In this document: positions 1 to 64,000 of the stretch, piece after piece
Layout: every line of letters begins with the position of its first letter
How positions within the stretch are numbered: the stretch's first letter is position 1
From: Phocaeicola faecium
GTDB lineage: Bacteria; Bacteroidota; Bacteroidia; Bacteroidales; Bacteroidaceae
Direction: 5' to 3'
DNA length: 64,000 bases
NCBI RefSeq assembly: GCF_014837055.1
Contig: NZ_JACSPQ010000017.1
Span: 124,001-188,000, forward strand
Translations under genes and position numbers: made by a program
The notes under the pieces: generated by a model
The model's database searches: none
Told to the model about the DNA's origin: nothing
The model's input: only the letters and a program-made list of their open reading frames with translations

Positions 1-24
1 TCCTGCGTCATAAAATGCAGGTTA

Positions 25-630
25 TCAGAGTATTCCGTTGATGCGTATTTTAGGTAAAATAAGTTTCAACAGTTCTGCTACGGATTCTTCAACCGACAGC
101 TTCGACGTGTCTATCGAAAGTGCCGGATGAACGGGAGCTTCAAACGGAGCCGAGATGCCGGTGAAGTTTTTTATTTCTCCCCGTCTCGCTTTGGCGTACA
201 GCCCTTTGACATCGCGCCGTTCACACTCTTCGAGCGGCGTGCTGACATAGATTTCCATAAAATCGTTCTTCCCGATGATGTTTGCCGCCATTTCGCGCAA
301 GGCATTGTTCGGGCTGATAAAAGCGGCGATGGTGATGATTCCTGTATCGACAAACAGTTTGCCTACTTCCGCAATGCGGCGTATGTTTTCGATTCGGTCT
401 TCTTCCGAGAATCCTAAATTATTGTTGATTCCGCTACGGATGTTGTCACCGTCGAGAATACGGCACAGCAACCCGCGTTTCTGGAGTTCGCGCTCCAAAG
501 CGATGGCAATCGTGCTTTTTCCCGAACCACTCAAGCCGGTAAACCAAACCATCAGTCCGCGCTGGCCCAACAAGTTTTCCTTGTCGGCTCGGGTAAGCAT
601 TTTATCAAATATCGGATAAATATGTTCCAT
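25..630 (-). CDS. cysC: Adenylyl-sulfate kinase (APS kinase)
   Basis: Phosphorylates adenosine 5'-phosphosulfate to PAPS in cytoplasmic sulfate activation. The 201-residue protein has the usual length of a stand-alone CysC. It shows the P-loop GLSGSGKST (residues 32-40), DGDNIR (60-65), the FISP motif whose serine (about 106) is the family's phosphorylated serine, and the KGLYAKAR and FTGISAPFEAP substrate-binding segments (142-165). It follows the SLC13 transporter by 4 bp on the same strand and cysQ lies just upstream, so the three look like one sulfur-assimilation operon. cysD and cysN often follow in Bacteroides, but the window ends before they could be seen. The family assignment is secure; the operon partners beyond the edge are inferred. 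Confidence 0.96.
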   Translation of the reverse strand: MEHIYPIFDKMLTRADKENLLGQRGLMVWFTGLSGSGKSTIAIALERELQKRGLLCRILDGDNIRSGINNNLGFSEEDRIENIRRIAEVGKLFVDTGIITIAAFISPNNALREMAANIIGKNDFMEIYVSTPLEECERRDVKGLYAKARRGEIKNFTGISAPFEAPVHPALSIDTSKLSVEESVAELLKLILPKIRINGIL

Positions 631-634
631 AAAT

Positions 635-2206
635 TTATACAGTTGGCGTGAAAGGCCAAATTAAAGGAATAAGTATAATAGACAATATCATAACAATCAA
701 GTCCATCGGGATACCTATTTTCATGAAGTCGGTAAACTTATAATTTCCGGCTCCCTGCACAATCAGGTTGGTCTGGTAACCGATGGGTGTGGCAAATCCT
801 GCCGAAGCCGCGATACAGATAGCAATGAAGAACGGCATCGGGTCTACTCCGAATTTGCTTGCCGTTTCTAACGCCAGCGGAAACGCCAGCGCCGCCGCCG
901 CGTTGTTTGTAATCAGCTCGGTGATGATAAGCGTAACGAAGTAGAGTAGGGCAAGCGCTCCCCATGCGCCCAAAGAGCCTGAAACGTTTTTAATAAACTC
1001 GGCAATCAGTGCAGCCAAGCCCGATTCTTCCATTGCCGAGCTGATGGCAAATGCACAGGCAATGGTTATCAGGATATCCCAACTGATGTATTTCGTATAT
1101 TTCTTGGGCGGAAATAATTTAAGCCATGCCATTACCACTGCCGTAACCGAGGCGAAAAAGAACATGTCTAACTTCACATTGGGGAAACGTTCTTGTGTGA
1201 AAGGCAATTCGCCGATGGTAGCTCCTATAATCATGATCAGGAGAAGCGCAAATGCCGTCCATTTTTTCCATGCAGGCACAAAGCGTGTAGGGATGTCTTT
1301 TCCGTTGGTTATCATCAAGAATACAGACGAATCTCCCCATGCCCGTGTAAAAGCGTCGTCGGCCAGCAATACCAGCGTGTCGCCTTCTTGCAGTCTTACT
1401 TCGCCGAGGTTTTCCGTGATAATCTGCCCTCCCTGACGTATCTCTTTGATTTCGGCGCCGTAGCGTCGCTTAAAGTCGAAGTTCTTCAGTTTGCGCTTTA
1501 GTCCCGGAAACCGTGAGGCAAGCACTACTTCTACAATGTGTTGTCCGCTTTCCATTGCTGCGTCTGCCTCTTCTTCTTCAAAGTTGTCCGGACGCTCCGC
1601 CGGCAACAGCTTTTTCGAAGTCAGTATAATGAAAAGGATTCCCACTATCGTGATAGGTATTCCGATATAGGCTAAATCAAACATCTTTAATCCTTCGAAG
1701 CCCCGGTCTATCATCATACCGTGAATCACCAAATTGGTCGATGTTCCGATAAGCGTACAAAGCCCTCCCAAAATAGTGGCATACGACAGCGGAATCAAGA
1801 ACTTGGTACACGAAAGTCCTACCTTTTTAGACCAATGCTTGATTATCGGTGCAAAGATAACCACCACGGGCGTATTGTTTAAGAATGCCGAAAACGCACT
1901 CACGATAGGCAGTACGCGCAGTTGGGCTTTGGTTACCGTCGTGGTTTTATCGGGAAACAATTTCTTTACGATGGTAGTCAGTGCGCCGCTTTGTCTTACT
2001 CCTTCGCTTACCAGAAACAGCAATGCCACTGTTATCATGCCCCGGTTACTGAATCCGGCAACCATTTGCTTCGGAGAAATAATGCCGGCTACCATAAAAA
2101 GCACAACCACAGATAGTAAGACAATGCCCGGACGCATCTTATCCATGATAAGCGCAGCCAACATTCCTGCCAGTCCAAGTAATACAAAAAGTATTTCAAA
2201 GTTCAT
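635..2206 (-). CDS. SLC13/DASS family anion permease with TrkA-C domain
   Basis: Predicted inner-membrane transporter of 523 residues with many hydrophobic segments. The N-terminal half contains a SLC13-type segment with SAFLNNTPVVVIF (about 105-118) and the C-terminal half repeats it with ITELITNNAAAAL, the inverted-repeat signature of DASS/ArsB-like carriers. Between the halves is a soluble stretch (about 220-300) resembling a single RCK/TrkA-C domain (EIKEIRQGGQII, GDTLVLLADD). Its place between cysQ and cysC makes sulfate the most likely substrate. This is inference from context, since the family also moves dicarboxylates. It starts 21 bp after the end of cysQ. Confidence 0.9.
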   Translation of the reverse strand: MNFEILFVLLGLAGMLAALIMDKMRPGIVLLSVVVLFMVAGIISPKQMVAGFSNRGMITVALLFLVSEGVRQSGALTTIVKKLFPDKTTTVTKAQLRVLPIVSAFSAFLNNTPVVVIFAPIIKHWSKKVGLSCTKFLIPLSYATILGGLCTLIGTSTNLVIHGMMIDRGFEGLKMFDLAYIGIPITIVGILFIILTSKKLLPAERPDNFEEEEADAAMESGQHIVEVVLASRFPGLKRKLKNFDFKRRYGAEIKEIRQGGQIITENLGEVRLQEGDTLVLLADDAFTRAWGDSSVFLMITNGKDIPTRFVPAWKKWTAFALLLIMIIGATIGELPFTQERFPNVKLDMFFFASVTAVVMAWLKLFPPKKYTKYISWDILITIACAFAISSAMEESGLAALIAEFIKNVSGSLGAWGALALLYFVTLIITELITNNAAAALAFPLALETASKFGVDPMPFFIAICIAASAGFATPIGYQTNLIVQGAGNYKFTDFMKIGIPMDLIVMILSIILIPLIWPFTPTV

Positions 2207-2227
2207 ATATCTTGATGTAATTTAGTC

Positions 2228-3055
2228 TTATTCACGTCCGCCCTCTTTAGGCAAGACAATGAACCACGGATTTAACAAATCTTCTTTATTGTAACGTAAA
2301 GGAGCCTTTTCTTCTGCTTGATAGACTTCTCCTCCTGTTGCGCGTACGATGGCGTGTCCTGCAGCCGTGTCCCATTCCATCGTAGGAGCAAAGCGAGGAT
2401 ATACATCGGCTTTCCCTTCTGCCACCAGACAAAGTTTCAGCGAACTGCCGCTCGATACGGTAGTTACCTGTGCATGTTGCTGCTTCATCTGTTCGATGTA
2501 TGCTTCCGTTTCCGGAGTAAGATGAGAGCGCGATGCCACCACCACGAATCCCTCATGCTTATCTTCATAAGGCAGTCGGCAACCTTTTTCCATGAGTGCT
2601 TCCACTGTTCCGTCAGGGGCTGCTTGCGCAATTCCGTTTACTTTATAAGCACCTGTATCGCAGTCGCCGAAGTAAAGCTCTTGTTTTACCGGAATGTAAA
2701 TCACGCCCGCTTCCGGATATCCGTTCCGTACGTATGCAATGTTTACGGTAAACTCTCCGTTACGTTTTATAAATTCTTTGGTTCCATCCAGCGGGTCTAC
2801 CACCCACAGTTCGTTCCAGCTTCTCCGTTCCTCGGTTGCTATTTTCCTTCCCTCCTCGCTCAGTATCGGGTAGGGTGTTTCTTTTAGGAAGGATGATATG
2901 ACCTCGTGCGATTTACGGTCGGCAATCGTTAGCGGTGAATTGTCGGCCTTTTTCTCTATTTCAAAATCCGCGTCAGGATCGGTATACACTTCCATGATTT
3001 TCGCTCCGGCTTCAATGGCTGCACGGATGGCGACATATAATATCTTCTTATCCAT
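2228..3055 (-). CDS. cysQ: 3'(2'),5'-bisphosphate nucleotidase
   Basis: Hydrolyses 3'-phosphoadenosine 5'-phosphate, the by-product of PAPS use, to AMP. The 275-residue protein is a member of the inositol monophosphatase superfamily. Metal-binding motifs are visible: SEEG (66-69), DPLDGTKEF (87-95) and WDTAAGHAI (228-236). It is the first gene of the cysQ-SLC13-cysC run, which fits recycling of PAP produced downstream of the kinase. The 100 bp upstream hold a 16-bp palindrome (3069-3084) but no good -7 box. The start at 3055 gives the expected N-terminus of the family. Confidence 0.95.
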   Translation of the reverse strand: MDKKILYVAIRAAIEAGAKIMEVYTDPDADFEIEKKADNSPLTIADRKSHEVISSFLKETPYPILSEEGRKIATEERRSWNELWVVDPLDGTKEFIKRNGEFTVNIAYVRNGYPEAGVIYIPVKQELYFGDCDTGAYKVNGIAQAAPDGTVEALMEKGCRLPYEDKHEGFVVVASRSHLTPETEAYIEQMKQQHAQVTTVSSGSSLKLCLVAEGKADVYPRFAPTMEWDTAAGHAIVRATGGEVYQAEEKAPLRYNKEDLLNPWFIVLPKEGGRE

Positions 3056-3158
3056 AAAAACATAAATTGCTGTAAAATAACAGCTTTTTCAAGACTTATC
3101 GGTAGTTGAATTTTCGTTTTTTGTTGCTAATTTTATTTTATAACTTCTTTTAAGAAAA

Positions 3159-4814
3159 TCAGGTATGTGCCTGAGTGTGTTTCCAGATTCGCCACATATA
3201 GTATGCACAGTGGGTAAAGGCAAACACAAACGAGATGGTAAGCAGGGTCTTGTCTTCTTCCCACCCTACGGTTTGCTGATGCCATAATCCGGTGATAATA
3301 CTTAATACGGCAAGTACCAGCCCTAATATATTTAATACCATGTCTCCTTTCCGGTGCGCCTGATGCGGTTCAAGTTTACTGTGCTTGATGCCGTAGCCGG
3401 CGTATATATCCAGTCCGATGAGCATCCATAACACGAGGCGTATCCATGTATCGGCAGGAAGGAAACACATCATACATAAGCAGGTCAGGATTCCCAAAAT
3501 GGGGATTAACGGAACGAACGGAGTCTTGAAAGCCCGATGTACGTTGGGCATCGTTTTGCGTACCACCAATACTGCGGCACAAACCAGCGTAAAGGCGAGC
3601 AGCGTACCGATACTGGTCATTTCGCCTGCCACTTGAGCGGGGACGAATCCGGCAAGCAGACTGACTACCACCATGAAGAGGCAGTTGCTGTGTAGCGGTG
3701 TGCGGAAGCGTTCGTTGATTCGTGAGAAGAATGGGGGAAGCAGTCCGTCGCGACTCATGCTGAGGAAAACGCGGCTCTGTCCTAAAAGCGTTACGATGAT
3801 AACCGAGCAGTAGCCGAAAAGAATAGCCAAGATGATTGCCTTGTTCAGCCACGGATAAGCCGGCTGGATGATGCCCGAAGCATCCGGAGTACCCATCTTT
3901 TCGATGGCTACCGCTACGGGGGCGATACCCACCTGCCCGGAGAAATCCGTATAATGAGCCACTCCGGTCATTACATGGGCAAACAATATGTATAACACCG
4001 TACATACCAAGAGCGAAACCAAGATGCCGATGGGCATATCCCGTTTGGGATTCTTGGTTTCTTGTGCCGCCGTACTTACGGCGTCGAAGCCTAAGAATGC
4101 AAAGAATACGATTGCCGCACCGCGCAGGATACCCGAAAAGCCAAATTCCCCCAAGTGTCCGGTGTTTTGCGGAATGTAAGGCACGTAGTTCTCGGCTTGG
4201 ATGAATTTCCATCCCAAAATCACAAAGATAAGGATTACAGATACCTTTAAGAAAACAATCAGCCCGTTGAAGAACGAGCTCCCTGCCGTTCCGCGCATCA
4301 GGATGAGGCTCATCAGCACCACGATTACCATTGCCGGAATGTTGATGATGCCGCCGTCCCACGGACATGCCGTCAGTGCGTGAGGCAGTTCGATGCCCAC
4401 TCCCTGTAAGAATACCACCAAGTAACGGCTCCAACTGATGCTTACGGTAGTGGCGGCAACGGTGTATTCCAATACCAAGTCCCACCCGATAATCCAAGCT
4501 ATCAGTTCGCCCATCGTGGCGTATGAGTAGGTGTATGCACTTCCTGCCACCGGAATCATCGATGCAAATTCGGCGTAACACAGTCCGGCAAAGCAACAAC
4601 CGATGGCTGCAATGATGAACGACAGTGTAATGGCAGGTCCGGTATAAGCGGCCGCCACGGTTCCGGTGATGGAAAACAATCCCGCTCCGATGATTACGCC
4701 TACTCCTAAAGCCACCAGACTAACCGGCCCCAACACACGTTTCAGCGTTTTGTTTCCTGTTTCTCCCGCCTCTATCTGAAGCGCCTCAATGCTTTTTCGT
4801 ATAAATAGTCCCAT
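3159..4814 (-). CDS. APC-superfamily amino-acid permease
   Basis: Inner-membrane permease of 551 residues, long enough for 12-14 transmembrane helices. The first helix carries GVGVIIGAGLFSITG (37-51), the broken-helix substrate motif of the APC superfamily. The length and the extended C-terminal region (about 430-545) resemble the cationic amino-acid transporter (CAT) branch rather than the shorter exchangers. The substrate cannot be read from the sequence. It is monocistronic on this evidence, with a good -7 promoter box 35 bp upstream and the cysQ gene 104 bp downstream on the same strand. Confidence 0.92.
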   Translation of the reverse strand: MGLFIRKSIEALQIEAGETGNKTLKRVLGPVSLVALGVGVIIGAGLFSITGTVAAAYTGPAITLSFIIAAIGCCFAGLCYAEFASMIPVAGSAYTYSYATMGELIAWIIGWDLVLEYTVAATTVSISWSRYLVVFLQGVGIELPHALTACPWDGGIINIPAMVIVVLMSLILMRGTAGSSFFNGLIVFLKVSVILIFVILGWKFIQAENYVPYIPQNTGHLGEFGFSGILRGAAIVFFAFLGFDAVSTAAQETKNPKRDMPIGILVSLLVCTVLYILFAHVMTGVAHYTDFSGQVGIAPVAVAIEKMGTPDASGIIQPAYPWLNKAIILAILFGYCSVIIVTLLGQSRVFLSMSRDGLLPPFFSRINERFRTPLHSNCLFMVVVSLLAGFVPAQVAGEMTSIGTLLAFTLVCAAVLVVRKTMPNVHRAFKTPFVPLIPILGILTCLCMMCFLPADTWIRLVLWMLIGLDIYAGYGIKHSKLEPHQAHRKGDMVLNILGLVLAVLSIITGLWHQQTVGWEEDKTLLTISFVFAFTHCAYYMWRIWKHTQAHT

Positions 4815-4848
4815 TCTGTTTTGTAGTTGTACAACGAAAAATGAGTTG

Positions 4849-4856
4849 CAAAGTTA
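4849..4856 (-). promoter_or_regulatory. Promoter -7 box for the amino-acid permease
   Basis: On the minus strand the sequence is TAACTTTG, a match to the Bacteroidetes primary-sigma -7 consensus TAnnTTTG. It lies 35 bp before the permease ATG, giving a leader of roughly 28 nt. Confidence 0.7.
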
Positions 4857-5124
4857 CAGAGAAATCTGATAATATTGAATTTATGAGTTTAAAAACTCAA
4901 GAATTCGGTCATTAGTCATCTTTATTGAGAGAAAATGTTCTTAGGTGTAGCTTAGAACCTATTTAAATCTTAGTATGATTTTGTTAGGAGAAATGAGGTG
5001 CTTCCAACTTATGGATGAATAAATATTAAAAGATATAGTTTGTTTTATTTTATAGATTAATTTGATATGAGTGGCGTAGCCTTTATATGTAAATATGAGA
5101 AAGTTAGTTTGGTATAACTATATT
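4857..5124. other. AT-rich gap without a recognisable gene
   Basis: No open frame worth calling. The stretch marks the start of the low-GC patch. At 4952-4967 there is AGAACCTATTTAAATC, which resembles the terminal repeat of the MITE at 11357-11529 (AGAGCCTGTTTAAATT), but no partner end is visible nearby, so it is at most a degraded end. Confidence 0.4.
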
Positions 5125-5643
5125 TTATTTGTTTTTTGAGAAATTCCCAAGCATAAGACTTGTAAATAATGAATCAATCTTTAAGTTGTCATTCGGGTTT
5201 CCTATAGATAAAATAGTATTAGTTGAGTCTAATAGAAATACAACATCCTTGCCTAATATAGGATTTAGCTTATAGGTATCATAAAAATTTATTGAAGAGT
5301 CTACTACCGCCATGTCGTCAAATCCGTAGATTTCAAAAAGGAATCTAGCATCTTTTATATTTTTTGTCTCACACAGAAAGAATAAGTTTACTTTGTCTCC
5401 GAATTTTTTCTTTAATTTTTTATGATAGATTTTCCATTCTCCTAATTTTAGCTGGCATGAGGTACATGAAGGATTATCAATATAGCGAAGTATAGTGAAT
5501 TGTGTTGAATGACATTTATGTATATTCATTTCTATTTTTCGTCCTATAGTATCATATATCACATTATTGTTTCTTTTCTTTTTACATCCTGTAAACGTTA
5601 ATATGAAAGCCGCGAAAATTAAAATAGATATAACTTTGTTCAT
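5125..5643 (-). CDS. Thioredoxin-like lipoprotein with CxxC motif
   Basis: A 172-residue envelope protein of unknown exact role. The first 20 residues form a lipoprotein signal ending FTGC (Cys20). The body looks like a divergent thioredoxin fold, with a CTSC pair at 60-63 followed by an alternating strand/helix pattern and a late strand reading DVVFLLDSTNTIL. It is the last of three co-directional genes (NVEALA peptide, beta-propeller lipoprotein, this gene) with 6 bp separating it from the propeller gene. That context suggests a role in handling thiols of the cysteine-rich NVEALA peptide, which is inference only. Base composition is very AT-rich compared with flanking housekeeping genes. 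Confidence 0.75.
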   Translation of the reverse strand: MNKVISILIFAAFILTFTGCKKKRNNNVIYDTIGRKIEMNIHKCHSTQFTILRYIDNPSCTSCQLKLGEWKIYHKKLKKKFGDKVNLFFLCETKNIKDARFLFEIYGFDDMAVVDSSINFYDTYKLNPILGKDVVFLLDSTNTILSIGNPNDNLKIDSLFTSLMLGNFSKNK

Positions 5644-5649
5644 ATTGAT

Positions 5650-6801
5650 TTAATGAATGTTGTGTATAACCAATAATCTGTTTCCTTCGTTTAATGCTTT
5701 GATTAAGCTATCCGGCATCATGTCGAAATTATAGCATTTGTCAGCTATTATTCGGTCTAAATAACTTATAATCTGATTACCGCTTGATACACAAGGAACT
5801 ATCACGTCGTATATAGACATCTTATCTGCAAATTTTTTCGCACTATGTGTACCATTGGCAGGGTTTAACATTATTACATACGTTCCTTTATTCGTATAAT
5901 CGGTAACTTCCATGAAACACGTTCCATTTGACAGTTCTACCGGATTATTCAATAGATGCATTCCACTTGTAAGTTTTCCTTGTTGTTCTGCATCGATGAA
6001 ATTTATTTTAGCGGATGTATGAATTGTCCCATTTTTAAAATTTAGCAAACGTTTGCCTATTAGGTTGCCATCGTAGTCTAAACGATATATAGTGTCTGCA
6101 GGAGAACAATAATAAGATATCCCTTTATCGTTTTTTTGAAAAACAGCGTCAGTTACCCATCCGCCAATATAGCCATCGGGATAATGTAACATATAACTCA
6201 ATGGATTCAATGCTGAGTCTGTCACACAGAGTTGGTAATTCATTTCTTTCGAGGGTTCGAGTTTAAATAATATCTTATTGTTCTTTAAGAGAGCAAATCC
6301 TTTACTGTCAAATGGAACATTTTGACTGTCAATATAATCTCCTTTGTGGTTGTATCTAAGTAATTTTCGTTGGGATATATCTAAAATATATACGTATTGG
6401 GCGTTTACGTCCACATCCCATGGGTAAATATATTCTCCGGGCCCATTCCCATGTTTCCCGTAAGATGCAAATGGATGTCCACTATGATCAAACGAAACGA
6501 CTCTACGACTTCCGTATGAATCAACAATAAAATATTTATCAAATGCATCTATTATTTGATTGATGTCTGCAAACATCGTATTGTCATCTTCTTTTAATAT
6601 GATGAAATCAGTTGTAGATGCATCATAATCCATTAATTCAGAATTTCCACTTTCGCTTGAAATCAAGAGAGTATCAATAATAGGTATCCCAGAAGTACAA
6701 ATATAATTTTGAGATACCTGTTTCTTATTAATGCATGAGGTTGCCAAGATTAGAATGGCAATTAAAAATGCGTGTATTGTATTTCTGCTTGAAAAGAGCA
6801 T
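5650..6801 (-). CDS. 6-bladed beta-propeller lipoprotein
   Basis: A 383-residue protein of the Bacteroidetes 6-bladed beta-propeller (NHL/TolB-like) family usually found beside NVEALA genes. A lipoprotein signal ends ATSC (Cys23). Blade signatures include the GKHGNGPGEY turn (115-124) and VYILDISQRKLLRYNHKGDY further on. No catalytic residues are apparent, and the family function is unknown. It lies 12 bp after the NVEALA gene and 6 bp before the thioredoxin-like gene, so the three are probably one transcript from the promoter at 7086-7093. AT-rich, like its neighbours. Confidence 0.85.
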   Translation of the reverse strand: MLFSSRNTIHAFLIAILILATSCINKKQVSQNYICTSGIPIIDTLLISSESGNSELMDYDASTTDFIILKEDDNTMFADINQIIDAFDKYFIVDSYGSRRVVSFDHSGHPFASYGKHGNGPGEYIYPWDVDVNAQYVYILDISQRKLLRYNHKGDYIDSQNVPFDSKGFALLKNNKILFKLEPSKEMNYQLCVTDSALNPLSYMLHYPDGYIGGWVTDAVFQKNDKGISYYCSPADTIYRLDYDGNLIGKRLLNFKNGTIHTSAKINFIDAEQQGKLTSGMHLLNNPVELSNGTCFMEVTDYTNKGTYVIMLNPANGTHSAKKFADKMSIYDVIVPCVSSGNQIISYLDRIIADKCYNFDMMPDSLIKALNEGNRLLVIHNIH

Positions 6802-6813
6802 TCGAGTAAAAAA

Positions 6814-7062
6814 TTAATAGCAATCGGTTTCTGTACATTCTGGATATCCGGGCTTGCACAAACAAATTTTTTTATGCTGTCCACCAGCGCATCTTACTTC
6901 ATCGGCAGGACCATAGTTTTTTCCAGACTCATAACCAGCCAATGCTTCTATATTGGCTAATACTAAATCTGATTTTTCTACTTTCTGTTGGGTAATATAA
7001 ACATTATAAATAGCAACAACCACGAGGGCGATAGTTAACATTATTTTAAATATGTTTTTCAT
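6814..7062 (-). CDS. NVEALA domain-containing peptide
   Basis: An 82-residue exported peptide. The N-terminus is a hydrophobic signal/anchor (residues 1-23), followed by a short charged linker and the family motif, here LANIEALA (35-42). The mature tail of about 40 residues holds five cysteines (58, 67, 69, 76, 81), so disulfide bonding or thiol chemistry is plausible. NVEALA proteins are known as a Bacteroidetes family of unknown function encoded next to 6-bladed beta-propeller genes, which is the case here. It is the first gene of a three-gene operon. A paralogous, frameshifted copy lies divergently at 7274. Confidence 0.88.
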   Translation of the reverse strand: MKNIFKIMLTIALVVVAIYNVYITQQKVEKSDLVLANIEALAGYESGKNYGPADEVRCAGGQHKKICLCKPGYPECTETDCY

Positions 7063-7085
7063 GATGGTTTATTTTTTATTTCACG

Positions 7086-7093
7086 CAAATATA
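7086..7093 (-). promoter_or_regulatory. Promoter -7 box for the NVEALA operon
   Basis: TATATTTG on the minus strand, 24 bp upstream of the NVEALA start, matches TAnnTTTG. It is divergent from the box at 7244-7251. Confidence 0.65.
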
Positions 7094-7243
7094 TAAAATG
7101 TCAGACTTCTTGCTGTTGTAATTTGTTTTTTTGCATTTTTTATAATTTGACCAAAATTTGTATTGCTTTGGAATATAAGAGTATTAAATAAAGTTTATAT
7201 TAGCAACGTTTCTAAAGCAGTTTTTTGTATATATAAAATATTG

Positions 7244-7251
7244 TACATTTG
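7244..7251 (+). promoter_or_regulatory. Promoter -7 box for the second NVEALA set
   Basis: TACATTTG matches TAnnTTTG, with an upstream TTTG at 7224-7227. It precedes the frameshifted NVEALA gene by 22 bp. Confidence 0.6.
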
Positions 7252-7273
7252 TTTTTATAACTAAAAATATTTT

Positions 7274-7541
7274 ATGATCATGAAACCGTTAAAGATTATT
7301 TTTATTTCTTTTGTTGTTGTGGCAATAGGGTATAGTCTGATTAAGACTAAGGTTAATTCACATGAAGGTATGTCAGATCTTATGTTAGCCAATTATAGAA
7401 GCATTGGCTCGTAATGAAGGTTCTGATTGTGACTATAAAAATGGCTATACTGCATTTACAAACAAATCGGGGGGAGCCTATGATTGTTGTCAAGTATGGG
7501 TGTCAAAAGCCCCTAATACAAGTGAAGGGCATTGTCGGTAG
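7274..7541 (+). pseudogene. Frameshifted NVEALA peptide gene
   Basis: Reading from ATG 7274 gives a signal/anchor like that of the intact gene at 6814 and then reaches MLAN, but it continues as YRSIGS and stops at 7412. Skipping one T in AATTATAGAA (7391-7400) restores LANIEALA and an open tail of about 43 residues with four cysteines (SDC, DCC, GHC), ending at TAG 7539-7541. The defect is therefore a single-base insertion exactly inside the family motif. It could be a real inactivating mutation, a sequencing error in an AT-rich run, or less likely a recoding site. The gene is divergent from the intact NVEALA operon and precedes its own beta-propeller gene. Confidence 0.75.
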
Positions 7542-7559
7542 TGATTAATGAAAGATTAG

Positions 7560-7739
7560 AAAAGAAAGGTTACAAACAAGTGACAGGGCAACCGCATCAA
7601 AATGTCAATATGCTGATAATCAACGTTTGTCTTTAGTGTATCTTGTCAAATATTATAAAATATAATATTGGGTTATCAGCAAGTTAGGCTGCTAATAAAA
7701 TTTTGATGCGGTTGCCCTGAAACAAGTGACCTTTCTTTT
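7560..7739 (+). terminator. Terminator-like hairpin split by a MITE
   Basis: The arms AAAAGAAAGGT (7560-7570) and ACCTTTCTTTT (7729-7739) are perfect 11-bp complements. They are now separated by the 136-bp palindromic element plus its target duplication. Removing the element and one copy of the duplication leaves a 12-nt loop (TACAAACAAGTG). It lies 18 bp after the frameshifted NVEALA gene, so it would have acted as that gene's 3' hairpin. Confidence 0.6.
7584..7719. mobile_element. MITE with 20-bp terminal inverted repeats and 10-bp target duplication
   Basis: A 136-bp non-coding element. Its ends, 7584-7603 (CAGGGCAACCGCATCAAAAT) and 7700-7719, are perfect 20-bp inverted repeats, and a sub-terminal TGCTGATAA is also repeated in inverted orientation. 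It is flanked by the direct repeat AAACAAGTGA at 7574-7583 and 7720-7729, a classic target-site duplication. The 10-bp duplication length is typical of IS4-like families, but no transposase is present in the window, so the mobilising parent is not known. Confidence 0.88.
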
Positions 7740-7759
7740 GGAAATTAAATAATTAATTT

Positions 7760-8764
7760 ATGAAATTACGCACATTATCATTTTTTATTTTGTTATTGTT
7801 TGCCGTGGGATGTACTACAAGAGATAAACAAGCTGAAATTATATGGAAAGAACGGAATATTCCGAAGGCAGTTCATTTGCAGGTGGTGGATTCTCTTGTT
7901 ATAAACCAGCCCTTTAATTTGCTTTCATGGAGCATAAACGGAAACAGTGTTTGCTTTGTTACGTCCGGTATGCAGGATGGCTTTCTTTCAGTTTATAGCT
8001 ATCCTGAATGTATGAAACGCTTCGATTTTGGGAAAATAGGACAAGGACCGGATGAATTTATTACGCTTAATGCAGGTGAAGCGCGAAATAACCGGTTGCT
8101 TTTATACGATATTATGGGGCGTAAGGCACTTTTGTTTGACACAGATAAAGACACGCTCCGTGTAGCTTCCCGTTTATCGCTGTATAATGATGAAGAAGGT
8201 TTGTGTCGTCCTTTTACTTACATTACACAGATAGATTCTGATAATTATTTGATGAAAGTAGACGATGCTGTTTCGTCGACATGGGATATATCGGATTTGA
8301 AAGTAGGGAAGGTGAAAAGTTCTTTCAAAAATCCCAATCGGACGGAAGAGTATTCGTATACGCCGTTCGATTTTATTCAGTGCGTATGCGATACGACTTT
8401 GATAGTTGCCTATAAATACATGGACAGGTTGGAGTATTATTCCATCAAAGATTACCGTATATATCCTTTGTTTGCGATGGGAAGTCATACTAATCAGGCA
8501 GATATACAGGATTACAATTACCTGATGCAGTATTATTTGGACGTAGCACCTCATAATGGTTTCTTCTATTGTTTAAAGTCGGATGACGGAATGGAGAGTG
8601 GAAATATAATAGAAGTCTATGATGTTCAAGGTGAATGTAGGGAGAGTTATTTATTAGGCAAAAGAATCAGTTCCCTGCGTTTCGATTCGGAGGGATTGCT
8701 TATAGGATATGCCGCCGATACGGACCAAACGGTACTTTATCGCTTTAACCCCAAAGGATATTAA
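7760..8764 (+). CDS. 6-bladed beta-propeller lipoprotein
   Basis: A 334-residue propeller lipoprotein, paralogous in type to the one at 5650. The lipoprotein signal ends AVGC (Cys18), and the family turn GKIGQGPDEF occupies 91-100 (compare GKHGNGPGEY in the other copy), followed by repeated strand patterns ending near the C-terminus with TVLYRFNPKG. Function unknown. It lies downstream of the frameshifted NVEALA gene, with the MITE in the intervening 218 bp, so co-transcription with that gene may be altered. Its base composition is closer to the chromosome than the minus-strand set. No thioredoxin-like partner follows; instead a bidirectional terminator and tRNA genes do. Confidence 0.83.
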   Translation: MKLRTLSFFILLLFAVGCTTRDKQAEIIWKERNIPKAVHLQVVDSLVINQPFNLLSWSINGNSVCFVTSGMQDGFLSVYSYPECMKRFDFGKIGQGPDEFITLNAGEARNNRLLLYDIMGRKALLFDTDKDTLRVASRLSLYNDEEGLCRPFTYITQIDSDNYLMKVDDAVSSTWDISDLKVGKVKSSFKNPNRTEEYSYTPFDFIQCVCDTTLIVAYKYMDRLEYYSIKDYRIYPLFAMGSHTNQADIQDYNYLMQYYLDVAPHNGFFYCLKSDDGMESGNIIEVYDVQGECRESYLLGKRISSLRFDSEGLLIGYAADTDQTVLYRFNPKGY

Positions 8765-8806
8765 GCGGATGAATCTGTCTCATGTTTCCCTGAAATATTC
8801 CATACG

Positions 8807-8846
8807 AAAAAAGCTGCTTCAATCTACTTGAAACAGCTTTTATTTT
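8807..8846. terminator. Bidirectional intrinsic terminator
   Basis: The hairpin AAAGCTGCTTCAA / TTGAAACAGCTTT has a T-rich tail on both strands (CAGCTTTTATTTT on plus, CAGCTTTTTT on minus). It separates the beta-propeller gene from the convergent tRNA operon. Confidence 0.8.
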
Positions 8847-8847
8847 G

Positions 8848-8921
8848 CTCTTCAGGTTGGACTTGAACCAACGACCCTCTGATTAACAGTCAGATGCTCT
8901 AACCGACTGAGCTACTGAAGA
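8848..8921 (-). tRNA. tRNA-Asn (GTT)
   Basis: A 74-nt cloverleaf on the minus strand: acceptor TCTTCAG/CTGAAGA, D stem GCTC/GAGC, anticodon stem TCTGA/TCAGA with loop CTGTTAA (anticodon GTT), and T arm GTTGG-TTCAAGT-CCAAC. CCA is not encoded. It is the last of three identical copies. Confidence 0.96.
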
Positions 8922-8946
8922 AAGTAATAAGTTATGTTCAATGAAG

Positions 8947-9020
8947 CTCTTCAGGTTGGACTTGAACCAACGACCCTCTGATTAACAGTCAGATGCTCTA
9001 ACCGACTGAGCTACTGAAGA
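8947..9020 (-). tRNA. tRNA-Asn (GTT)
   Basis: Identical in sequence to the copy at 8848. It is the second of three, separated from it by a 25-bp spacer. Anticodon loop CTGTTAA. Confidence 0.96.
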
Positions 9021-9042
9021 ATTTCGCAATCCGGCTTATCGG

Positions 9043-9116
9043 CTCTTCAGGTTGGACTTGAACCAACGACCCTCTGATTAACAGTCAGATGCTCTAACCG
9101 ACTGAGCTACTGAAGA
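9043..9116 (-). tRNA. tRNA-Asn (GTT)
   Basis: First transcribed of three identical tRNA-Asn genes, with a -7 box 22 bp upstream at 9138-9145. The spacer to the next copy is 22 bp and differs in sequence from the other spacer. Confidence 0.96.
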
Positions 9117-9137
9117 AGGTTTTTCCGAATTGCGTGG

Positions 9138-9145
9138 CAAAGGTA
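9138..9145 (-). promoter_or_regulatory. Promoter -7 box for the tRNA-Asn operon
   Basis: TACCTTTG on the minus strand, a match to TAnnTTTG, 22 bp before the first tRNA. Confidence 0.7.
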
Positions 9146-9310
9146 GCAGGTTATTTTGAAATATGCAATATCTTTGCGAAAAAAATATTCAATTATTCAT
9201 TATTTTTCGCTGTAAGGTTGTTTTTATGAAGTATGATTTAGCCTTTTTACCGGATTATTTACGGTCTTTTGTTGGCTGTCTGTGCCAGAAACAAGGCTGT
9301 AAACTGCTTG

Positions 9311-9401
9311 TAAAAATGCTACCGTTAGTGTCAGGTGTTTTATGCGGATAAGTTACTCGGTTCTACCCATAGAACAAGGCAGTCTTCCGAATAGATTTTT
9401 T
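9311..9401. repeat. Dispersed GCTACCG intergenic repeat, copy a
   Basis: Contains AAAAATGCTACCGTTAGTG, TTATGCGGATAAG, CGGTTCTACCCATAGAAC and AGTCTTCCGAATAG. The same blocks recur, in inverted order and strand, at 36041-36134. It sits in the gene-free gap between the tRNA promoter and the S41 protease gene (9146-9606), where I see nothing else. Confidence 0.7.
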
Positions 9402-9606
9402 TGTTGTTTCCGGTGTTGTGTATTGCCCTGAAAAACAATATATTACAATTTATCCGTCAGCGCGCCCGCTATTTCCCCGATATCGGCAGAATAAAAAGGC
9501 GATAAATTTACACGGATGGGGCGAAATTAAGTTAAATATTAAGCGAGTTTTGCGAGGATAAACGGAATAATGTTTTTCTTTGCAGTTTGAAATTTATGAT
9601 ATAACT

Positions 9607-11304
9607 ATGTATATGAAAAAAATATTGGCAGGTGCATTGATTGTGCTGGTAGGCATCGGCGTTATCAGTTTTAAGGAAGACGACCGGAATTTCCAGATAG
9701 CAAAGAACTTGGATTTGTTTAATTCAATCTTCAAAGAACTGGATATGTTTTACGTAGACACGATTGACGCCGAAAAGATGATTCAGAACGGTGTGAGGGG
9801 GATGCTGGCACTGACCGACCCGTATACCGAGTATTATCCTGAGGAGGAAATGAGCAGCGTGAAAGAGTTGACCACCGGAAAATACGGAGGCATTGGCGCA
9901 GCCATACGTTATTACGAGGCGAAAGACCGCATTGCTGTCATCGAGCCTACGGAGGGGATGCCGGCTGCCGAGGCAGGCGTAAAGGCGGGCGATATCATTC
10001 TTGCCGTGGGAGGAAAGGAGATGGTACGTGGGGATATGAAACCGCAAGACTTTTCAGAAAAGGTGAGTCAGGCGTTGCGCGGCGAACCGGGCACGTCGTT
10101 CATCCTGAAGGTAATGCGTCCGCTGAAAAACGACAGCACGATACTTGAGTTTAAAATAACCCGTAAGAGTATCCGTACCAATCCGGTGCCTTACTACGGA
10201 ATGGTGCGCGACAGCATCGGGTATCTGGCTCTTTCCAGCTTTACAGAGAACTGCTCGAAAGATTTCAAGAAGGCATTTATCGAACTGAAGCAAAAAGGAG
10301 CGAAGGCGTTGATTCTGGATTTAAGGGATAACGGCGGCGGCTCGCTGTCGGAAGCGATAGACATCGTAAACTTTTTCGTACCGAAAGGGCAGGAGATTGT
10401 GGTGACGAAAGGAAAGCTGAAGCAGGCGCAAGGTTCATATAAGACCGAAAACGAACCGATTGACACCAAAATACCTTTGGCGGTTTTGGTAAACGGAGGG
10501 TCGGCATCGGCATCGGAAATTGTGAGCGGCTCGTTGCAGGACTTAGACCGTGCCGTAATAATAGGTACGCGCACGTACGGGAAAGGGTTGGTACAAACCA
10601 TACGCCCGCTGCCCTATAACGGTACGCTGAAAGTTACCACCTCGAAATATTATATACCGAGCGGGCGTTGCATTCAGGCGATTGATTATGCGAAGAAGAA
10701 CGCCGACGGCTCAGTGGCACGTACACCCGACAGTCTGACGAACGTATTTCATACGGCAGCCGGTCGTGAGGTACGCGACGGGGGAGGTATTCGTCCGGAT
10801 ATAGAAGTAAAGGGCGACCGCATCCCGAACATTGTGTTCTACCTGATGAACGAGGACATTATCTTCGATTATGCCACGCAGTATTGCTGGGATCATCCTA
10901 CGATGGAGTCGGTAGAATCGTTTAAGTTGACAGACGAAGACTACCGTGCCTTTAAGGAGTTGGTTAAATCGCGCGATTTTACGTACGACCGCCAGAGTGA
11001 GAAAATGCTGAAGAGCCTGAAAGAAGTGGCAGAGTTTGAAGGATACATGGAGGGTGCTTCCGAAGAATTCAAGGCATTGGAGAAGAAACTGAACCATAAC
11101 CTTGACCGCGATTTGGATTACTTCTCGAAACAGATAAAGACGTATATTGCCCAAGAAATCGTAACCCGTTATTTCTATCAGCGCGGTGCGGCGATGGAGC
11201 GCCTGAAAGACGATGAAGATTTGGAGAAAGCCATCAGCGTATTAAAGGATGGAAAGCAATACAGCGAAATACTGTCTGTAAAGAAAACGCCGGAAGCGAA
11301 ATAA
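9607..11304 (+). CDS. S41 family C-terminal processing protease
   Basis: A 565-residue periplasmic/envelope protease of the CtpA/Prc family. An N-terminal hydrophobic segment (MKKILAGALIVLVGIGVI) anchors or exports it. A PDZ domain follows at about 85-170, then the S41 core with DLRDNGGG, the serine-containing NGGSASASE motif and the TYGKG lysine of the Ser-Lys dyad. The C-terminal 150 residues are extra and probably helical. An open frame extends upstream to a TTG at 9580, but that lies in promoter-like sequence (CTTTGCAG). I take ATG 9607, with 9613 as an equally possible start. It is alone on its strand, followed by a terminator interrupted by a MITE. Targets in the envelope are unknown. 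Confidence 0.92.
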   Translation: MYMKKILAGALIVLVGIGVISFKEDDRNFQIAKNLDLFNSIFKELDMFYVDTIDAEKMIQNGVRGMLALTDPYTEYYPEEEMSSVKELTTGKYGGIGAAIRYYEAKDRIAVIEPTEGMPAAEAGVKAGDIILAVGGKEMVRGDMKPQDFSEKVSQALRGEPGTSFILKVMRPLKNDSTILEFKITRKSIRTNPVPYYGMVRDSIGYLALSSFTENCSKDFKKAFIELKQKGAKALILDLRDNGGGSLSEAIDIVNFFVPKGQEIVVTKGKLKQAQGSYKTENEPIDTKIPLAVLVNGGSASASEIVSGSLQDLDRAVIIGTRTYGKGLVQTIRPLPYNGTLKVTTSKYYIPSGRCIQAIDYAKKNADGSVARTPDSLTNVFHTAAGREVRDGGGIRPDIEVKGDRIPNIVFYLMNEDIIFDYATQYCWDHPTMESVESFKLTDEDYRAFKELVKSRDFTYDRQSEKMLKSLKEVAEFEGYMEGASEEFKALEKKLNHNLDRDLDYFSKQIKTYIAQEIVTRYFYQRGAAMERLKDDEDLEKAISVLKDGKQYSEILSVKKTPEAK

Positions 11305-11343
11305 GAAATTGGTTTCTTTTTCGGCAAAACATAAAGAGAAAAT

Positions 11344-11558
11344 AAAAGTAGAATAAGAGCCTGTTTAAATTTTGCTCTGCCTGCGTTTGAGACTTGTATT
11401 CGAGGATGTTTTTCAGTTTTTACGAGGAGGACAGCGGGCCATCTGATGAGTGAAAACGGGGAAACAGACCGGAAACAAACTCAAAAAGAGGCGGATAAAA
11501 ATACTTAATCGGAAAATTTAAACAGGCTCTGAGCATTATTATTCTACTTTTTTTCTTA
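11344..11558 (+). terminator. Intrinsic terminator split by a MITE
   Basis: The arms AAAAGTAGAATAA (11344-11356) and TTATTCTACTTTT (11539-11551) are perfect 13-bp complements, and the right arm runs into seven T residues. Taking out 11357-11529 leaves the 13-bp stem, a short loop and a U-tail, a textbook terminator for the S41 protease gene ending at 11304. Confidence 0.65.
11357..11529. mobile_element. MITE-like palindromic-ended element
   Basis: A 173-bp non-coding element bounded by 17-bp perfect inverted repeats starting GAGCCTGTTTAAATTTT (11357-11373) and ending with its complement (11513-11529). No transposase and no clear target duplication are present. It lies inside the loop of a terminator hairpin. 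A sequence resembling one end occurs at 4952. It fits a non-autonomous insertion element; an alternative is a compound structured RNA at the 3' end of the upstream gene. Confidence 0.7.
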
Positions 11559-11584
11559 TTTTGCAGCCCAAATACGATTGGGTT

Positions 11585-13642
11585 ATGAAAAACTTTCAAA
11601 TGAAAAGGCAGTTGTCATTAAAAGAACTGCTGTATAAAGGTCTGATATTCCTCGCAACGGTGCTTGTCATCGTTTATTTTTTACCGAGGGAAGGCAAATT
11701 TAATTATGTCTTCGAAATAAACAAGCCGTGGAAGTATGGACTGTTACAGGCATCTTTCGATTTCCCTATCTATAAAGATGATGGGGAGATGGTGAAGGAG
11801 CAAGACAGTATTATGCGTAATTACGCTCCTTATTATCGGCTTGATAAGAATATAGGCGAGCAAATGATCCGGAAATTCAAAGATGATTATGCTCGAAACC
11901 TGAACCACATTATTCCGGTCGCAGCCTATAGCCATCACATCGAGCGTCTGCTTCGGGTGATTTACGAAGCGGGAGTTATTGCTCCCAATGATTTGGAGCA
12001 AATACAGAAAGACAGTTTGAATCACATTCAGATGGTTGATAAAAATACATCGAACCAAACTGAAGTGAAAGCGCTTTATACTTTTAAGCGGGCATACGAA
12101 ATGCTTGTCAATGCGGATACGGTTCATTACGACAAGGCTTTGTTGCAGCGTTGTAATCTGAATAATTACATTACCCCCAATTTGATTTACGATGCCGAAC
12201 GGTCGGAGTCTGCGAAACGAGACCTGTTGAGTGAATTGTCTTGGGCAAACGGTTTTGTGATGAACGGTCAGAAGATAATCGACAGGGGCGAGATAATCGA
12301 CCAGCATACTTATAATATCCTGAAGTCACTGGAAAAAGAATGGGGAAAACGAAGCGAAACCGTGGCCGAAAAACGGTTGACTTTGTTCGGGCAAACGCTG
12401 TTTGTGGCGATTCTTATTTTTTGTTTCATGACTTATTTGGAGTTGTTCCGTCGCGATTATTACGATAAGCGGGGGTGTATTACGCTGTTATTTATTATTA
12501 TTGTAGCTTTCCCCGTATTGTCTTCTATCATGGTCGAACATGCTATATTGAGTGTCTATATCGTTCCGTTTGCCATGATACCTATGATTATCCGCATTTT
12601 CCTTGATTCGCGAACGGCATTTATGGCACACGTGATAGCTATTTTGCTTTGTTCCATCTCGCTGCGTACCCCTCATGAGTTTATATTGCTGCAAACGGTG
12701 GCAGGTATGGCGGGTATATATAGTTTGCGTGAATTGTCTCAGCGTTCCCAGCTATTTCAGTGCGCACTGTTTGTAACATGTTCTTATTCTTTGCTTTATT
12801 TTGCACTCGATTTGATTCATGTCAGCAAAATAGCCCAGCTTAGTACGCATATATACCTTCATTTTGTAGTCAATGGCATTTTGTTGCTGTTTACTTATCC
12901 GCTGCTGTTTATTTTGGAAAAGACATTCGGTTTTACTTCAAATGTTACATTGGTTGAACTGTCTAACATTAATAACAAACTGATGAGACAGATGTCGGAA
13001 GTTGCTCCGGGAACATTCCAACACTCGCTGCAGTTGGCAAACCTCACCGCTGCTGCTGCTAATCGTATTGATGCAAACAGTCAGTTGGTTCGTACGGGGG
13101 CGATGTATCACGATATCGGTAAAATGCTGAATCCGGCTTTCTTTACCGAAAATCAGTCGGGAGTTAATCCGCATGACCAGTTAGACTTTAGGCAGAGTGC
13201 TCAAATCGTTATCAGCCACGTAACCGATGGCTTGAAATTGGCAGACAAATACAACCTGCCGCAAGTGATAAAAGATTTTATAAGTACCCATCACGGAAAA
13301 GGCCTTACGAAATACTTTTATATCTCTTATCAGAATGCACATCCGGGTGAGGAGGTAGATAAAGAAATGTTTCGTTATCCGGGACCGAATCCGTTTACGA
13401 AGGAACAGGCTATTCTGATGATGGCCGATTCGGTAGAAGCAGCTTCGCGCAGCTTGCCTCAATATACGGAAGAAAGCATTTCGGCATTGGTTGAAAAGAT
13501 AATCGACAGTCAGGTGCAGGAAGGATATTTTAAAGAATGTCCCATCACGTTTAAAGACATTGCCACGGTAAAGGCTGTATTCAAAGAAAAGCTGAAAACC
13601 ATGTATCATACGCGCATCAGCTATCCGGAACTGAAGAAGTAA
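11585..13642 (+). CDS. 7TM-HD family phosphohydrolase (PgpH-like)
   Basis: A membrane phosphodiesterase of 685 residues. An N-terminal transmembrane helix is followed by an extracytoplasmic 7TMR-HDED-type region (about 40-265), a multi-helix membrane block (about 275-450) and a C-terminal HD domain with PGTFQHSLQLAN, HDIGK (His509-Asp510) and HHG (569-571). In Firmicutes the related PgpH degrades c-di-AMP, and a diadenylate cyclase is encoded in this window at 48719, so the same role is likely here. The frame is open from a TTG at 11561, but that codon lies in a promoter-like TATTTTGC stretch. ATG 11585 is the better start. Confidence 0.92.
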   Translation: MKNFQMKRQLSLKELLYKGLIFLATVLVIVYFLPREGKFNYVFEINKPWKYGLLQASFDFPIYKDDGEMVKEQDSIMRNYAPYYRLDKNIGEQMIRKFKDDYARNLNHIIPVAAYSHHIERLLRVIYEAGVIAPNDLEQIQKDSLNHIQMVDKNTSNQTEVKALYTFKRAYEMLVNADTVHYDKALLQRCNLNNYITPNLIYDAERSESAKRDLLSELSWANGFVMNGQKIIDRGEIIDQHTYNILKSLEKEWGKRSETVAEKRLTLFGQTLFVAILIFCFMTYLELFRRDYYDKRGCITLLFIIIVAFPVLSSIMVEHAILSVYIVPFAMIPMIIRIFLDSRTAFMAHVIAILLCSISLRTPHEFILLQTVAGMAGIYSLRELSQRSQLFQCALFVTCSYSLLYFALDLIHVSKIAQLSTHIYLHFVVNGILLLFTYPLLFILEKTFGFTSNVTLVELSNINNKLMRQMSEVAPGTFQHSLQLANLTAAAANRIDANSQLVRTGAMYHDIGKMLNPAFFTENQSGVNPHDQLDFRQSAQIVISHVTDGLKLADKYNLPQVIKDFISTHHGKGLTKYFYISYQNAHPGEEVDKEMFRYPGPNPFTKEQAILMMADSVEAASRSLPQYTEESISALVEKIIDSQVQEGYFKECPITFKDIATVKAVFKEKLKTMYHTRISYPELKK

Positions 13643-13672
13643 CGGAAAGGCATTGGAGGGCAGTATGATTTG

Positions 13673-13768
13673 CCTGAAAACGCTACCGCATGTTTTAAGG
13701 AACACAAGCCGATGTTTTAATCAATTCTTCGGTTAGTTTTCCCTAAAACATGCGGTAGCGTTTTCAGG
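13673..13768. repeat. GCTACCG intergenic repeat, copy b: perfect 25-bp palindrome
   Basis: Arms 13673-13697 and 13744-13768 are perfect 25-bp inverted repeats containing AAAACGCTACCGCATG, with a 46-bp loop. It fills the gap between two convergent genes and could act as a bidirectional 3' hairpin, although it lacks a strong T-tail. Confidence 0.75.
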
Positions 13769-13774
13769 GGTTGT

Positions 13775-14260
13775 TTATCTCCAAATCTGTTTGTCGGATT
13801 CCATATACGAGTTTAACAAACCAGCGCAGGCATCTTCTAAGATATCGAGCACATTCTCAAAGCCTTGCGCACCTCCGTAGTAAGGGTCGGGGACGTGGTC
13901 GACTACTTTTGTCCGACAAAAATCAGTCATACGCACTATCTTCTGTTCCGATTCCACCGTAGGGGCTTTGTCGTGGAGAGCATCAATATTTCCGTCATCC
14001 ATACCTAAAATCAGGTCGAAGTCATAGAAGTCAGCCGTACAAACCGGACGCGAACGGTGGGTGATATGATAGCCGCGACGCCGGGCGTGGGCACGCATCC
14101 GCTCATCGGCATGTTCGCCCTGATGGTAACCGCTGATACCTGCCGAGTCGACTTTGATTTCGTTTTCCAGTCCTTCGCGACGAATGTAAGTACGCATGAT
14201 TTCTTCAGCCGCAGACGAGCGGCAAATATTGCCTAAGCAGACAAAGAGTATTTTCTTCAT
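13775..14260 (-). CDS. Low-molecular-weight protein tyrosine phosphatase
   Basis: A 161-residue cytoplasmic phosphatase. The P-loop CLGNICRS starts at Cys8 (CX5R, Arg14), and the general-acid aspartate lies in HVPDPYYGG near residue 125. The length is normal for the family. It follows the PHP-domain gene by 3 bp on the same strand, and the PHP gene follows priA by 23 bp, so the three probably share a transcript. The substrate is unknown: it may dephosphorylate tyrosine kinases or small phospho-metabolites. Confidence 0.93.
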   Translation of the reverse strand: MKKILFVCLGNICRSSAAEEIMRTYIRREGLENEIKVDSAGISGYHQGEHADERMRAHARRRGYHITHRSRPVCTADFYDFDLILGMDDGNIDALHDKAPTVESEQKIVRMTDFCRTKVVDHVPDPYYGGAQGFENVLDILEDACAGLLNSYMESDKQIWR

Positions 14261-14263
14261 GGG

Positions 14264-14971
14264 CTAAAACAAATAGTTTTTAAATTTTTCTACACTGGTA
14301 TTCATGATTAACGCTTCCGGAAAATCGGTTTCGGCTACCAGCTCTAAAGCATAGTCGTAAGTGGCAATATCGAACGAGATATGGGCATCGCTTCCTAAAA
14401 TGACAGGCACTTCGTACTGCTTGCACAGGCGGAGGATTTCCAGATTGTTTGCCCTTGCGTCTGCCTTATGCCGGCAAGGTTTCAGCGAGCTGTTATTGAT
14501 TTCGAGTAATGTCCGATGAGCTTTCGAAGCCAAGACAATCGGTTCGAAATTCAGTTTGGCAGTACCGTCACCCGGATGGCTGATGATATGGATATAAGGG
14601 TTTGAGATAACTTGTATCATGCCGTGAGTGTTTTCTTCCGGCGTACCCTGCTTGTAGCAAAGCGAGTGGATTCCGGCAATGCGTAAGTCGAGCATTCTCA
14701 AGTAATATTCGTCCATGTCAAGGTTTCCTTCTCCGTCGAGTATGTTTATCTCCGCGCCCAACAAAAGTTCGATTCCGTACATTTGCCGTGGAACAACATG
14801 GAGGTTGCGGAAATAAATCGGGTCGCACGAGCCGGGTATTCCGGGAGAATGTTCGGTAATACCCAACACTTTCAACCCTTTTTCGGCAGCGGCATGAGCC
14901 ATTTCTTGCAGCGTGCTGAAAGCATGTCCGCTGGCTATGGTATGCGTATGTACATCTAATTCTATTTTCAT
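14264..14971 (-). CDS. PHP-domain phosphatase (YcdX-like)
   Basis: A 235-residue metal-dependent phosphoesterase. Metal ligands are visible in HTHT (8-11) near the N-terminus, GITEHSP (about 37-43), HSLCYKQG, HPGDG and GSDAH near residue 195. The compact form without polymerase domains matches the YcdX group. The physiological substrate is not known. It sits between priA and the phosphatase gene in a tight minus-strand run. Confidence 0.88.
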   Translation of the reverse strand: MKIELDVHTHTIASGHAFSTLQEMAHAAAEKGLKVLGITEHSPGIPGSCDPIYFRNLHVVPRQMYGIELLLGAEINILDGEGNLDMDEYYLRMLDLRIAGIHSLCYKQGTPEENTHGMIQVISNPYIHIISHPGDGTAKLNFEPIVLASKAHRTLLEINNSSLKPCRHKADARANNLEILRLCKQYEVPVILGSDAHISFDIATYDYALELVAETDFPEALIMNTSVEKFKNYLF

Positions 14972-14994
14972 AATGGGATGTTAGTTTATTTGTG

Positions 14995-17457
14995 TTACAT
15001 CGGGTCGACGTCGTAATACACCACAAGCGAGCGGAAACGTTCGTCTTCGATTACCGAACGTTGTACCTGAACCAAGTACGAGCGTACTTTCTTCATCGAC
15101 ACGGTTTGTTCGATTTTTATCACTATTTTCTTTATATACAATGTCTGCACACGCGCTACGGGCGGTTTGTCCGGACCGAGGATTCGTTCTCCTAATCCGC
15201 TTCGGAGGTAAGTCGCCATCAGGTCGGCGGCTTGGTCAAGGACATCCTCTTTGCGGTGTTTCAGATAAACATATATCAGCCGGTAGAACGGAGGATATTT
15301 GAATAAACTGCGTTCCGCCAACTGGTCTTGATAAAGCCGGTTGTAATCGTTTGCTATGACTTGACGAATCAGCGGCAAGTCGGGCGACTTGGTTTGCAGT
15401 ATCACCAGCCCCTGCTTGTTTTTTCTTCCCGCCCTGCCTGCCACCTGTGCCATCAGTTGGAAGGCACGTTCGTATGAACGGAAATCCGGATAATTCAGCA
15501 TCGAGTCGGCATTCAGAATCCCCACCACACTAACGCGGTCGAAATCCAATCCCTTCGAAACCATTTGCGTACCGATTAATATGTCGGTCTTTCCCTCTTC
15601 GAAATCGGCTATTATTTTTTCGTATGCGGTTCGCGTCCGTGTAGTGTCTAAGTCCATACGTGCCACCCGTGCTTCAGGGAAAAGCGTTTTAATATCGTCT
15701 TCAATCTTTTCCGTGCCGAATCCCCGGTTCATTAACTCCGTACCGCCACACGCCGGACACGATTTCGGCACTTGGTAAGTGTATCCGCAGTAATGACATG
15801 TCAGTTGGTTTAATCCTTTGTGATAAGTCAGGCTGACATCGCAATTCTTACAGCGAGGAACCCATCCGCATATCCGGCATTCTATCATCGGGGCAAATCC
15901 GCGCCGGTTCTGGAACAGAATGACCTGCTCTTTGTTTTCAAGGGCTTCGCGAACCTTTTGCAGAAGCAGCGGCGAGAATTGTGCCGTCATGTATTTCTTC
16001 CGTGCCAGCTCTTTGATATCGACTAATTCGATGTGCGGAAGCCGGATGTTCTGATGGCGTTCGGTTAATGTTACCAAACCGTATTTGCCATGTGTGGCGT
16101 TATAATAGGTTTCGATGCTTGGCGTAGCCGTACCCAGCAAGGTCTTTGCGCCGAACATGGAGGCAAGCATGATGGCAGCGTTGCGGGCATGATAGCGCGG
16201 GGCAGGCTCTTGCTGCTTGTACGTATTCTCATGCTCCTCGTCTACGATAACCAGACCTAACCGCCGGAAAGGTAGGAATACCGAAGAACGCACACCCAAT
16301 ATCACGTCGTAATCATGCTCGGAAAGCTGTTTGCGCCATATTTCCACCCGTTCGGCATCGGGGAACTTCGAATGGTAAATGCCCAAACGATTCCCGAAAA
16401 CACGCTTCAGACGCTCGGTTATCTGGGTGGTCAGGGCTATTTCGGGAAGTAAATAAAGAACTTGCTTGCCGGTCTTTATAGTTTGGTTGATAAGATGGAT
16501 GTATATCTCCGTCTTGCCGCTCGCTGTGACTCCGTGAAGCAAGCAGACGTTTTTTTCGCGGAAACAGTTTAAGATGCCCGTATAAGCCTGTTGCTGGGCA
16601 GGGCTTAACGTGTTCAGCGGGAGGGTATCGACGTTGCTTTGGGTCAGTCTGCCTATTTCTTGGAAATAAACCTCGAATACTTTTTTGGCAATCAGCTCAT
16701 TCAGCGCTGCCGAAGAAGCCCCTGCCGCATCGAGCAGTGCCTTACGTGTAACCTCTTTGGGGGGATTCCCCGGCTGTGTCCAACCGGAAAGTTCGATGTA
16801 TTTCATCAGCAGCGCCAACTGTTTGGGAGCACGGGCAAGCAGGTCGAACTGGAAACGCAGGTTCCGTTCGCTGCTCATGGCATCGGTCAGCCGTACGCGC
16901 GCTTCGGTGCGTGGCTTGTACACCCGCTTCAGCTCTTCCTTTACGTGGATGGCTTCTTTGTCTAACAGCGATTTGATGACCGGCAACAAATGTTTGATGC
17001 CACTCGCTTTTTCCAACTGCGTGACGCATTGTTCCGGGTCGGCACTCAGCAAGTCCAATACGCGCTGCTCCTTTTCGGACAACGGCTCGGCGGCTTCGAA
17101 GTCCGGGTTATATACTACCAGCGTTTCGCTCTCTAATTTCATCCCCGAAGGCATGGCAGCTTTATACACGTCGCCCAGCGTACACAGATAGTAATCTGCC
17201 AGCCATTGCCAGAAAGCATACTGATGTTCCAGCAAAGCCGGTTGCTTGTCCAGTATTTCAGACACCTCTTTCGTTTCGTATGCCTCAGGCGGAGTGTCGT
17301 GTACCCGTGTTACGATAGCCGTATAGTATTTCTTTTTCCCGAAAGGGACGACAACCCTGCATCCCATCCGCACTTCTGTTTCCCATTCCGGCGGAAGGGC
17401 GTATGTATATTGTCCCGCAATGGGCAAAGGTACTATAACGTCGACATACTTTTTCAT
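14995..17457 (-). CDS. priA: Primosomal protein N', replication restart helicase
   Basis: A DNA helicase of 820 residues that reloads the replisome at stalled forks. An N-terminal 3'-DNA-binding region (1-100) and winged-helix part precede the helicase core with Walker A GVTASGKTE (309-317) and DEEH (405-408). A zinc-binding insertion with paired cysteines (CRIC, CKNC, CHYC, CPAC) follows at about 530-580, then helicase motifs V and VI (GTQMVSKG, AQVAGRAGR). All expected elements are present. The -7 box TAACTTTG ends only 5 bp before the ATG, so the transcript may be leaderless or nearly so. It heads a short run with the PHP and phosphatase genes. Confidence 0.97.
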   Translation of the reverse strand: MKKYVDVIVPLPIAGQYTYALPPEWETEVRMGCRVVVPFGKKKYYTAIVTRVHDTPPEAYETKEVSEILDKQPALLEHQYAFWQWLADYYLCTLGDVYKAAMPSGMKLESETLVVYNPDFEAAEPLSEKEQRVLDLLSADPEQCVTQLEKASGIKHLLPVIKSLLDKEAIHVKEELKRVYKPRTEARVRLTDAMSSERNLRFQFDLLARAPKQLALLMKYIELSGWTQPGNPPKEVTRKALLDAAGASSAALNELIAKKVFEVYFQEIGRLTQSNVDTLPLNTLSPAQQQAYTGILNCFREKNVCLLHGVTASGKTEIYIHLINQTIKTGKQVLYLLPEIALTTQITERLKRVFGNRLGIYHSKFPDAERVEIWRKQLSEHDYDVILGVRSSVFLPFRRLGLVIVDEEHENTYKQQEPAPRYHARNAAIMLASMFGAKTLLGTATPSIETYYNATHGKYGLVTLTERHQNIRLPHIELVDIKELARKKYMTAQFSPLLLQKVREALENKEQVILFQNRRGFAPMIECRICGWVPRCKNCDVSLTYHKGLNQLTCHYCGYTYQVPKSCPACGGTELMNRGFGTEKIEDDIKTLFPEARVARMDLDTTRTRTAYEKIIADFEEGKTDILIGTQMVSKGLDFDRVSVVGILNADSMLNYPDFRSYERAFQLMAQVAGRAGRKNKQGLVILQTKSPDLPLIRQVIANDYNRLYQDQLAERSLFKYPPFYRLIYVYLKHRKEDVLDQAADLMATYLRSGLGERILGPDKPPVARVQTLYIKKIVIKIEQTVSMKKVRSYLVQVQRSVIEDERFRSLVVYYDVDPM

Positions 17458-17462
17458 GGCTG

Positions 17463-17470
17463 CAAAGTTA
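17463..17470 (-). promoter_or_regulatory. Promoter -7 box for priA
   Basis: TAACTTTG on the minus strand, 6 bp from the priA ATG. With the usual offset of about 7 bp, transcription would begin at or next to the start codon. Confidence 0.65.
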
Positions 17471-17513
17471 CAAAAAAGCCTTCCATCTTGCTTGCCCCTT
17501 TAGCAAAGTTTTA

Positions 17514-17521
17514 TAGCTTTG
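17514..17521 (+). promoter_or_regulatory. Promoter -7 box for the Gfo/Idh/MocA gene
   Basis: TAGCTTTG matches TAnnTTTG and lies 25 bp upstream of the ATG at 17547. It is divergent from the priA promoter. Confidence 0.65.
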
Positions 17522-17546
17522 CAAGAACGGTTAAATTATATTACGC

Positions 17547-18524
17547 ATGAAAACATATAAGATAGGAATCATAGGATGCGGCCACATAGCCCGTAAGATG
17601 GCTTTTACGTTGGGACGCATGGAGGGAGTAAGGTGTTACGCCGTGGCTTCAAGAAACTTGGAGAAAGCGCAGGCATTTGCCGCCGAATGGCAGTTCGAGA
17701 AGTCATACGGCTCTTACGAAGCGCTTGCCGACGATCCCGAAGTGGATTTGGTTTACATCGCCACGCCTCATTCGTTCCACTACGAGCAGGCGCGGATGTG
17801 CATTGAGCGCGGAAAGGCAGTGTTGTGCGAGAAAGCCTTTACCGCCAATGCCCGTCAGACGGAAGAACTGTTGGCGTTGGCTCATGAGAAAAGCGTGTTT
17901 ATCACCGAAGCTATCTGGACACGCTATTTGCCGCTGTCGGCTAAGGTGAAAGAGCTGTTAGACGCAGGGACAATCGGAGTTCCCCGTACGCTGTCGGCTA
18001 ATTTAAGTTACCCCATCTCCGGAAAAGAACGCATCATTCGCCCGGAGCTGGCAGGGGGAGCGTTGCTCGATATAGGTATTTATACGCTGAACTTTGCGGC
18101 AATGGCTTTCGGTGCGGATGTGGAGCGCACGGTGTCTGCCTGCACTAAAACGGATACGGGTGTCGATGCCCAAGAAAGTATCACACTGTTTTACGCCGAC
18201 GGGCGAATGGCTGCCTTGCAGTCGAGCATCTATGTGCAGAGCGACCGCGAGGGAATTATTTCGGGCGATAAAGGGCATATCATCGTAGAAAATATCAATA
18301 ACCCGTCGTCCGTCCGTGTGGTGGGTTCGGATTACCAGACCGTAGCCGTTTATCAGGCCCCGCCGCAGATTACCGGTTTTGAATACCAAGTGAAGGCGTG
18401 TATCGAGGCATTGGAGAAAGGGTGGTTGGAGTCGCCTTACATGCCCCATGCCGAAACGTTGCGCATCATGCGCCAGATGGATGCGCTGCGCAAAGAGTGG
18501 GGAGTGGTATATCCTTGCGATTAA
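17547..18524 (+). CDS. Gfo/Idh/MocA family oxidoreductase
   Basis: An NAD(P)-dependent dehydrogenase of 325 residues. The N-terminal Rossmann domain carries GIIGCGHIA (about 7-15). The EKP-type signature is here CEKAFTAN (about 94-101), and the C-terminal domain begins near residue 125 with the beta-sheet region typical of the family. The closest character is the short dehydrogenase group acting on sugars or trans-dihydrodiols; the substrate is not readable. It is monocistronic, with its own promoter and a strong hairpin directly after the stop codon. Confidence 0.9.
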   Translation: MKTYKIGIIGCGHIARKMAFTLGRMEGVRCYAVASRNLEKAQAFAAEWQFEKSYGSYEALADDPEVDLVYIATPHSFHYEQARMCIERGKAVLCEKAFTANARQTEELLALAHEKSVFITEAIWTRYLPLSAKVKELLDAGTIGVPRTLSANLSYPISGKERIIRPELAGGALLDIGIYTLNFAAMAFGADVERTVSACTKTDTGVDAQESITLFYADGRMAALQSSIYVQSDREGIISGDKGHIIVENINNPSSVRVVGSDYQTVAVYQAPPQITGFEYQVKACIEALEKGWLESPYMPHAETLRIMRQMDALRKEWGVVYPCD

Positions 18525-18586
18525 ACGGTCAGCCGGTTCTTTCGCCGCAAAAGGTTTTATGCAGAGCGAGAGAACCGGATGACTGT
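18524..18586. terminator. Hairpin after the oxidoreductase gene
   Basis: CCGGTTCTTTCGC (18533-18545) pairs with GCGAGAGAACCGG (18566-18578) in a 13-bp stem with one mismatch or wobble, extended outward by GGTCA/TGACT. The T-tail is weak, so it may be a 3' structure rather than a strict intrinsic terminator. Confidence 0.5.
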
Positions 18587-18654
18587 TAGTTGTTTATAGT
18601 CTGTATGAATCTTTCCGTCCGGCTAAAGCGCAAGGCGGAATTTTTCTTCCGCAT

Positions 18655-18753
18655 ACCCCGAAAAATGCTACGGTTAGAAATTTTATTCCATGCCGAAAGG
18701 TTGCCCATTTCTATTCGGAAGACTCATCGGTCTGTCGGGTAGAATTTTTCGGG
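18655..18753. repeat. GCTACCG-type intergenic repeat, copy c
   Basis: Blocks CCCCGAAAAATGCTACGGTTAG, TTCCATGCCG, TTTCTATTCGGAAGAC and TCGGGTAGAATTTTTCGG align block by block with the copies at 27381 and 46552. It lies between convergent genes. Confidence 0.6.
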
Positions 18754-18792
18754 CTTTCTGCTAAGCCGGAAAAGGCTTAAAAGACACTATAA

Positions 18793-19377
18793 TCAGAACA
18801 TGTAGGCAAGCGAGATTTGCCACGTGTTGTTATCGAAATCCACGTGCGTAAAGCTGCCGTTGTCGCTTTTCACCATTGCACCCGTATCCTTCAATCCGAT
18901 GTTGTAGTTTGCGCCTACATGTACATGTCCTAATATTTTCAAACCGGCTCCTACGTTGAGGCTGGTCGATTTTTTATTAAATTCGCAGATGTCTTTAAAC
19001 CAGCGGTGACCAACGTTGAAACCGAACTGCGGACCTACTGCCACGTAAGCTCCCAGTACACTGCTGAATCCTATTGTCCACTTCAGGTTGATAGGAATTT
19101 CGATACTTTTCTTCTTGGTAGAACCTTCTGCCGTATCAATACCGTATTGGTTATACAACGCAGAAACGTCTACACCTAAGCCCAATAAAGGCAAGGTAAG
19201 TTCGGCCGTCGGTCCGATGAAGAATCCGCTTTGGTTATCTGAGTTGAACACCTCTTTCGATATAGAAACTTTTGAAACGTTTAATCCGCCCTTTACACCG
19301 AATTGGATTTGGGCTTGCGACGGCAATGCCATAAACAAACATGCCGTAACCATCAGAATAGATAAAATTCTTTTCAT
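18793..19377 (-). CDS. Outer-membrane beta-barrel protein (porin-like, PF13568 type)
   Basis: A 194-residue small barrel. A signal peptide ends around LPSQAQ (about 21-26 from the chosen start). The mature part begins FGVKGGLNVSK and continues as alternating amphipathic strands, ending with the aromatic terminal strand NTWQISLAYMF. This is the common Bacteroidetes outer-membrane protein beta-barrel family, with no specific function assignable. The frame allows a start two codons upstream at 19383; I choose 19377 (MKRIL) because it gives a standard signal peptide. It has its own -7 box 30 bp upstream. Confidence 0.85.
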   Translation of the reverse strand: MKRILSILMVTACLFMALPSQAQIQFGVKGGLNVSKVSISKEVFNSDNQSGFFIGPTAELTLPLLGLGVDVSALYNQYGIDTAEGSTKKKSIEIPINLKWTIGFSSVLGAYVAVGPQFGFNVGHRWFKDICEFNKKSTSLNVGAGLKILGHVHVGANYNIGLKDTGAMVKSDNGSFTHVDFDNNTWQISLAYMF

Positions 19378-19406
19378 AAGCAACTTTTGTTAATAATTCT
19401 CGTCGG

Positions 19407-19414
19407 CAAATATA
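19407..19414 (-). promoter_or_regulatory. Promoter -7 box for the outer-membrane barrel gene
   Basis: TATATTTG on the minus strand, 30 bp upstream of the start, matches TAnnTTTG. Confidence 0.65.
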
Positions 19415-19540
19415 GGACATTCGCCGAATAAAGACAAAAGCACAGGGTGAAAATACTCAAAATCCGGAGGAACGGAGAGTTTCCGAATCTTCCGTTCCGT
19501 CCGGATTAGGCAAAGTGTGAGAGTGAAAATAGAGAGAAAT

Positions 19541-21895
19541 TTATTCGGTTTTCAGGTTGTTCACCGGGTTTTCACGTGTTGCCTTCAGGCTGATGAAGAA
19601 TACAGATATCAGCGAGATGAGAGATACCGTTGCGATGGAAACCAGCGGAACCCACCACGGGAATACGCTGTCGAACGTCACAATCTTGTCTATCTGACGC
19701 ACACCGAATATCATCAGCGGGATGGCAATAACGAGGCTGATGAGTAACGACACGAGTGAGAAGCGCATCAGGCGTTTCATTTCACCCGATGAACTGGAGC
19801 CAAATACCTTTCGTACCGCCATGTCGCGCTTGCGCTGGGCAATGAAGTAAATGCTCATAGCCGTAAGTCCGAGCAGTGAAATGAGCAGGGCAGCGCAAGT
19901 GAAAATAATCATCAGGCTGTTCATGCGGCTGAAATCGGAGTAAAGGTTGCGTATCTGTTTATCGTACCATTCCGACTCGAAAGAAAAATCTTTGGCAGCT
20001 ATCTTGTAAAGCTGGTCCAGCTCTTTCTTGTAAGCATTTAGGTCTCCGTCCTGTACCTCCACCGATACGTTCCACGGATAGATGCTGTCGGGATGTTGGA
20101 TTTGCATCTGGAGCGGATGAATGTCGTGGTCTATCAGGTCACGGCGGATACGGAAGTCTTTAAACACTCCTGCTATCTGAACCGGCCCGCAATTGTCACT
20201 CATAAAATGGTCGGTAACTCCGATGGTGGCAAGCGTTTTCATCGCTTTTTCGCTCATAAAGAAATTGTTCCTTCCCATCGGCGTATGGCGGTCGTCGGTA
20301 ATCTTAATGTGATAGATATCTAAGAATGCCGAGTCGACAATGAAAGTCTGAAAGCTCATTTCCAGCGTACTGTCTGCCGAAGGAATGTAAGTGGTATTGT
20401 TGTTTCCCCCATCCAATGGTATGCCGCACGAGAAAGAAACACGTTTCACGAAAGGCAGTTTCTTAGCTTCGTTACGGAAAAGTTGCAGGTCTTTTTGCGA
20501 ACCGATAGACGGATAGCTCAATACGTTGCCGAACTCATATCCCAACGGTGCGTGTACGATGCGGTAAATCTGTACGGAGAGATAAACCGAACAAGTAAGC
20601 AAGGCGATGGTCAGTCCGCTTTGTACGATGTTGAGCGTGCGCAGGTAAACAGATTTCGTCTTGCGGCGGAACGTACCTTTCACCACGTCCATCGGGTTGT
20701 AGTTAGAAAGCATCGTGGCTGGGATAAAGCCCGACAACAGGGTCAGTGCGGCGATAAACAGGATGTAAACCATGATGGTTACTCCGTTGAGGTCGCCCGT
20801 GATGTCGATTTTAGAATGAAGCAGTTCGATGGCAGTCGGCTCTGCAGCTTTGGCAAGCAGAAATCCCACGACGAACGAAACGAACGTAAGTAGAAACGAT
20901 TCTATAATCATACGCCAGAATATGCTGGGCTTTGATGAACCGAGCAGGCGGCGTGTTGCCATCTCTTTGGCACGATAGCTGGTTTGCGCCACGCTCATGC
21001 TGATGTAGTTCAGCACCGCCATCAAGAGGATGAGTACACCTACGGTAATGAAAATGACCACCAGCTTAAAGTCGTACTGGTTCAGTGGAGCTACGGCGGG
21101 GGTTTCCGAGAAATAAAAATCATGCCACGGGATGAAACGGGCTTTTTTAAATGCGCCGGAGTTTTGGTAAATCCAGAAGAATTCTCCCAAATAAGATGCC
21201 ACATCATCCGATTTCAGATTCAAGTCAGAGCCGGGAGCGGTGCGGAAAAAAAGCACACTTCCTCCCGCATTGTTCATGTGAGTACATTCGATAGAGCAGC
21301 TCCAGTTAATGTACTTCATGTTCTCAAAAGGAATGAATATCTCGATGTCGGAAGATATGATGGAGTTGTCAATATCTTCGATGACTCCGGTTACTGTAAA
21401 TGTTTCCTTGTTACATGGCACTACGGTAAGCGTCTTGCCTAAGGCTTTTTCTGTACCGAACAGGCGCAAAGCAGCCGACCGGGTGAGTACGATGCTGTTA
21501 TTGTCGGTTAATAACTGTTTGCGGTTTCCTTCCAGCAAAGTGAAACGGAAGAACTCGAAGAAGTTCTTTTTCACACAGGCACCCATTGTCTGTACCGGTT
21601 TGTCGTTTACCTGAACAAACGGCTCTGAAATGCTCATGGCACACCAGTCCTCTATCTCCGGATAACGACTTTGAAGGCGGTCACCCAGATTGTAATGTCC
21701 GCCTGCCCAATACTCATTGGCAAACACTGAGATGCGGTCGGCATCCGGCAAATCACGGTCAACGGTAAGCTGACGCATCACCATGTTGGCTATAAGTAAT
21801 ACGAACATGAGCGAGATGCTTAACCCCGCCACGTTGACCAGCGTAAAGAGCTTGTTTCGCTCCAAGAATGTAAAGTAAGTTTTCAGTCCTTTCAT
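19541..21895 (-). CDS. FtsX/MacB-type ABC transporter permease
   Basis: A 784-residue permease with a double MacB architecture: transmembrane helix (about 18-40), large periplasmic domain (about 40-275), three transmembrane helices with the FtsX core (about 280-420), then a second periplasmic and transmembrane half ending ATRENPVNNLKTE. It is last in the tolC-adaptor-GIN-permease operon. It is a close paralogue of the next gene upstream (both begin MK-LKTYFTFLERNKLFT), so the pair probably arose by tandem duplication. No ATPase is encoded in this operon. Probable role: export or extrusion of an envelope substrate or antimicrobial; substrate unknown. Confidence 0.9.
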   Translation of the reverse strand: MKGLKTYFTFLERNKLFTLVNVAGLSISLMFVLLIANMVMRQLTVDRDLPDADRISVFANEYWAGGHYNLGDRLQSRYPEIEDWCAMSISEPFVQVNDKPVQTMGACVKKNFFEFFRFTLLEGNRKQLLTDNNSIVLTRSAALRLFGTEKALGKTLTVVPCNKETFTVTGVIEDIDNSIISSDIEIFIPFENMKYINWSCSIECTHMNNAGGSVLFFRTAPGSDLNLKSDDVASYLGEFFWIYQNSGAFKKARFIPWHDFYFSETPAVAPLNQYDFKLVVIFITVGVLILLMAVLNYISMSVAQTSYRAKEMATRRLLGSSKPSIFWRMIIESFLLTFVSFVVGFLLAKAAEPTAIELLHSKIDITGDLNGVTIMVYILFIAALTLLSGFIPATMLSNYNPMDVVKGTFRRKTKSVYLRTLNIVQSGLTIALLTCSVYLSVQIYRIVHAPLGYEFGNVLSYPSIGSQKDLQLFRNEAKKLPFVKRVSFSCGIPLDGGNNNTTYIPSADSTLEMSFQTFIVDSAFLDIYHIKITDDRHTPMGRNNFFMSEKAMKTLATIGVTDHFMSDNCGPVQIAGVFKDFRIRRDLIDHDIHPLQMQIQHPDSIYPWNVSVEVQDGDLNAYKKELDQLYKIAAKDFSFESEWYDKQIRNLYSDFSRMNSLMIIFTCAALLISLLGLTAMSIYFIAQRKRDMAVRKVFGSSSSGEMKRLMRFSLVSLLISLVIAIPLMIFGVRQIDKIVTFDSVFPWWVPLVSIATVSLISLISVFFISLKATRENPVNNLKTE

Positions 21896-21983
21896 ATTAT
21901 TGGTATCTATGTAAAAAGTTACGTTTATTTTCCTTTATTTCATGTGGTAGATTTTTAAGCGTATCTTTAGGATTCGGAATCCG

Positions 21984-24344
21984 CTATTCCGTCTTAATAT
22001 TGTTTATCGGATTTTCTCGCGTGGCGCTTCGGCTGATAAGTCCTATCGACAGCAGTGAGATGGCGGCTACGGCGATGAAAGCCACACATGCCGTCCACCA
22101 CGGAAACGACTTGTCGTAACCCACGATGCGCTGGATGTAACGGAATCCTATCCCGATTATCGGGACGGCGATGAGCAAACTGGCGGCAAGCGACTGACCT
22201 GCAAATGCCAACAGACGCAGCAGTTCATGCCGGTTATCCGAACCGAACACCTTGCGTATCGCCATGTCGCGTTTGCGCTGGGCAATGAAGTAAAGGCTCA
22301 TAGCCGTCAGTCCCAACAGGGAGATAAGCAGGGCAGCAAGCGTGAATATGCCTATAACCTTGTTCATGCGGATAATGTCGGCATAGGCATCCGCTATCCA
22401 GTAATCATACCAATGTGATTCGAACGGGACTCCTTCTATTATTTCCGAGTAGAGTGCGTCCAACTGATGCTTGTAGGCAGGCAAATCGCCGTCGGTTGTT
22501 TCTACCAAGATGTCCCACGGATACCCGATGCTGTCCGACGGGATAATCTGCATCAGTACGGGGCGTATGGGGTCTAATGCCGAATACATGCGGAAATCAG
22601 GGAAGCGTCCGGCTATTGTTCTCGATGCGTCCTCGCCTTCAATCTTAAACGAAACCGCATCGTCGTCCAATCCCATCTGCCGGAACGCTTCGTGGTTCAG
22701 GTAGTAATTCCGGTCGCTGTAAGTCAGGTGATAATCTCGTTCCAACGGGATGTGGAAAATATCGAGGAAAGCCGAGTCGGTTTGCAGCAAGCGGAAGTCT
22801 ACCGGAACGATACGCCCCTTCAGGTTATAGGTAGTGGAGTGTCCGTTTCCGCCATCGACGGGCATACCGCGCGTCAACGATACATTTTTTACGAACGGTA
22901 ACTTGCGAACCTCGTCGCGGAAGCGGTATAGATTATTCGTCTCGCTCATGTTAGGATAACAAAGTACATTGCCGTAAGTATATCCTAACGGCTCGTGAAG
23001 CAGGCGGTAAATCTGTACGCCGAGAAAGAATGAACAGGCAAGCAGAGCCACTGTCAGTCCGCACTGTACCACGTAGAGCGTACGCAGATAAACCGCTTTG
23101 GTCTTGCGCCGGAACGTACCCTTTACCACATCCATCGGGTTGTAGTGTGACAGAATCGTGGCAGGAACGAAACCCGATACGGCAGAAAGCAGCAGGATGC
23201 CCGCTATGTAGACTGCTGCAACCGGTACAGTTAAGTCGCCCGCTACGTCAATTTTGGTTTTCAGTAGCTCCATGGCGAAAGGCTCTACCGCCTTAGCCAG
23301 CAGGAAAGCAAGGGCAAACGCAATGAAAGTCATGATAAGCGATTCTGCCATCATGCGCCAGAAGATATCCTTCGATGACGAACCTAACAGGCGGCGTGTA
23401 GCCATCTCTTTGGCACGATAGCTGGTTTGAGCCACGCTCATACTTATATAGTTGAACACAGCCATCAGCAAAATCAGTATCCCCGTTACGGTAAACACTG
23501 TCATCAGCTTGCGGCTGTACTGGTTCATGTTAGCGCATTCTATTTCTGAAAAATACACCTCGCGCATCGGAACCCAAAAGGCTTTCTCAAACGAACCGTT
23601 GTGATAAGGCCATGCAAATGTCTTGAGCCACTCCAGCATGTCAGCGTTCTTGTCGTTCGGGTCTATCCCTTGCGGCACGCGGATGAACACATTCGCCCCG
23701 CCAAAGTTCTGCATCACCGTATTCTCGATAGCGGCAGCCCAGTTGATGTATTCCATTGCCTCGAAAGGAAATACCAGCTCTGTTTCCGAAGGGAATATGG
23801 AATTGCCGATGTCTTCCATTACTCCCGTTACCGTATAGGTATGCTTGTCGGTGAAGTTCACTTTGATGCTTTTCCCCACCGCTTCCTCGTTGCCGAAGAT
23901 ACGCTTAGCCGCTGACTCCGAGATGACTACGCTGTAATTGTCCTGTAGCACATGGGCAGGGTCTCCCTCCCGAAGCCGGAAGCCGAAGAACTCGAAGAAG
24001 TTCTTGCGTGCCAGTAATACCTTCACATCAAACTTCTTACCCTCAACGTCGATGTATTCGCCACCCACACCGGCAGCATTCGTAGCCACAGTCCATTCCT
24101 CTATATCCGGATAGCGGCTCGCGAGGCGTTCGCCCAACACGTAATGCGCACCGAAATTTTGTTCGGAGCAAAACAAATACGTGCGGTCGGCATTGCGCGT
24201 GTCGCGGTCTACGGTAAGCTGGCGGGTTACCATGTTGGCGATAAGCAACACGAACATGAGCGAGATACCCAAGCCTGCCACGTTGACGAACGTAAAGAGC
24301 TTGTTGCGCTCCAAAAATGTAAAGTAAGTTTTAAGTGCTTTCAT
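21984..24344 (-). CDS. FtsX/MacB-type ABC transporter permease
   Basis: A 786-residue paralogue of the gene at 19541, with the same order of parts: first transmembrane helix (about 18-40), periplasmic MacB domain, FtsX core with AQTSYRAKEMATRRLLGSSS, and a second half ending ATRENPINNIKTE. It follows the next permease by only 3 bp and is separated from the paralogue by 88 bp with no clear promoter. It belongs to the same operon as tolC and the adaptor. Its nucleotide-binding partner is presumably encoded elsewhere; the ATPase at 53730 is a candidate. Confidence 0.9.
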   Translation of the reverse strand: MKALKTYFTFLERNKLFTFVNVAGLGISLMFVLLIANMVTRQLTVDRDTRNADRTYLFCSEQNFGAHYVLGERLASRYPDIEEWTVATNAAGVGGEYIDVEGKKFDVKVLLARKNFFEFFGFRLREGDPAHVLQDNYSVVISESAAKRIFGNEEAVGKSIKVNFTDKHTYTVTGVMEDIGNSIFPSETELVFPFEAMEYINWAAAIENTVMQNFGGANVFIRVPQGIDPNDKNADMLEWLKTFAWPYHNGSFEKAFWVPMREVYFSEIECANMNQYSRKLMTVFTVTGILILLMAVFNYISMSVAQTSYRAKEMATRRLLGSSSKDIFWRMMAESLIMTFIAFALAFLLAKAVEPFAMELLKTKIDVAGDLTVPVAAVYIAGILLLSAVSGFVPATILSHYNPMDVVKGTFRRKTKAVYLRTLYVVQCGLTVALLACSFFLGVQIYRLLHEPLGYTYGNVLCYPNMSETNNLYRFRDEVRKLPFVKNVSLTRGMPVDGGNGHSTTYNLKGRIVPVDFRLLQTDSAFLDIFHIPLERDYHLTYSDRNYYLNHEAFRQMGLDDDAVSFKIEGEDASRTIAGRFPDFRMYSALDPIRPVLMQIIPSDSIGYPWDILVETTDGDLPAYKHQLDALYSEIIEGVPFESHWYDYWIADAYADIIRMNKVIGIFTLAALLISLLGLTAMSLYFIAQRKRDMAIRKVFGSDNRHELLRLLAFAGQSLAASLLIAVPIIGIGFRYIQRIVGYDKSFPWWTACVAFIAVAAISLLSIGLISRSATRENPINNIKTE

Positions 24345-24347
24345 ACA

Positions 24348-26696
24348 TCATTCCGTTTTAATCGAGTTAGCCGGATTCTCGTTGGCGTTTCTCCAGCTCT
24401 GTATAGTTACGGTTAGCATGGTAATAAGCGAAACGAGCAGGAACGAGGCAAGGAATATCCAAGCACGTATGGGAGTCTTTTCGGCAAAACCTTCTAACCA
24501 ATGTGCTCCGATCCACCATCCGAAGGGTGCGGCGAAGATGAAGCATCCTATTAATATGTACAAGTACCGGCGGTTGAACATGCCCAGTATTTCGCCCGTA
24601 GTGCTGCCGAATATCTTACGGATGCCTATCTCCTTGCGGCGGTATTCGCTCTCGAACATGGTAAGCCCGAACACGCCAATGATGCTGATAACGATGGCAA
24701 GCAGTGAGAAGAGCAGGATTTGTTTGGTAAAACGCAATTCGTTACGGTAAGCCTCATCGAGCACTTGGTCGATGAAGCGGAAATTGAAGTCGTGACCCGG
24801 AGAGAACTTTTCCATCGCTTTCTGCAATGCACGGACTACTTCTACCTTGTCTGTACCGGCAGAGACACGAACGTTAATGAAGTTCTTTCCTCCCCAGCCC
24901 TGATGGTCTTTCCCGTAGATAAAGAACGCCATGGGCTGGGCATTGTTATCGTTGCGGAACGAAGTGTATTTCACATTCTCACAGAAGCCTATCACGGGAT
25001 AGTCGTTCGTGGTAGCAGGCTGGTCTACGGCGAGCCATTGATATTTAGCACGCGCTGCTTCGTTGAATATGTACACGTCACCGTCGCCGGGCTTAAAGTC
25101 TCGCCCTTCGGTGATGCGGATTCCCATCAGCTTGAGGTAGCGGTAGTCTACGGGCAGTACATCGAATAGGAGATGTTTGTCATCTGCGCCCCGTCCCCAA
25201 TTCATGTAGCTGTCGGCAGAACTCAGAACGAATTGCGATACCGAAGCTCCCTCTACGCCCGATATCCGGCTGACCTCTGCTATCACCGCGTCTGTCTGAC
25301 TTCGGGTTTCGTCTGTCATGTTGCCCACTACGATGGCATCCTTATCGTAACCGTAATCGGTGGTACGGATGTATCGGCTTTGGGTGTACATGATGCCGAT
25401 GGCAATAATAAGGGCAAACGAAACAAAGAACTGAATGCAGACCAGTCCCGTGCGCAACTTGCGTCCCTTAGGGGTTAAACCGAACGACCCTTTCAGTACC
25501 AAAGCAGGTGGGAACGAGGTAACATACCATGACGGATAAAGCCCCGCGAGCAGTCCCATCGCCAAACTCAGCACGAAAGTAGCGGTTAGCAGGTAGGGGT
25601 GACTGCCGAAACTCAGATCGGAGGCGACCAAATCCTGCATTCCCGAATCCCGAAGAGCCAGCAACAGCACAAGGGAGAGCAAGAAAGCGATAAAGCTGAT
25701 TAATGCCGATTCTGCCATGAGGCTTCCGCGAAGCGAGCGGGTAGTAGCCCCCAATACTTTCTGTGTATTGATGCTTCTGATGCGCATCGGCGTTTCCGCC
25801 AATGAGAAATTCATGAAGTTTATCGTAGCAATGATTACGATAAGGAACGATACGCATATCAGCAGGTAAACCGTAGTGCGGCTGCTTGCACTCTTATCGC
25901 CTATAGTTGAAAAGTGTACATCAGTAAGTGGAGTAAGATGAATCGGACAATCTACATTGTTTTCGTCCATCAAGTCGGGAAAGAACTCCATCAACTTCTG
26001 TACGGTTGCTTTTTCGATATTTCCGGCTTCTTCCGGATTATCTATACGTATGTAGCAATGATAATTCCAGTTACTCCAGTTGTCTTTATTTTCGTTCGGA
26101 GCAAGTGCCTTAAAAATAGTATTCCTTATTTGGGAGTTTTCGGGAAAATCTTTATAAACTCCACCCACTGTAACCGGATTATTATCGGCTCGTTTTCCCT
26201 GAAAGATGGTTTGTCCTACAACATCGGTTGTACCGAAAAACCTGATTGCCATAGTCTGTGGAATAAGAATGTTTCCGGGTTGCTTCAGTGCGTCAGCAGT
26301 ACCATTTATCATTTCCGGCTGGAAAGTTTCCATGAAATTTCCAAATCCTGTGAGTGTTTTCTCATTAAATAATTTACCGTTTACTTCATAATCGAAACTT
26401 GAAGAGTATGAAGTAAGAATAGAAAGTGATGTTATATGCGGTGACGTTGATTGCACCAATTCGCAAAACGGGCGTGCCAGCCATACTTGCCAGCCGTATT
26501 CATCGTTTACATGAACTTCCACACGGAATATCTTTTCATAATCCTTATACCCCTTGTTGAAATTGTAATCGTAATCCACCTGCGTCATGATAACGAAGAA
26601 CGAGGCAAAAGCAATCGCCAGTCCCACGATGTTCAATACGCTGGCGGTAAAGAAACGCCGGAACGTATGCGAAAAGTTACGGATGAGAGTTTTCAT
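24348..26696 (-). CDS. FtsX/MacB-type ABC transporter permease
   Basis: A 782-residue permease of the same architecture but more divergent than the two downstream paralogues (N-terminus MKTLIRNFSHTFRRF, FtsX core with MRIRSINTQKVLGATTRSLRG, end ANENPANSIKTE). Its N-terminal 110 residues resemble the truncated permease at 53371 (MNTILRNLFYTLRRF). It follows the GIN-domain gene by 21 bp. The three permeases in a row suggest either several transport complexes sharing one TolC/adaptor, or a hetero-oligomeric exporter. Confidence 0.9.
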   Translation of the reverse strand: MKTLIRNFSHTFRRFFTASVLNIVGLAIAFASFFVIMTQVDYDYNFNKGYKDYEKIFRVEVHVNDEYGWQVWLARPFCELVQSTSPHITSLSILTSYSSSFDYEVNGKLFNEKTLTGFGNFMETFQPEMINGTADALKQPGNILIPQTMAIRFFGTTDVVGQTIFQGKRADNNPVTVGGVYKDFPENSQIRNTIFKALAPNENKDNWSNWNYHCYIRIDNPEEAGNIEKATVQKLMEFFPDLMDENNVDCPIHLTPLTDVHFSTIGDKSASSRTTVYLLICVSFLIVIIATINFMNFSLAETPMRIRSINTQKVLGATTRSLRGSLMAESALISFIAFLLSLVLLLALRDSGMQDLVASDLSFGSHPYLLTATFVLSLAMGLLAGLYPSWYVTSFPPALVLKGSFGLTPKGRKLRTGLVCIQFFVSFALIIAIGIMYTQSRYIRTTDYGYDKDAIVVGNMTDETRSQTDAVIAEVSRISGVEGASVSQFVLSSADSYMNWGRGADDKHLLFDVLPVDYRYLKLMGIRITEGRDFKPGDGDVYIFNEAARAKYQWLAVDQPATTNDYPVIGFCENVKYTSFRNDNNAQPMAFFIYGKDHQGWGGKNFINVRVSAGTDKVEVVRALQKAMEKFSPGHDFNFRFIDQVLDEAYRNELRFTKQILLFSLLAIVISIIGVFGLTMFESEYRRKEIGIRKIFGSTTGEILGMFNRRYLYILIGCFIFAAPFGWWIGAHWLEGFAEKTPIRAWIFLASFLLVSLITMLTVTIQSWRNANENPANSIKTE

Positions 26697-26717
26697 TGCT
26701 TGCGTTTATTGGTTCAC

Positions 26718-27323
26718 TTATTTCCCTATTTTCAGATTGTTGGTGTTACATACGCCTACACCGTCTTTGCTGATGCGGGCATGGTCGGCAGAGCCACTCA
26801 ACACCACTTTGCCCACCCCGTCTAAGTCGGCACGGAGGTCGCGGCAAGTAACGTGTACGTCGGTTTTACCCACACCGTCTACCGACAGGCGGAGCGTTTC
26901 ACACTTCAGGTCTTCCATTTCTACCGAACCCACACCGTCTACGTCGATACGGATGTCGTCCACCTTCAAGGTCTTTTCGCAACGGAACGAGCCAACCCCG
27001 TCGAACGACAACTCATCAAGGTCGGGCGCGGTAAGATAGATTTTCGTCCCCTTCTGGTTACGTTTCTTCTTTGAATCGGTTTCGATGTAGAGCTTTCCGT
27101 CTTTCACCGTTACTACCGTATTTCTGACATCCGTTTCTTCACCTTCTATGCGTACCGAGCATTTGCTGTCTTGCGTGAAGTAAACGCCCGCCACGCCGTC
27201 CATTTCGATAGAAGAAAAACTCTCTACGTCCCGTTCTTCTACCACGGTTTTCTTACTTGCCATACAAGAAGTGAAACATCCCATTCCTACTATCCCTATC
27301 AGTGTTAAAATAATCTTTTTCAT
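26718..27323 (-). CDS. GIN-domain (DUF2807-type) lipoprotein with DGVG repeats
   Basis: A 201-residue lipoprotein with signal ending FTSC (Cys20). The body is a right-handed beta-helix type head-GIN domain. The tetrapeptide DGVG appears at 108-111, 129-132, 149-152, 168-171 and 187-190, plus DGVA at 42-45, with a period of 19-21 residues, one coil of the helix each. Proteins of this fold are common in Bacteroidetes envelopes, but the function is unknown. Its place between adaptor and permeases suggests an accessory periplasmic part of the export operon. It is preceded by a 170-bp gap containing a dispersed repeat. Confidence 0.8.
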   Translation of the reverse strand: MKKIILTLIGIVGMGCFTSCMASKKTVVEERDVESFSSIEMDGVAGVYFTQDSKCSVRIEGEETDVRNTVVTVKDGKLYIETDSKKKRNQKGTKIYLTAPDLDELSFDGVGSFRCEKTLKVDDIRIDVDGVGSVEMEDLKCETLRLSVDGVGKTDVHVTCRDLRADLDGVGKVVLSGSADHARISKDGVGVCNTNNLKIGK

Positions 27324-27380
27324 AATGCGTAAATGTTTTATAATTAAATATTTATATACTTTTCTTGAATCAGTCCGATC

Positions 27381-27490
27381 GGATGCCGTATGTCTTGAAA
27401 AACGCTACGGCTTGTTTTTTAATTTCATGCGGTAGAGTTCCCTATTTCTATTCGTAAGACCGGTCTGTCTTTCGAATAGAATTTTGAGGC
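27381..27490. repeat. GCTACCG-type intergenic repeat, copy d
   Basis: Blocks TTGAAAAACGCTACGGCTTG, TTTCATGCGGTAGAGTT, TTTCTATTCGTAAGACCG and TCGAATAGAATTTTGAGG align with copies c and g. It is inserted between two genes of the tolC-to-permease operon, just before the adaptor stop codon. Confidence 0.6.
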
Positions 27491-27492
27491 TC

Positions 27493-28743
27493 TTATTTCA
27501 GTATCAAAACTTCGTTGTCTTTATAGCTTTCGTAGCCGGAGATGATAACCCGTTCTCCTTTCTCTAACCCTTCGGTCACCTCGTAGAACTGCGGGTTCTG
27601 CCGTCCGATGCGGATTTTGCGGCGATAGGCTTTTTCCCCGTTTTTATCTACCACGAATATCCAGTTTCCGCCCGTTACTTGGAAGAAAGTGCCCTTCGGT
27701 ATCAGAACGCTTTGGGTAGGCTCGCCCAACTGGAGGTCGATGTAATACGTCTGTCCGCTGCGGATGTTCTCCGGGCGTGTACCTTCGAACACGAGGTCGG
27801 TGCGGAAACGTCCCTCACGCACTTCCGGATAAACCTTGCGCACCTTCAGGCTGAACTGCGATCCCTGCCGCTCGAACGTGGCAGGCAGTCCGTTTGTCAC
27901 CCGGTCGATGTAATGCTCGTCTATCATCGCCTCTATCTTGAAGTCGGAAAGGTCGTTAATCTGACCCACCATCTGTCCGGCAGTAATGTTTTGTCCCAGC
28001 TCGGCATCAAGCAAGCCCAGTTCGCCGTCAATGGGAGCGCGAACCTCCAACTTGTCTTTGCGTTCGCGAATCAGCAACACATTCTTGCGCATGTTCTGCA
28101 AGTTTTCTTCCATCTGTTCCATCTGGATGTTGCGGTAAATCGAATCCTGTTTCAGGCGTTCGGTTATCAGTCCGTGCTTTTTCAGTGAAACCTCGTAATC
28201 CTCTTTCGCCTGAAGATATTCTTCGCGGCTGATGAGGCGTTCCTTATACAGACGTTCGTACTGGTGGAACGTGCGCTGCTTGCGGAGCGTCTCCACATCT
28301 AATTGAACCTTTTCGGTTTCGTTTGTCAGCTTGTCTTGCTGCATGGTAACCTGCGTATTGCGTAGCAGGTTCTGCTTCTCGGCAAGCTCCGATTCGGCAT
28401 TCAGAATCTGGAGGTCGAGGTTCGAATTGCTGAGGCGGAGAATCACGTCGCCCTGCTTTACATGTGCGCCTTCCTCTACCACCTTCTCGCGTACGATGCC
28501 CCCTTCCTCCGGGCTGAGCTGTACGATGGAAATAGGCTGTACCTGCCCGTTTACGCGGATGTAGTCGTTAAACTCTCCGTAAGTCACTTCGGCAATGTTC
28601 AACGAACGCCCGTCGACTTTCAGCGTCGAGGCATGATTGCCAAAGATAATCCAAACCACTAACAGAAGCAATGCAGCTCCGCCGATGAGGTAAGGCAAGT
28701 GACGCTTTTGAATCCCTTTTTTCTTTTCTAATTGTATATCCAT
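27493..28743 (-). CDS. HlyD/RND-type periplasmic adaptor
   Basis: A membrane-fusion protein of 416 residues that would bridge the inner-membrane permeases and TolC. One N-terminal transmembrane helix (about 20-40) is followed by a lipoyl half-motif (about 65-105, VKQGDVILRLSNSNLDL), a long coiled-coil hairpin rich in Glu, Lys and Gln (about 110-240), the second lipoyl half (VRAPIDGELGLLDAELGQNI) and a beta-barrel domain. The C-terminal strands include YEVTEGLEKGERVIISGYESY. It lies 8 bp downstream of tolC. This is the expected third component of a MacAB-TolC-like exporter. Confidence 0.93.
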   Translation of the reverse strand: MDIQLEKKKGIQKRHLPYLIGGAALLLLVVWIIFGNHASTLKVDGRSLNIAEVTYGEFNDYIRVNGQVQPISIVQLSPEEGGIVREKVVEEGAHVKQGDVILRLSNSNLDLQILNAESELAEKQNLLRNTQVTMQQDKLTNETEKVQLDVETLRKQRTFHQYERLYKERLISREEYLQAKEDYEVSLKKHGLITERLKQDSIYRNIQMEQMEENLQNMRKNVLLIRERKDKLEVRAPIDGELGLLDAELGQNITAGQMVGQINDLSDFKIEAMIDEHYIDRVTNGLPATFERQGSQFSLKVRKVYPEVREGRFRTDLVFEGTRPENIRSGQTYYIDLQLGEPTQSVLIPKGTFFQVTGGNWIFVVDKNGEKAYRRKIRIGRQNPQFYEVTEGLEKGERVIISGYESYKDNEVLILK

Positions 28744-28751
28744 ATCCTTTA

Positions 28752-30113
28752 TCAGTTTTCCGTTTTTACTTTAATGATGTTTTCTCCTTTATAATAGTCT
28801 ACCAACCTACATTTCATTACGTACGTCAGCCGGCTTTGCAGCAGCAGCGTTTCGCTCTCCAGCCATGTAGCCGCGTTGTTCTGCACGTCGAGCGAAGTCA
28901 TCAGTCCCTCTTCATACTTGCGGCGCGTTACGTGATAGGCAAGCGAGTCTGAAGCCGCTTTCTTTTCCATCTGGATGCTTTCGCGCAAATACCCCTCGCG
29001 GTCTTGCACTGCCTGTTGTACTAACTTCTGAAGCTCCTCTTTCTGCGCTTCGTACTGTTCGCAGGCAATCCGGTAATTGTTACGCGCCTGACGGAGACTT
29101 ATCGAACCACTCATGCGGTTGAAAATGGGGATGCTCATCGTAACTCCGAAATATTCTCCCAAGTTGTTATCGAGCTGTGTCTTGAAATCCGGATAATCAT
29201 GGTTATGCAGCTCCTTGTAGTACGAACTGGATATGCCTCCGTAGAATGAAATGGTAGGCAAGACGTTCGCCCATGCTATTTTACGGTTCATGCGCGCCAC
29301 CTGTTTGTTCATTTCCGACTGGCGTAGCGTGGGGTTCACACTGAGAGCAATGCGAAGCACGTCTTGCGGATGTTCGTCTGTCAGCCGAATCGACTCGAAA
29401 GTCTGTATATCGAGTATATCCGTATTGAGCAACAAAGAATCTCCGGCAGGGTAATTCATTTTCTGTTTCAGCGTGAGCATTGCCGTTTCGTAAAGATTCC
29501 GCTGATGCGTCAGGTTATATGCGTCGGTAGCCTGCTGAGCTTCCATTTGTGCAACGTCGGCACGTCCTTTCAGCCCTAATTCTTCCTGTCGGCGCGTTTT
29601 GTAAAGTAAAGAATCACTCTCTGCCAGTTTCTTTTCCGCCAAGCGGATGGTTCCGTAGTAATAAAGTACGTCGATGTAAGCCTGAAAGGTTTCAAGAGCA
29701 GTGTTGTCTTGCGCTTCCTGCAAGGCAGCCTTTCCCAACAGCAAGGCAGCTTTCGAGCGGCGCACTTCGTTTACTAAACTTCCGCCCCGGAAGAGCGTCA
29801 TTGAGGCTTCGGCAGCGTAACTGTTGTTGAAAGTCGACACATTATTATATATGTTGGTTTCCGGGTCGACCGACCGACCGAAGTTATACTGTACACCTGC
29901 GCTTGCATTGATGCCCGGTAAAAAATTGCCGATAGCCTTGAGGCGGTCAAGCCGGTAATTGTCGGCTTCTAATCGGCGCTGTTTCACCGTGCGGTTGTGT
30001 TTCACGGCGTAACTCATACAGCGGTCTACATCCCACGCCTCTTGCGCCGTGGCAGCCAGTCCGCAACCCACGGCAAGGAATAAGAGAACTGTTATTTTTC
30101 TGTATCTTTTCAT
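28752..30113 (-). CDS. TolC family outer-membrane efflux protein
   Basis: A 453-residue outer-membrane channel. The signal peptide ends near AATAQEA, followed by two long helical hairpin repeats with heptad patterns (for example KRRLEADNYRLDRLK) and TolC-like strands. A longer frame begins at an ATG at 30161, but that ATG is part of the sigma-54 promoter (ATGGCACGG), so it cannot be the translation start of this transcript. ATG 30113 gives a proper signal peptide. It is the first gene of the operon tolC-adaptor-GIN-permease-permease-permease and is divergent from its probable regulator. Confidence 0.93.
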   Translation of the reverse strand: MKRYRKITVLLFLAVGCGLAATAQEAWDVDRCMSYAVKHNRTVKQRRLEADNYRLDRLKAIGNFLPGINASAGVQYNFGRSVDPETNIYNNVSTFNNSYAAEASMTLFRGGSLVNEVRRSKAALLLGKAALQEAQDNTALETFQAYIDVLYYYGTIRLAEKKLAESDSLLYKTRRQEELGLKGRADVAQMEAQQATDAYNLTHQRNLYETAMLTLKQKMNYPAGDSLLLNTDILDIQTFESIRLTDEHPQDVLRIALSVNPTLRQSEMNKQVARMNRKIAWANVLPTISFYGGISSSYYKELHNHDYPDFKTQLDNNLGEYFGVTMSIPIFNRMSGSISLRQARNNYRIACEQYEAQKEELQKLVQQAVQDREGYLRESIQMEKKAASDSLAYHVTRRKYEEGLMTSLDVQNNAATWLESETLLLQSRLTYVMKCRLVDYYKGENIIKVKTEN

Positions 30114-30144
30114 TCGTTTTCTTGTTTTTATCCGTAAAAATGAA

Positions 30145-30160
30145 ATCAAATACCGTGCCA
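30145..30160 (-). promoter_or_regulatory. Sigma-54 type promoter of the tolC operon
   Basis: The minus strand reads TGGCACGGTATTTGAT, matching the -24/-12 consensus TGGCACG-N4-TTG with a deviation at the final C. A nearly identical promoter precedes the second export locus (53324-53339). Confidence 0.8.
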
Positions 30161-30213
30161 TAAATGTAAGTGCTTGTTAATCAGTAAGAGTGAGTAGAAG
30201 CAGACGATGGGAA

Positions 30214-30254
30214 GTGTCAAAAAATTAGACACCCGGTGTCTAAATATTTGTCAC
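30214..30254. promoter_or_regulatory. Upstream activator dyad, copy 1
   Basis: A 41-bp element centred on 30234. The inner palindrome TTAGACACCCGGTGTCTAA (30225-30243) is flanked by outer half-sites GTGTC and GTCAC. Its centre is 74 bp from the T of TGGCACG, the same distance as in copy 2 (53230-53270), which matches it at 31 of 41 positions. It is probably bound by the response regulator encoded at 30320. Confidence 0.75.
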
Positions 30255-30285
30255 TTGCTGCGGCGTTTCCTTTTCTTTTTTTATC

Positions 30286-30293
30286 TAACTTTG
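30286..30293 (+). promoter_or_regulatory. Promoter -7 box for the regulator/kinase pair
   Basis: TAACTTTG matches TAnnTTTG, 27 bp upstream of the response-regulator start. The housekeeping sigma factor would express the regulator while the divergent operon uses sigma-54. Confidence 0.65.
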
Positions 30294-30319
30294 CGCTGTA
30301 ACAGTAATGGATAAAGCTC

Positions 30320-31684
30320 ATGGCAAAACAAGGAACGCTACTTGTGGTAGACGATAACCAGAATATTTTGACTTCGCTCCAATACTTGTTGAGCGAATAT
30401 TTCGACCGCATCATTACGCTTGGTTCTCCCGTAACCATCCCTTCGCTTTTCAGGCAGGAGAGTATCGACGTGGTATTGCTTGATATGAACTTTTCATCGG
30501 GTATTAACAGCGGAAACGAAGGATTGTACTGGCTGCGCGAAATCAAACGCTTGCGCCCGCAAACACAAGTGGTGCTCTTTACGGCGTATGCCGACATTGA
30601 CCTCGCTGTGACGGGAATCAAAGAGGGAGCTTCCGATTTCGTGGTGAAACCGTGGGACAACGCCAAACTGGTACGCACGTTGCAGGAAGCCTACGGTAAG
30701 ACGAAAGGAAAACGGCAGGCGGCAGCTCCGTCGGAACAGGCAGGAGGCTCGATGTACTGGGGAAACTCTCAGGCAATTCGCCCGCTGCGGATGTTAGTGG
30801 AAAAGGTCAGCTCGACCGATGCGAACATTCTGATAACCGGCGAGAACGGTACGGGAAAAGACATGCTGGCGCGCGAAATCCACCGCCTGTCAAGCCGGCA
30901 CACGAAACCACTGGTTACGGTAGACATGGGAGCCATTACCGAATCATTGTTTGAAAGCGAACTGTTCGGACACGTGAAAGGCTCGTTTACCGATGCTCAC
31001 GCCGACCGTGTAGGACGTTTTGAGGCAGCCGACGGCGGAACATTGTTTCTCGACGAAATAGCCAACCTGCCTTATCACCTTCAAGCCAAACTGCTTACAG
31101 CCATCCAGAAACGCAGCTTCATAAAAGTGGGCAGCAACACGCCCCAGCCTACCGACATCCGTCTGATTTGTGCTACGAACCGTGACTTGGAAGAAATGGT
31201 ACGGAAAGGAGAATTTCGCGAAGACTTGCTTTACCGCATCAACACCATCTACCTGCACATCCCCTCGTTGCGCGAACGGAGAGAGGACATCGTACCTTTG
31301 GCAAAACGTTTCCTCGCACAATATAATACGCAATACGGTAGGGCGTTGGAAGGATTCGAGCCGGAAGCACTGCGTAAGCTGCTTGACCATCCGTGGTACG
31401 GAAACATCCGCGAACTGCAACACACGATAGAAAAAGCGGTCATTCTTTCCGAAGGCAATGAACTGAAAGCAGACTGCCTGCAATTCTCGGCTGCACAACA
31501 TCAGCCGGCAGACGATACGCATCACCCGTCGGACGATATGCCGATACAAACGCTCGACGAAATGGAATGCAGTCTGGTGAAAAAAGCCATCGACCAATGC
31601 AACGGAAACCTCTCGCAAGCTGCGGCACAGTTGGGTGTTACCCGCCAGACACTGTACAATAAAATGAAGCGTTATGGCATTTAG
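30320..31684 (+). CDS. Sigma-54-dependent response regulator (NtrC family)
   Basis: A transcription activator of 454 residues. The receiver domain has the acidic pair at 11-12, phospho-acceptor Asp55 and Lys110. The AAA+ domain has Walker A GENGTGKD (174-181), the sigma-54 contact loop in the variant form GSFTDA (221-226; canonical GAFTGA), and GGTLFLDEI as Walker B. A Fis-type helix-turn-helix ends the protein (about 425-454, LSQAAAQLGVTRQTLYNKM). It is divergent from the tolC operon, with a dyad element in the shared gap, and overlaps the kinase gene by 11 bp. It probably activates both the tolC promoter and the promoter at 53324. Confidence 0.95.
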   Translation: MAKQGTLLVVDDNQNILTSLQYLLSEYFDRIITLGSPVTIPSLFRQESIDVVLLDMNFSSGINSGNEGLYWLREIKRLRPQTQVVLFTAYADIDLAVTGIKEGASDFVVKPWDNAKLVRTLQEAYGKTKGKRQAAAPSEQAGGSMYWGNSQAIRPLRMLVEKVSSTDANILITGENGTGKDMLAREIHRLSSRHTKPLVTVDMGAITESLFESELFGHVKGSFTDAHADRVGRFEAADGGTLFLDEIANLPYHLQAKLLTAIQKRSFIKVGSNTPQPTDIRLICATNRDLEEMVRKGEFREDLLYRINTIYLHIPSLRERREDIVPLAKRFLAQYNTQYGRALEGFEPEALRKLLDHPWYGNIRELQHTIEKAVILSEGNELKADCLQFSAAQHQPADDTHHPSDDMPIQTLDEMECSLVKKAIDQCNGNLSQAAAQLGVTRQTLYNKMKRYGI

Positions 31685-32978
31685 GTGGATATCATCGACG
31701 TTTATCCGTGTGGCATTACTTATTGCCGGAACCGTATTGCTTACGTTAGGAGTCAGCCGCGTAGATGTTTGGTTTATCGTAACGGGGGGCATACTGTGTG
31801 TGCTGGCAGCCTATGTGTTTTTTAAGATTCAGAATCAGCTTCGCGAAAAAAGCCATCTCATGTTAGAGGCAATCCGTAACCGCGACTATACGTTCCGCCT
31901 GCCGGTTTACGGATTGGCGGGAGGCGAACGTGTGTTGCAAGATACCCTGAACCAGTTCGGCTCACTGATGGGCGAACAGAAACAGTTCATGGAACAGCGC
32001 GAACGCTTTTACGAACAAATACTTTCGAGTGTGACTTCAGGGGTTATCGTGATGGACGAAAACATGAAAATCGTGCAGACCAATCCTGCTGCCGCCCGCT
32101 TGTTGGGACTGCCTTTCTTAGGAACGCTCCAACAATTAGAACGTTACGGCGAAGATTTCCCCGAAACCATCCGTTCGTTGGCGGCTGGCGAGCGGTGTAA
32201 CCTGCAATACACTACCACGAAAGGCGAAGTCCACCTGCTGGTGCGAGCCTCCGTCATGCAGGTAGGAGAGCATACGGTAAAGATTCTCACCCTGAACGAC
32301 ATCCGCAACGAACTCGATGCCAAAGAGTTGGATTCGTGGATAAAACTGACGCGCGTACTGACCCACGAAATCATGAATTCCATCGCTCCTATATCTTCAC
32401 TCAGCGAAACCTTTCTGCAGCGCAGCGACGTGGTGGGAACTCCGTTGTATGAGGGCGTCCGAGCCATCCATGAAACCTCTGCCGGACTGATTAACTTTGT
32501 AGACAGCTACCGCAAGTTTTCCTCTCTCCAAAAGCCTGCCCCCGAACCGTTTTACCTGTTGGAACTGATACGTCAGGTTAGCGAACTGCATCTTTTGCCT
32601 CCCGATATAACACTGACCTTGCAGATAGAGCCGGAAGACTTGATGATTTACGCCGACCCGAATCTGATTCGCCAACTGCTGATTAACCTGATAAAAAATG
32701 CCGTCCAAGCCATAGGGACGGCAAAAGGTCGCATTCACATCCGTGCCTACACAACGGCAGACGAACACATCTTTGTCTACGTAAGCAATGACGGTCCGGT
32801 AATCCCCGACGATGAAGCCGAAGAAATCTTTGTCCCCTTCTTCACTACCAAGAAAGAGGGAAGCGGTATCGGTCTGTCGCTTTCCCGCCAGATAATGAAG
32901 CTCTCCGGCGGGACTATCAGCCTGCTTCGCCCCGGAACAAACGGATGGAATACCACCTTTGTGTTGGAGTTTGAGTAA
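31674..32978 (+). CDS. Sensor histidine kinase (NtrY-like)
   Basis: An inner-membrane kinase of 434 residues, partner of the regulator whose gene it overlaps by 11 bp. Two transmembrane helices (about 10-30 and 33-50) enclose almost no periplasmic loop, so the signal is probably sensed within the membrane or cytoplasm. A PAS-like domain follows (about 112-215), then the H-box LTRVLTHEIMNSIAP (His231) and the ATPase with LINLIKNAVQAI and GSGIGLSLS. The near absence of a periplasmic domain suits detection of membrane or envelope stress, an inference. A bidirectional terminator follows. Confidence 0.94.
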   Translation: MAFRWISSTFIRVALLIAGTVLLTLGVSRVDVWFIVTGGILCVLAAYVFFKIQNQLREKSHLMLEAIRNRDYTFRLPVYGLAGGERVLQDTLNQFGSLMGEQKQFMEQRERFYEQILSSVTSGVIVMDENMKIVQTNPAAARLLGLPFLGTLQQLERYGEDFPETIRSLAAGERCNLQYTTTKGEVHLLVRASVMQVGEHTVKILTLNDIRNELDAKELDSWIKLTRVLTHEIMNSIAPISSLSETFLQRSDVVGTPLYEGVRAIHETSAGLINFVDSYRKFSSLQKPAPEPFYLLELIRQVSELHLLPPDITLTLQIEPEDLMIYADPNLIRQLLINLIKNAVQAIGTAKGRIHIRAYTTADEHIFVYVSNDGPVIPDDEAEEIFVPFFTTKKEGSGIGLSLSRQIMKLSGGTISLLRPGTNGWNTTFVLEFE

Positions 32979-33056
32979 ATGTATCGTAAATCTCATTCAT
33001 GCAGTAAAATTGCTTTCTGTAAGAAGGTGGTGCAGTAAGACACACACCGCCAATAA

Positions 33057-33090
33057 AAAAGGATGCCTGCACGTAGCTAAGCATCCTTTT
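33057..33090. terminator. Bidirectional intrinsic terminator
   Basis: AAAAGGATGC (33057-33066) and GCATCCTTTT (33081-33090) form a perfect 10-bp stem with A/T tails on both sides. It serves the convergent kinase and FKBP genes. Confidence 0.85.
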
Positions 33091-33116
33091 CGTTATGAAG
33101 TATGATAACAAAAGTA

Positions 33117-33968
33117 TTATTTTTCGATTTCAACCAATTCAACTTCAAATATTAACGTAGAGAACGGTTTGATGTTACGCTGCTGCTGTGAGCCGTAAGC
33201 CAGTTCCTGCGGGATGTAAAGTTCCCATTTCGAACCTACCGGCATCATGCTCAGTGCTTCAGTCCATCCTTTGATGACACGTTGCAAGTTCAATGTAATC
33301 GGTTTTTCTGACTTGTCGAATTCCGTACCGTCAATCAAAGTACCCTTATACATTACTTTTACGTTTGATGTATCGGCAGGCACTTCTCCTGTACCTTTGG
33401 TGATAACTTTGTATTGCAATCCGCTTTCGGTAGTTTGTACGCCTTCCTTGCCTTTGTTTTGAGCCAAGAACTCTTCGTTTTCTTTCTTGTATTCGGCATA
33501 TTCTTTTTCGATAGCCTTTTCGCGGATGTCAGCTTGGTGCTTGCGGATGTAAACGTTAGCCGAGTCGATAGAAACCGTGCCTTCTTTCTTTGCGGTAGCA
33601 ATGAATCCGGCCAAGTAGTTTTCTTTGCTCAGCGAAACGGTAGTGTCGTTACCGAACATGCGGCGGTTATTCATTTCATACATCTGTCCGCTAACCTGCT
33701 GTCCGAGTTGCAAGCCCAGCAAGTAAGCCTTTTCTTTCGGTTCCATTTCTTTCAGTCCTTGTTCCAAACCCTTGATGAAGTTGGCAACGTGAGCCGAGTC
33801 AACACCACCCTGATTCAAAACAAATTCCATCAATCCCTGATTATTGGCTACGCCCACCATATAAGAAAGCGTATCTACATCGCTCTTCAGGTTAGCCTGC
33901 GGAGCGTGATTGCATGATGCCAAGCCCGTTGCGGCTGCAAACATCATCAGTAAAGTAGTTTTTTTCAT
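33117..33968 (-). CDS. FKBP-type peptidyl-prolyl isomerase, lipoprotein
   Basis: A 283-residue envelope foldase. A lipoprotein signal ends LASC (Cys19), a helical FkpA-type dimerisation region occupies about 25-180, and the C-terminal FKBP domain (about 185-280) contains VMYKGTLIDGTEFD and GSKWELYIPQELAYG. It follows a second FKBP gene by 46 bp on the same strand, so the two are probably co-transcribed. Likely role: assisting folding of periplasmic or outer-membrane proteins. Confidence 0.93.
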   Translation of the reverse strand: MKKTTLLMMFAAATGLASCNHAPQANLKSDVDTLSYMVGVANNQGLMEFVLNQGGVDSAHVANFIKGLEQGLKEMEPKEKAYLLGLQLGQQVSGQMYEMNNRRMFGNDTTVSLSKENYLAGFIATAKKEGTVSIDSANVYIRKHQADIREKAIEKEYAEYKKENEEFLAQNKGKEGVQTTESGLQYKVITKGTGEVPADTSNVKVMYKGTLIDGTEFDKSEKPITLNLQRVIKGWTEALSMMPVGSKWELYIPQELAYGSQQQRNIKPFSTLIFEVELVEIEK

Positions 33969-34014
33969 TTGCTTGTTATTTTAGTTTTGATTTTTATTTC
34001 TATAAATTGCCGAT

Positions 34015-34599
34015 TTAGAGCACTTCGATAAGTTCTACTTCGAAAATCAGTGTGCTGTGAGGCGGAATCATTTCGCCGGCTCCCTGTGCGCCGTAAGCCA
34101 GTTCCGACGGGATGTAAAGTTTCCATTTCGCACCTTCCGACATCAGTTGCAGTGCCTCTACCCATCCTTTGATTACCTGATTCACACCGAAAACGGCAGG
34201 TTCGCCGCGCTTGATGGAGCTGTCGAACAGCGTTCCGTCGATGAGTGTGCCTTCGTAGTGGCAGCGTACGCGGTCGGTAGCTTTCGGTTTCTTGCCGTTT
34301 CCTTCTTTGATTACTTCGTACTGTAATCCGCTTGGCAGGGTTACGATGTTCGGGTTCTTTTTGTTTTCTTCAAGGAATGCCTTGCCTTTGGCTATGTTTT
34401 CGGCATTCATCTTTTCTTCTAATTCGGTAAAATATTTGTTGACGATTTCGCGTGCTTCGGTGTGCGTAATAGCGGTTTGGTTTCCTTCCAACACGTCTTT
34501 GATAGCCTGTGCAAAGTCGTTTACATCAATGTTGCGGGCGCCCATGCTCCACAAGTTTTGGCCGATGCCCAAGCCGATGGCGTAACTGAACTTGTCCAT
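34015..34599 (-). CDS. FKBP-type peptidyl-prolyl isomerase (Mip/FkpA-like)
   Basis: A 194-residue foldase without an obvious signal peptide from the chosen start (MDKFSYAIGLGIGQNL). A helical N-terminal dimerisation part precedes the FKBP domain with VRCHYEGTLIDGTLFDSS and GAKWKLYIPSELAYG. An upstream TTG in frame (34641) lies inside the -7 box TACCTTTG and is rejected as a start. It is the first gene of the two-gene FKBP operon and divergent from the sirtuin gene. Confidence 0.92.
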   Translation of the reverse strand: MDKFSYAIGLGIGQNLWSMGARNIDVNDFAQAIKDVLEGNQTAITHTEAREIVNKYFTELEEKMNAENIAKGKAFLEENKKNPNIVTLPSGLQYEVIKEGNGKKPKATDRVRCHYEGTLIDGTLFDSSIKRGEPAVFGVNQVIKGWVEALQLMSEGAKWKLYIPSELAYGAQGAGEMIPPHSTLIFEVELIEVL

Positions 34600-34638
34600 A
34601 AATAGATTTAAATTATTAAGTATATGTTTAACGGGAGG

Positions 34639-34646
34639 CAAAGGTA
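34639..34646 (-). promoter_or_regulatory. Promoter -7 box for the FKBP operon
   Basis: TACCTTTG on the minus strand, 40 bp upstream of the ATG at 34599. It contains the TTG of the longer open frame and so decides the start. Confidence 0.7.
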
Positions 34647-34690
34647 TCTTTTTTCTGTGAAACAGAGGTACTTTGACTTATAAAATTTCT

Positions 34691-34698
34691 TATTTTTG
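34691..34698 (+). promoter_or_regulatory. Promoter -7 box for the sirtuin gene
   Basis: TATTTTTG matches TAnnTTTG. It is followed by an unusually good Shine-Dalgarno GGAGG at 34720-34724, 6 bp before the ATG. Confidence 0.65.
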
Positions 34699-34730
34699 CG
34701 ATAAAGTAGAATATTTCACGGAGGTTTATC

Positions 34731-35447
34731 ATGAAGAAATTAGTAGTTTTGACGGGAGCAGGTATGAGTGCCGAAAGCGGAATCAGTACTTTTCGCGATG
34801 CAGGCGGGCTGTGGGAACGTTATCCGGTAGAGCAGGTGGCTACACCCGAAGGTTATGCTGCCAATCCTGAACTGGTAATTAATTTTTATAACGAGCGGCG
34901 CAAGCAGTTGCTTGATGTGAAACCAAACCGAGGACATGAGTTGCTTGCCGAGATGGAGAAAGACTATGATGTAACGATTATCACGCAAAACGTGGATAAC
35001 CTGCACGAACGGGCAGGCAGCTCGAACGTCATTCACCTGCACGGTGAGTTGACAAAGGTGACGTCGAGCCGGCATCCCAACGACCCGAAATGTATCCGTA
35101 CCCTCCGCCCCGAAGAGTATGAAGTCAAGATGGGCGACAAGGCAGCCGACGGTTCGCAGCTCCGTCCGTTCATCGTGTGGTTCGGCGAGGCGGTTCCGAT
35201 GATAGAAACAGCCATCGACTGTGTGGAACAGGCAGACATCTTCGTAATTATCGGTACGTCGCTCAACGTATATCCGGCGGCGGGACTGCTTAACTACGTC
35301 CCTCAAGGCGTTCCTGTCTACCTGATTGACCCGAAAGAGGTTGCCGTTAATTCGATGCGAAAGGTGCATGTTATCCGTAAAGGAGCATCGGAAGGCGTGG
35401 CCGAACTGAAAGCCTTATTAGAAGAATCGGGAAGCGTAGGAAAGTGA
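34731..35447 (+). CDS. cobB: NAD-dependent protein deacylase (sirtuin, class III type)
   Basis: A 238-residue Sir2 enzyme that removes acyl groups from lysine using NAD. The NAD site GAGMSAESGISTFRD (9-23), TQNVDN (85-90) and catalytic His104 (HGE) are present. Tyr53 and Arg56 (YNER) correspond to the pair that gives class III sirtuins desuccinylase or demalonylase activity. Odd feature: the zinc module between HGE and FIVWFGEAVP contains a single cysteine (121) instead of four, so it probably lacks structural zinc. A clear GGAGG ribosome-binding site is present, uncommon in this phylum. Confidence 0.93.
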   Translation: MKKLVVLTGAGMSAESGISTFRDAGGLWERYPVEQVATPEGYAANPELVINFYNERRKQLLDVKPNRGHELLAEMEKDYDVTIITQNVDNLHERAGSSNVIHLHGELTKVTSSRHPNDPKCIRTLRPEEYEVKMGDKAADGSQLRPFIVWFGEAVPMIETAIDCVEQADIFVIIGTSLNVYPAAGLLNYVPQGVPVYLIDPKEVAVNSMRKVHVIRKGASEGVAELKALLEESGSVGK

Positions 35448-35508
35448 TGTTCGGGGTATATATGCGATAAAAAATGTTATACGGGTAAGATGGTGAACAA
35501 ATTTTGTT

Positions 35509-35516
35509 TATATTTG
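35509..35516 (+). promoter_or_regulatory. Promoter -7 box for rubredoxin
   Basis: TATATTTG matches TAnnTTTG, 55 bp before the rubredoxin ATG. A second candidate, TTACTTTG, lies at 35520-35527. Confidence 0.5.
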
Positions 35517-35570
35517 TTTTTACTTTGATATCAATGATAACGAATACTAACTTTAATAGAACAAGGACTT

Positions 35571-35735
35571 ATGAAAAAGTACATTTGCACAGTATGTGAT
35601 TGGGTTTACGACCCTGAAGTGGGCGATCCTGAAGGCGGCATTGCTCCGGGAACAGCTTTTGAAGATATTCCTGAAGATTGGGTTTGTCCGGTTTGCGGTG
35701 TAGGCAAAGAAGATTTCCAACCTGTAGAGGAATAA
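35571..35735 (+). CDS. Rubredoxin
   Basis: A 54-residue electron carrier with one iron bound by four cysteines in two CxxC pairs: [12 protein letters not shown] near residues 4-15 and [11 protein letters not shown] near 37-47. The length and spacing are exactly those of classical rubredoxins. It probably donates electrons to peroxide- or oxygen-reducing enzymes in this anaerobe. It is monocistronic, with a terminator 22 bp after the stop. Confidence 0.97.
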
Positions 35736-35756
35736 TAACGAAATAAACAAAAGGGA

Positions 35757-35796
35757 AACGGTCGCTTTTCAGCAATGAGAGGCGGCCGTTCTTTTT
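35757..35796 (+). terminator. Intrinsic terminator of rubredoxin
   Basis: AACGGTCGCT pairs with AGGCGGCCGTT, followed by CTTTTT. Confidence 0.75.
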
Positions 35797-35810
35797 ATGA
35801 GAAAATAAAA

Positions 35811-35981
35811 ATGGATATTTTGCTTTTGACCTTAATTGTAGCTTTAGATTTATCTGTTTTATATGCGGTAAATCATCATTCGATGTCAAAACGAAAAAAG
35901 CTCTTATCTTATTTGCTGATTCTGTTATTGCCTATATTGGGGGGTATTTATTATTGTGTTTTTTACTGTCCCAAAAAGTGA
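35811..35981 (+). CDS. Small membrane protein (PLDc_N-like)
   Basis: A 56-residue protein with two hydrophobic helices (about 2-19 and 31-50) separated by a basic loop (SMSKRKK) and ending FYCPKK. The arrangement resembles the short PLDc_N-type two-helix membrane proteins. Function unknown. The frame opens further upstream at 35775, but that part overlaps the rubredoxin terminator. ATG 35811 is preferred. No close partner on the same strand. Confidence 0.6.
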   Translation: MDILLLTLIVALDLSVLYAVNHHSMSKRKKLLSYLLILLLPILGGIYYCVFYCPKK

Positions 35982-36040
35982 TATCAGGATGCAGATCGGC
36001 AGATATTTGTGTAAAATTTCCGGGCTTGGTAAGGGGGAGA

Positions 36041-36134
36041 AAAACACTACCCATAGAACGGGTAAGTTCTATGGGTAGAACCGGATGGTTTATCCGCAAG
36101 AGATGGGTAACACTAACGGTTGCGTTTTTTCAGG
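36041..36134. repeat. GCTACCG-type intergenic repeat, copy e, with 12-bp hairpin
   Basis: TACCCATAGAAC (36048-36059) and GTTCTATGGGTA (36066-36077) form a perfect 12-bp hairpin with a 6-nt loop. Further on, TTTATCCGCAAGAG and GTAACACTAACGGTTGCG are the complement of blocks in copy a. It lies in the gap 35982-36229 between convergent genes, which holds no gene. Confidence 0.65.
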
Positions 36135-36229
36135 ACTGACCGGTGGTGTATTCCCTACATGATTTGAGCCGTTTCAATGACTTGGGATGGAGAATAATAA
36201 GTTGTTGTTCAGCTTTTTATAATGAATGC

Positions 36230-37270
36230 TTACCGTTCTACCTCTCCACTCTCGTGTTTTGCAAGCAGTGCCTCAACTTCGGCAGCTTTCACCATGTTAT
36301 AATCTCCGGCAATGGTATTTTTCAGTACCGATGCTGCCGTTGAAAAATTAACACGCTTCTGTTCGTCACTGAAAGCCGTTTGCGCATAGAGCATGGCTCC
36401 ACAGAAAGCATCGCCTACCCCTACGCAGTCAATCACATTGTCGATGTCGAACACGCGCGTATGCTTCATCGTTCCGTTAGAATAAAGTATGCCGGCAAAC
36501 GTATGATGTTCCGAACTCATGACGTTACGCAGCGCGATATAAATGTACTTGCAGTCGGGTATTTGCCGGCTGATGGCCTGACAGAACTTTTTGTACGCCT
36601 CTATGTCGTATTCTTCCCCGTCGCGGGTAGCCTTGAATCCCGGTGCAGGGATATCCATCAGCATGGCGTATTCGCTTTCGCTGCCGAAGATAATGTCGCT
36701 GGCGGTCATCAGCGGACGCAATACTTCTTGCGCCGTCTTTCCGTAATTCCACAGATTTTTCCGGTAGTTGATGTCATACGAAACGGTCAGCCCCATTTCT
36801 TTGGCAATGGTGGTTGACTCTTTGCATACCTCGGCAAGTCCCGGTGTGAGGGCGGCATCGATGCCCGACCAGTGGAAGATGGAAGCATCTTTAAATATTT
36901 CCCTCCAGTTTATCATCCCCGGTTTCAGTTCGGAAAAGGCAGAGCCTTCGCGGTCGTAAATCACACTTGAGTTACGCATGGCGGCAGCTTTTTCCATATA
37001 ATACGTGCCCAGTCTCCGTCCGCCGGTAAGGATATGCCCCGTTCCGATGTTATGCGAACGGAGTTCGGCAAGACAGGTTTCTCCCAGCGCATTATCGGGC
37101 AGGCGCGTAATGTATTCTACATCCGCTCCGAAGTTGGCAGCCGAAATAGCTACATTGGCTTCGCTTCCTCCGTAATTGACCAACATTTCATGGCTCTGCT
37201 GGATACGCAAATTGTTGGGCGTAGTGAAGCGGAGCATGATTTCTCCGAAAGTTACGATTTTCTTTTTCAT
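36230..37270 (-). CDS. kdgK: PfkB family carbohydrate kinase, probable 2-dehydro-3-deoxygluconokinase
   Basis: A 346-residue ribokinase-family enzyme. The N-terminus VTFGEIMLRFTTP and GGSEANVA (about 34-41) and the C-terminal anion-hole motif with catalytic Asp, GVGDAFCGAML, are visible. Residue pattern and length match Bacteroides KDG kinases, which phosphorylate 2-keto-3-deoxygluconate from uronate or pectin breakdown. The substrate is family-based inference. No KDPG aldolase gene is adjacent. It lies downstream of ackA on the same strand, behind a strong hairpin. Confidence 0.85.
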   Translation of the reverse strand: MKKKIVTFGEIMLRFTTPNNLRIQQSHEMLVNYGGSEANVAISAANFGADVEYITRLPDNALGETCLAELRSHNIGTGHILTGGRRLGTYYMEKAAAMRNSSVIYDREGSAFSELKPGMINWREIFKDASIFHWSGIDAALTPGLAEVCKESTTIAKEMGLTVSYDINYRKNLWNYGKTAQEVLRPLMTASDIIFGSESEYAMLMDIPAPGFKATRDGEEYDIEAYKKFCQAISRQIPDCKYIYIALRNVMSSEHHTFAGILYSNGTMKHTRVFDIDNVIDCVGVGDAFCGAMLYAQTAFSDEQKRVNFSTAASVLKNTIAGDYNMVKAAEVEALLAKHESGEVER

Positions 37271-37290
37271 AAAATGAGATTCATTAAAAA

Positions 37291-37358
37291 AACGCAGGCC
37301 TTCGCCCGTTCACTCAGATTGTGGATACCCTCTGTGCGAATTAGCGAAACCCTGCGTT
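37291..37358 (-). terminator. Long-stem hairpin between ackA and kdgK
   Basis: The arms 37291-37305 and 37344-37358 form a 15-bp stem (one mismatch, one wobble) with a 38-nt loop. On the minus strand the stem ends GCGTTTTTTT, a good terminator tail for pta-ackA. A TTTGC directly upstream leaves open that it is instead the structured leader of kdgK. Confidence 0.7.
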
Positions 37359-37379
37359 GCAAAGTTTTATTTCAGAAAT

Positions 37380-38582
37380 TTATTTCTGGTTCTTTAAGAT
37401 TTCCATCGTGTCGGTAGCAATCATCAGTTCTTCATCCGTAGGGATTACCACTACTTTGACTTTAGAGTCGTCGGTAGAGATGATAGCTTCTTCGCCGCGT
37501 ACCTTGTTGCGTTCCGGGTCGATTTTCACACCGAGGAATTCCAGCGGTTCGCAAGCAGCCCAGCGAGCCGTAGCCTGATTTTCGCCTACACCGCCGGTAA
37601 ACAAGATAACGTCTACACCTCCCATCGCAGCCGCGTAAGCTCCGATGTATTTGGTAATGCGATAGAAGTACATTGCTTCTGCACGTTTAGCTTCTGCTTC
37701 TCCTTTGGCTGCGGCTGCTTCCAGTTCACGCATGTCGCTTGAGCGGTGGAAGATACCCAGCACACCGCTTTTCTTGTTCAGTATGTTCGACATTTCGTCT
37801 GGTGTCAGTCCTTCTTTTTTCATCAGATATAAGATGGCGCCGCCGTCGATGTCGCCGCTGCGCGTACCCATCATCAAACCTTCCAGCGGGGTAAGTCCCA
37901 TTGTCGTGTCTACACACTTGCCGTCTTTGATGGCAGCGATAGAACCTCCGTTACCGATGTGGCAGGTAATGATTCTCGAACCTTCAGCCGGGATATTCAG
38001 GAACTCGCATACACGTTTTGACACGTAGCGGTGAGACGTTCCGTGGAAACCGTAACGGCGGATGCCGTATTTTTCGTAATATTCATACGGAATGGCATAC
38101 AGGTATGCCTTTTCGGGCATAGTCTGGTGGAATGCCGTATCGAACACTGCGATTTGGGGAACGTTAGGCAACAGCTTCTGTACGGCATAGATACCTTTCA
38201 GGTTTGCCGGATTGTGAAGCGGGCCGAGGTCGCAACACTCTTCAACGGCAGCAATGACAGCGTCGGTAATCAGTACCGAACCACTGAACTTAGTGCCTCC
38301 GTGAAGCACGCGATGACCTACCGCTCCGATTTCGTCGAGCGATTTTACTGCTCCATATTCGGGGTGGGTAAGGGTTTCAAAGATGAATTGAACCCCTGCC
38401 GTATGTTCTTCAATGTCTCTTTCGATGATTTTCTTTTCGCCGTTGGGCAATGTAATCTTCAGGAAAGAGCCGGGTAAGTTAATCTTCTCAAGTCCTCCTT
38501 GTGCGAGGATTGCTTTAGTAGTCATATCAAATAATTTGTATTTGATGGATGAACTACCGCAGTTGAGTACTAATATTTTCAT
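37380..38582 (-). CDS. ackA: Acetate kinase
   Basis: Converts acetyl phosphate and ADP to acetate and ATP, the energy-yielding end of acetate fermentation. The 400-residue protein has the family's two signatures, NCGSSSIKYKLFD (7-19) and GFHGTSHRYV (about 178-187), plus the glycine-rich FTGGVGEN region near residue 320. It follows pta by 44 bp, the standard pta-ackA operon, and ends before a long hairpin. Confidence 0.98.
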   Translation of the reverse strand: MKILVLNCGSSSIKYKLFDMTTKAILAQGGLEKINLPGSFLKITLPNGEKKIIERDIEEHTAGVQFIFETLTHPEYGAVKSLDEIGAVGHRVLHGGTKFSGSVLITDAVIAAVEECCDLGPLHNPANLKGIYAVQKLLPNVPQIAVFDTAFHQTMPEKAYLYAIPYEYYEKYGIRRYGFHGTSHRYVSKRVCEFLNIPAEGSRIITCHIGNGGSIAAIKDGKCVDTTMGLTPLEGLMMGTRSGDIDGGAILYLMKKEGLTPDEMSNILNKKSGVLGIFHRSSDMRELEAAAAKGEAEAKRAEAMYFYRITKYIGAYAAAMGGVDVILFTGGVGENQATARWAACEPLEFLGVKIDPERNKVRGEEAIISTDDSKVKVVVIPTDEELMIATDTMEILKNQK

Positions 38583-38626
38583 TGGTGTTTTTATTCTTAA
38601 TTTATTTACGTTACGTGTTTCGGTCG

Positions 38627-39640
38627 TTAACTGTTCTTTTTAGCTGCAATGGCTTGGTTGGCAGTAATGGCAATCATCTTATATACGTCTTCGATGCAGC
38701 ATCCGCGTGACAAGTCATTGACCGGGCGAGCGATACCTTGCAAAATCGGACCGATAGCGGTAGCGTGTCCCAAGCGTTCTACTAATTTATATGAAATGTT
38801 TCCTACTTCCAGACAAGGAACGATCAACACGTTTGCTTTTCCGGCGATTTCCGAACCCGGAGCTTTGCTTGCGCCGATTCTCGGAACCAGTGCTGCATCG
38901 GCTTGAAGTTCACCGTCGATTTTCAAGTCGGGAGCCATTTCTTTGGCAATGTTCAGGGCTTCTACCACCTTGTCTACCACTTCGTGCTTAGCCGAACCTT
39001 TGGTTGAGAAGCTCAGCATGGCTACACGCGGGTCGAGGCCTGCAACAGCCTGTGCGGTGCGTGCCGTACAAACGGCAATCTGAGCCAATTGATTTGCATC
39101 CGGAACCGGTGTCACGGCTACGTCGCCCATTACCAATACACCATTGTCACCACATTCGGGAGCGTGAGTAAGCATCAGCATGGCGCCTGATACGCAAGTA
39201 ATGCCCGGAGCTGTTTTGATGATCTGCAATGCCGGACGAAGTACGTCTCCCGTTGTATTGCGCGCTCCGGCCAGCTGACCGTCGGCGTCGCCGGATTTGA
39301 TAATCAAGCAGCCTAAGTAAAGCGGGTTTAATACCAACTTACGGGCTTCTTCAATGGTCATGCCCTTCTTTTTGCGCAGTTCGCACAACAGTTGGGCGTA
39401 TTCTTCTTTTTTCGGATTTGTTTCAGGGTCTATGATTGTAGCTTTATGGATGTTTCCCAAGCCCCATTCTTTTGCCAGAGCCATAATCTCGTCGGGGTTA
39501 CCCAGCAAGATAAGATCTGCTACACCGTCTGTCAATATTTGATTGGCAGCTTTCAAAGTACGTTCTTCCGTTCCTTCCGGAAGCACGATGCGCTGTTTGT
39601 CTGCTTTAGCGCGTTCAACGATTTGACTAATTAAATCCAT
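38627..39640 (-). CDS. pta: Phosphate acetyltransferase
   Basis: Converts acetyl-CoA to acetyl phosphate, the substrate for the following acetate kinase. At 337 residues it is the short form, without the N-terminal DRTGG/P-loop extensions of the enterobacterial enzyme. Family motifs include IVLPEGTEERT near the N-terminus and LIIKSGDADGQLAGA in the middle. Its promoter box lies about 62 bp upstream. First gene of pta-ackA. Confidence 0.97.
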   Translation of the reverse strand: MDLISQIVERAKADKQRIVLPEGTEERTLKAANQILTDGVADLILLGNPDEIMALAKEWGLGNIHKATIIDPETNPKKEEYAQLLCELRKKKGMTIEEARKLVLNPLYLGCLIIKSGDADGQLAGARNTTGDVLRPALQIIKTAPGITCVSGAMLMLTHAPECGDNGVLVMGDVAVTPVPDANQLAQIAVCTARTAQAVAGLDPRVAMLSFSTKGSAKHEVVDKVVEALNIAKEMAPDLKIDGELQADAALVPRIGASKAPGSEIAGKANVLIVPCLEVGNISYKLVERLGHATAIGPILQGIARPVNDLSRGCCIEDVYKMIAITANQAIAAKKNS

Positions 39641-39701
39641 AATCGGTTATATGATTAAAATTGAAATTGCATGTTAGGATGTTTGACTTTTTTTCCTCTT
39701 G

Positions 39702-39709
39702 CAAAAGTA
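39702..39709 (-). promoter_or_regulatory. Promoter -7 box for pta-ackA
   Basis: TACTTTTG on the minus strand, 62 bp before pta, matches TAnnTTTG. Confidence 0.65.
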
Positions 39710-39835
39710 GGCATTTTTGCAATATCAGGTTTGCAAAAGCCGATTTTTTTTGGTTTAAAGTATGCAAAAACTATATGTTTAAAGGCAGGATTTGTTAAAA
39801 GCGCCCCATTTGGTATCGCGTTTGGATAGAATCTG

Positions 39836-39843
39836 TAAATTTG
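39836..39843 (+). promoter_or_regulatory. Promoter -7 box for lrgAB
   Basis: TAAATTTG matches TAnnTTTG, with TTTG upstream at 39809-39812. It contains the TTG that opens the longer lrgA frame and therefore argues for the ATG at 39877. Confidence 0.65.
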
Positions 39844-39876
39844 CCACGTTTTTCAATAATTTTAGTAATAGGTATT

Positions 39877-40227
39877 ATGATACGTCAATGTTCCATCCTT
39901 TTCGGATGTTTGGCGTTAGGTGAACTGATTGTTTATCTGACGGGTATCAAGCTGCCGTCCAGTATTATAGGGATGCTGCTTCTTACACTTTTCTTACAGT
40001 TGGGCTGGATAAAGCTCGAATGGGTTCAGGGATTGACCGACTTCTTGGTAGCCAATCTGGGTTTCTTTTTTGTTCCTTCGGGGGTAGCTCTGATGCTTTA
40101 CTTCGATATCATTCAGGCGCAATTTTGGCCGATAGTGATAGCTACGTTGGTCAGTACGGTATTGGTGTTAATTGTTACAGGATGGGTTCATCAATTGGTT
40201 CGGAAGTATGGATTTTTTAGAAAATAA
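39877..40227 (+). CDS. lrgA: CidA/LrgA family membrane protein
   Basis: A 116-residue membrane protein with four hydrophobic helices, holin-like in shape. Family features are the LPSSIIGMLLL segment (about 25-35) and FFVPSGVALM (about 63-72). LrgA works with LrgB in controlling murein hydrolase activity or in pyruvate/overflow-metabolite transport in other bacteria. Which applies here is unknown, though the position beside pta-ackA fits overflow metabolism. Start chosen at ATG 39877 because the upstream TTG is in the promoter. It overlaps lrgB by 20 bp. Confidence 0.9.
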   Translation: MIRQCSILFGCLALGELIVYLTGIKLPSSIIGMLLLTLFLQLGWIKLEWVQGLTDFLVANLGFFFVPSGVALMLYFDIIQAQFWPIVIATLVSTVLVLIVTGWVHQLVRKYGFFRK

Positions 40228-40903
40228 GTTTTTTCTGCTGGCAATAACGTTCGGCTTTTTCTTTTTAGCCAAGTTGTTGCAAAAGAAGACAGGCTCATTG
40301 CTGCTCAATCCTATCTTGATAGCGATAGCCCTGCTGATTTGTTTCCTGAAGTTTACGGGAGTGTCTTACGAGAAATATTCCGAAGCCGGTTCGCTGGTAG
40401 AGTTCTGGCTGAAGCCCGCCGTGGTAGCTTTGGGCGTACCTTTGTACTTACAGCTGCGGATGATAAAAAAACAACTGATGCCCATTATCGTGTCTCAGTT
40501 GGCAGGATGTGTGGTCGGTCTGGTAGCCGTTACGGTGATAGCCAAACTGATGGGTGCATCGCCCGAAGTAATCATGTCGTTGGCACCGAAATCGGTCACC
40601 ACCCCGATAGCGATGGAAGTGTCGAACGCCGTGGGCGGAATCCCTTCGCTGACGGCAGCCGTGGTTATCGTGGTAGGGCTGTTTGGAGCCATTTGCGGAT
40701 TTAAGGTGCTTCAGGTAGGGCGCGTAGGCAGCCCAATCGCGCAAGGGCTGTCAATGGGTACGGCAAGCCACGCCGTCGGTACTTCACGGGCGATGGAAGT
40801 GAGCGGAAAATACGGAGCCTATGCCAGTTTGGGCCTCACGCTGAACGGCATTCTTACCGCTTTGCTCTCGCCGACTATTCTGCACCTTTTGGGGCTTTAT
40901 TAA
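40208..40903 (+). CDS. lrgB: LrgB family membrane protein
   Basis: A 231-residue membrane protein with six to eight hydrophobic helices. The family block LAPKSVTTPIAMEVS (about 130-145) and GTASHAVGTSRAMEV (about 190-205) are conserved LrgB/YohK signatures. It is translationally coupled to lrgA (20-bp overlap), so the longer upstream frame is not needed. A hairpin terminator follows 30 bp after the stop. Confidence 0.93.
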   Translation: MDFLENKFFLLAITFGFFFLAKLLQKKTGSLLLNPILIAIALLICFLKFTGVSYEKYSEAGSLVEFWLKPAVVALGVPLYLQLRMIKKQLMPIIVSQLAGCVVGLVAVTVIAKLMGASPEVIMSLAPKSVTTPIAMEVSNAVGGIPSLTAAVVIVVGLFGAICGFKVLQVGRVGSPIAQGLSMGTASHAVGTSRAMEVSGKYGAYASLGLTLNGILTALLSPTILHLLGLY

Positions 40904-40932
40904 TCCGGACAGACTCTAAGTTCTTGATAAAT

Positions 40933-40975
40933 AAAGGAGTATGATGTTGCCCAAAGCAGCGTCACGCTCCTTTTT
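40933..40975 (+). terminator. Intrinsic terminator of lrgAB
   Basis: AAAGGAG pairs with CTCCTTT, with an interrupted inner stem, followed by TTTTT. Confidence 0.75.
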
Positions 40976-40987
40976 ATGCTTCTTGAA

Positions 40988-41119
40988 ACGCAAGCGGTAG
41001 TTTCCTCTTACGCAAGCGGTAGTTTCCTCTTACGCAAGCGGTAGTTTCCTCTTACGCAAGCGGTAGTTTTCCCTTACACATGCGGTAGTTTGCTCCAATT
41101 CATGCGGTAGCGTTTTTCC
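40988..41119. repeat. 22-bp tandem repeat array (six units), repeat copy f
   Basis: Six direct units of 22 bp begin at 40988, 41010, 41032, 41054, 41076 and 41098. The first three are identical (ACGCAAGCGGTAGTTTCCTC plus TT); units 4-6 drift, and the last two carry CATGCGGTAG. Each contains the GCGGTAG core, the complement of the CTACCGC core of the dispersed repeat. No spacers, so not CRISPR. The rest of the gap 41120-41364 shows no gene or clear signal. Confidence 0.88.
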
Positions 41120-41364
41120 TCCCTTTTTTCCGGCTTATTTCTCTGTCCGGAAAGGCGTGAATTTTGCTTGAAATCATCGTAAAAAATGAGGCCGACAAAT
41201 CATACTTTGAATGGAAAAATCGTACATTTTGATGAAAGAATAATCCAATATTTTCTTTATTAAGCTGATTATCAGATGTGTTTTCTGGAGAATATCTTAA
41301 TGTACACCCGACAATTTTGATAGGATGGTAGACAATATTTTTATTTGTTATCTTTAAGTTTCAA

Positions 41365-41372
41365 TAATTTTG
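41365..41372 (+). promoter_or_regulatory. Promoter -7 box for the susC/susD pair
   Basis: TAATTTTG matches TAnnTTTG, 57 bp upstream of the susC ATG. Confidence 0.6.
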
Positions 41373-41428
41373 CAATCAAGAAACGAATGGAATACAATAA
41401 AGTCTATTAATCCTTAAATTATAGAAGT

Positions 41429-44400
41429 ATGGATACACATCTGAATCGTGTGCTTTTCAGTAGCACATTTATTAGACTGGCAGCGTGTGCCGTTCTTTCC
41501 GCAGGTTTTTTCCCTATGGTTCATGCGGAAACGAGCGAGATTTCCACTGCCGGTATTATGCAGCAGAGTCGTACTGTTACAGGTAAGGTCCTCGACCCGA
41601 AAGGCGAAACAGTCATCGGTGCCAATGTGATGGAAAAGGGCACTTCCAACGGAACCATTACAGATTTCGACGGCAATTTTACCTTGAATGTATCTCCCAA
41701 CGCTACGCTTGTAATCAGCTATATCGGTTACAAAACACAAGAGATACCGGTATCTCAGGCTAAGGCGGGGAGGCTGGAAGTTACATTGCGCGAAGATTCT
41801 GAGGTGATGGATGAAGTGGTGGTGGTAGGCTACGGTACTCAGCGGAAAGCAACTCTTACGGGTTCGGTGTCGTCGGTCAGCGGAGACGATTTGAAGAAGA
41901 TATCAGCAGCGAATTTAACAAATACATTGGCAGGAAAAACAGCAGGTGTCATCGCTAATACGCGAAGTGGCGAACCGGGAGCAGATGATGCGGAAATATT
42001 GATTCGTGGTAAGGGAACATTAGGAAGTACCTCGCCGCTGATTGTGGTTGATGGGATAGCAGACCGTTCGTTTGGTCGTTTGAACCCTGAAGATATAGAA
42101 TCAATATCTGTATTGAAAGATGCGTCGGCAGCAATTTACGGTGCGCGTGCGGCAAACGGCGTTATCTTGGTAACTACCAAGCGTGGCAAAGAAGGTAAAA
42201 TAACGGTTAATTATAGTGGTAACGTTTCTATTTCACAGCCAACACGTGTTCCCGAAATGCTGGATGCTTACCAGTATGCTACGTATGTCAACGAGTTTGA
42301 TGCAGCACAGGGAAACGCTTTGACGTATCCGGAAACAGCATTGGCAAAAATATTGGATGGAAGCGACCAGATTAATTATCCAAACACGAATTGGTGGAAT
42401 GCAGTGTCGAAAGACTGGGCTATACCAATACCGAACACAGTCTTTCTATCAGTGGAGGTACTGACAAGTTCTCGTTTTATACTTCTGCTCAATATATGTA
42501 TCAGGATGTGATTTATAAAGATAGTCCGCAAAATTATAATCAGTATCAGTTTACTACCAATCTGGATGCCCAAATAACCAAAGCTATAAAGTTCAGTATG
42601 GATATTCTCGGACGTCAGACGGTAAACAACCGCGGCGCTTATTCAACTGAAGATTTGTTCGGATATTTTCTGACTACAAGTCCGATGGCAGCACCTTATT
42701 ATCCGAATGGATTGTTAAGAATAGGACATGACGGCATAACGAATAACGCCGTGTTAATGGTTTCCGACCTTCCCGGAACGGATAAAACCACGAATAACAC
42801 CATCAATCTGAAGCCGAGATTGCGTATTGACTTGGATGTCATTACTCCGGGATTGTATGCAGAGGGGTATGCGGCATTAGACTATACGTTTAATAATGGA
42901 AAAACAATAAGAAACCCGTATGACATTTATTCGTATGACGCAACAACGGGTGAATACATTAACCAGCGTGATGCTACCGGTGCTACAAGCGTAGGCTCTT
43001 GGTCAAGTAACAGCAGTACCGTTACGGTTAATGCGCGTATCGGATATAGCCGCACCTTTAACGATGTTCATAAGGTAGATGCTTTTGTAGCTTACGAACA
43101 AAGCAAGTATAAATATAATTATCTGTATGGCTATCGCACCAATTTTACTTCGTCTGTTTTACCGGATTTGGATTTTGGAAGTACCAATAAAGACGACCAG
43201 AGCAATAGCGGTAATTCTGATGAAACAGCGCGCCAAAATTGGTTCGGACGTATAAACTATGGCTATAAAGACAAATATCTTGCCGAGTTTACTTTGCGTT
43301 ATGATGGTTCTATGAATTTCGCACCGGGTCATCGTTGGGGTGTTTTCCCCGGTTTCTCTGCCGGTTGGGTAATGTCGGAAGAAAATTTCTTCGAACCCTT
43401 GAAAAACGTTGTCAGCTTCTTCAAGCTGAAAGGTTCATGGGGAATGATGGGTAATGATAATATCAGCGCATACCAATACCTTTCCATGTATGGATTTGTT
43501 GCAGACAATTCAACTCCCTCACGTTATGTATTTGGTGTCGACCCCGTGTTTGCAGAGAGTATTTATGAAACGGTAACGGCAAATCCGTTGGTAACTTGGG
43601 AAACTGCCAAAACATGGAACGTAGGTTTCTCTTCTCAATTCTTGGACGGAAAATTCGGATTGGATTTTGATTACTTCCAATCTCGCCGTAGCGATATTCT
43701 TATTACTCGTAATGCTTCTATTCCTACTTATTCCGGTTTGTCTTTGCCTGCCGAAAACTTAGGTAAGGTGAAAAATCATGGTTTTGAATTGATAGCTACT
43801 TATCGAGACCATGCCGGCGATTTTGAGTGGGGCGTAACCGGTAATGTTACCTATGCGAAAAATGAAGTGGTTTATATGGATGAGGCGGTGGATACTCCGG
43901 AATGGCAGCGTCAGACCGGACATCCGATAGATGGGGGTACTTATTATCAGGCATTGGGTATTTATCAGACTCAGGAACAGATTGATGCAACACCTCATTT
44001 GGCGGGAACTAAGGTTGGAGACCTGATTTATCAGGATACTAATGATGACGGTAGCATTACGTGGGATGATGCCGTGCGCCGTGACAAGTCTGCTACTCCG
44101 AAATGGATATTCGGTCTGACACTGAATGGAGCATGGAAGGGATTTGATGTAAATGCCTTTTTTCAGGGACAAGCCGATGCTGAAATATTGGTGCAGCCTA
44201 CGATGAATATGGCAACCGACTTTTACGAAGGGCGTTGGAGCGAATCGAATACGGCCGAACAAAACATGGCAGCCAAATGGCTGCGTGCTTTCATGAAAGA
44301 ATCGCAGGTAGACGGACGTAACTCACAGTCATCTACATGGTGGTTACGTGACGCATCGTTTGTACGTTTGAAATCGCTTGAAATCGGATATACATTCCCA

Positions 44401-44568
44401 AAGAAATGGATTACTCGTTTGGGGATAGATAATCTTCGTTTGTATGCCAATGGCAACAACTTGTTTACGATTGACGGAGTAGATATTTTTGACCCAGAAA
44501 TGACAAACGGCATTAGAGGGTATTCTATTCAGCGTACATGGACATTTGGTGTCAATGTTACTTTTTAA
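41429..44568 (+). pseudogene. SusC/RagA TonB-linked outer-membrane protein, frameshifted
   Basis: Glycan or nutrient importer of the outer membrane, about 1046 residues when read through. The first frame gives signal peptide, carboxypeptidase-like repeat domain (VTGKVLDPKGETVIGANV), TonB box region (MDEVVVVGYGTQRK) and plug, and reaches KDWA at 42419. It then runs out of frame and stops at 42511. The barrel continues uninterrupted in another frame from GYTNTEHSLSISGG to the stop at 44568. Restoring one base in the Ala codon at 42419-42421 joins them as KDWAYTNTEHS, the normal SusC sequence. So a one-base deletion, or a sequencing error, explains it. susD follows intact. Confidence 0.85.
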
Positions 44569-44594
44569 TTTCTCACTTTTAAATGGTATTTATT

Positions 44595-46379
44595 ATGAAA
44601 ACAATATATAAAGGCGCATTGTGTACATTGGTTGGAATGAGCATGGCTGCGTGTTCCGATTTTTTGGATGTCGACCCACATAATCAGATTTCAGACGCTG
44701 CGGTTTGGAGCAGTTTGGATTATGCGGAGGCTTTTTTGAACAACTGTTACAGATGGGTAGAAGGAGATAACGAACAGGGTGTTCCTTTTTGCAGTTATAC
44801 CGATGAATTGTATCACCGTACCGGATATGCCACTGAAGTGTATACGTTAGGTAATGTTTCTTGCGATAATTATAATGTCGGTTATTCCGAAGGTAAAGGT
44901 AATACATGGTATTTTTATTATACCGGAATAAAGAATACAAACCAATTCCTTGAAAGAATTAATGACGTATCGGTTACCTCGGAAGAAGAAGAAAGCCAAA
45001 AAGAAGAAATGATAGGTCAGGCTTATTTCCTGCGGGCGTTTTATTATCATCAGTTGTATTCTTTGTATGGTCGTATTCCGTTGGTGTATCAAACGTTTGA
45101 TATGGATTCGGAATGGACACAAACTCGTGCTGAAATGGATGAAGTAGCAGACTCTATCGTTGCGGACTGTGACCGTGCGGCGGCAATTCTTCCGGTTTCT
45201 TACACCGGTGAAGATTTTGGACGGACTACACGGGGAGCGGCATTGGCTGTAAAAGCCCGCACCTTGCTTTATAAGGCAAGCTCGTTATTCGGTACGCCTT
45301 CTACCGAAAAATGGCAGGAAGCAGCTGACGCACAAAAAGCGATTATTGATTTGGCAAATGAAGGGGTGTATAGCTTGCCTCAAGTAAGTAATTATGAAGA
45401 ATATGCCGAACTGTTTTGTAATCCTCAGAATCCGGAAATCATATTCGAAAAGATGTATAGTACAGTGAGCGGGGGCGCATATTCGCAGAGCTACCCGATG
45501 TCTTCGCCTCCCGGAGCTTATAACGGTTATAACGGATGGGGCGTATGGTTGCCCACGTATGATATTGTAAATCTTTATCAGAAATCGGATGGCACAGATT
45601 TTGAAATTACCGATTGGGATAATTATACCATTCAAGTTCCGACAGTAGATAGTAATACGGGTGAAATCGTATATACTGACCAAACGATTGAAGCTACCCG
45701 GACTTCTCCTTACGAAGGTCGCGAGATGCGTCTTTACGCTAATATCTTGTATGATGGAGCTCTTTGGGGATATGGAGAAGATAATCATCCCGTTGAAATA
45801 TTCGAATCGGGGGCAGAAGGTGTAGAGTCTGGCGAACAGTCTCCTACTTATACAAGTGGTGAATATTGGAACGCAACCCAAACCGGTTATTATTTGCGTA
45901 AGTTCATGAATCCGAATTATAACCAGTGGGATGAAACTGTAATGGATAATACTCCGTGGATATTTTTCCGGTTGGGAGAATTTTATCTGAACTATGCGGA
46001 ATGTCTGATCGAATTAGGGAGAGATAACGAGGCTTTGCCTTATATTAACGAAACCCGTACCCGTGCTTTACTTCCGGCATTGACGGATGCAAGTAATATT
46101 CGGGAGAAATATGAACAGGAAAGAGCTGTGGAACTGATGTTTGAAGGACAGCGTTTCTTTGACTTACGCAGATGGAAACGTATGGAAGAGGCTTATGCTG
46201 CGGAAAATTGCCCTACGGCAATGAAGATTTATAAGTTGGCAGACGGAACCTTGTTGTATACTCATAACACTACCGTATTACAACAGCGTAATTTCCGTGA
46301 GGCCATGTATTGGATGCCTGTTCCTCGTTACGAGTTGAACAAATGTCCGCAACTTGACGGACTTCCTTATGAAGAATAA
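44595..46379 (+). CDS. RagB/SusD family nutrient-binding lipoprotein
   Basis: Surface lipoprotein of 594 residues that forms the lid over the SusC barrel. The lipoprotein signal ends MAAC (Cys20), followed by the family start SDFLDVDPHNQISD. TPR-like helices and the C-terminal block ERAVELMFEGQRFFDLRRWK are present. It starts 26 bp after the broken susC. No glycoside hydrolase, sensor or anti-sigma gene is adjacent, so the pair is an orphan and its substrate cannot be predicted. An alternative ATG four codons upstream is less suited to the signal peptide. Confidence 0.94.
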   Translation: MKTIYKGALCTLVGMSMAACSDFLDVDPHNQISDAAVWSSLDYAEAFLNNCYRWVEGDNEQGVPFCSYTDELYHRTGYATEVYTLGNVSCDNYNVGYSEGKGNTWYFYYTGIKNTNQFLERINDVSVTSEEEESQKEEMIGQAYFLRAFYYHQLYSLYGRIPLVYQTFDMDSEWTQTRAEMDEVADSIVADCDRAAAILPVSYTGEDFGRTTRGAALAVKARTLLYKASSLFGTPSTEKWQEAADAQKAIIDLANEGVYSLPQVSNYEEYAELFCNPQNPEIIFEKMYSTVSGGAYSQSYPMSSPPGAYNGYNGWGVWLPTYDIVNLYQKSDGTDFEITDWDNYTIQVPTVDSNTGEIVYTDQTIEATRTSPYEGREMRLYANILYDGALWGYGEDNHPVEIFESGAEGVESGEQSPTYTSGEYWNATQTGYYLRKFMNPNYNQWDETVMDNTPWIFFRLGEFYLNYAECLIELGRDNEALPYINETRTRALLPALTDASNIREKYEQERAVELMFEGQRFFDLRRWKRMEEAYAAENCPTAMKIYKLADGTLLYTHNTTVLQQRNFREAMYWMPVPRYELNKCPQLDGLPYEE

Positions 46380-46408
46380 CGTTTGTATTTAAGGGGAAAA
46401 CATTCCTC

Positions 46409-46457
46409 GCCGGCAGCGGTCGTTGTGAAACGGGAACGCTGCCGGTCATATTTTTAT
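46409..46457 (+). terminator. Intrinsic terminator of the susC/susD pair
   Basis: CCGGCAGCG and CGCTGCCGG form a 9-bp GC-rich stem, followed by TCATATTTTT. Confidence 0.85.
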
Positions 46458-46551
46458 AACCACATTCTATTTGTCGCAGTCAGACAGATTTTGATACTAT
46501 TTTAACAGGTTTCTCCGGCGAGAAGGAAGACCGAAATTTTCCGCCGGCATA

Positions 46552-46650
46552 TCCCGAAAAACGCAACCGTTAGTGTTGGTCATTCCATGCGGTAGAGTTG
46601 ATCGTTTCTATTCGGAAGACCGAGTGGTTCTACCGTTAGAAATTTTCCGG
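46552..46650. repeat. GCTACCG-type intergenic repeat, copy g
   Basis: Blocks CCCGAAAAACGCAACCGTTAG, TTCCATGCGGTAGAGTT, TTTCTATTCGGAAGACCG and TCTACCGTTAGAAATTTTCC align with copies c and d. It fills the gap between susD and the DUF2156 gene. Apart from the terminator, this repeat and a promoter, I see nothing in 46380-46805. Confidence 0.65.
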
Positions 46651-46767
46651 GTTTCAAACCCAACCGGAGATTTTCTGAAACAAGTTCATAATCAGATTGA
46701 TTCAGTTGAATTGCTTCTTTCGCAAGATGAAAGTCCGGCTTCATTCGTTCTCTTTGCAGAAATGTAT

Positions 46768-46775
46768 TATATTTG
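46768..46775 (+). promoter_or_regulatory. Promoter -7 box for the DUF2156-GNAT pair
   Basis: TATATTTG matches TAnnTTTG, 31 bp before ATG 46806. It contains the TTG that opens the longer frame at 46773. Confidence 0.7.
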
Positions 46776-46805
46776 CATTTCCTAATTAAAAGAGAAAGGA
46801 TTTTT

Positions 46806-47696
46806 ATGGTACCCTTTAAACCAATAGAATTGGAAGACAGAGCGCGCGTTCTGCATTATACTCTGTCCTCTCCGCGTCGGAACTGTGATTTATCTTTCGT
46901 AAATTTATATAGCTGGAGCTTTTTATATCAGACGGAAATTGCCGAGCAAGACGGATTTTTGCTGTTTCGCTTTTATGTAGACGGCGGACTGGCGTATATG
47001 ATGCCGGTAGGCGAAGGCGATGTACGTCCGGTGGTGGCAGCGCTGATGGAAGATGCAAACAGGCTCAATGCCCCATTCCGTATGCTGGGCGTGTGTGTAA
47101 ACATGAAAGAGACACTGGAGCAGGCTTTTCCCGGGCGTTTCCGTTTTACGTCCGACCGTGATTATGCCGACTATATTTACCTGCGTTCTGATTTGGCTAC
47201 GCTGCGCGGCAAGAAGTTTCAGCCTAAGCGAAACCATGTCAATAAGTTTAAGGCTTCTTATCCCGATTACGAGTATCGCCAGCTTACTCCGGAGTTAGTG
47301 CCGGAATGTTTGCGGCTGGAGGCTTTGTGGTGTAAGGCAAACGACTGTGCGGAGAATGCCGCACTTCAGGCAGAACGCCGCTCGATGACGAATGCTTTAG
47401 AGAATATGGAGAAGTTAGGACTTACGGGAGGTGTGCTGCATGTGCAGGGAAACATTGTAGCGTTTACCTTCGGCGCTCCGATTAATAAGGAAACATTTGA
47501 TACGTGCGTCGAGAAAGCCGATACAAGTATCGAAGGTTCATACGCCATGATTAATTATGAGTTTGCCAACCGCATCCCCGAACAATATATTTATGTAAAC
47601 CGTGAAGAAGATTTGGGACTGGAAGGACTGCGTAAAGCAAAATTGTCTTACCAGCCCGAAACGATTCTCGAAAAATACATGGCAGAACTGGTATGA
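46806..47696 (+). CDS. DUF2156 (phosphatidylglycerol lysyltransferase C-domain-like) protein
   Basis: A 296-residue protein of the GNAT-like LPG-synthase C-terminal family. Characteristic segments are the N-terminal CDLSFVNLYSW (about 28-38), RNHVNKFK (about 142-149) and the C-terminal YINREEDLG-type block, here YVNREEDLGLEGLRKAKLSYQP. No membrane domain, unlike MprF. In other bacteria the fold transfers aminoacyl groups from tRNA to lipid or peptide; the acceptor here is unknown. It overlaps the GNAT gene by 4 bp (ATGA), so the two are coupled. Confidence 0.85.
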   Translation: MVPFKPIELEDRARVLHYTLSSPRRNCDLSFVNLYSWSFLYQTEIAEQDGFLLFRFYVDGGLAYMMPVGEGDVRPVVAALMEDANRLNAPFRMLGVCVNMKETLEQAFPGRFRFTSDRDYADYIYLRSDLATLRGKKFQPKRNHVNKFKASYPDYEYRQLTPELVPECLRLEALWCKANDCAENAALQAERRSMTNALENMEKLGLTGGVLHVQGNIVAFTFGAPINKETFDTCVEKADTSIEGSYAMINYEFANRIPEQYIYVNREEDLGLEGLRKAKLSYQPETILEKYMAELV

Positions 47697-48718
47697 CAGT
47701 AAAAGAGCAAGTGAAGCAGCTCTGGAAGTTGTGTTTCAATGATAGCGATGCGTTTATCGACCTTTATTTCCGGATGCGTTATTCCGATCGTATCAACAGC
47801 TATACAGAGCAAGACGGAAAAGTTGTGGCAGCTTTTCAGCGCGTACCCTATTGGATGAAGTTATTTAACCGGGTATTGCCTGTGGCTTACATCTCAGGAG
47901 CATGTACGCATCCCGACTACCGGAAGCGTGGTATAATGCGCAACCTGTTGGCTGATGCCCATCGGCTGATGTTCAGTGAAGGAGTTATGGCAAGCATCCT
48001 GATTCCTGCCAACAAGGGACTGGAGACTTATTATAACCGTAGCGGGTATGTTTCACGGCTTCAGCGTGAAGTCCTATTGCTTACGCTTGATAATTTGCAG
48101 CTTGCTAACGTAGCATCGGGGTTGGTTTTCAGGGATGTGTCCTTGTCGGATGATTTGCCTGAAGAAGTTTTTCCTTTTTTCAGCCGTGAGTTGGATGCCT
48201 GTTCTGCTGTCGTGTTACATACGTCGGAGGATTTTAAGGTGATACTTGCCGACTTGCAGTTGGCAGGCGGACAGCTTTGGACGGTTTATAACGGGGAAAG
48301 CCTTGTCGGGCTTGCTCTTTGCCTGAAAGAAAGAGACCGCCTTTATGTGAAAGAAATCCTTTGTGCCGATGGAGAGACAAAGGCCGCGTTACTGCTGTTT
48401 TTGCTGCATCAGTACGAAGTAGAACAGATAGAATGCGTACGGTGTGCAACCCATACGGTACATCCTTTCGGTATGATACGCATTGTTCATGCTGAGGCTT
48501 TTCTAAGATGCTATGCACAGTATCATCCGGAGAAAGCATTCTGTATTAAACTGACCGACGATGAAATCTCCTCAAACTGCGGTTATTATACGGTTTCTGA
48601 TGGCGTTTGCAGGCGCGGCTACCGGTTCGGGCAGTTGTACCGTCCATGCTCTGTCGGGGAACTTGCCGATTGGTTGCTTGCCGGTGACGAACCGTATATG
48701 AATCTGATGCTGGATTGA
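47693..48718 (+). CDS. GNAT family N-acetyltransferase (Eis-like)
   Basis: A 341-residue acyltransferase with the acetyl-CoA binding stretch SGACTHPDYRKRGIMRNLL (about 68-86), followed by a second GNAT-like and a C-terminal domain, the layout of Eis-type enzymes. It overlaps the DUF2156 gene by 4 bp. Both encode GNAT-fold proteins, so the pair may modify one substrate in turn; that is speculation. It is convergent with cdaA, with no intergenic space. Confidence 0.85.
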   Translation: MTVKEQVKQLWKLCFNDSDAFIDLYFRMRYSDRINSYTEQDGKVVAAFQRVPYWMKLFNRVLPVAYISGACTHPDYRKRGIMRNLLADAHRLMFSEGVMASILIPANKGLETYYNRSGYVSRLQREVLLLTLDNLQLANVASGLVFRDVSLSDDLPEEVFPFFSRELDACSAVVLHTSEDFKVILADLQLAGGQLWTVYNGESLVGLALCLKERDRLYVKEILCADGETKAALLLFLLHQYEVEQIECVRCATHTVHPFGMIRIVHAEAFLRCYAQYHPEKAFCIKLTDDEISSNCGYYTVSDGVCRRGYRFGQLYRPCSVGELADWLLAGDEPYMNLMLD

Positions 48719-49498
48719 TTATCTGTCGTCATCGTTGGTCAGCATACGTTCCAGCTCTTCTGCCGTCAGCTTCAGATGGAATTGCCCGTGATAGGCGATA
48801 GAGATACCGCCGGTTTCTTCCGAAACAATGATAGCCAGTGCGTCAGTTTCCTGTGATACACCCAGTGCCGCACGGTGTCTCAATCCGAGCTCTTTCGGAA
48901 TATCCAAGTTGTGTGACACCGGAAGAATGCAGCCCGCTGCTTTGATACGTTTATTGCTGATAATCATGGCTCCGTCGTGCAGCGGACTGTTTTTAAAGAA
49001 AATATTTTCTATCAGGCGTTGGTTAATGTTCGCATCAATCACATCACCCGTCCGTACAATGTCGTCCAGCGGGAAATTCTTTTCAATGACAATCAGTGCG
49101 CCCACTTTTCCCTTACTCATGTTCAGACACGCCATGACGATAGGCATGATATCCTCTTTGCTGGTTTCTGTTTTTTTGTTTCCCCTTAAAAAGCGGAACC
49201 AACTGCTGCTGTGATGGCGCGAGCCCAGTGTGAGAAGGAACCGGCGTATCTCTTCCTGAAACAAAACGATGAGCGCAATGACTCCCACACTCACCAGTTT
49301 ATCGAAGATAGAGCCTAACAGACGCATTTGCAATACTTGAGAAACAATGACCCAAATTACGATGAACACCAATATTCCGGTAAAGATATTGATAGAACCG
49401 GAAGATTTCATCAGCTTGTAAGTCTTGTACAGCAGGAAAGCTACCAGCAGGATGTCCAGTATATCTTTCAGCGTCAGGATGTGAATATCGAAAGGCAT
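48719..49498 (-). CDS. cdaA: Diadenylate cyclase
   Basis: Membrane enzyme of 259 residues that makes c-di-AMP from two ATP. Three N-terminal transmembrane helices (about 10-27, 37-57, 65-82) precede the DAC domain with the catalytic motifs DGA (175-177) and RHR (207-209). It follows folP by 21 bp on the same strand. c-di-AMP controls osmolyte and potassium uptake and wall homeostasis in other bacteria. A PgpH-like phosphodiesterase is encoded at 11585. There is no cdaR gene beside it. Confidence 0.95.
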   Translation of the reverse strand: MPFDIHILTLKDILDILLVAFLLYKTYKLMKSSGSINIFTGILVFIVIWVIVSQVLQMRLLGSIFDKLVSVGVIALIVLFQEEIRRFLLTLGSRHHSSSWFRFLRGNKKTETSKEDIMPIVMACLNMSKGKVGALIVIEKNFPLDDIVRTGDVIDANINQRLIENIFFKNSPLHDGAMIISNKRIKAAGCILPVSHNLDIPKELGLRHRAALGVSQETDALAIIVSEETGGISIAYHGQFHLKLTAEELERMLTNDDDR

Positions 49499-49519
49499 AT
49501 CTTTTTTAGCGTTTAGTAT

Positions 49520-50374
49520 TTATTCTTCAGGTTTTTTCATTGCGGTCGTGATTCGGACGGCTTCCACGGCAGCTTTTACATCATGTACACGCAAGATGTC
49601 CGCTCCTTTCATCAGTGCAATGGTGTTGATGATGCTTGTTCCGTTCAGAGCATCGTCCGGTGTTCCGCCAAGCAGTTTGTAAATCATTGATTTGCGCGAT
49701 ACGCCGACAAGGACGGGCAGTTCGAATATTTGCAGCTCTTCCATTTTGTCCAGCAGTTCGTAGTTATGCTCCAGCGTCTTGCCGAAACCGAATCCGGGGT
49801 CAAGAATGATATCTTTGGCGCCGAGGTCGCGCAGTTGCTGCACTTTTTGGGCGAAATAGAGCATGACCTCTTTGGTTACATTCTCGTAATGAGGAGCCTG
49901 CTGCATATTTTGCGGTGTACCCTGTATATGCATCATTACGTAAGGTACTCCCAAGCGGGCAACAGTAGGAAACATGTCGGCATCCATGTTTCCGCCGGCA
50001 ATGTCGTTGATGATGGCTGCACCGTATTCTTCCACACACATGCGTGCTACGTCGGCACGGAATGTATCTACCGAAATAACCGCATCCGGCAACTCGCGGC
50101 GCACGACTTCCAGTCCCCGGCGCAGGCGTGCCATTTCTTCTTCGGCAGAAATATGTTCGGCGTTCGGGCGTGAAGAGTATGCCCCGATGTCGATTATGCT
50201 TCCTCCTTCCTCCGTTATCTGATGAGCTCGTGCGGCAATTTCCGCTTCCGTCTGTTTGCGGCTGTTTGCATAAAAAGAGTCCGGCGTTACGTTCAGTATC
50301 CCCATTACCTGCGGATACGACAAATCCATCAGCCGTCCGTTTACGTTTATATATTTAATAAATGTGTGTACCAT
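49520..50374 (-). CDS. folP: Dihydropteroate synthase
   Basis: Joins p-aminobenzoate to the pterin pyrophosphate in folate synthesis; the sulfonamide target. The 284-residue protein has MGILNVTPDSF (about 24-34), DIGAYSSRP (about 62-70) and DPGFGFGK (about 193-200). It heads the folP-cdaA pair, a common Bacteroidetes arrangement, and is divergent from murF. The N-terminus could also start at Met16 (MDLSYPQVM). Confidence 0.97.
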   Translation of the reverse strand: MVHTFIKYINVNGRLMDLSYPQVMGILNVTPDSFYANSRKQTEAEIAARAHQITEEGGSIIDIGAYSSRPNAEHISAEEEMARLRRGLEVVRRELPDAVISVDTFRADVARMCVEEYGAAIINDIAGGNMDADMFPTVARLGVPYVMMHIQGTPQNMQQAPHYENVTKEVMLYFAQKVQQLRDLGAKDIILDPGFGFGKTLEHNYELLDKMEELQIFELPVLVGVSRKSMIYKLLGGTPDDALNGTSIINTIALMKGADILRVHDVKAAVEAVRITTAMKKPEE

Positions 50375-50400
50375 TGGTTACGCATGATTGCTTGGCGTTG

Positions 50401-50408
50401 CAAATGTA
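50401..50408 (-). promoter_or_regulatory. Promoter -7 box for folP-cdaA
   Basis: TACATTTG on the minus strand, 27 bp before the folP start. Confidence 0.65.
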
Positions 50409-50490
50409 CGTACAATAATTTATTTTTCGTTCTTTCGGAAACGATTTTTCAGATTTGAGGCGTAAAACATAGTGTCTGAAACGGGCCTAA

Positions 50491-50552
50491 AACGCTACCG
50501 CTTGTGTTACCTTACGCAAGCGGATGAACAGGGCAACACAAGCGGTAGCGTT
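50491..50552. repeat. GCTACCG intergenic repeat, copy h, with 18-bp perfect arms
   Basis: AACGCTACCGCTTGTGTT (50491-50508) and its exact complement (50535-50552) enclose a 26-bp loop containing ACGCAAGCGGATG. It lies in the divergent folP-murF gap (50375-50682), which otherwise holds only the two promoters. Confidence 0.75.
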
Positions 50553-50650
50553 CATCGGTTTATCCGTTAGTGTTTGCGGGGGTGCAGGCACAAAGTAAAA
50601 ACTTGTGTAGATTCGTGACCAATCAGACCTGTAAATCGGAAGATTTTCAT

Positions 50651-50658
50651 TAAGTTTG
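50651..50658 (+). promoter_or_regulatory. Promoter -7 box for murF
   Basis: TAAGTTTG matches TAnnTTTG, 25 bp before the murF ATG. Confidence 0.65.
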
Positions 50659-50682
50659 CCCCCTGTTTAATTGAAATGAATC

Positions 50683-51975
50683 ATGGAATTAACCGCTTTA
50701 TATGAGTGCTTTTTGGCGTGCGGCGAGGTAACGACCGACAGTCGCCGCTGTCCGCAAGGTTCGATGTTCATCGCCTTGAAAGGAGCCAATTTCGATGGAA
50801 ATGCGTTTGCCGAAGATGCGTTGAAGCAGGGATGCCGTTATGCTGTGGTAGATGACTCCCGCTATGCCGGTACGGATAATCCGAATATTTTATATGTAAA
50901 CGATTGCTTGTCGGCTTTACAAGGGTTGGCGAATATGCACCGGAAACGCCTGAACACGCGCATGATAGGCATTACGGGAACGAATGGAAAGACTACTACC
51001 AAAGAGCTTATCGCTGCGGTATTGTCGAAAAAATACAAGGTACTGTACACGCAGGGAAACCTGAATAACGCCATCGGTGTTCCGCTGACGCTGCTCCGCC
51101 TTACGCCCGGACATGAAATAGCGGTCATTGAGATGGGAGCCAGTCATCCGGGCGACATCAAGGAGTTGGTTGAAATAGCCGAACCGGATTACGGCATCAT
51201 TACCAACGTGGGAAAAGCCCATCTGGAGGGATTCGGTTCTTTCGAGGGAGTAATCCGTACGAAAGGCGAGCTGTACGACTACTTGCGCACGAAGGACAAT
51301 GCCACGGTATTTGTTCAAAATGAAAATGCCTACTTAAACCGGATAGCCGGAGGGTTGAACTGTATACGTTACGGACAAACACCGGGACTCTTTGTGAGCG
51401 GTGAGTTGGTATCGTGTTCGCCGTACCTGAATTTCCGTTGGACTGTGGGAGGAACGTCTTACGATGTAAATACACAGTTGATAGGTTCGTATAATTTAGA
51501 CAACTTATTGGCGGCGGCAGCCATCGGTGTTTATTTCGGGGTAGAGCCTGTGCAAGTTTCCGAGGCGCTTGGGGATTATGTTCCGCATAATAACCGTTCG
51601 CAGCTTACGGTAACACCTCATAACCGCCTGATAGTAGACGCTTATAATGCCAATCCTACCAGCATGATGGCTGCGCTGGATAACTTCCGGCGGATAGAAG
51701 CTCCCCACAAGATGGCGATACTGGGGGCGATGAAGGAATTGGGAGACGCCAGCCGCGAAGAACACCAAAAGGTGGTAGATTACCTGTCCCGGTGCCACTT
51801 CGAGCGTGTTTGTCTGGTAGGAGAGGAGTTTGCTGCCCTTACCCATCCGTTCGAACAATATAAAGATGTGAAAGAGGTTGAGGCTATGCTGTCGGAAACC
51901 AAGCCGGAACACTGCCTGATTCTGATAAAAGGCTCGAACAGCATGAAGCTCAGCCAACTGCAAGATTATCTGTAA
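50683..51975 (+). CDS. murF: UDP-N-acetylmuramoyl-tripeptide--D-alanyl-D-alanine ligase
   Basis: Adds the D-Ala-D-Ala dipeptide in cytoplasmic peptidoglycan precursor synthesis. The 430-residue protein shows the Mur ligase ATP site TGTNGKTT (98-105), the carbamylated-lysine region EMGASHPGD and the C-terminal DAYNANPTSM motif. It lies outside any dcw cluster here, which is usual for Bacteroidetes. The next gene, a methyltransferase, follows closely on the same strand and may be co-transcribed. Confidence 0.97.
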   Translation: MELTALYECFLACGEVTTDSRRCPQGSMFIALKGANFDGNAFAEDALKQGCRYAVVDDSRYAGTDNPNILYVNDCLSALQGLANMHRKRLNTRMIGITGTNGKTTTKELIAAVLSKKYKVLYTQGNLNNAIGVPLTLLRLTPGHEIAVIEMGASHPGDIKELVEIAEPDYGIITNVGKAHLEGFGSFEGVIRTKGELYDYLRTKDNATVFVQNENAYLNRIAGGLNCIRYGQTPGLFVSGELVSCSPYLNFRWTVGGTSYDVNTQLIGSYNLDNLLAAAAIGVYFGVEPVQVSEALGDYVPHNNRSQLTVTPHNRLIVDAYNANPTSMMAALDNFRRIEAPHKMAILGAMKELGDASREEHQKVVDYLSRCHFERVCLVGEEFAALTHPFEQYKDVKEVEAMLSETKPEHCLILIKGSNSMKLSQLQDYL

Positions 51976-52014
51976 TACAGAGTGGATGAACCCCTCTACA
52001 CAAAGCGCATTAGT

Positions 52015-53220
52015 ATGAATCCATCCGAAGAAACCCTCCGTTTTATCCGTTTGCACCGCCGTGATGATGTCCGTGCTTTGGCACTTCAGGCAGCCAAGTA
52101 CCCCGACGTGGACATGGCGGAAGCGGTAGTACAGATAGCCGGCATACAGATAGCCGAGAAAAAGATTCCGCAATGGGCACAGACCGAAGGCATTCTTTAT
52201 CCGAAACATTTGTCGATGGAGCAGTGTTCGTCGGAGGTAACAGCCTGTTATAAAGCCTCATTGGTGGAGGGAGACTCGTTCGCCGACCTTACGGCGGGAT
52301 TCGGAGTAGACTGCTCGTTTATAGCCCGCCGCTTCCGTAGGGCGGATTACGTGGAGCGTCAGGAAACGCTTTGCCGCTTGGCTGCACACAATTTCCCGCT
52401 GTTGGGATTAAGCCACATCAACGTGCATTGTGCCGATGCGCTGACGTATCTGCAAGCAATGGCTCCGGTGGATTGCCTGTTTCTTGACCCGGCGCGCCGC
52501 GACAGCCACGGCGGGAAAACCGTTGCCATATCCGATTGCGAGCCGGACGTATCCCGACTCGAACCGTTGCTGGTTGAGAAAGGGTGCACGGTGATGATAA
52601 AACTTTCGCCCATGCTCGACATCGCTGCTGTGTTACGCGACTTGCGCTGTGTGCGGGAGATTCATATCATATCGGTGAATAACGAATGCAAAGAGTTGGT
52701 TGTTATTCTCCGTCGGGACTCAGAAGTCTCGGAAAGCATTGGGAAAGAAATCATTATAAGTTGTGAACAGCTTGTTAATAACTCACCATCCCAACATTTC
52801 GACTTCACCTACGCCGAAGAACGCGAAGCGGTTTGCCCCATCGCTGATAAGGTAGGCGCGTATCTGTACGAACCCGGTGCGGCACTGCTGAAAGCGGGAG
52901 CTTACCGCCTGCTGGCGGCACGTTACGGCGTAAGCAAGCTACATCTTAACAGCCACCTCTATACGTCGGACGAACCGGTAGCCTTTCCCGGCAGGGCATT
53001 TAAGGTAATGGCTGTATCCGGTTTCGGGAAGAAAGACCTGAAAGCATTGTTAAGCGGGGTGGAGAAAGCGAATCTCACCGTCCGTAACTTCCCGTCATCG
53101 GTTGCCGAACTTCGGAAAAAACTCAAGCTGAAAGAGGGAGGAGACACTTATCTGTTTGCCACCACGCTTGCAAGCGGTGAGAAAGTTTTGATAAAGTGTC
53201 GAAAGGCTACCGTATCCTGA
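52015..53220 (+). CDS. Class I SAM methyltransferase with THUMP-like domain
   Basis: A 401-residue protein. The Rossmann methyltransferase core carries the SAM motif DLTAGFGVDCSF (about 92-103) and the motif IV equivalent DCLFLDPARRD (about 155-165). The C-terminal 100 residues correspond to the THUMP-like domain found in this Bacteroidetes family and may bind RNA. The substrate is unknown; an rRNA or tRNA base is likely from the DPAR-type motif. ATG 52015 (MNPSEETL) is chosen; an in-frame GTG at 51982 is possible and would sit only 6 bp after murF. Confidence 0.82.
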   Translation: MNPSEETLRFIRLHRRDDVRALALQAAKYPDVDMAEAVVQIAGIQIAEKKIPQWAQTEGILYPKHLSMEQCSSEVTACYKASLVEGDSFADLTAGFGVDCSFIARRFRRADYVERQETLCRLAAHNFPLLGLSHINVHCADALTYLQAMAPVDCLFLDPARRDSHGGKTVAISDCEPDVSRLEPLLVEKGCTVMIKLSPMLDIAAVLRDLRCVREIHIISVNNECKELVVILRRDSEVSESIGKEIIISCEQLVNNSPSQHFDFTYAEEREAVCPIADKVGAYLYEPGAALLKAGAYRLLAARYGVSKLHLNSHLYTSDEPVAFPGRAFKVMAVSGFGKKDLKALLSGVEKANLTVRNFPSSVAELRKKLKLKEGGDTYLFATTLASGEKVLIKCRKATVS

Positions 53221-53229
53221 TTCGTTACA

Positions 53230-53270
53230 TTGTCTAAAAATTATACATCGGGTGTCTATTTTTTAGACAG
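53230..53270. promoter_or_regulatory. Upstream activator dyad, copy 2
   Basis: A 41-bp element centred on 53250, with outer half-sites TGTC and GACA and the inner TTATACATCGGGTGTCTAT. It matches copy 1 at 31 of 41 positions and lies 74 bp from the T of TGGCACG, exactly as copy 1 does. Confidence 0.75.
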
Positions 53271-53323
53271 TCGGAGGTCGGCTTAATTTGTTACGTGTGC
53301 TGTATATCAGAATGTTATAAAAA

Positions 53324-53339
53324 TGGCACGGCATTTGTA
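53324..53339 (+). promoter_or_regulatory. Sigma-54 type promoter of the second export locus
   Basis: TGGCACGGCATTTGTA matches TGGCACG-N4-TTG and is nearly the same as the tolC promoter. The ATG at 53323 is part of this promoter, so it is not a translation start. Confidence 0.8.
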
Positions 53340-53370
53340 TTCATACTTCGTGAGAATAAACACGAATGTT

Positions 53371-53718
53371 ATGAATACAATCTTACGAAACCTATTTTAT
53401 ACGCTGCGTCGTTTTCGGACGGCTTCCTGTCTGAATCTATTGGGACTGTCTGCCGCCTTTGCCGCTTTCGTAGTCATGATGATGAAGGTAGGCTATGAGC
53501 GAAGTTTCAATACCTGTTATCCCGAAGCCGACCGGATAGCGATTCTGGATATTAATATCGACGAAGAACCTTCGTATTTCGGTTGCGTACTTCCGCGAGG
53601 TTTCCTTGATTATGTCATCGGAAATACCTCCGGCATAGAGTGTGGAAGTATCTATGCCAAAGGTATTTTTGACGTGGCTTTCTATACCGATCCCGATAAA
53701 TCAATTAGTAACAATTAA
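53371..53718 (+). pseudogene. Truncated FtsX/MacB-type permease
   Basis: A 115-residue N-terminal fragment of a permease that should be about 780 residues. MNTILRNLFYTLRRF and the first transmembrane helix (about 18-38) resemble the start of the gene at 24348. It then breaks off about 60 residues into the periplasmic domain and ends DPDKSISNN. Only 11 bp separate its stop from the ATPase gene, so the missing 660 residues were deleted rather than frameshifted. It still occupies the first position behind the sigma-54 promoter. It might act as a small leader gene, but most likely it is a remnant. Confidence 0.8.
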
Positions 53719-53729
53719 TAGATACCATT

Positions 53730-54407
53730 ATGATTAAAATTGAAAACCTCAGCAAAACCTTCCGTACTACGGAAGTAGAAACCATTGCGTTGAACAAAGT
53801 AAACCTCGAAGTACGCGAGAAAGAGTTTGTTGCCATTATGGGACCTTCGGGATGCGGCAAATCTACCTTACTGAATATCCTCGGACTGTTGGATAACCCT
53901 ACCGAAGGAAACTATTACTTGGGCGATAAAGAAGTCGGACATTTGAAAGAAAAAGACCGCACCAACGTGAGAAAAGGTAACATCGGCTTCGTTTTTCAGA
54001 GTTTCAACCTGATAGACGAGTTGAATGTGTTTGAAAACATCGAGTTGCCGCTTACTTATCTCCACATCCCTGCCGAGGAGCGTAAGAAAAAGGTAAACGA
54101 AATCATGAAGCGCATGGGCATCAGCCACCGTGCGAAACACTATCCGCAGCAACTCTCCGGAGGACAGCAGCAGCGTGTTGCCATTGCTCGCGCCGTGGTG
54201 TCCGACCCGAAGATTATCCTTGCCGACGAGCCTACCGGTAATCTTGACTCGAAGAACGGACAGGAGGTGATGGAACTGCTTACCGAGTTGAACAAAGAGG
54301 GGACTACCATTGTGATGGTAACTCACAGCCAGCGCGACGCAGGCTTTGCCGGACGTATCATCAATCTGTTCGACGGACAAATCGTTTCGTCTATCGCTGA
54401 AATGTAA
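53730..54407 (+). CDS. ABC transporter ATP-binding protein (MacB/LolD type)
   Basis: A 225-residue ATPase energising FtsX-type permeases. Walker [10 protein letters not shown] (38-46), Q-loop FVFQSFNL, signature LSGGQQQ (142-148), Walker B IILADE (162-167) and the H-loop in MVTHSQ are all present. It is the only ABC ATPase of this family in the window, while four full-length permeases are encoded. It lies behind a sigma-54 promoter shared in design with the tolC operon, so it is the likely motor for those permeases as well as for the following one. Confidence 0.95.
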
Positions 54408-54440
54408 ATATTTGATAAATAGTTGGTTGTTGAGGTTTAA

Positions 54441-54500
54441 ATTCTATGGGAAGAACCGACCTGTTTAAGCCGAAGAACTTAATAACGCAACCGCTAAAAA
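54441..54500. repeat. Possible degraded GCTACCG-type repeat
   Basis: TTCTATGGGAAGAACCG and TAACGCAACCGCTAAAAAC recall blocks of copies a, e and g. It lies between ATPase and permease; its presence there supports the permease start at 54512 rather than 54446. Confidence 0.35.
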
Positions 54501-54511
54501 CACCAAACACT

Positions 54512-56884
54512 ATGGGAAGAATTTTTAAGTCCCTTTTTAGGAGGGGAGAGGCGAACGGAATCAAGATATTCTGCTTGGGCGTGGGGCTCGCCATCGGGCT
54601 GACTTTGCTTGCCGAAGTTATCTTCGAACGCTCGTATGACGACTTCATTCCACGATTGGAAGATACGTATCGGGTAGAGTCGAATTTTTTGGGGAAAGAT
54701 AATGACGGTTGGCGGTCATACTCTCAAACTGCCGGAGCCATTGCGCCGGGTATCAAGAGCTACTGCCCGGAGGTAGAGGCTGCCACACGCTTTACGGAAC
54801 TTATGTTCGGTAGCCCTTTCCAGTCGGAAGACAACAAGGTAATTCGAGGCAAGGTCTTGCTGTGCGACAGTTCGTTTTTCGATGTATTTCCCTTGCCGAT
54901 ACTGATGGGCGAATCGCCCCATACGGGATTGGAAAAGCCGGGAAACGTTTATATCTCTAAAAAGTTGCTTGACGTTTTGGGCGAAGGTATTATCGGACAC
55001 ACCCTGAGTTGGCAAGAGAATCCGAAGGTGAAGTTTACCGTAGTGGGCGTGTTCGGCGACCTGCCCGAAAATTCCCATCTGCCCGATTTGAATATGGCAG
55101 TAGCCTTATCCTCTATCGGATGGTACAGTTGGGACGGAAGAGATAACTGGATAGGAAATGACCGGTATAAGAGTTACGTCCGCCTCCGTTCAGGGACCAA
55201 TCCGGAGCAGCTCAAGCCCAATATCAAGAAAATGATAGACGACCACGTGGGGGAAGAGCTGGAGCAAGCCGGTCTAAAGCTGGATTACACCCTTTATCCT
55301 GTGAAAAAAATATTTGTATCCTCGGATTATAACCGGGTGATGAACATTGTGTTTCTTGCCTTTGCTGTGATTATGCTGTTGACGGCAATGTTGAATTACA
55401 TCTTGCTTTCCATCTCCTCAATGGTAAACCGAGCCAAAACTGTGGCTACCTACCGTTGTTACGGAGCGGGAAGCAAAGACATCTACCGGATGATACTTGC
55501 CGAATCGTTTCTGCATGTGGGTATTCTCAGTCTCGCACTGGCTGTGTTGATCATATTCGGACTGCAAGATTTCTTGCAGGAGCAGATAGGGCACAGCTTG
55601 CAGTCGCTTTTCCCGCCGCAAACAATTATAATCTGCATATTGGTCACGCTTGCGGTGGTGGTAGTTTGCGGGGTAATGCCGGGCTATCTTTATACACGCA
55701 TCCCCGTAACGTATGCTTACCGGCGTTACACCGAAAGCAAGCGGCACTGGAAGTTAGGCTTGCTTTTCGTGCAGTTTCTTCTTACCACGCTTTTCGTTAA
55801 TCTGCTGGCGGTAATCGGTCTGCAATACCACACCCTGACGAACTACGATGCCGGTTTCGAGTATAAAAGTGTGGCAATGGTAGGCCTTCCCAATGTTCCG
55901 ATGGCAGAACGGGAAAGATGCGTTCAGGAATTGCGCCGCCTGCCCAATGTCGTATCCCTGACGTGGGGATACCAGTCGCCTGCCGATAGGTGCAGTGGTA
56001 ATAATGTTTACCTTCCTGATACGAAAGAACAGTTGATGAACGTGGCAGATATGTATGACGTGGGCAGTGATTACCACAAAACGTTCCAGATTCCCCTTGT
56101 GGAAGGAGAGGTTTTCACGCCCCATCTGCAAGACACGGTGACCCGTCAGGCGATGGTAAGCCGCCGGTTTGTGGAACGGATGAAAGCATTGGCAGGCTGG
56201 GAAGGGTCTGCGGTAGGGAAGTCATTTTTCTTGAGCGAACACGGAGGACCGCTGACCATCTGCGGCGTGTACGAAGAAATCCATATCGGTTCGCAGATGA
56301 CGGAACAGCGCGACGAGCGTCCTACGGTAATGTTCTACGGAGACAAACCGATAGGAAGGCTGTTCATCCGTTTCCGTCAGATGTCGCCCGAAGCCATGCA
56401 GGAAGCACAGGCAGTGGTAGACCGCACTATGACCAGTCAGGACAAGATAGTAACCAGCTTGGGCTTGGAAATGAACAGCCTGTACGTACAGTTGCTTCAT
56501 GTGCGCAACAGTGTGCTCTTCGCCGGACTGTGTGTGCTGATTATCGCCCTCATCGGTTTGATGGCATATATCCGCGATGAAGTAACCCGCCGCCGTTCCG
56601 AAATAGCCATCCGTATCATTCACGGGGCATCGGTAGCCGATGTGCAACGGCTCTTTCTTACCGATTTGCTGAAAATAGCCCTGCCTGCCGTGGTAGTCGG
56701 TGCGCTGCTGGCATGGAAAGTGGGCGAAAATATCCTTCAGCTCTTTGCCGTAAAAATAGAGTTGTCGTGGTGGATTTTTACCGGCTGTACACTCATCGTA
56801 CTGCTTATCGTGGTGATGCTTGCCGCCTTGTTAGTATTAAAAGCCGCCCGTGTCAATCCCACCGAAAACCTGAAAACCGAATGA
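54512..56884 (+). CDS. FtsX/MacB-type ABC transporter permease
   Basis: A 790-residue permease: first transmembrane helix (about 16-38), periplasmic domain, FtsX core with MVNRAKTVATYRCYGAGSKD, and a second half ending ARVNPTENLKTE. It is directly downstream of the ATPase gene (104 bp). The frame opens at 54446, but the added 22 residues are not helix-like and overlap repeat-like DNA, so ATG 54512 is preferred. It is more distant from the other three permeases than two of them are from each other. A strong terminator follows. Confidence 0.9.
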   Translation: MGRIFKSLFRRGEANGIKIFCLGVGLAIGLTLLAEVIFERSYDDFIPRLEDTYRVESNFLGKDNDGWRSYSQTAGAIAPGIKSYCPEVEAATRFTELMFGSPFQSEDNKVIRGKVLLCDSSFFDVFPLPILMGESPHTGLEKPGNVYISKKLLDVLGEGIIGHTLSWQENPKVKFTVVGVFGDLPENSHLPDLNMAVALSSIGWYSWDGRDNWIGNDRYKSYVRLRSGTNPEQLKPNIKKMIDDHVGEELEQAGLKLDYTLYPVKKIFVSSDYNRVMNIVFLAFAVIMLLTAMLNYILLSISSMVNRAKTVATYRCYGAGSKDIYRMILAESFLHVGILSLALAVLIIFGLQDFLQEQIGHSLQSLFPPQTIIICILVTLAVVVVCGVMPGYLYTRIPVTYAYRRYTESKRHWKLGLLFVQFLLTTLFVNLLAVIGLQYHTLTNYDAGFEYKSVAMVGLPNVPMAERERCVQELRRLPNVVSLTWGYQSPADRCSGNNVYLPDTKEQLMNVADMYDVGSDYHKTFQIPLVEGEVFTPHLQDTVTRQAMVSRRFVERMKALAGWEGSAVGKSFFLSEHGGPLTICGVYEEIHIGSQMTEQRDERPTVMFYGDKPIGRLFIRFRQMSPEAMQEAQAVVDRTMTSQDKIVTSLGLEMNSLYVQLLHVRNSVLFAGLCVLIIALIGLMAYIRDEVTRRRSEIAIRIIHGASVADVQRLFLTDLLKIALPAVVVGALLAWKVGENILQLFAVKIELSWWIFTGCTLIVLLIVVMLAALLVLKAARVNPTENLKTE

Positions 56885-56916
56885 CCGGAACCGGTAACAT
56901 CCTTACATAAATTACC

Positions 56917-56957
56917 ACGCGCCTGTATTCCCCGGACGGATGCAGGCGCGTATCTTT
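56917..56957 (+). terminator. Intrinsic terminator of the ATPase/permease locus
   Basis: ACGCGCCTG (56917-56925) and CAGGCGCGT (56943-56951) form a perfect 9-bp stem, followed by ATCTTTTT. Confidence 0.88.
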
Positions 56958-57011
56958 TTATAAATGGTTGCCTTTTTTCAACTCTTTTTGCCGGCAAATA
57001 GAAATAAATCG

Positions 57012-57019
57012 TAACTTTG
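57012..57019 (+). promoter_or_regulatory. Promoter -7 box for the DUF3256 gene
   Basis: TAACTTTG matches TAnnTTTG, 25 bp before ATG 57044. It contains the TTG that opens the longer frame at 57017. Confidence 0.7.
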
Positions 57020-57043
57020 GCGAGATTTATAACAGAGACCATT

Positions 57044-57685
57044 ATGAAACAGATTCTACTTATAGCCTGTATGTTATGCAGCCTGACGCTGCCCGCCCAA
57101 GATATAAAGTCATTGTTTATTGAGTTGCCCGACTCGCTTTCTCCGCTGCTGACCAAAGTTAACCGCGAAGATTTCGGCGATTTTCTTGCCAGCAACATGA
57201 AAGCAGAAGTGCGCAACCGTTTCGGCAAAACCTCTGAAATGATTACGATGACCGATGATTATCTGATGCTGAAAGTCAGCTCGGTGAGCACTGCCGAAAT
57301 GAAACTGCTCCCCGTCAACGACTCAGTAAAGGTGATTTGTGTGGTGCGTACCTATACGGCTCCTGCCGCTGACAGTCAGATCGAATTTTACGATACCTCG
57401 TGGCAAGAACTTCCGCTGTCTGATTTTCTGACCTTGCCGTCAGAAGATACGTTCTACAAGCACCCCCAATCAGCTGTTCAAGCCGACTCGTTGAGAAATT
57501 TGCGGGCATCGGCAGACATGTATCTGCTGAAGGCAGAACTCTCGAAAGAAGAACCCGTATTGACATTTACCTATACTACCCCCGACTATCTGGACGAAGA
57601 AACGGCAGGCAAACTGCGTGCATACCTTGTGGCTGCTCCCTTGCGCTACAAGTGGAAAGACGGAAAATTTGTCTCCTCTCTGTAA
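57044..57685 (+). CDS. DUF3256 family protein
   Basis: A 213-residue exported protein of a Bacteroidales family without known function. The signal peptide ends near TLPAQD (about 14-19). The body starts IKSLFIELPDSLSPLLT, a phrase typical of the family, and continues as a mixed strand/helix domain with conserved YDTSWQELP. No catalytic residues are evident. It is monocistronic with its own promoter. ATG 57044 is chosen because the upstream TTG lies in the -7 box. Confidence 0.82.
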   Translation: MKQILLIACMLCSLTLPAQDIKSLFIELPDSLSPLLTKVNREDFGDFLASNMKAEVRNRFGKTSEMITMTDDYLMLKVSSVSTAEMKLLPVNDSVKVICVVRTYTAPAADSQIEFYDTSWQELPLSDFLTLPSEDTFYKHPQSAVQADSLRNLRASADMYLLKAELSKEEPVLTFTYTTPDYLDEETAGKLRAYLVAAPLRYKWKDGKFVSSL

Positions 57686-57829
57686 GCCCGGTTGGAAGTA
57701 ACGGTTAAAAGAGGCAGATGAAAGTTTTTGTTGTACAGAAAGTTATGTTTAACAACATATATTTTCTGCATAAATACGCTTTTCTTATAAAAATAGTTAA
57801 GTAAATAATACGCTCTGCCGAAAAAAAAT

Positions 57830-57837
57830 TATCTTTG
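57830..57837 (+). promoter_or_regulatory. Promoter -7 box for the M23 peptidase gene
   Basis: TATCTTTG matches TAnnTTTG, giving a leader of about 95 nt that contains small inverted repeats (ATCC/GGAT and CCGGAAACGG). Confidence 0.6.
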
Positions 57838-57937
57838 GAACGCTTTTTGTAAATCTGAGTATCCTTTATAGAGGATAGTCTTAAAGTTGAACCGTATGAA
57901 ACCGGAAACGGTCTCTTGAATAGAAGTAAAAAAAGTA

Positions 57938-58846
57938 ATGATTTTAAAATGTATTAGAACAGTTGCGGTGGCAGCCTTGGCGTTAGTCAGCACACATGTG
58001 GCAGGGCAAGACCTGTTGGCGCGTCAGGCTCCGGTAGACCGGAAATTGAAAGCAGTAGATTCTTTAGCATTGATTCGTCAGATAAAGGCCGAACAAGCCG
58101 TTTATCCGGCGTATAGTCTCTATCCGAATTGGAATAACGAACGTGTTCACGCTTACGGAAACACGGTAAACGTACCCGATAGCTTCCGTATTGATCTTAC
58201 AGGCTTCTGTATGCCTACTACCCATACAAAGATAACATCCAAATGTGGTCCGCGCTGGCGGCGTATGCACAACGGTTTGGATATAAAAGTTTATATTGGA
58301 GATACTATCCGTGCTGCTTTCGACGGACGGGTGCGTATGGTGAAATACGAACGCCGCGGTTATGGAAAATACGTAGTAATCCGTCATGATAACGGTTTGG
58401 AAACCATCTACGGACACCTTTCCAAGCAAATCGTGAAAGAAGATGAATACGTAAAAGCAGGCGACCCCATCGGTTTGGGTGGAAACACCGGTCGTTCTAC
58501 CGGCTCTCATTTACATTTCGAAACTCGTTTCTTGGGCGAAGTCATCAATCCGGAATTTATGTTCGACTTCCCGAATCAAGATATTGTAGCAGACAGCTAT
58601 TTGTTTGTCCGTGGAGCCAATCGTTATGCTTACCAGCGCACACGTGCTTTGGCTGCTGTGAAATCAGGCAAATCAGGGGCGGCAGAAGCTGAAAAGGCAG
58701 CTATCCGTTACCACAAGATTCGCAAAGGCGATACATTGGGACGCATCTCGCGTATTTATCATGTATCAATCGACCGTTTGTGTAAGTTAAATGGTATCAG
58801 ACGTACGACGACTCTCCGTATCGGACAGGTATTGAGATGTTCTTAA
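57938..58846 (+). CDS. M23 family peptidoglycan endopeptidase with LysM domain
   Basis: A 302-residue periplasmic wall hydrolase. The signal peptide ends near HVAGQD. The M23 LytM core has His111 and Asp115 (HNGLD), His160 (YGHLS) and HLHFE (His191, His193), the complete zinc site, so it should be active. A LysM domain (about 255-300, HKIRKGDTLGRISRIYHVS) binds peptidoglycan at the C-terminus. It probably cuts peptide cross-links during growth or division. Its own promoter and a strong terminator make it a single-gene unit. Confidence 0.95.
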   Translation: MILKCIRTVAVAALALVSTHVAGQDLLARQAPVDRKLKAVDSLALIRQIKAEQAVYPAYSLYPNWNNERVHAYGNTVNVPDSFRIDLTGFCMPTTHTKITSKCGPRWRRMHNGLDIKVYIGDTIRAAFDGRVRMVKYERRGYGKYVVIRHDNGLETIYGHLSKQIVKEDEYVKAGDPIGLGGNTGRSTGSHLHFETRFLGEVINPEFMFDFPNQDIVADSYLFVRGANRYAYQRTRALAAVKSGKSGAAEAEKAAIRYHKIRKGDTLGRISRIYHVSIDRLCKLNGIRRTTTLRIGQVLRCS

Positions 58847-58872
58847 TAAACATATATTAGATTTTAAGAGAG

Positions 58873-58914
58873 AGAATAGGGAATGTGCCGTTCGGCGTAT
58901 TCCCTATTCTTTTT
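58873..58914 (+). terminator. Intrinsic terminator of the M23 peptidase gene
   Basis: AGAATAGGGAAT and ATTCCCTATTCT form a perfect 12-bp stem with TTTT following. Confidence 0.9.
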
Positions 58915-59152
58915 ATATGTGTGTGCGGAGAAGGGAACAGACTCTTTTATTTTATCAGACGGTTCAGTGTTGAAGTAGGAGGAATGTTTCGTCCTGTTTC
59001 GGATGATACCTATTTTGTGCGTAATAGCAAAGCAATAAACGTTTGCCGGATTGGTTGCTGCCTTAATGAAATAATAATCTTATCCGAAGCATCTTCTGCC
59101 CCTATTGAAAGGAAGAAAAGAGTTGCCGGGCGGTAATCGAAGAGATAATAAA
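58915..59152. other. Gap without a supported gene
   Basis: Between two terminators. An open frame of 83 codons (58885-59136) begins inside the first terminator and shows no domain, signal peptide or promoter. I see no repeat here. Confidence 0.4.
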
Positions 59153-59193
59153 AGACCTCGAAAGCATGTGAGCCATGCCGACGAGGTCTTTCG
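59153..59193. terminator. Intrinsic terminator of the polysaccharide-utilisation operon
   Basis: AAAGACCTCG and CGAGGTCTTT form a perfect 10-bp stem. On the minus strand the tail is TCTTTTATT. It ends the SusC-SusD-DUF3823 operon. Confidence 0.8.
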
Positions 59194-59249
59194 ATTTGTG
59201 CGACTTTAATTTATTGATATTGTTACCCTTCTACAATCCTTATGTGAGA

Positions 59250-59957
59250 TTAATCCAAGCGGATGACAGGAGAGTAGATAGCTTGGTCGGAACCTGAAGG
59301 CCACAAGGCAATACGTCCGAAAAGCGTTCCACGATTCAGTGCCGTTTGAAACATCTGATGGTCGGTATAATCCCGTGTAGCGAACGTATAAGTTTTGCCA
59401 CCGCCGGCATAATCCGCCATGTTTTCAGTTTCATCGTAGCGGTCTACGTTATGTTCTCCATCACTCAAAAATTGTGTGGTTCCTAACAGCAACATCACGC
59501 GGTCGATACCCGTTCCTGCAATTTTGTTTACGTCAAATGAGGCGTTTATCTGATTGCCGTTTCGTGTAATCTGTGCATTGTCTACCAGATAGTAGGGCAC
59601 TACCTCCACATCTTGTACGGCTGTGCCTCGCAGGTTGATTTCGATGGTATCTCTTCCTTCCGAAGTCCACGGGCCGTTTCCGGCTTTCGTGATTAACTGA
59701 TATTGACCGTCGAAGATGCAAATAGAAAACTCTCCGTTTTGGTTGACAAATACATCCACCGGGTCATGTTTTTCATATCCACGCTGATAAAGCTGAAGTC
59801 TCACAGCTTCATTGCCGCGTAATTGCAATGGTTCGCCTTGATAAACCACACGTCCTTTGATAAAAGATTCCGGCTCATCATAATTATCTTTCCGGCAACT
59901 TGTCAATACCAACGTTGCCAAAATAAAAACCGAGCATATCTTAAATAATGTATTCAT
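59250..59957 (-). CDS. DUF3823 surface lipoprotein
   Basis: A 235-residue lipoprotein with signal ending LTSC (Cys20). The N-terminal half has a carboxypeptidase-regulatory-like beta-sandwich (FIKGRVVYQGEPLQL), and the rest is the DUF3823 beta domain. Such proteins are found as the third gene after susC and susD, where they act as surface glycan-binding or auxiliary lipoproteins. Here it lies 23 bp after susD. No enzyme of the locus is inside the window, so the glycan is unknown. Confidence 0.85.
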   Translation of the reverse strand: MNTLFKICSVFILATLVLTSCRKDNYDEPESFIKGRVVYQGEPLQLRGNEAVRLQLYQRGYEKHDPVDVFVNQNGEFSICIFDGQYQLITKAGNGPWTSEGRDTIEINLRGTAVQDVEVVPYYLVDNAQITRNGNQINASFDVNKIAGTGIDRVMLLLGTTQFLSDGEHNVDRYDETENMADYAGGGKTYTFATRDYTDHQMFQTALNRGTLFGRIALWPSGSDQAIYSPVIRLD

Positions 59958-59980
59958 ATTATTGTTCGTTTTTGAGTTAA

Positions 59981-61855
59981 TTATTGGAACGGATTTTTCA
60001 CCAGCTTCGGGTTGTTATTAATCCATCCGTTATTTATTTCTGCATAATACTGAGCGTCAGTGCAATGGTAAGGTTTCGGCCATAAGTCGAGTGTAGCCAT
60101 GTTTTTTTCGATGAATACCCATTTGCCATCGTTCGGGTCGCCCGGTGCAACTACTTTATACGGCCATAATCCTAAGCGTTGAGCTGTTCTCGTATTCGGG
60201 TTTCCGTCCCAAATTTTGTCAGCTTCCATCCAGCGTTTCAGTTGCCACCAGCGTTGTCCTTCAAATGCAAATTCCACACGGTTTTCATGCATGATTTTTT
60301 CGTGGTCGATACTTGTCAGCGGTTTTACTCCTGCGCGTGAACGTATATCATTGATATATTTCAGTGCGGTTTCATCATAGTTATCGCCACTCAGTTCCCA
60401 GCTTGCTTCGGCAGCAATCAGATAAGCCTCTGCGATGCGGAAATGTACGTTCCACATATCAGAGCCTCGGCCGATGGTTCCGGCGGCAGGTGTAGCGTCA
60501 AGATATTTGCGGACATAGAATCCGGTACGGTTGATTTCACGTTCATTGCCGCCGAACGGACCATTGTTTGCCGTAATCAGGCGATGTTCTTCATCGTATG
60601 AGTTACGTGCTCCGGTTCGTTCCACCCATTTGCCGTTTTCCTTTCTCAACTGTCCGGCTTGCAGTTCGATGGTTTGTCCTCCGAAAGTAGCCCCCGGGAA
60701 GATGATAGAGCCATTCAAACGCGGGTCACGTTCCATGAACAAATCAGTCGGATTGTCGAAGAATTTCGGGTTGTCTATCGTGCCGATGTCGAATCGTGCT
60801 CCTTTACCTCTTTCCTCTTCGCTTGCATCAATCGGTTCAAACGCCTCTACCAAGCCTAAGATTACCGACAGGCGGTCGCATCCGGTATCTTGTGCGATGC
60901 TCTTAGGCAGGTTGTTAGTGGTGAACTGATGTGTCTTTCCCGGTGCTACAAAGTCGAAACACCAGATAACTTCCGTATTTCCATCCTTCTGACATACGGC
61001 TTTATAGAAATTATCGGCATACGCTTGCGGGGTATTTTCGGTAGGATACATCAATTTATAAGGTCCTTTTTCAATTACTTCTTTTGCCGCAGCCAGTGCT
61101 GTTTGATAATATCCTTCAGCCTTTTCAGCAGGAATACCTACTTCACCTCCTTGCGTGCGTAATTGCGGATGAGCTTCAGGAGTGTTGTATCGAGCCAATG
61201 AAGCAGCAGTCAGTGCGGCGCGTGCTTCAAGCATTTTGGCTACCCAATAATTGGCACGTGCATTATGCGTGTTGGTTTCCGTAGTCAGCAACTTTCCGGC
61301 TTCTTGACATTCCGAAATAATGTAGTCGTACAGAGCTGTTTCAGTAGAACGTGGAATCTGCATGGTACTGATATCCATTCCCGGAGTATAGTCGAATATT
61401 TGGTCGCCAACGATGGGTACTCCTCCTAAACTTCTGCCCAAGCAAAAGTAAATCCATGCACGGATGTAACGCACTTCTCCGATGTAAGCCTCTTTCGTGG
61501 CATCATCAATTGCGGTAGAGGTTTTCACTCCCTCTAAGAACACATTCAGGTCGTGTATCAAATCGTAGCAATGGTCGTAATCACACCATTTGTTACGGTC
61601 GAAATATTCTGTTTCATTTCTGTCGTAATAAATAGCCTCGTCGATGCTGGTCCAAGCATCCCAGTCTTCCACTTTTTGTCCCAGCATGGTTCGTCCGTAG
61701 AAGTTGGCTATTACAGATTTTATCAATGTCGGGTCCCCGTAAGTCTGGTCTTGGGTTAATATCGTGTCAGGCTTGGTATTTAAGAAGTCGCTACAACTGT
61801 TTAACGTCAGCATAGCAGCAGCCAGTGAAGCTGCGAATAAATATCTCTTTTTCAT
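59981..61855 (-). CDS. RagB/SusD family nutrient-binding lipoprotein
   Basis: A 624-residue SusD protein with lipoprotein signal ending LNSC (Cys21), then SDFLNTKPDTILTQDQ. TPR helices and the C-terminal ENRVEFAFEGQRWWQLKRW block are clear. It is co-directional with, and 7 bp after, a SusC gene and before DUF3823, so the three form one operon. The sequence differs strongly from the orphan SusD at 44595, so the two loci serve different ligands. Confidence 0.95.
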   Translation of the reverse strand: MKKRYLFAASLAAAMLTLNSCSDFLNTKPDTILTQDQTYGDPTLIKSVIANFYGRTMLGQKVEDWDAWTSIDEAIYYDRNETEYFDRNKWCDYDHCYDLIHDLNVFLEGVKTSTAIDDATKEAYIGEVRYIRAWIYFCLGRSLGGVPIVGDQIFDYTPGMDISTMQIPRSTETALYDYIISECQEAGKLLTTETNTHNARANYWVAKMLEARAALTAASLARYNTPEAHPQLRTQGGEVGIPAEKAEGYYQTALAAAKEVIEKGPYKLMYPTENTPQAYADNFYKAVCQKDGNTEVIWCFDFVAPGKTHQFTTNNLPKSIAQDTGCDRLSVILGLVEAFEPIDASEEERGKGARFDIGTIDNPKFFDNPTDLFMERDPRLNGSIIFPGATFGGQTIELQAGQLRKENGKWVERTGARNSYDEEHRLITANNGPFGGNEREINRTGFYVRKYLDATPAAGTIGRGSDMWNVHFRIAEAYLIAAEASWELSGDNYDETALKYINDIRSRAGVKPLTSIDHEKIMHENRVEFAFEGQRWWQLKRWMEADKIWDGNPNTRTAQRLGLWPYKVVAPGDPNDGKWVFIEKNMATLDLWPKPYHCTDAQYYAEINNGWINNNPKLVKNPFQ

Positions 61856-61862
61856 TGTTTAC

Positions 61863-64000
61863 TTAAAATTTAAGGTTTACACCAATATTAATGACTCGCA
61901 TCGGCGGATAGTCCAAACCATTGTCGCTTGCACATTCCGGGTCCATGATACCTTTCAGGTTCGAAATCGTTAACAGGTTTGTTCCGGAGATATAAACACG
62001 CAGATTGCTGATTCCTGTGTGATTCAACCATGCTTGCGGCAGCGTATAGCCAAACTCAAGATTACGTAATTTGATGTATTTTACGTTGTGCATCCAGAAT
62101 GTACTGGTATCGTAGGCACTTGTTTCGTCTGAATTTAAGCGCAGCATCGGGTATTTTCCGGGAATCAGTTCGCTGTTCGGGTCAAACGGGTCAGACAGAT
62201 GCCATGCGTCTTTCAGCACTTCGCTCGGATTGTTACCGTCATTTTGGAACGGGCGTGCAGTTTCATAACGTTGAATCCATGAAGTCATGCCGGAGCCTGT
62301 CCAGTCCATAGCCAAGTCGAATCCTTTCCATGCAGCAGAGAGGTTGATACCGAAGTTAATGGTAGGTGTGCTGTCTACACGATAACCGATGGGGCGTTCG
62401 TCCAAACCATTGATGACACCATCGTTATTCTGGTCTTTATACATGATATCTCCCGGAACAACCGTGCGGTTACCTTTGCGGTCATTGTCAATCGGGTAGG
62501 TAGCGATTTGTTCCCAACTTTCAAATCTTCCTACGGCTTCATATCCCCAGTTGATGTAGCCCATACGATGCCATATACTGTTTCGGTATTCATCCCATGA
62601 ATTGCTGAAACGCGGTTTGTATTGTTCCCAGTCGTAGAAACGAGAATAAGTCATGTTGGCTCCCACGCTGTAATGGAAGTCGTTGTAATTATCAGTGTAA
62701 TTAATTGAAGCGTCAAAACCTTTGTGCATATCCGACCGCAGGTTTTCTTTAGGCAAGTCAATACCTGTTTCGTTAGGTATCAGTACGTCATAACGAGATT
62801 CGGAAATACCTTCACGCAGACGGCGGAAATAATCGACTTGCAGGTTCAAGCGGTTGTTTAAGAATCCCATGTCGACTCCGACGTCCAGTATCTTGGCTGT
62901 CATCCATGAAAGAACCTGATTAGGCAAACCGCGTGTAGCTGAACCAACAATCCAGTTACCGTCGAGTACAGCACCTCCATTATTATAGGTATATCCCGAC
63001 AAGAAATCAAAAGCAGCATAATCGGCTACGTTGTCATCTCCTACTTCGCCGTATGAGCCACGGAGTTTCAGGTTGCTGATTATCTGGCCTATTTTGTTTT
63101 CTTTCCAGAAGTTTTCTTCCGAGATTCTCCATCCGATAGATGCCGACGGGAAGAATCCCCAACGGTGTCCCGGGCGGAATTTCCAAGAACCGTCCCAACG
63201 TCCGATTAATTCTACCAGATATTTGTCTGCATAGTTATAGTTGATACGTCCGAGGTATCCCATACGTGCTTCGGTGCGGTCTCCGTCATCGTTGAATTCT
63301 ACGATTTCTTTCAGGCGGATTAAGTCCATGGCATTGGATACTGGGGTAGAGTGAATCCACATTTTGGGGCGTTTGCGTTGGCTGGCTTCAAAACTGGCTA
63401 CGGCTGTAATCGAGTGTTTTCCGAATTTGCGGTCGTAGTTTAACTGGAAGTTACCAATCTGATCTTCCACTTTTTCCCGATTACGTTCTCTGTACGGATT
63501 GGTCATTGCGTCTGTAACGTAATAAGAGTCGGTGCCCGGGTCGTAAGCATACAGGTTGAATGTATATTCCTGATTGTCTAACTCATTGTATGCGTAATAA
63601 TATCCTACCAATCCTTTAAACTTTAATCCTTTCAGAATTTCATATTCGGCAGTGGCGTTCAGTTGGATAACGCGCCATACGTCTGATACCTTACCCGAAG
63701 TATTGTAATTCAGGATGGCGAAGTTGGTTTCCGGCTGGTCGGACACTTTTTGCGGATAATTCGGGTTATCGTTTGCATAAGGCCGTTTGGTTGGCTGGTT
63801 TTTCAAAGTGGCGAAACGCGGCAACCAATAGTCGTCTGTTCCCGGAACACCCGGATGCCGGCGGTCTTCGATACGTCCGTTAACGGTGGCACCCACTTTC
63901 AGACGCTCGTTCACATTCATTTCGATACTCATCTGCGCGTTGGTACGGCGGAAACTGCCGTAGTTGCGAACCGTGGCATCTTGGTTGATGTGAGAAATGG
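61863..64000 (-). CDS. SusC/RagA TonB-linked outer-membrane protein (5' end outside window)
   Basis: The frame is open to the window edge, so the 5' part (signal, plug) lies beyond 64000. The visible 712 residues are the beta-barrel of a SusC: the edge reads ISHINQDATVRNYGSFRRTNAQ, the plug-to-barrel region seen in SusC proteins. The repeated barrel motifs FRPGHRWGFFPSASIGWRIS and the C-terminal YIKLRNLEFGYTLP and INIGVNLKF are typical. It imports the glycan bound by the following SusD. No frameshift is visible in this part, unlike the other SusC. Confidence 0.95.
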   Translation of the reverse strand, partial: ISHINQDATVRNYGSFRRTNAQMSIEMNVNERLKVGATVNGRIEDRRHPGVPGTDDYWLPRFATLKNQPTKRPYANDNPNYPQKVSDQPETNFAILNYNTSGKVSDVWRVIQLNATAEYEILKGLKFKGLVGYYYAYNELDNQEYTFNLYAYDPGTDSYYVTDAMTNPYRERNREKVEDQIGNFQLNYDRKFGKHSITAVASFEASQRKRPKMWIHSTPVSNAMDLIRLKEIVEFNDDGDRTEARMGYLGRINYNYADKYLVELIGRWDGSWKFRPGHRWGFFPSASIGWRISEENFWKENKIGQIISNLKLRGSYGEVGDDNVADYAAFDFLSGYTYNNGGAVLDGNWIVGSATRGLPNQVLSWMTAKILDVGVDMGFLNNRLNLQVDYFRRLREGISESRYDVLIPNETGIDLPKENLRSDMHKGFDASINYTDNYNDFHYSVGANMTYSRFYDWEQYKPRFSNSWDEYRNSIWHRMGYINWGYEAVGRFESWEQIATYPIDNDRKGNRTVVPGDIMYKDQNNDGVINGLDERPIGYRVDSTPTINFGINLSAAWKGFDLAMDWTGSGMTSWIQRYETARPFQNDGNNPSEVLKDAWHLSDPFDPNSELIPGKYPMLRLNSDETSAYDTSTFWMHNVKYIKLRNLEFGYTLPQAWLNHTGISNLRVYISGTNLLTISNLKGIMDPECASDNGLDYPPMRVINIGVNLKF

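Follow-up and report, generated by a model that had tools for sequence, protein, structure and literature searches.

The window analysed here is a stretch of 64,000 nucleotides from Phocaeicola faecium (NCBI RefSeq assembly GCF_014837055.1, contig NZ_JACSPQ010000017.1, positions 124,001 to 188,000 of the forward strand). There are two loci of interest in the window: the tolC operon (locus 1) with a divergent gene pair for a response regulator and a sensor kinase, and, 23 kb away, a shorter group of permease and ATPase genes (locus 2). Each locus is preceded by a sigma-54-type promoter box and, further upstream, by a pair of palindromes (Table 1). As likely gene starts, the ATGs at 30113, which lies downstream of its box, and at 53371 were taken in preference to longer frames from 30161 and 53323, as these begin inside or just before a box.

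Table 1. Genes and promoter features at the two exporter loci (positions are those of the window)
Feature	Position	Strand	Locus	Sequence or remark
FtsX/MacB_PCD permease C	19541..21895	-	1	
FtsX/MacB_PCD permease B	21984..24344	-	1	
FtsX/MacB_PCD permease A	24348..26696	-	1	
DUF2807 (GIN domain) protein	26718..27323	-	1	
HlyD/MacA-type periplasmic adaptor	27493..28743	-	1	best NCBIfam match DarC, below cut-off
TolC-family outer membrane channel	28752..30113	-	1	
Sigma-54 -24/-12 box, tolC operon	30145..30160	-	1	TGGCACGGTATTTGAT
IHF-consensus-like block (YTR..WATCAR-N4-TTR)	30167..30184	-	1	CTGATTAACAAGCACTTA; 8/9 core positions
Promoter-proximal palindrome	30215..30231	-	1	TGTCTAATTTTTTGACA; predicted regulator dimer site
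Promoter-distal palindrome	30237..30253	-	1	TGACAAATATTTAGACA; predicted regulator dimer site
-7 element-like sequence upstream of regulator gene	30286..30293	+		TAACTTTG
NtrC-type response regulator	30320..31684	+		predicted activator of both promoters
Sensor histidine kinase	31674..32978	+		PAS, HATPase
Promoter-distal palindrome	53231..53247	+	2	TGTCTAAAAATTATACA
Promoter-proximal palindrome	53253..53269	+	2	TGTCTATTTTTTAGACA
IHF-consensus-like block	53300..53317	+	2	CTGTATATCAGAATGTTA; 9/9 core positions
Sigma-54 box	53324..53339	+	2	TGGCACGGCATTTGTA
FtsX/MacB permease remnant, 115 codons	53371..53718	+	2	
MacB/DarD-type ABC ATPase	53730..54407	+	2	
FtsX/MacB_PCD permease D	54446..56884	+	2	

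TolC channel, adaptor, MacB-fold permease and ATPase, i.e., four classes of exporter component, are all present but are spread over the two loci. The best matches to named MacB or Dar equivalogs lie below the curated cut-offs and the genes are not filed under those names; judged by its components, the exporter may work like those of the MacAB/DarBCD type. There is no ATPase gene in the tolC operon and locus 2 supplies one, which is the reason for reading the two loci as parts of a single exporter, probably co-expressed through a shared switch. In three Phocaeicola relatives (L145, L161, L190), the ATPase gene lies inside the tolC operon itself, which argues that the ATPase and the permeases form one system; in the remaining 22 operons of the TolC type no ATPase was seen, several of these gene chains ending with the fetched stretch. 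The first gene of locus 2 had been described in the initial annotation as that of a truncated permease. Its frame is indeed short, but the description has to be amended: the frame is shortened in this genome, two close relatives having approximately 800 codons. The remnant matches the first 109 residues of a frame of that length at the same place in these relatives (G026 and G079); between the remnant and the ATPase gene there is no sequence that closely continues the permease. Either the gene has been shortened in this genome, or there is a fault in the assembly.

Both promoter boxes are of the -24/-12 type TGGCAC-N5-TTGC/TTTGC. The initial annotation had reported these boxes, together with a 41-bp element upstream of each (30214-30254 and 53230-53270) that agrees at 31 of 41 positions when read in promoter orientation and is centred in both cases 74 bp from the T of TGGCACG. 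On re-checking, the positions and letters of the boxes, the agreement and the distances all proved exact. The shared element is real, but its description as a single 41-bp dyad did not survive the alignment of sites from across the genus (37 non-redundant Phocaeicola modules), from which two tandem palindromes emerged in its place: TGTCTAA-N3-TTAGACA twice, each of 17 bp, 22 bp apart from centre to centre. In the same alignment TGGCA and the TG of the -12 part of the box are invariant. Two palindromes separated by two helical turns are a usual layout of NtrC-type enhancers, and the tandem palindromes are better read as a predicted two-dimer enhancer of this type. That the promoters depend on sigma-54, as had been proposed, is in keeping with the single rpoN gene of the genome (one TIGR02395 match over cut-off, E 6e-119) and with the fact that every one of the 48 elements found in the genus faces a box.

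A scan of the whole genome (3.48 Mb in 65 contigs), which the initial annotation had put forward as a check, found the element at these two sites of the window only. The 26-bp core, with up to 3 mismatches allowed, matches at the two window sites, at the second of them on both strands, and the core pattern read backwards has no match in the same genome. A profile of the whole module, for which both window modules were among the training sequences, returned only two full modules from the genome contigs (E 2e-21 and 1e-18); the remaining five matches are the reverse-strand matches of these two modules, the promoter of a paralogous system (partial, E 0.006), and two with E above 2.

Across the genus, a search with the two-palindrome pattern (up to 3 mismatches, all places read) revealed 48 elements in 26 of 61 Phocaeicola genomes, the two of the window included, and the reversed control gave one stray match, in a genome without the pattern. 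A box of the form TGGCAYR-N4-TTG stands beside all 48 (47 exact, one with one mismatch), and no element has a box on its opposite side. The box was allowed at about 20-77 bp from the element; the distances found were 72 bp (one), 73 bp (24), 74 bp (21) and 76 bp (two). Chance likeness was considered as an explanation and is ruled out by the reversed-pattern controls and by the one-sidedness of the box. Exporter genes (TolC, HlyD, FtsX-type permease or ATPase) lie downstream of 47 of the 48 elements: 25 head TolC-HlyD-permease operons, 22 head operons for a permease, an ATPase or both, and one has no exporter behind it.

The geometry is just as narrow where loci were chosen by the regulator protein only: under a strict rule, element and box are present at 39 of 80 such loci, roughly half of which are Phocaeicola records overlapping the genus set, and in all 39 the midpoint lies 71.5-76 bp from the box, though about 50-82 bp was allowed. 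The other 41 loci are without the element under that rule, some of them being cut by contig ends or having weaker sites. In the order as a whole, the module profile matched in 71 of 247 Bacteroidales genomes, including the window's own (E up to 0.001). Twenty regions around the better matches, from 11 genomes, were chosen by the profile, so that their geometry is partly selected too; 18 of these carry the module (the exceptions being L256 and L260), with 22 modules between them, 20 of which have exporter genes within 9 kb downstream. Outside the genus, a spacing of 21 bp between the paired palindromes is seen at many sites, yet the midpoint keeps its distance of about 74 bp from the box. Ten modules were read in one Parabacteroides genome (G159, L241-L247), three of them within 12 kb, with exporter genes downstream of eight; by its predicted promoters, this is an expanded regulon.

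Between the enhancer and the box there is a further conserved part of the module. Column counts aligned on the box reveal conservation from -24 to -7: YTR, then W, C, A and R at -19, -16, -15 and -14, and T, T and R at -9 to -7. These columns fit WATCARN4TTR, TTR tail included, which is quoted as the IHF consensus in the available part of PMC7962754, where IHF between enhancer and promoter is also described as common for sigma-54 promoters. The block reaches at least 7 of 9 core positions at one fixed offset in 29 of 37 modules, whereas none of the 40 other offsets gives more than 4 of 37; in shuffled spacers the mean was 0.7 modules at or above 7/9 and never more than 4 in 2,000 trials. Within the genus, the block is weak at the fixed offset in L145, L161 and L190, three modules in which it lies one or two bases off that position. 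A search for block plus box, with no condition on the enhancer, found matches in 48 of 61 genus genomes, and the reversed pattern had no match. The window's genome has five genes of the HU/IHF family (PF00216 matches over cut-off).

The regulator encoded at 30320 has a receiver domain (PF00072), a sigma-54 interaction AAA+ domain (PF00158) and a Fis-type helix-turn-helix (PF02954), all over cut-off, with the motifs GENGTGK and GSFTDA (the latter in the loop that contacts sigma-54) and LLDM in the region of the phosphorylation site. Its nearest named relatives, by protein, are in P. plebeius (79%), P. coprocola (77%), P. faecicola (75%) and other Phocaeicola species, and all 80 relatives compared share the recognition helix [TS]RQTLY[NS]K. 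The -7-like sequence upstream of the gene we take to be a -7 element of the Bacteroides type, belonging to the promoter of the regulator gene itself; TAnnTTTG is found up to 90 bp upstream of the regulator gene in 58 of 80 relatives (3 of 80 in the reversed control). Near its N terminus the kinase carries two hydrophobic stretches separated by just a few residues, and it also has a PAS domain; for this reason it probably senses its signal in the membrane or through the PAS domain.

That this regulator uses the element at both promoters, as first suggested from its position, gains support from co-occurrence, adjacency and the facing boxes. An orthologue of at least 70% identity is present in 25 of the 26 genomes with the element, the window's own and G079 among them, versus 1 of the 35 without it (Fisher P 7e-15, uncorrected for shared ancestry), and in 23 of the 25 copies of the TolC type a divergent regulator gene is no more than about 250 bp away, against 752 and 2,982 bp in the other two. 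In G079 (G079:C27:11520-12882), where the element is present, the regulator orthologue is in two frames, owing to a frameshift or an assembly fault.

Could the tandem sites belong to another regulator of the NtrC family, with the 30320 regulator merely nearby? A candidate is available, for the same genome has on contig C1 a paralogue (48% identical) that adjoins a similar exporter operon: this second system (G000:C1:43000-60000, L203) comprises regulator, kinase, adaptor, permease, ATPase and permease, and its ATPase is 77% identical to that of locus 2. However, the paralogue's own divergent promoter has a different palindrome at the same positions: GTGCG-N4-CGCAC twice (the second copy with one change), with centres at -84.5 and -63.5 and midpoint at -74.0, where the tolC copy of the window has, by the same measure, -85, -63 and -74. 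The recognition helices also differ (TRFALYRK in the paralogue versus TRQTLYNK), and the TGTC/GACA sites follow the 30320 orthologue, beside which they lie in nearly all copies of the TolC type. Different letters at equal places, each beside its own regulator, are the best evidence available in these sequences for who binds what. There is only a small chance that another regulator owns the sites; the neighbouring 30320 regulator very probably binds the shared element.

A smaller chance still attaches to the idea that the two modules are recent duplicates of one promoter fragment, their likeness and spacing being due to copying rather than selection. The copies are in one genome, 23 kb apart, and head operons with related permease genes, as duplicates might. 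Against this, the sequences that separate element and box show no relationship between the loci except in the block next to the box: apart from the element and the box with its immediate surroundings, the two loci cannot be aligned in 20-bp windows (mostly 3-8 matches, in a few windows up to 12, versus up to 17 in element and box). The same arrangement, with differing spacers, is moreover present in 26 of the 61 Phocaeicola genomes and elsewhere in the order, and recent duplication was rejected on these two grounds. The identity of the block is a more even matter. It is also part of a palindrome, YTGAT-W-ATCAR, and so could be bound by another protein; it nearly adjoins the -24 box; and the two of the five HU/IHF-family proteins that were compared with NCBIfam fall below both the IHF and the HU cut-offs. 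The block might thus be the site of another regulator, or a contact of the sigma-54 polymerase with DNA in Bacteroidales. Against these possibilities stand the coincidence of its conserved positions with the IHF consensus down to the TTR tail, and the frequency of IHF sites between enhancer and promoter in sigma-54 promoters (consensus and frequency both as given in PMC7962754). We regard a non-IHF role as a real possibility though not the favoured one, and it is compatible with the rest of the explanation preferred here.

That explanation, to which as a whole we assign a probability of about 85%, is that a shared sigma-54 switch of two modules, run by the 30320 regulator, controls an exporter split over two loci. 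Module anatomy, conservation, rigid geometry, regulator co-occurrence, gene content, rpoN and the HU/IHF-family genes are read from the DNA, and from there we infer phosphorylation, binding, bending, the start of transcription and joint assembly of the products of both loci, as follows. The kinase would activate the response regulator, two dimers of which would bind the two tandem palindromes, centred 74 bp upstream of the -24 box. A protein of the IHF/HU type would bend the DNA at the WATCARN4TTR block, which adjoins the box on its upstream side, and the AAA+ domain would then open the sigma-54 RNA polymerase complex at TGGCACG-N4-TTG. Both modules would jointly switch on a MacAB-like tripartite exporter, for which locus 1 would give the channel, the adaptor and permeases A-C, and locus 2 the ATPase and permease D. 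The signal would be envelope stress or a toxic compound; by analogy with MacAB, substrate and signal may be a toxic compound or a peptide.

Several observations count against the split-exporter switch. The sigma-54 contact loop of the regulator (residues 221-226) is GSFTDA, not GAFTGA; among 80 relatives it is GSFTDA in 35, GAFTDA in 35, GAFTGA in 5 and otherwise in 5, the F-T pair being kept. In one genome (G083) no element was found although its regulator is 72% identical, and another (G034) has the element with a regulator of 63% identity. The related ATPase of the second system lies elsewhere in the same genome, and the remnant at 53371 means that a permease has been lost from locus 2 here. 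A perfect element with its box at L166 (G017:C1:3485642-3485680) has no exporter behind it, and the block is weak at a number of distant sites, among them some in Tannerella and Parabacteroides (2-5 of 9 positions at the fixed offset). The gene that follows the element at L166 looks, by eye and from the DNA alone, like that of an outer-membrane barrel.

The palindromes upstream of the block vary more widely than the two systems of this genome would indicate. In a sample of places with block and box, 30 sites could be classified, namely the paralogue of the window's genome and 29 of 30 loci (at the remaining locus the upstream sequence was too short): 10 have TGTC palindromes, 7 have GTGCG-N4-CGCAC, 11 have GTGTCCG-N4-CGGACAC at about -53, and 2 have none of these. 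Since sites with block and box carry differing palindromes, the block belongs to the promoter type rather than to one regulator. The GTGTCCG-N4-CGGACAC sequence, or a near form of it, lies with its centre 52.5-54.5 bp before the box in block-bearing Phocaeicola promoters (L261, L262, L264, L266, L274, L281, L283-L286 and L288). Perhaps Bacteroidales have a single rigid sigma-54 cassette, in which the IHF-like block and the -24/-12 box stand in fixed register, and to which regulators of the NtrC family attach their own palindrome dialects (TGTCTAA..TTAGACA and GTGCG..CGCAC at about -84 and -63, GTGTCCG..CGGACAC at about -53); exporters could then be split, multiplied or rewired by movement of the module, with promoter geometry and not operon structure holding the regulon together. 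For this generalisation we see the chances as evenly balanced.

Sigma-54 control of COG0577/FtsX permeases was predicted in Bacteroidia in 2025, in a paper that claims the first such link (PMC12316311). In the part of that paper available, the target class, the bacterial class and the promoter type are the same as here, but no activator is named, and neither an enhancer sequence nor an IHF-like block or a geometry is described, whereas here a regulator family and its site are assigned. In Flavobacterium, sigma-54-type promoters have been mapped before genes for protein quality and envelope stress, among others (PMC9723704, available part). A literature search, outside of which most subscription journals lie, returned no paper on the site of a regulator of the 30320 type and nothing on IHF in sigma-54 promoters of Bacteroidales. 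As far as these searches show, the assignment of regulator to site, the tandem geometry, the IHF-like block and the dialects are new. The analysis provides a concrete predicted target site and regulon for a two-component system that is widespread in gut Bacteroidales and for which no study was found; it connects split exporter loci which methods based on gene neighbourhood would handle separately; and it points to an IHF-like architectural element in Bacteroidales sigma-54 promoters.

Tandem enhancer sites, with an IHF site between them and the promoter, are known from NtrC-type sigma-54 promoters such as those of the nif and orp operons, and the enhancers of such promoters are usually viewed as tolerating variable distance. 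The promoters described here are similar in having a response-regulator AAA+ activator and paired palindromes about two helical turns apart, but differ in their targets, FtsX-permease exporters in Bacteroidales, and in the position of the enhancer, which is near-fixed: 45 of the 48 genus sites have it at 73-74 bp. As this is contrary to the usual view, the geometry can itself be used to predict targets. An IHF-like site between the enhancer and the -24/-12 promoter is a further likeness (PMC7962754, available part), although here it lies directly upstream of the -24 box. The predicted exporter resembles MacAB-TolC and the darobactin exporter DarBCD in having a TolC channel, a HlyD/MacA-type adaptor, MacB-fold permeases and a separate ATPase of the DarD/MacB type, and is unlike them in its several permeases of the duplicated type, its GIN-domain protein, its division between two loci and its below-cut-off matches. 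In Firmicutes, BceRS-BceAB is a two-component system with a short-loop membrane kinase, encoded beside FtsX-family ABC transporters. The kinase and regulator described here likewise form a two-component system with a short-loop membrane kinase adjoining FtsX-family ABC transporters, but their activator is of the sigma-54 type and not of the OmpR type.
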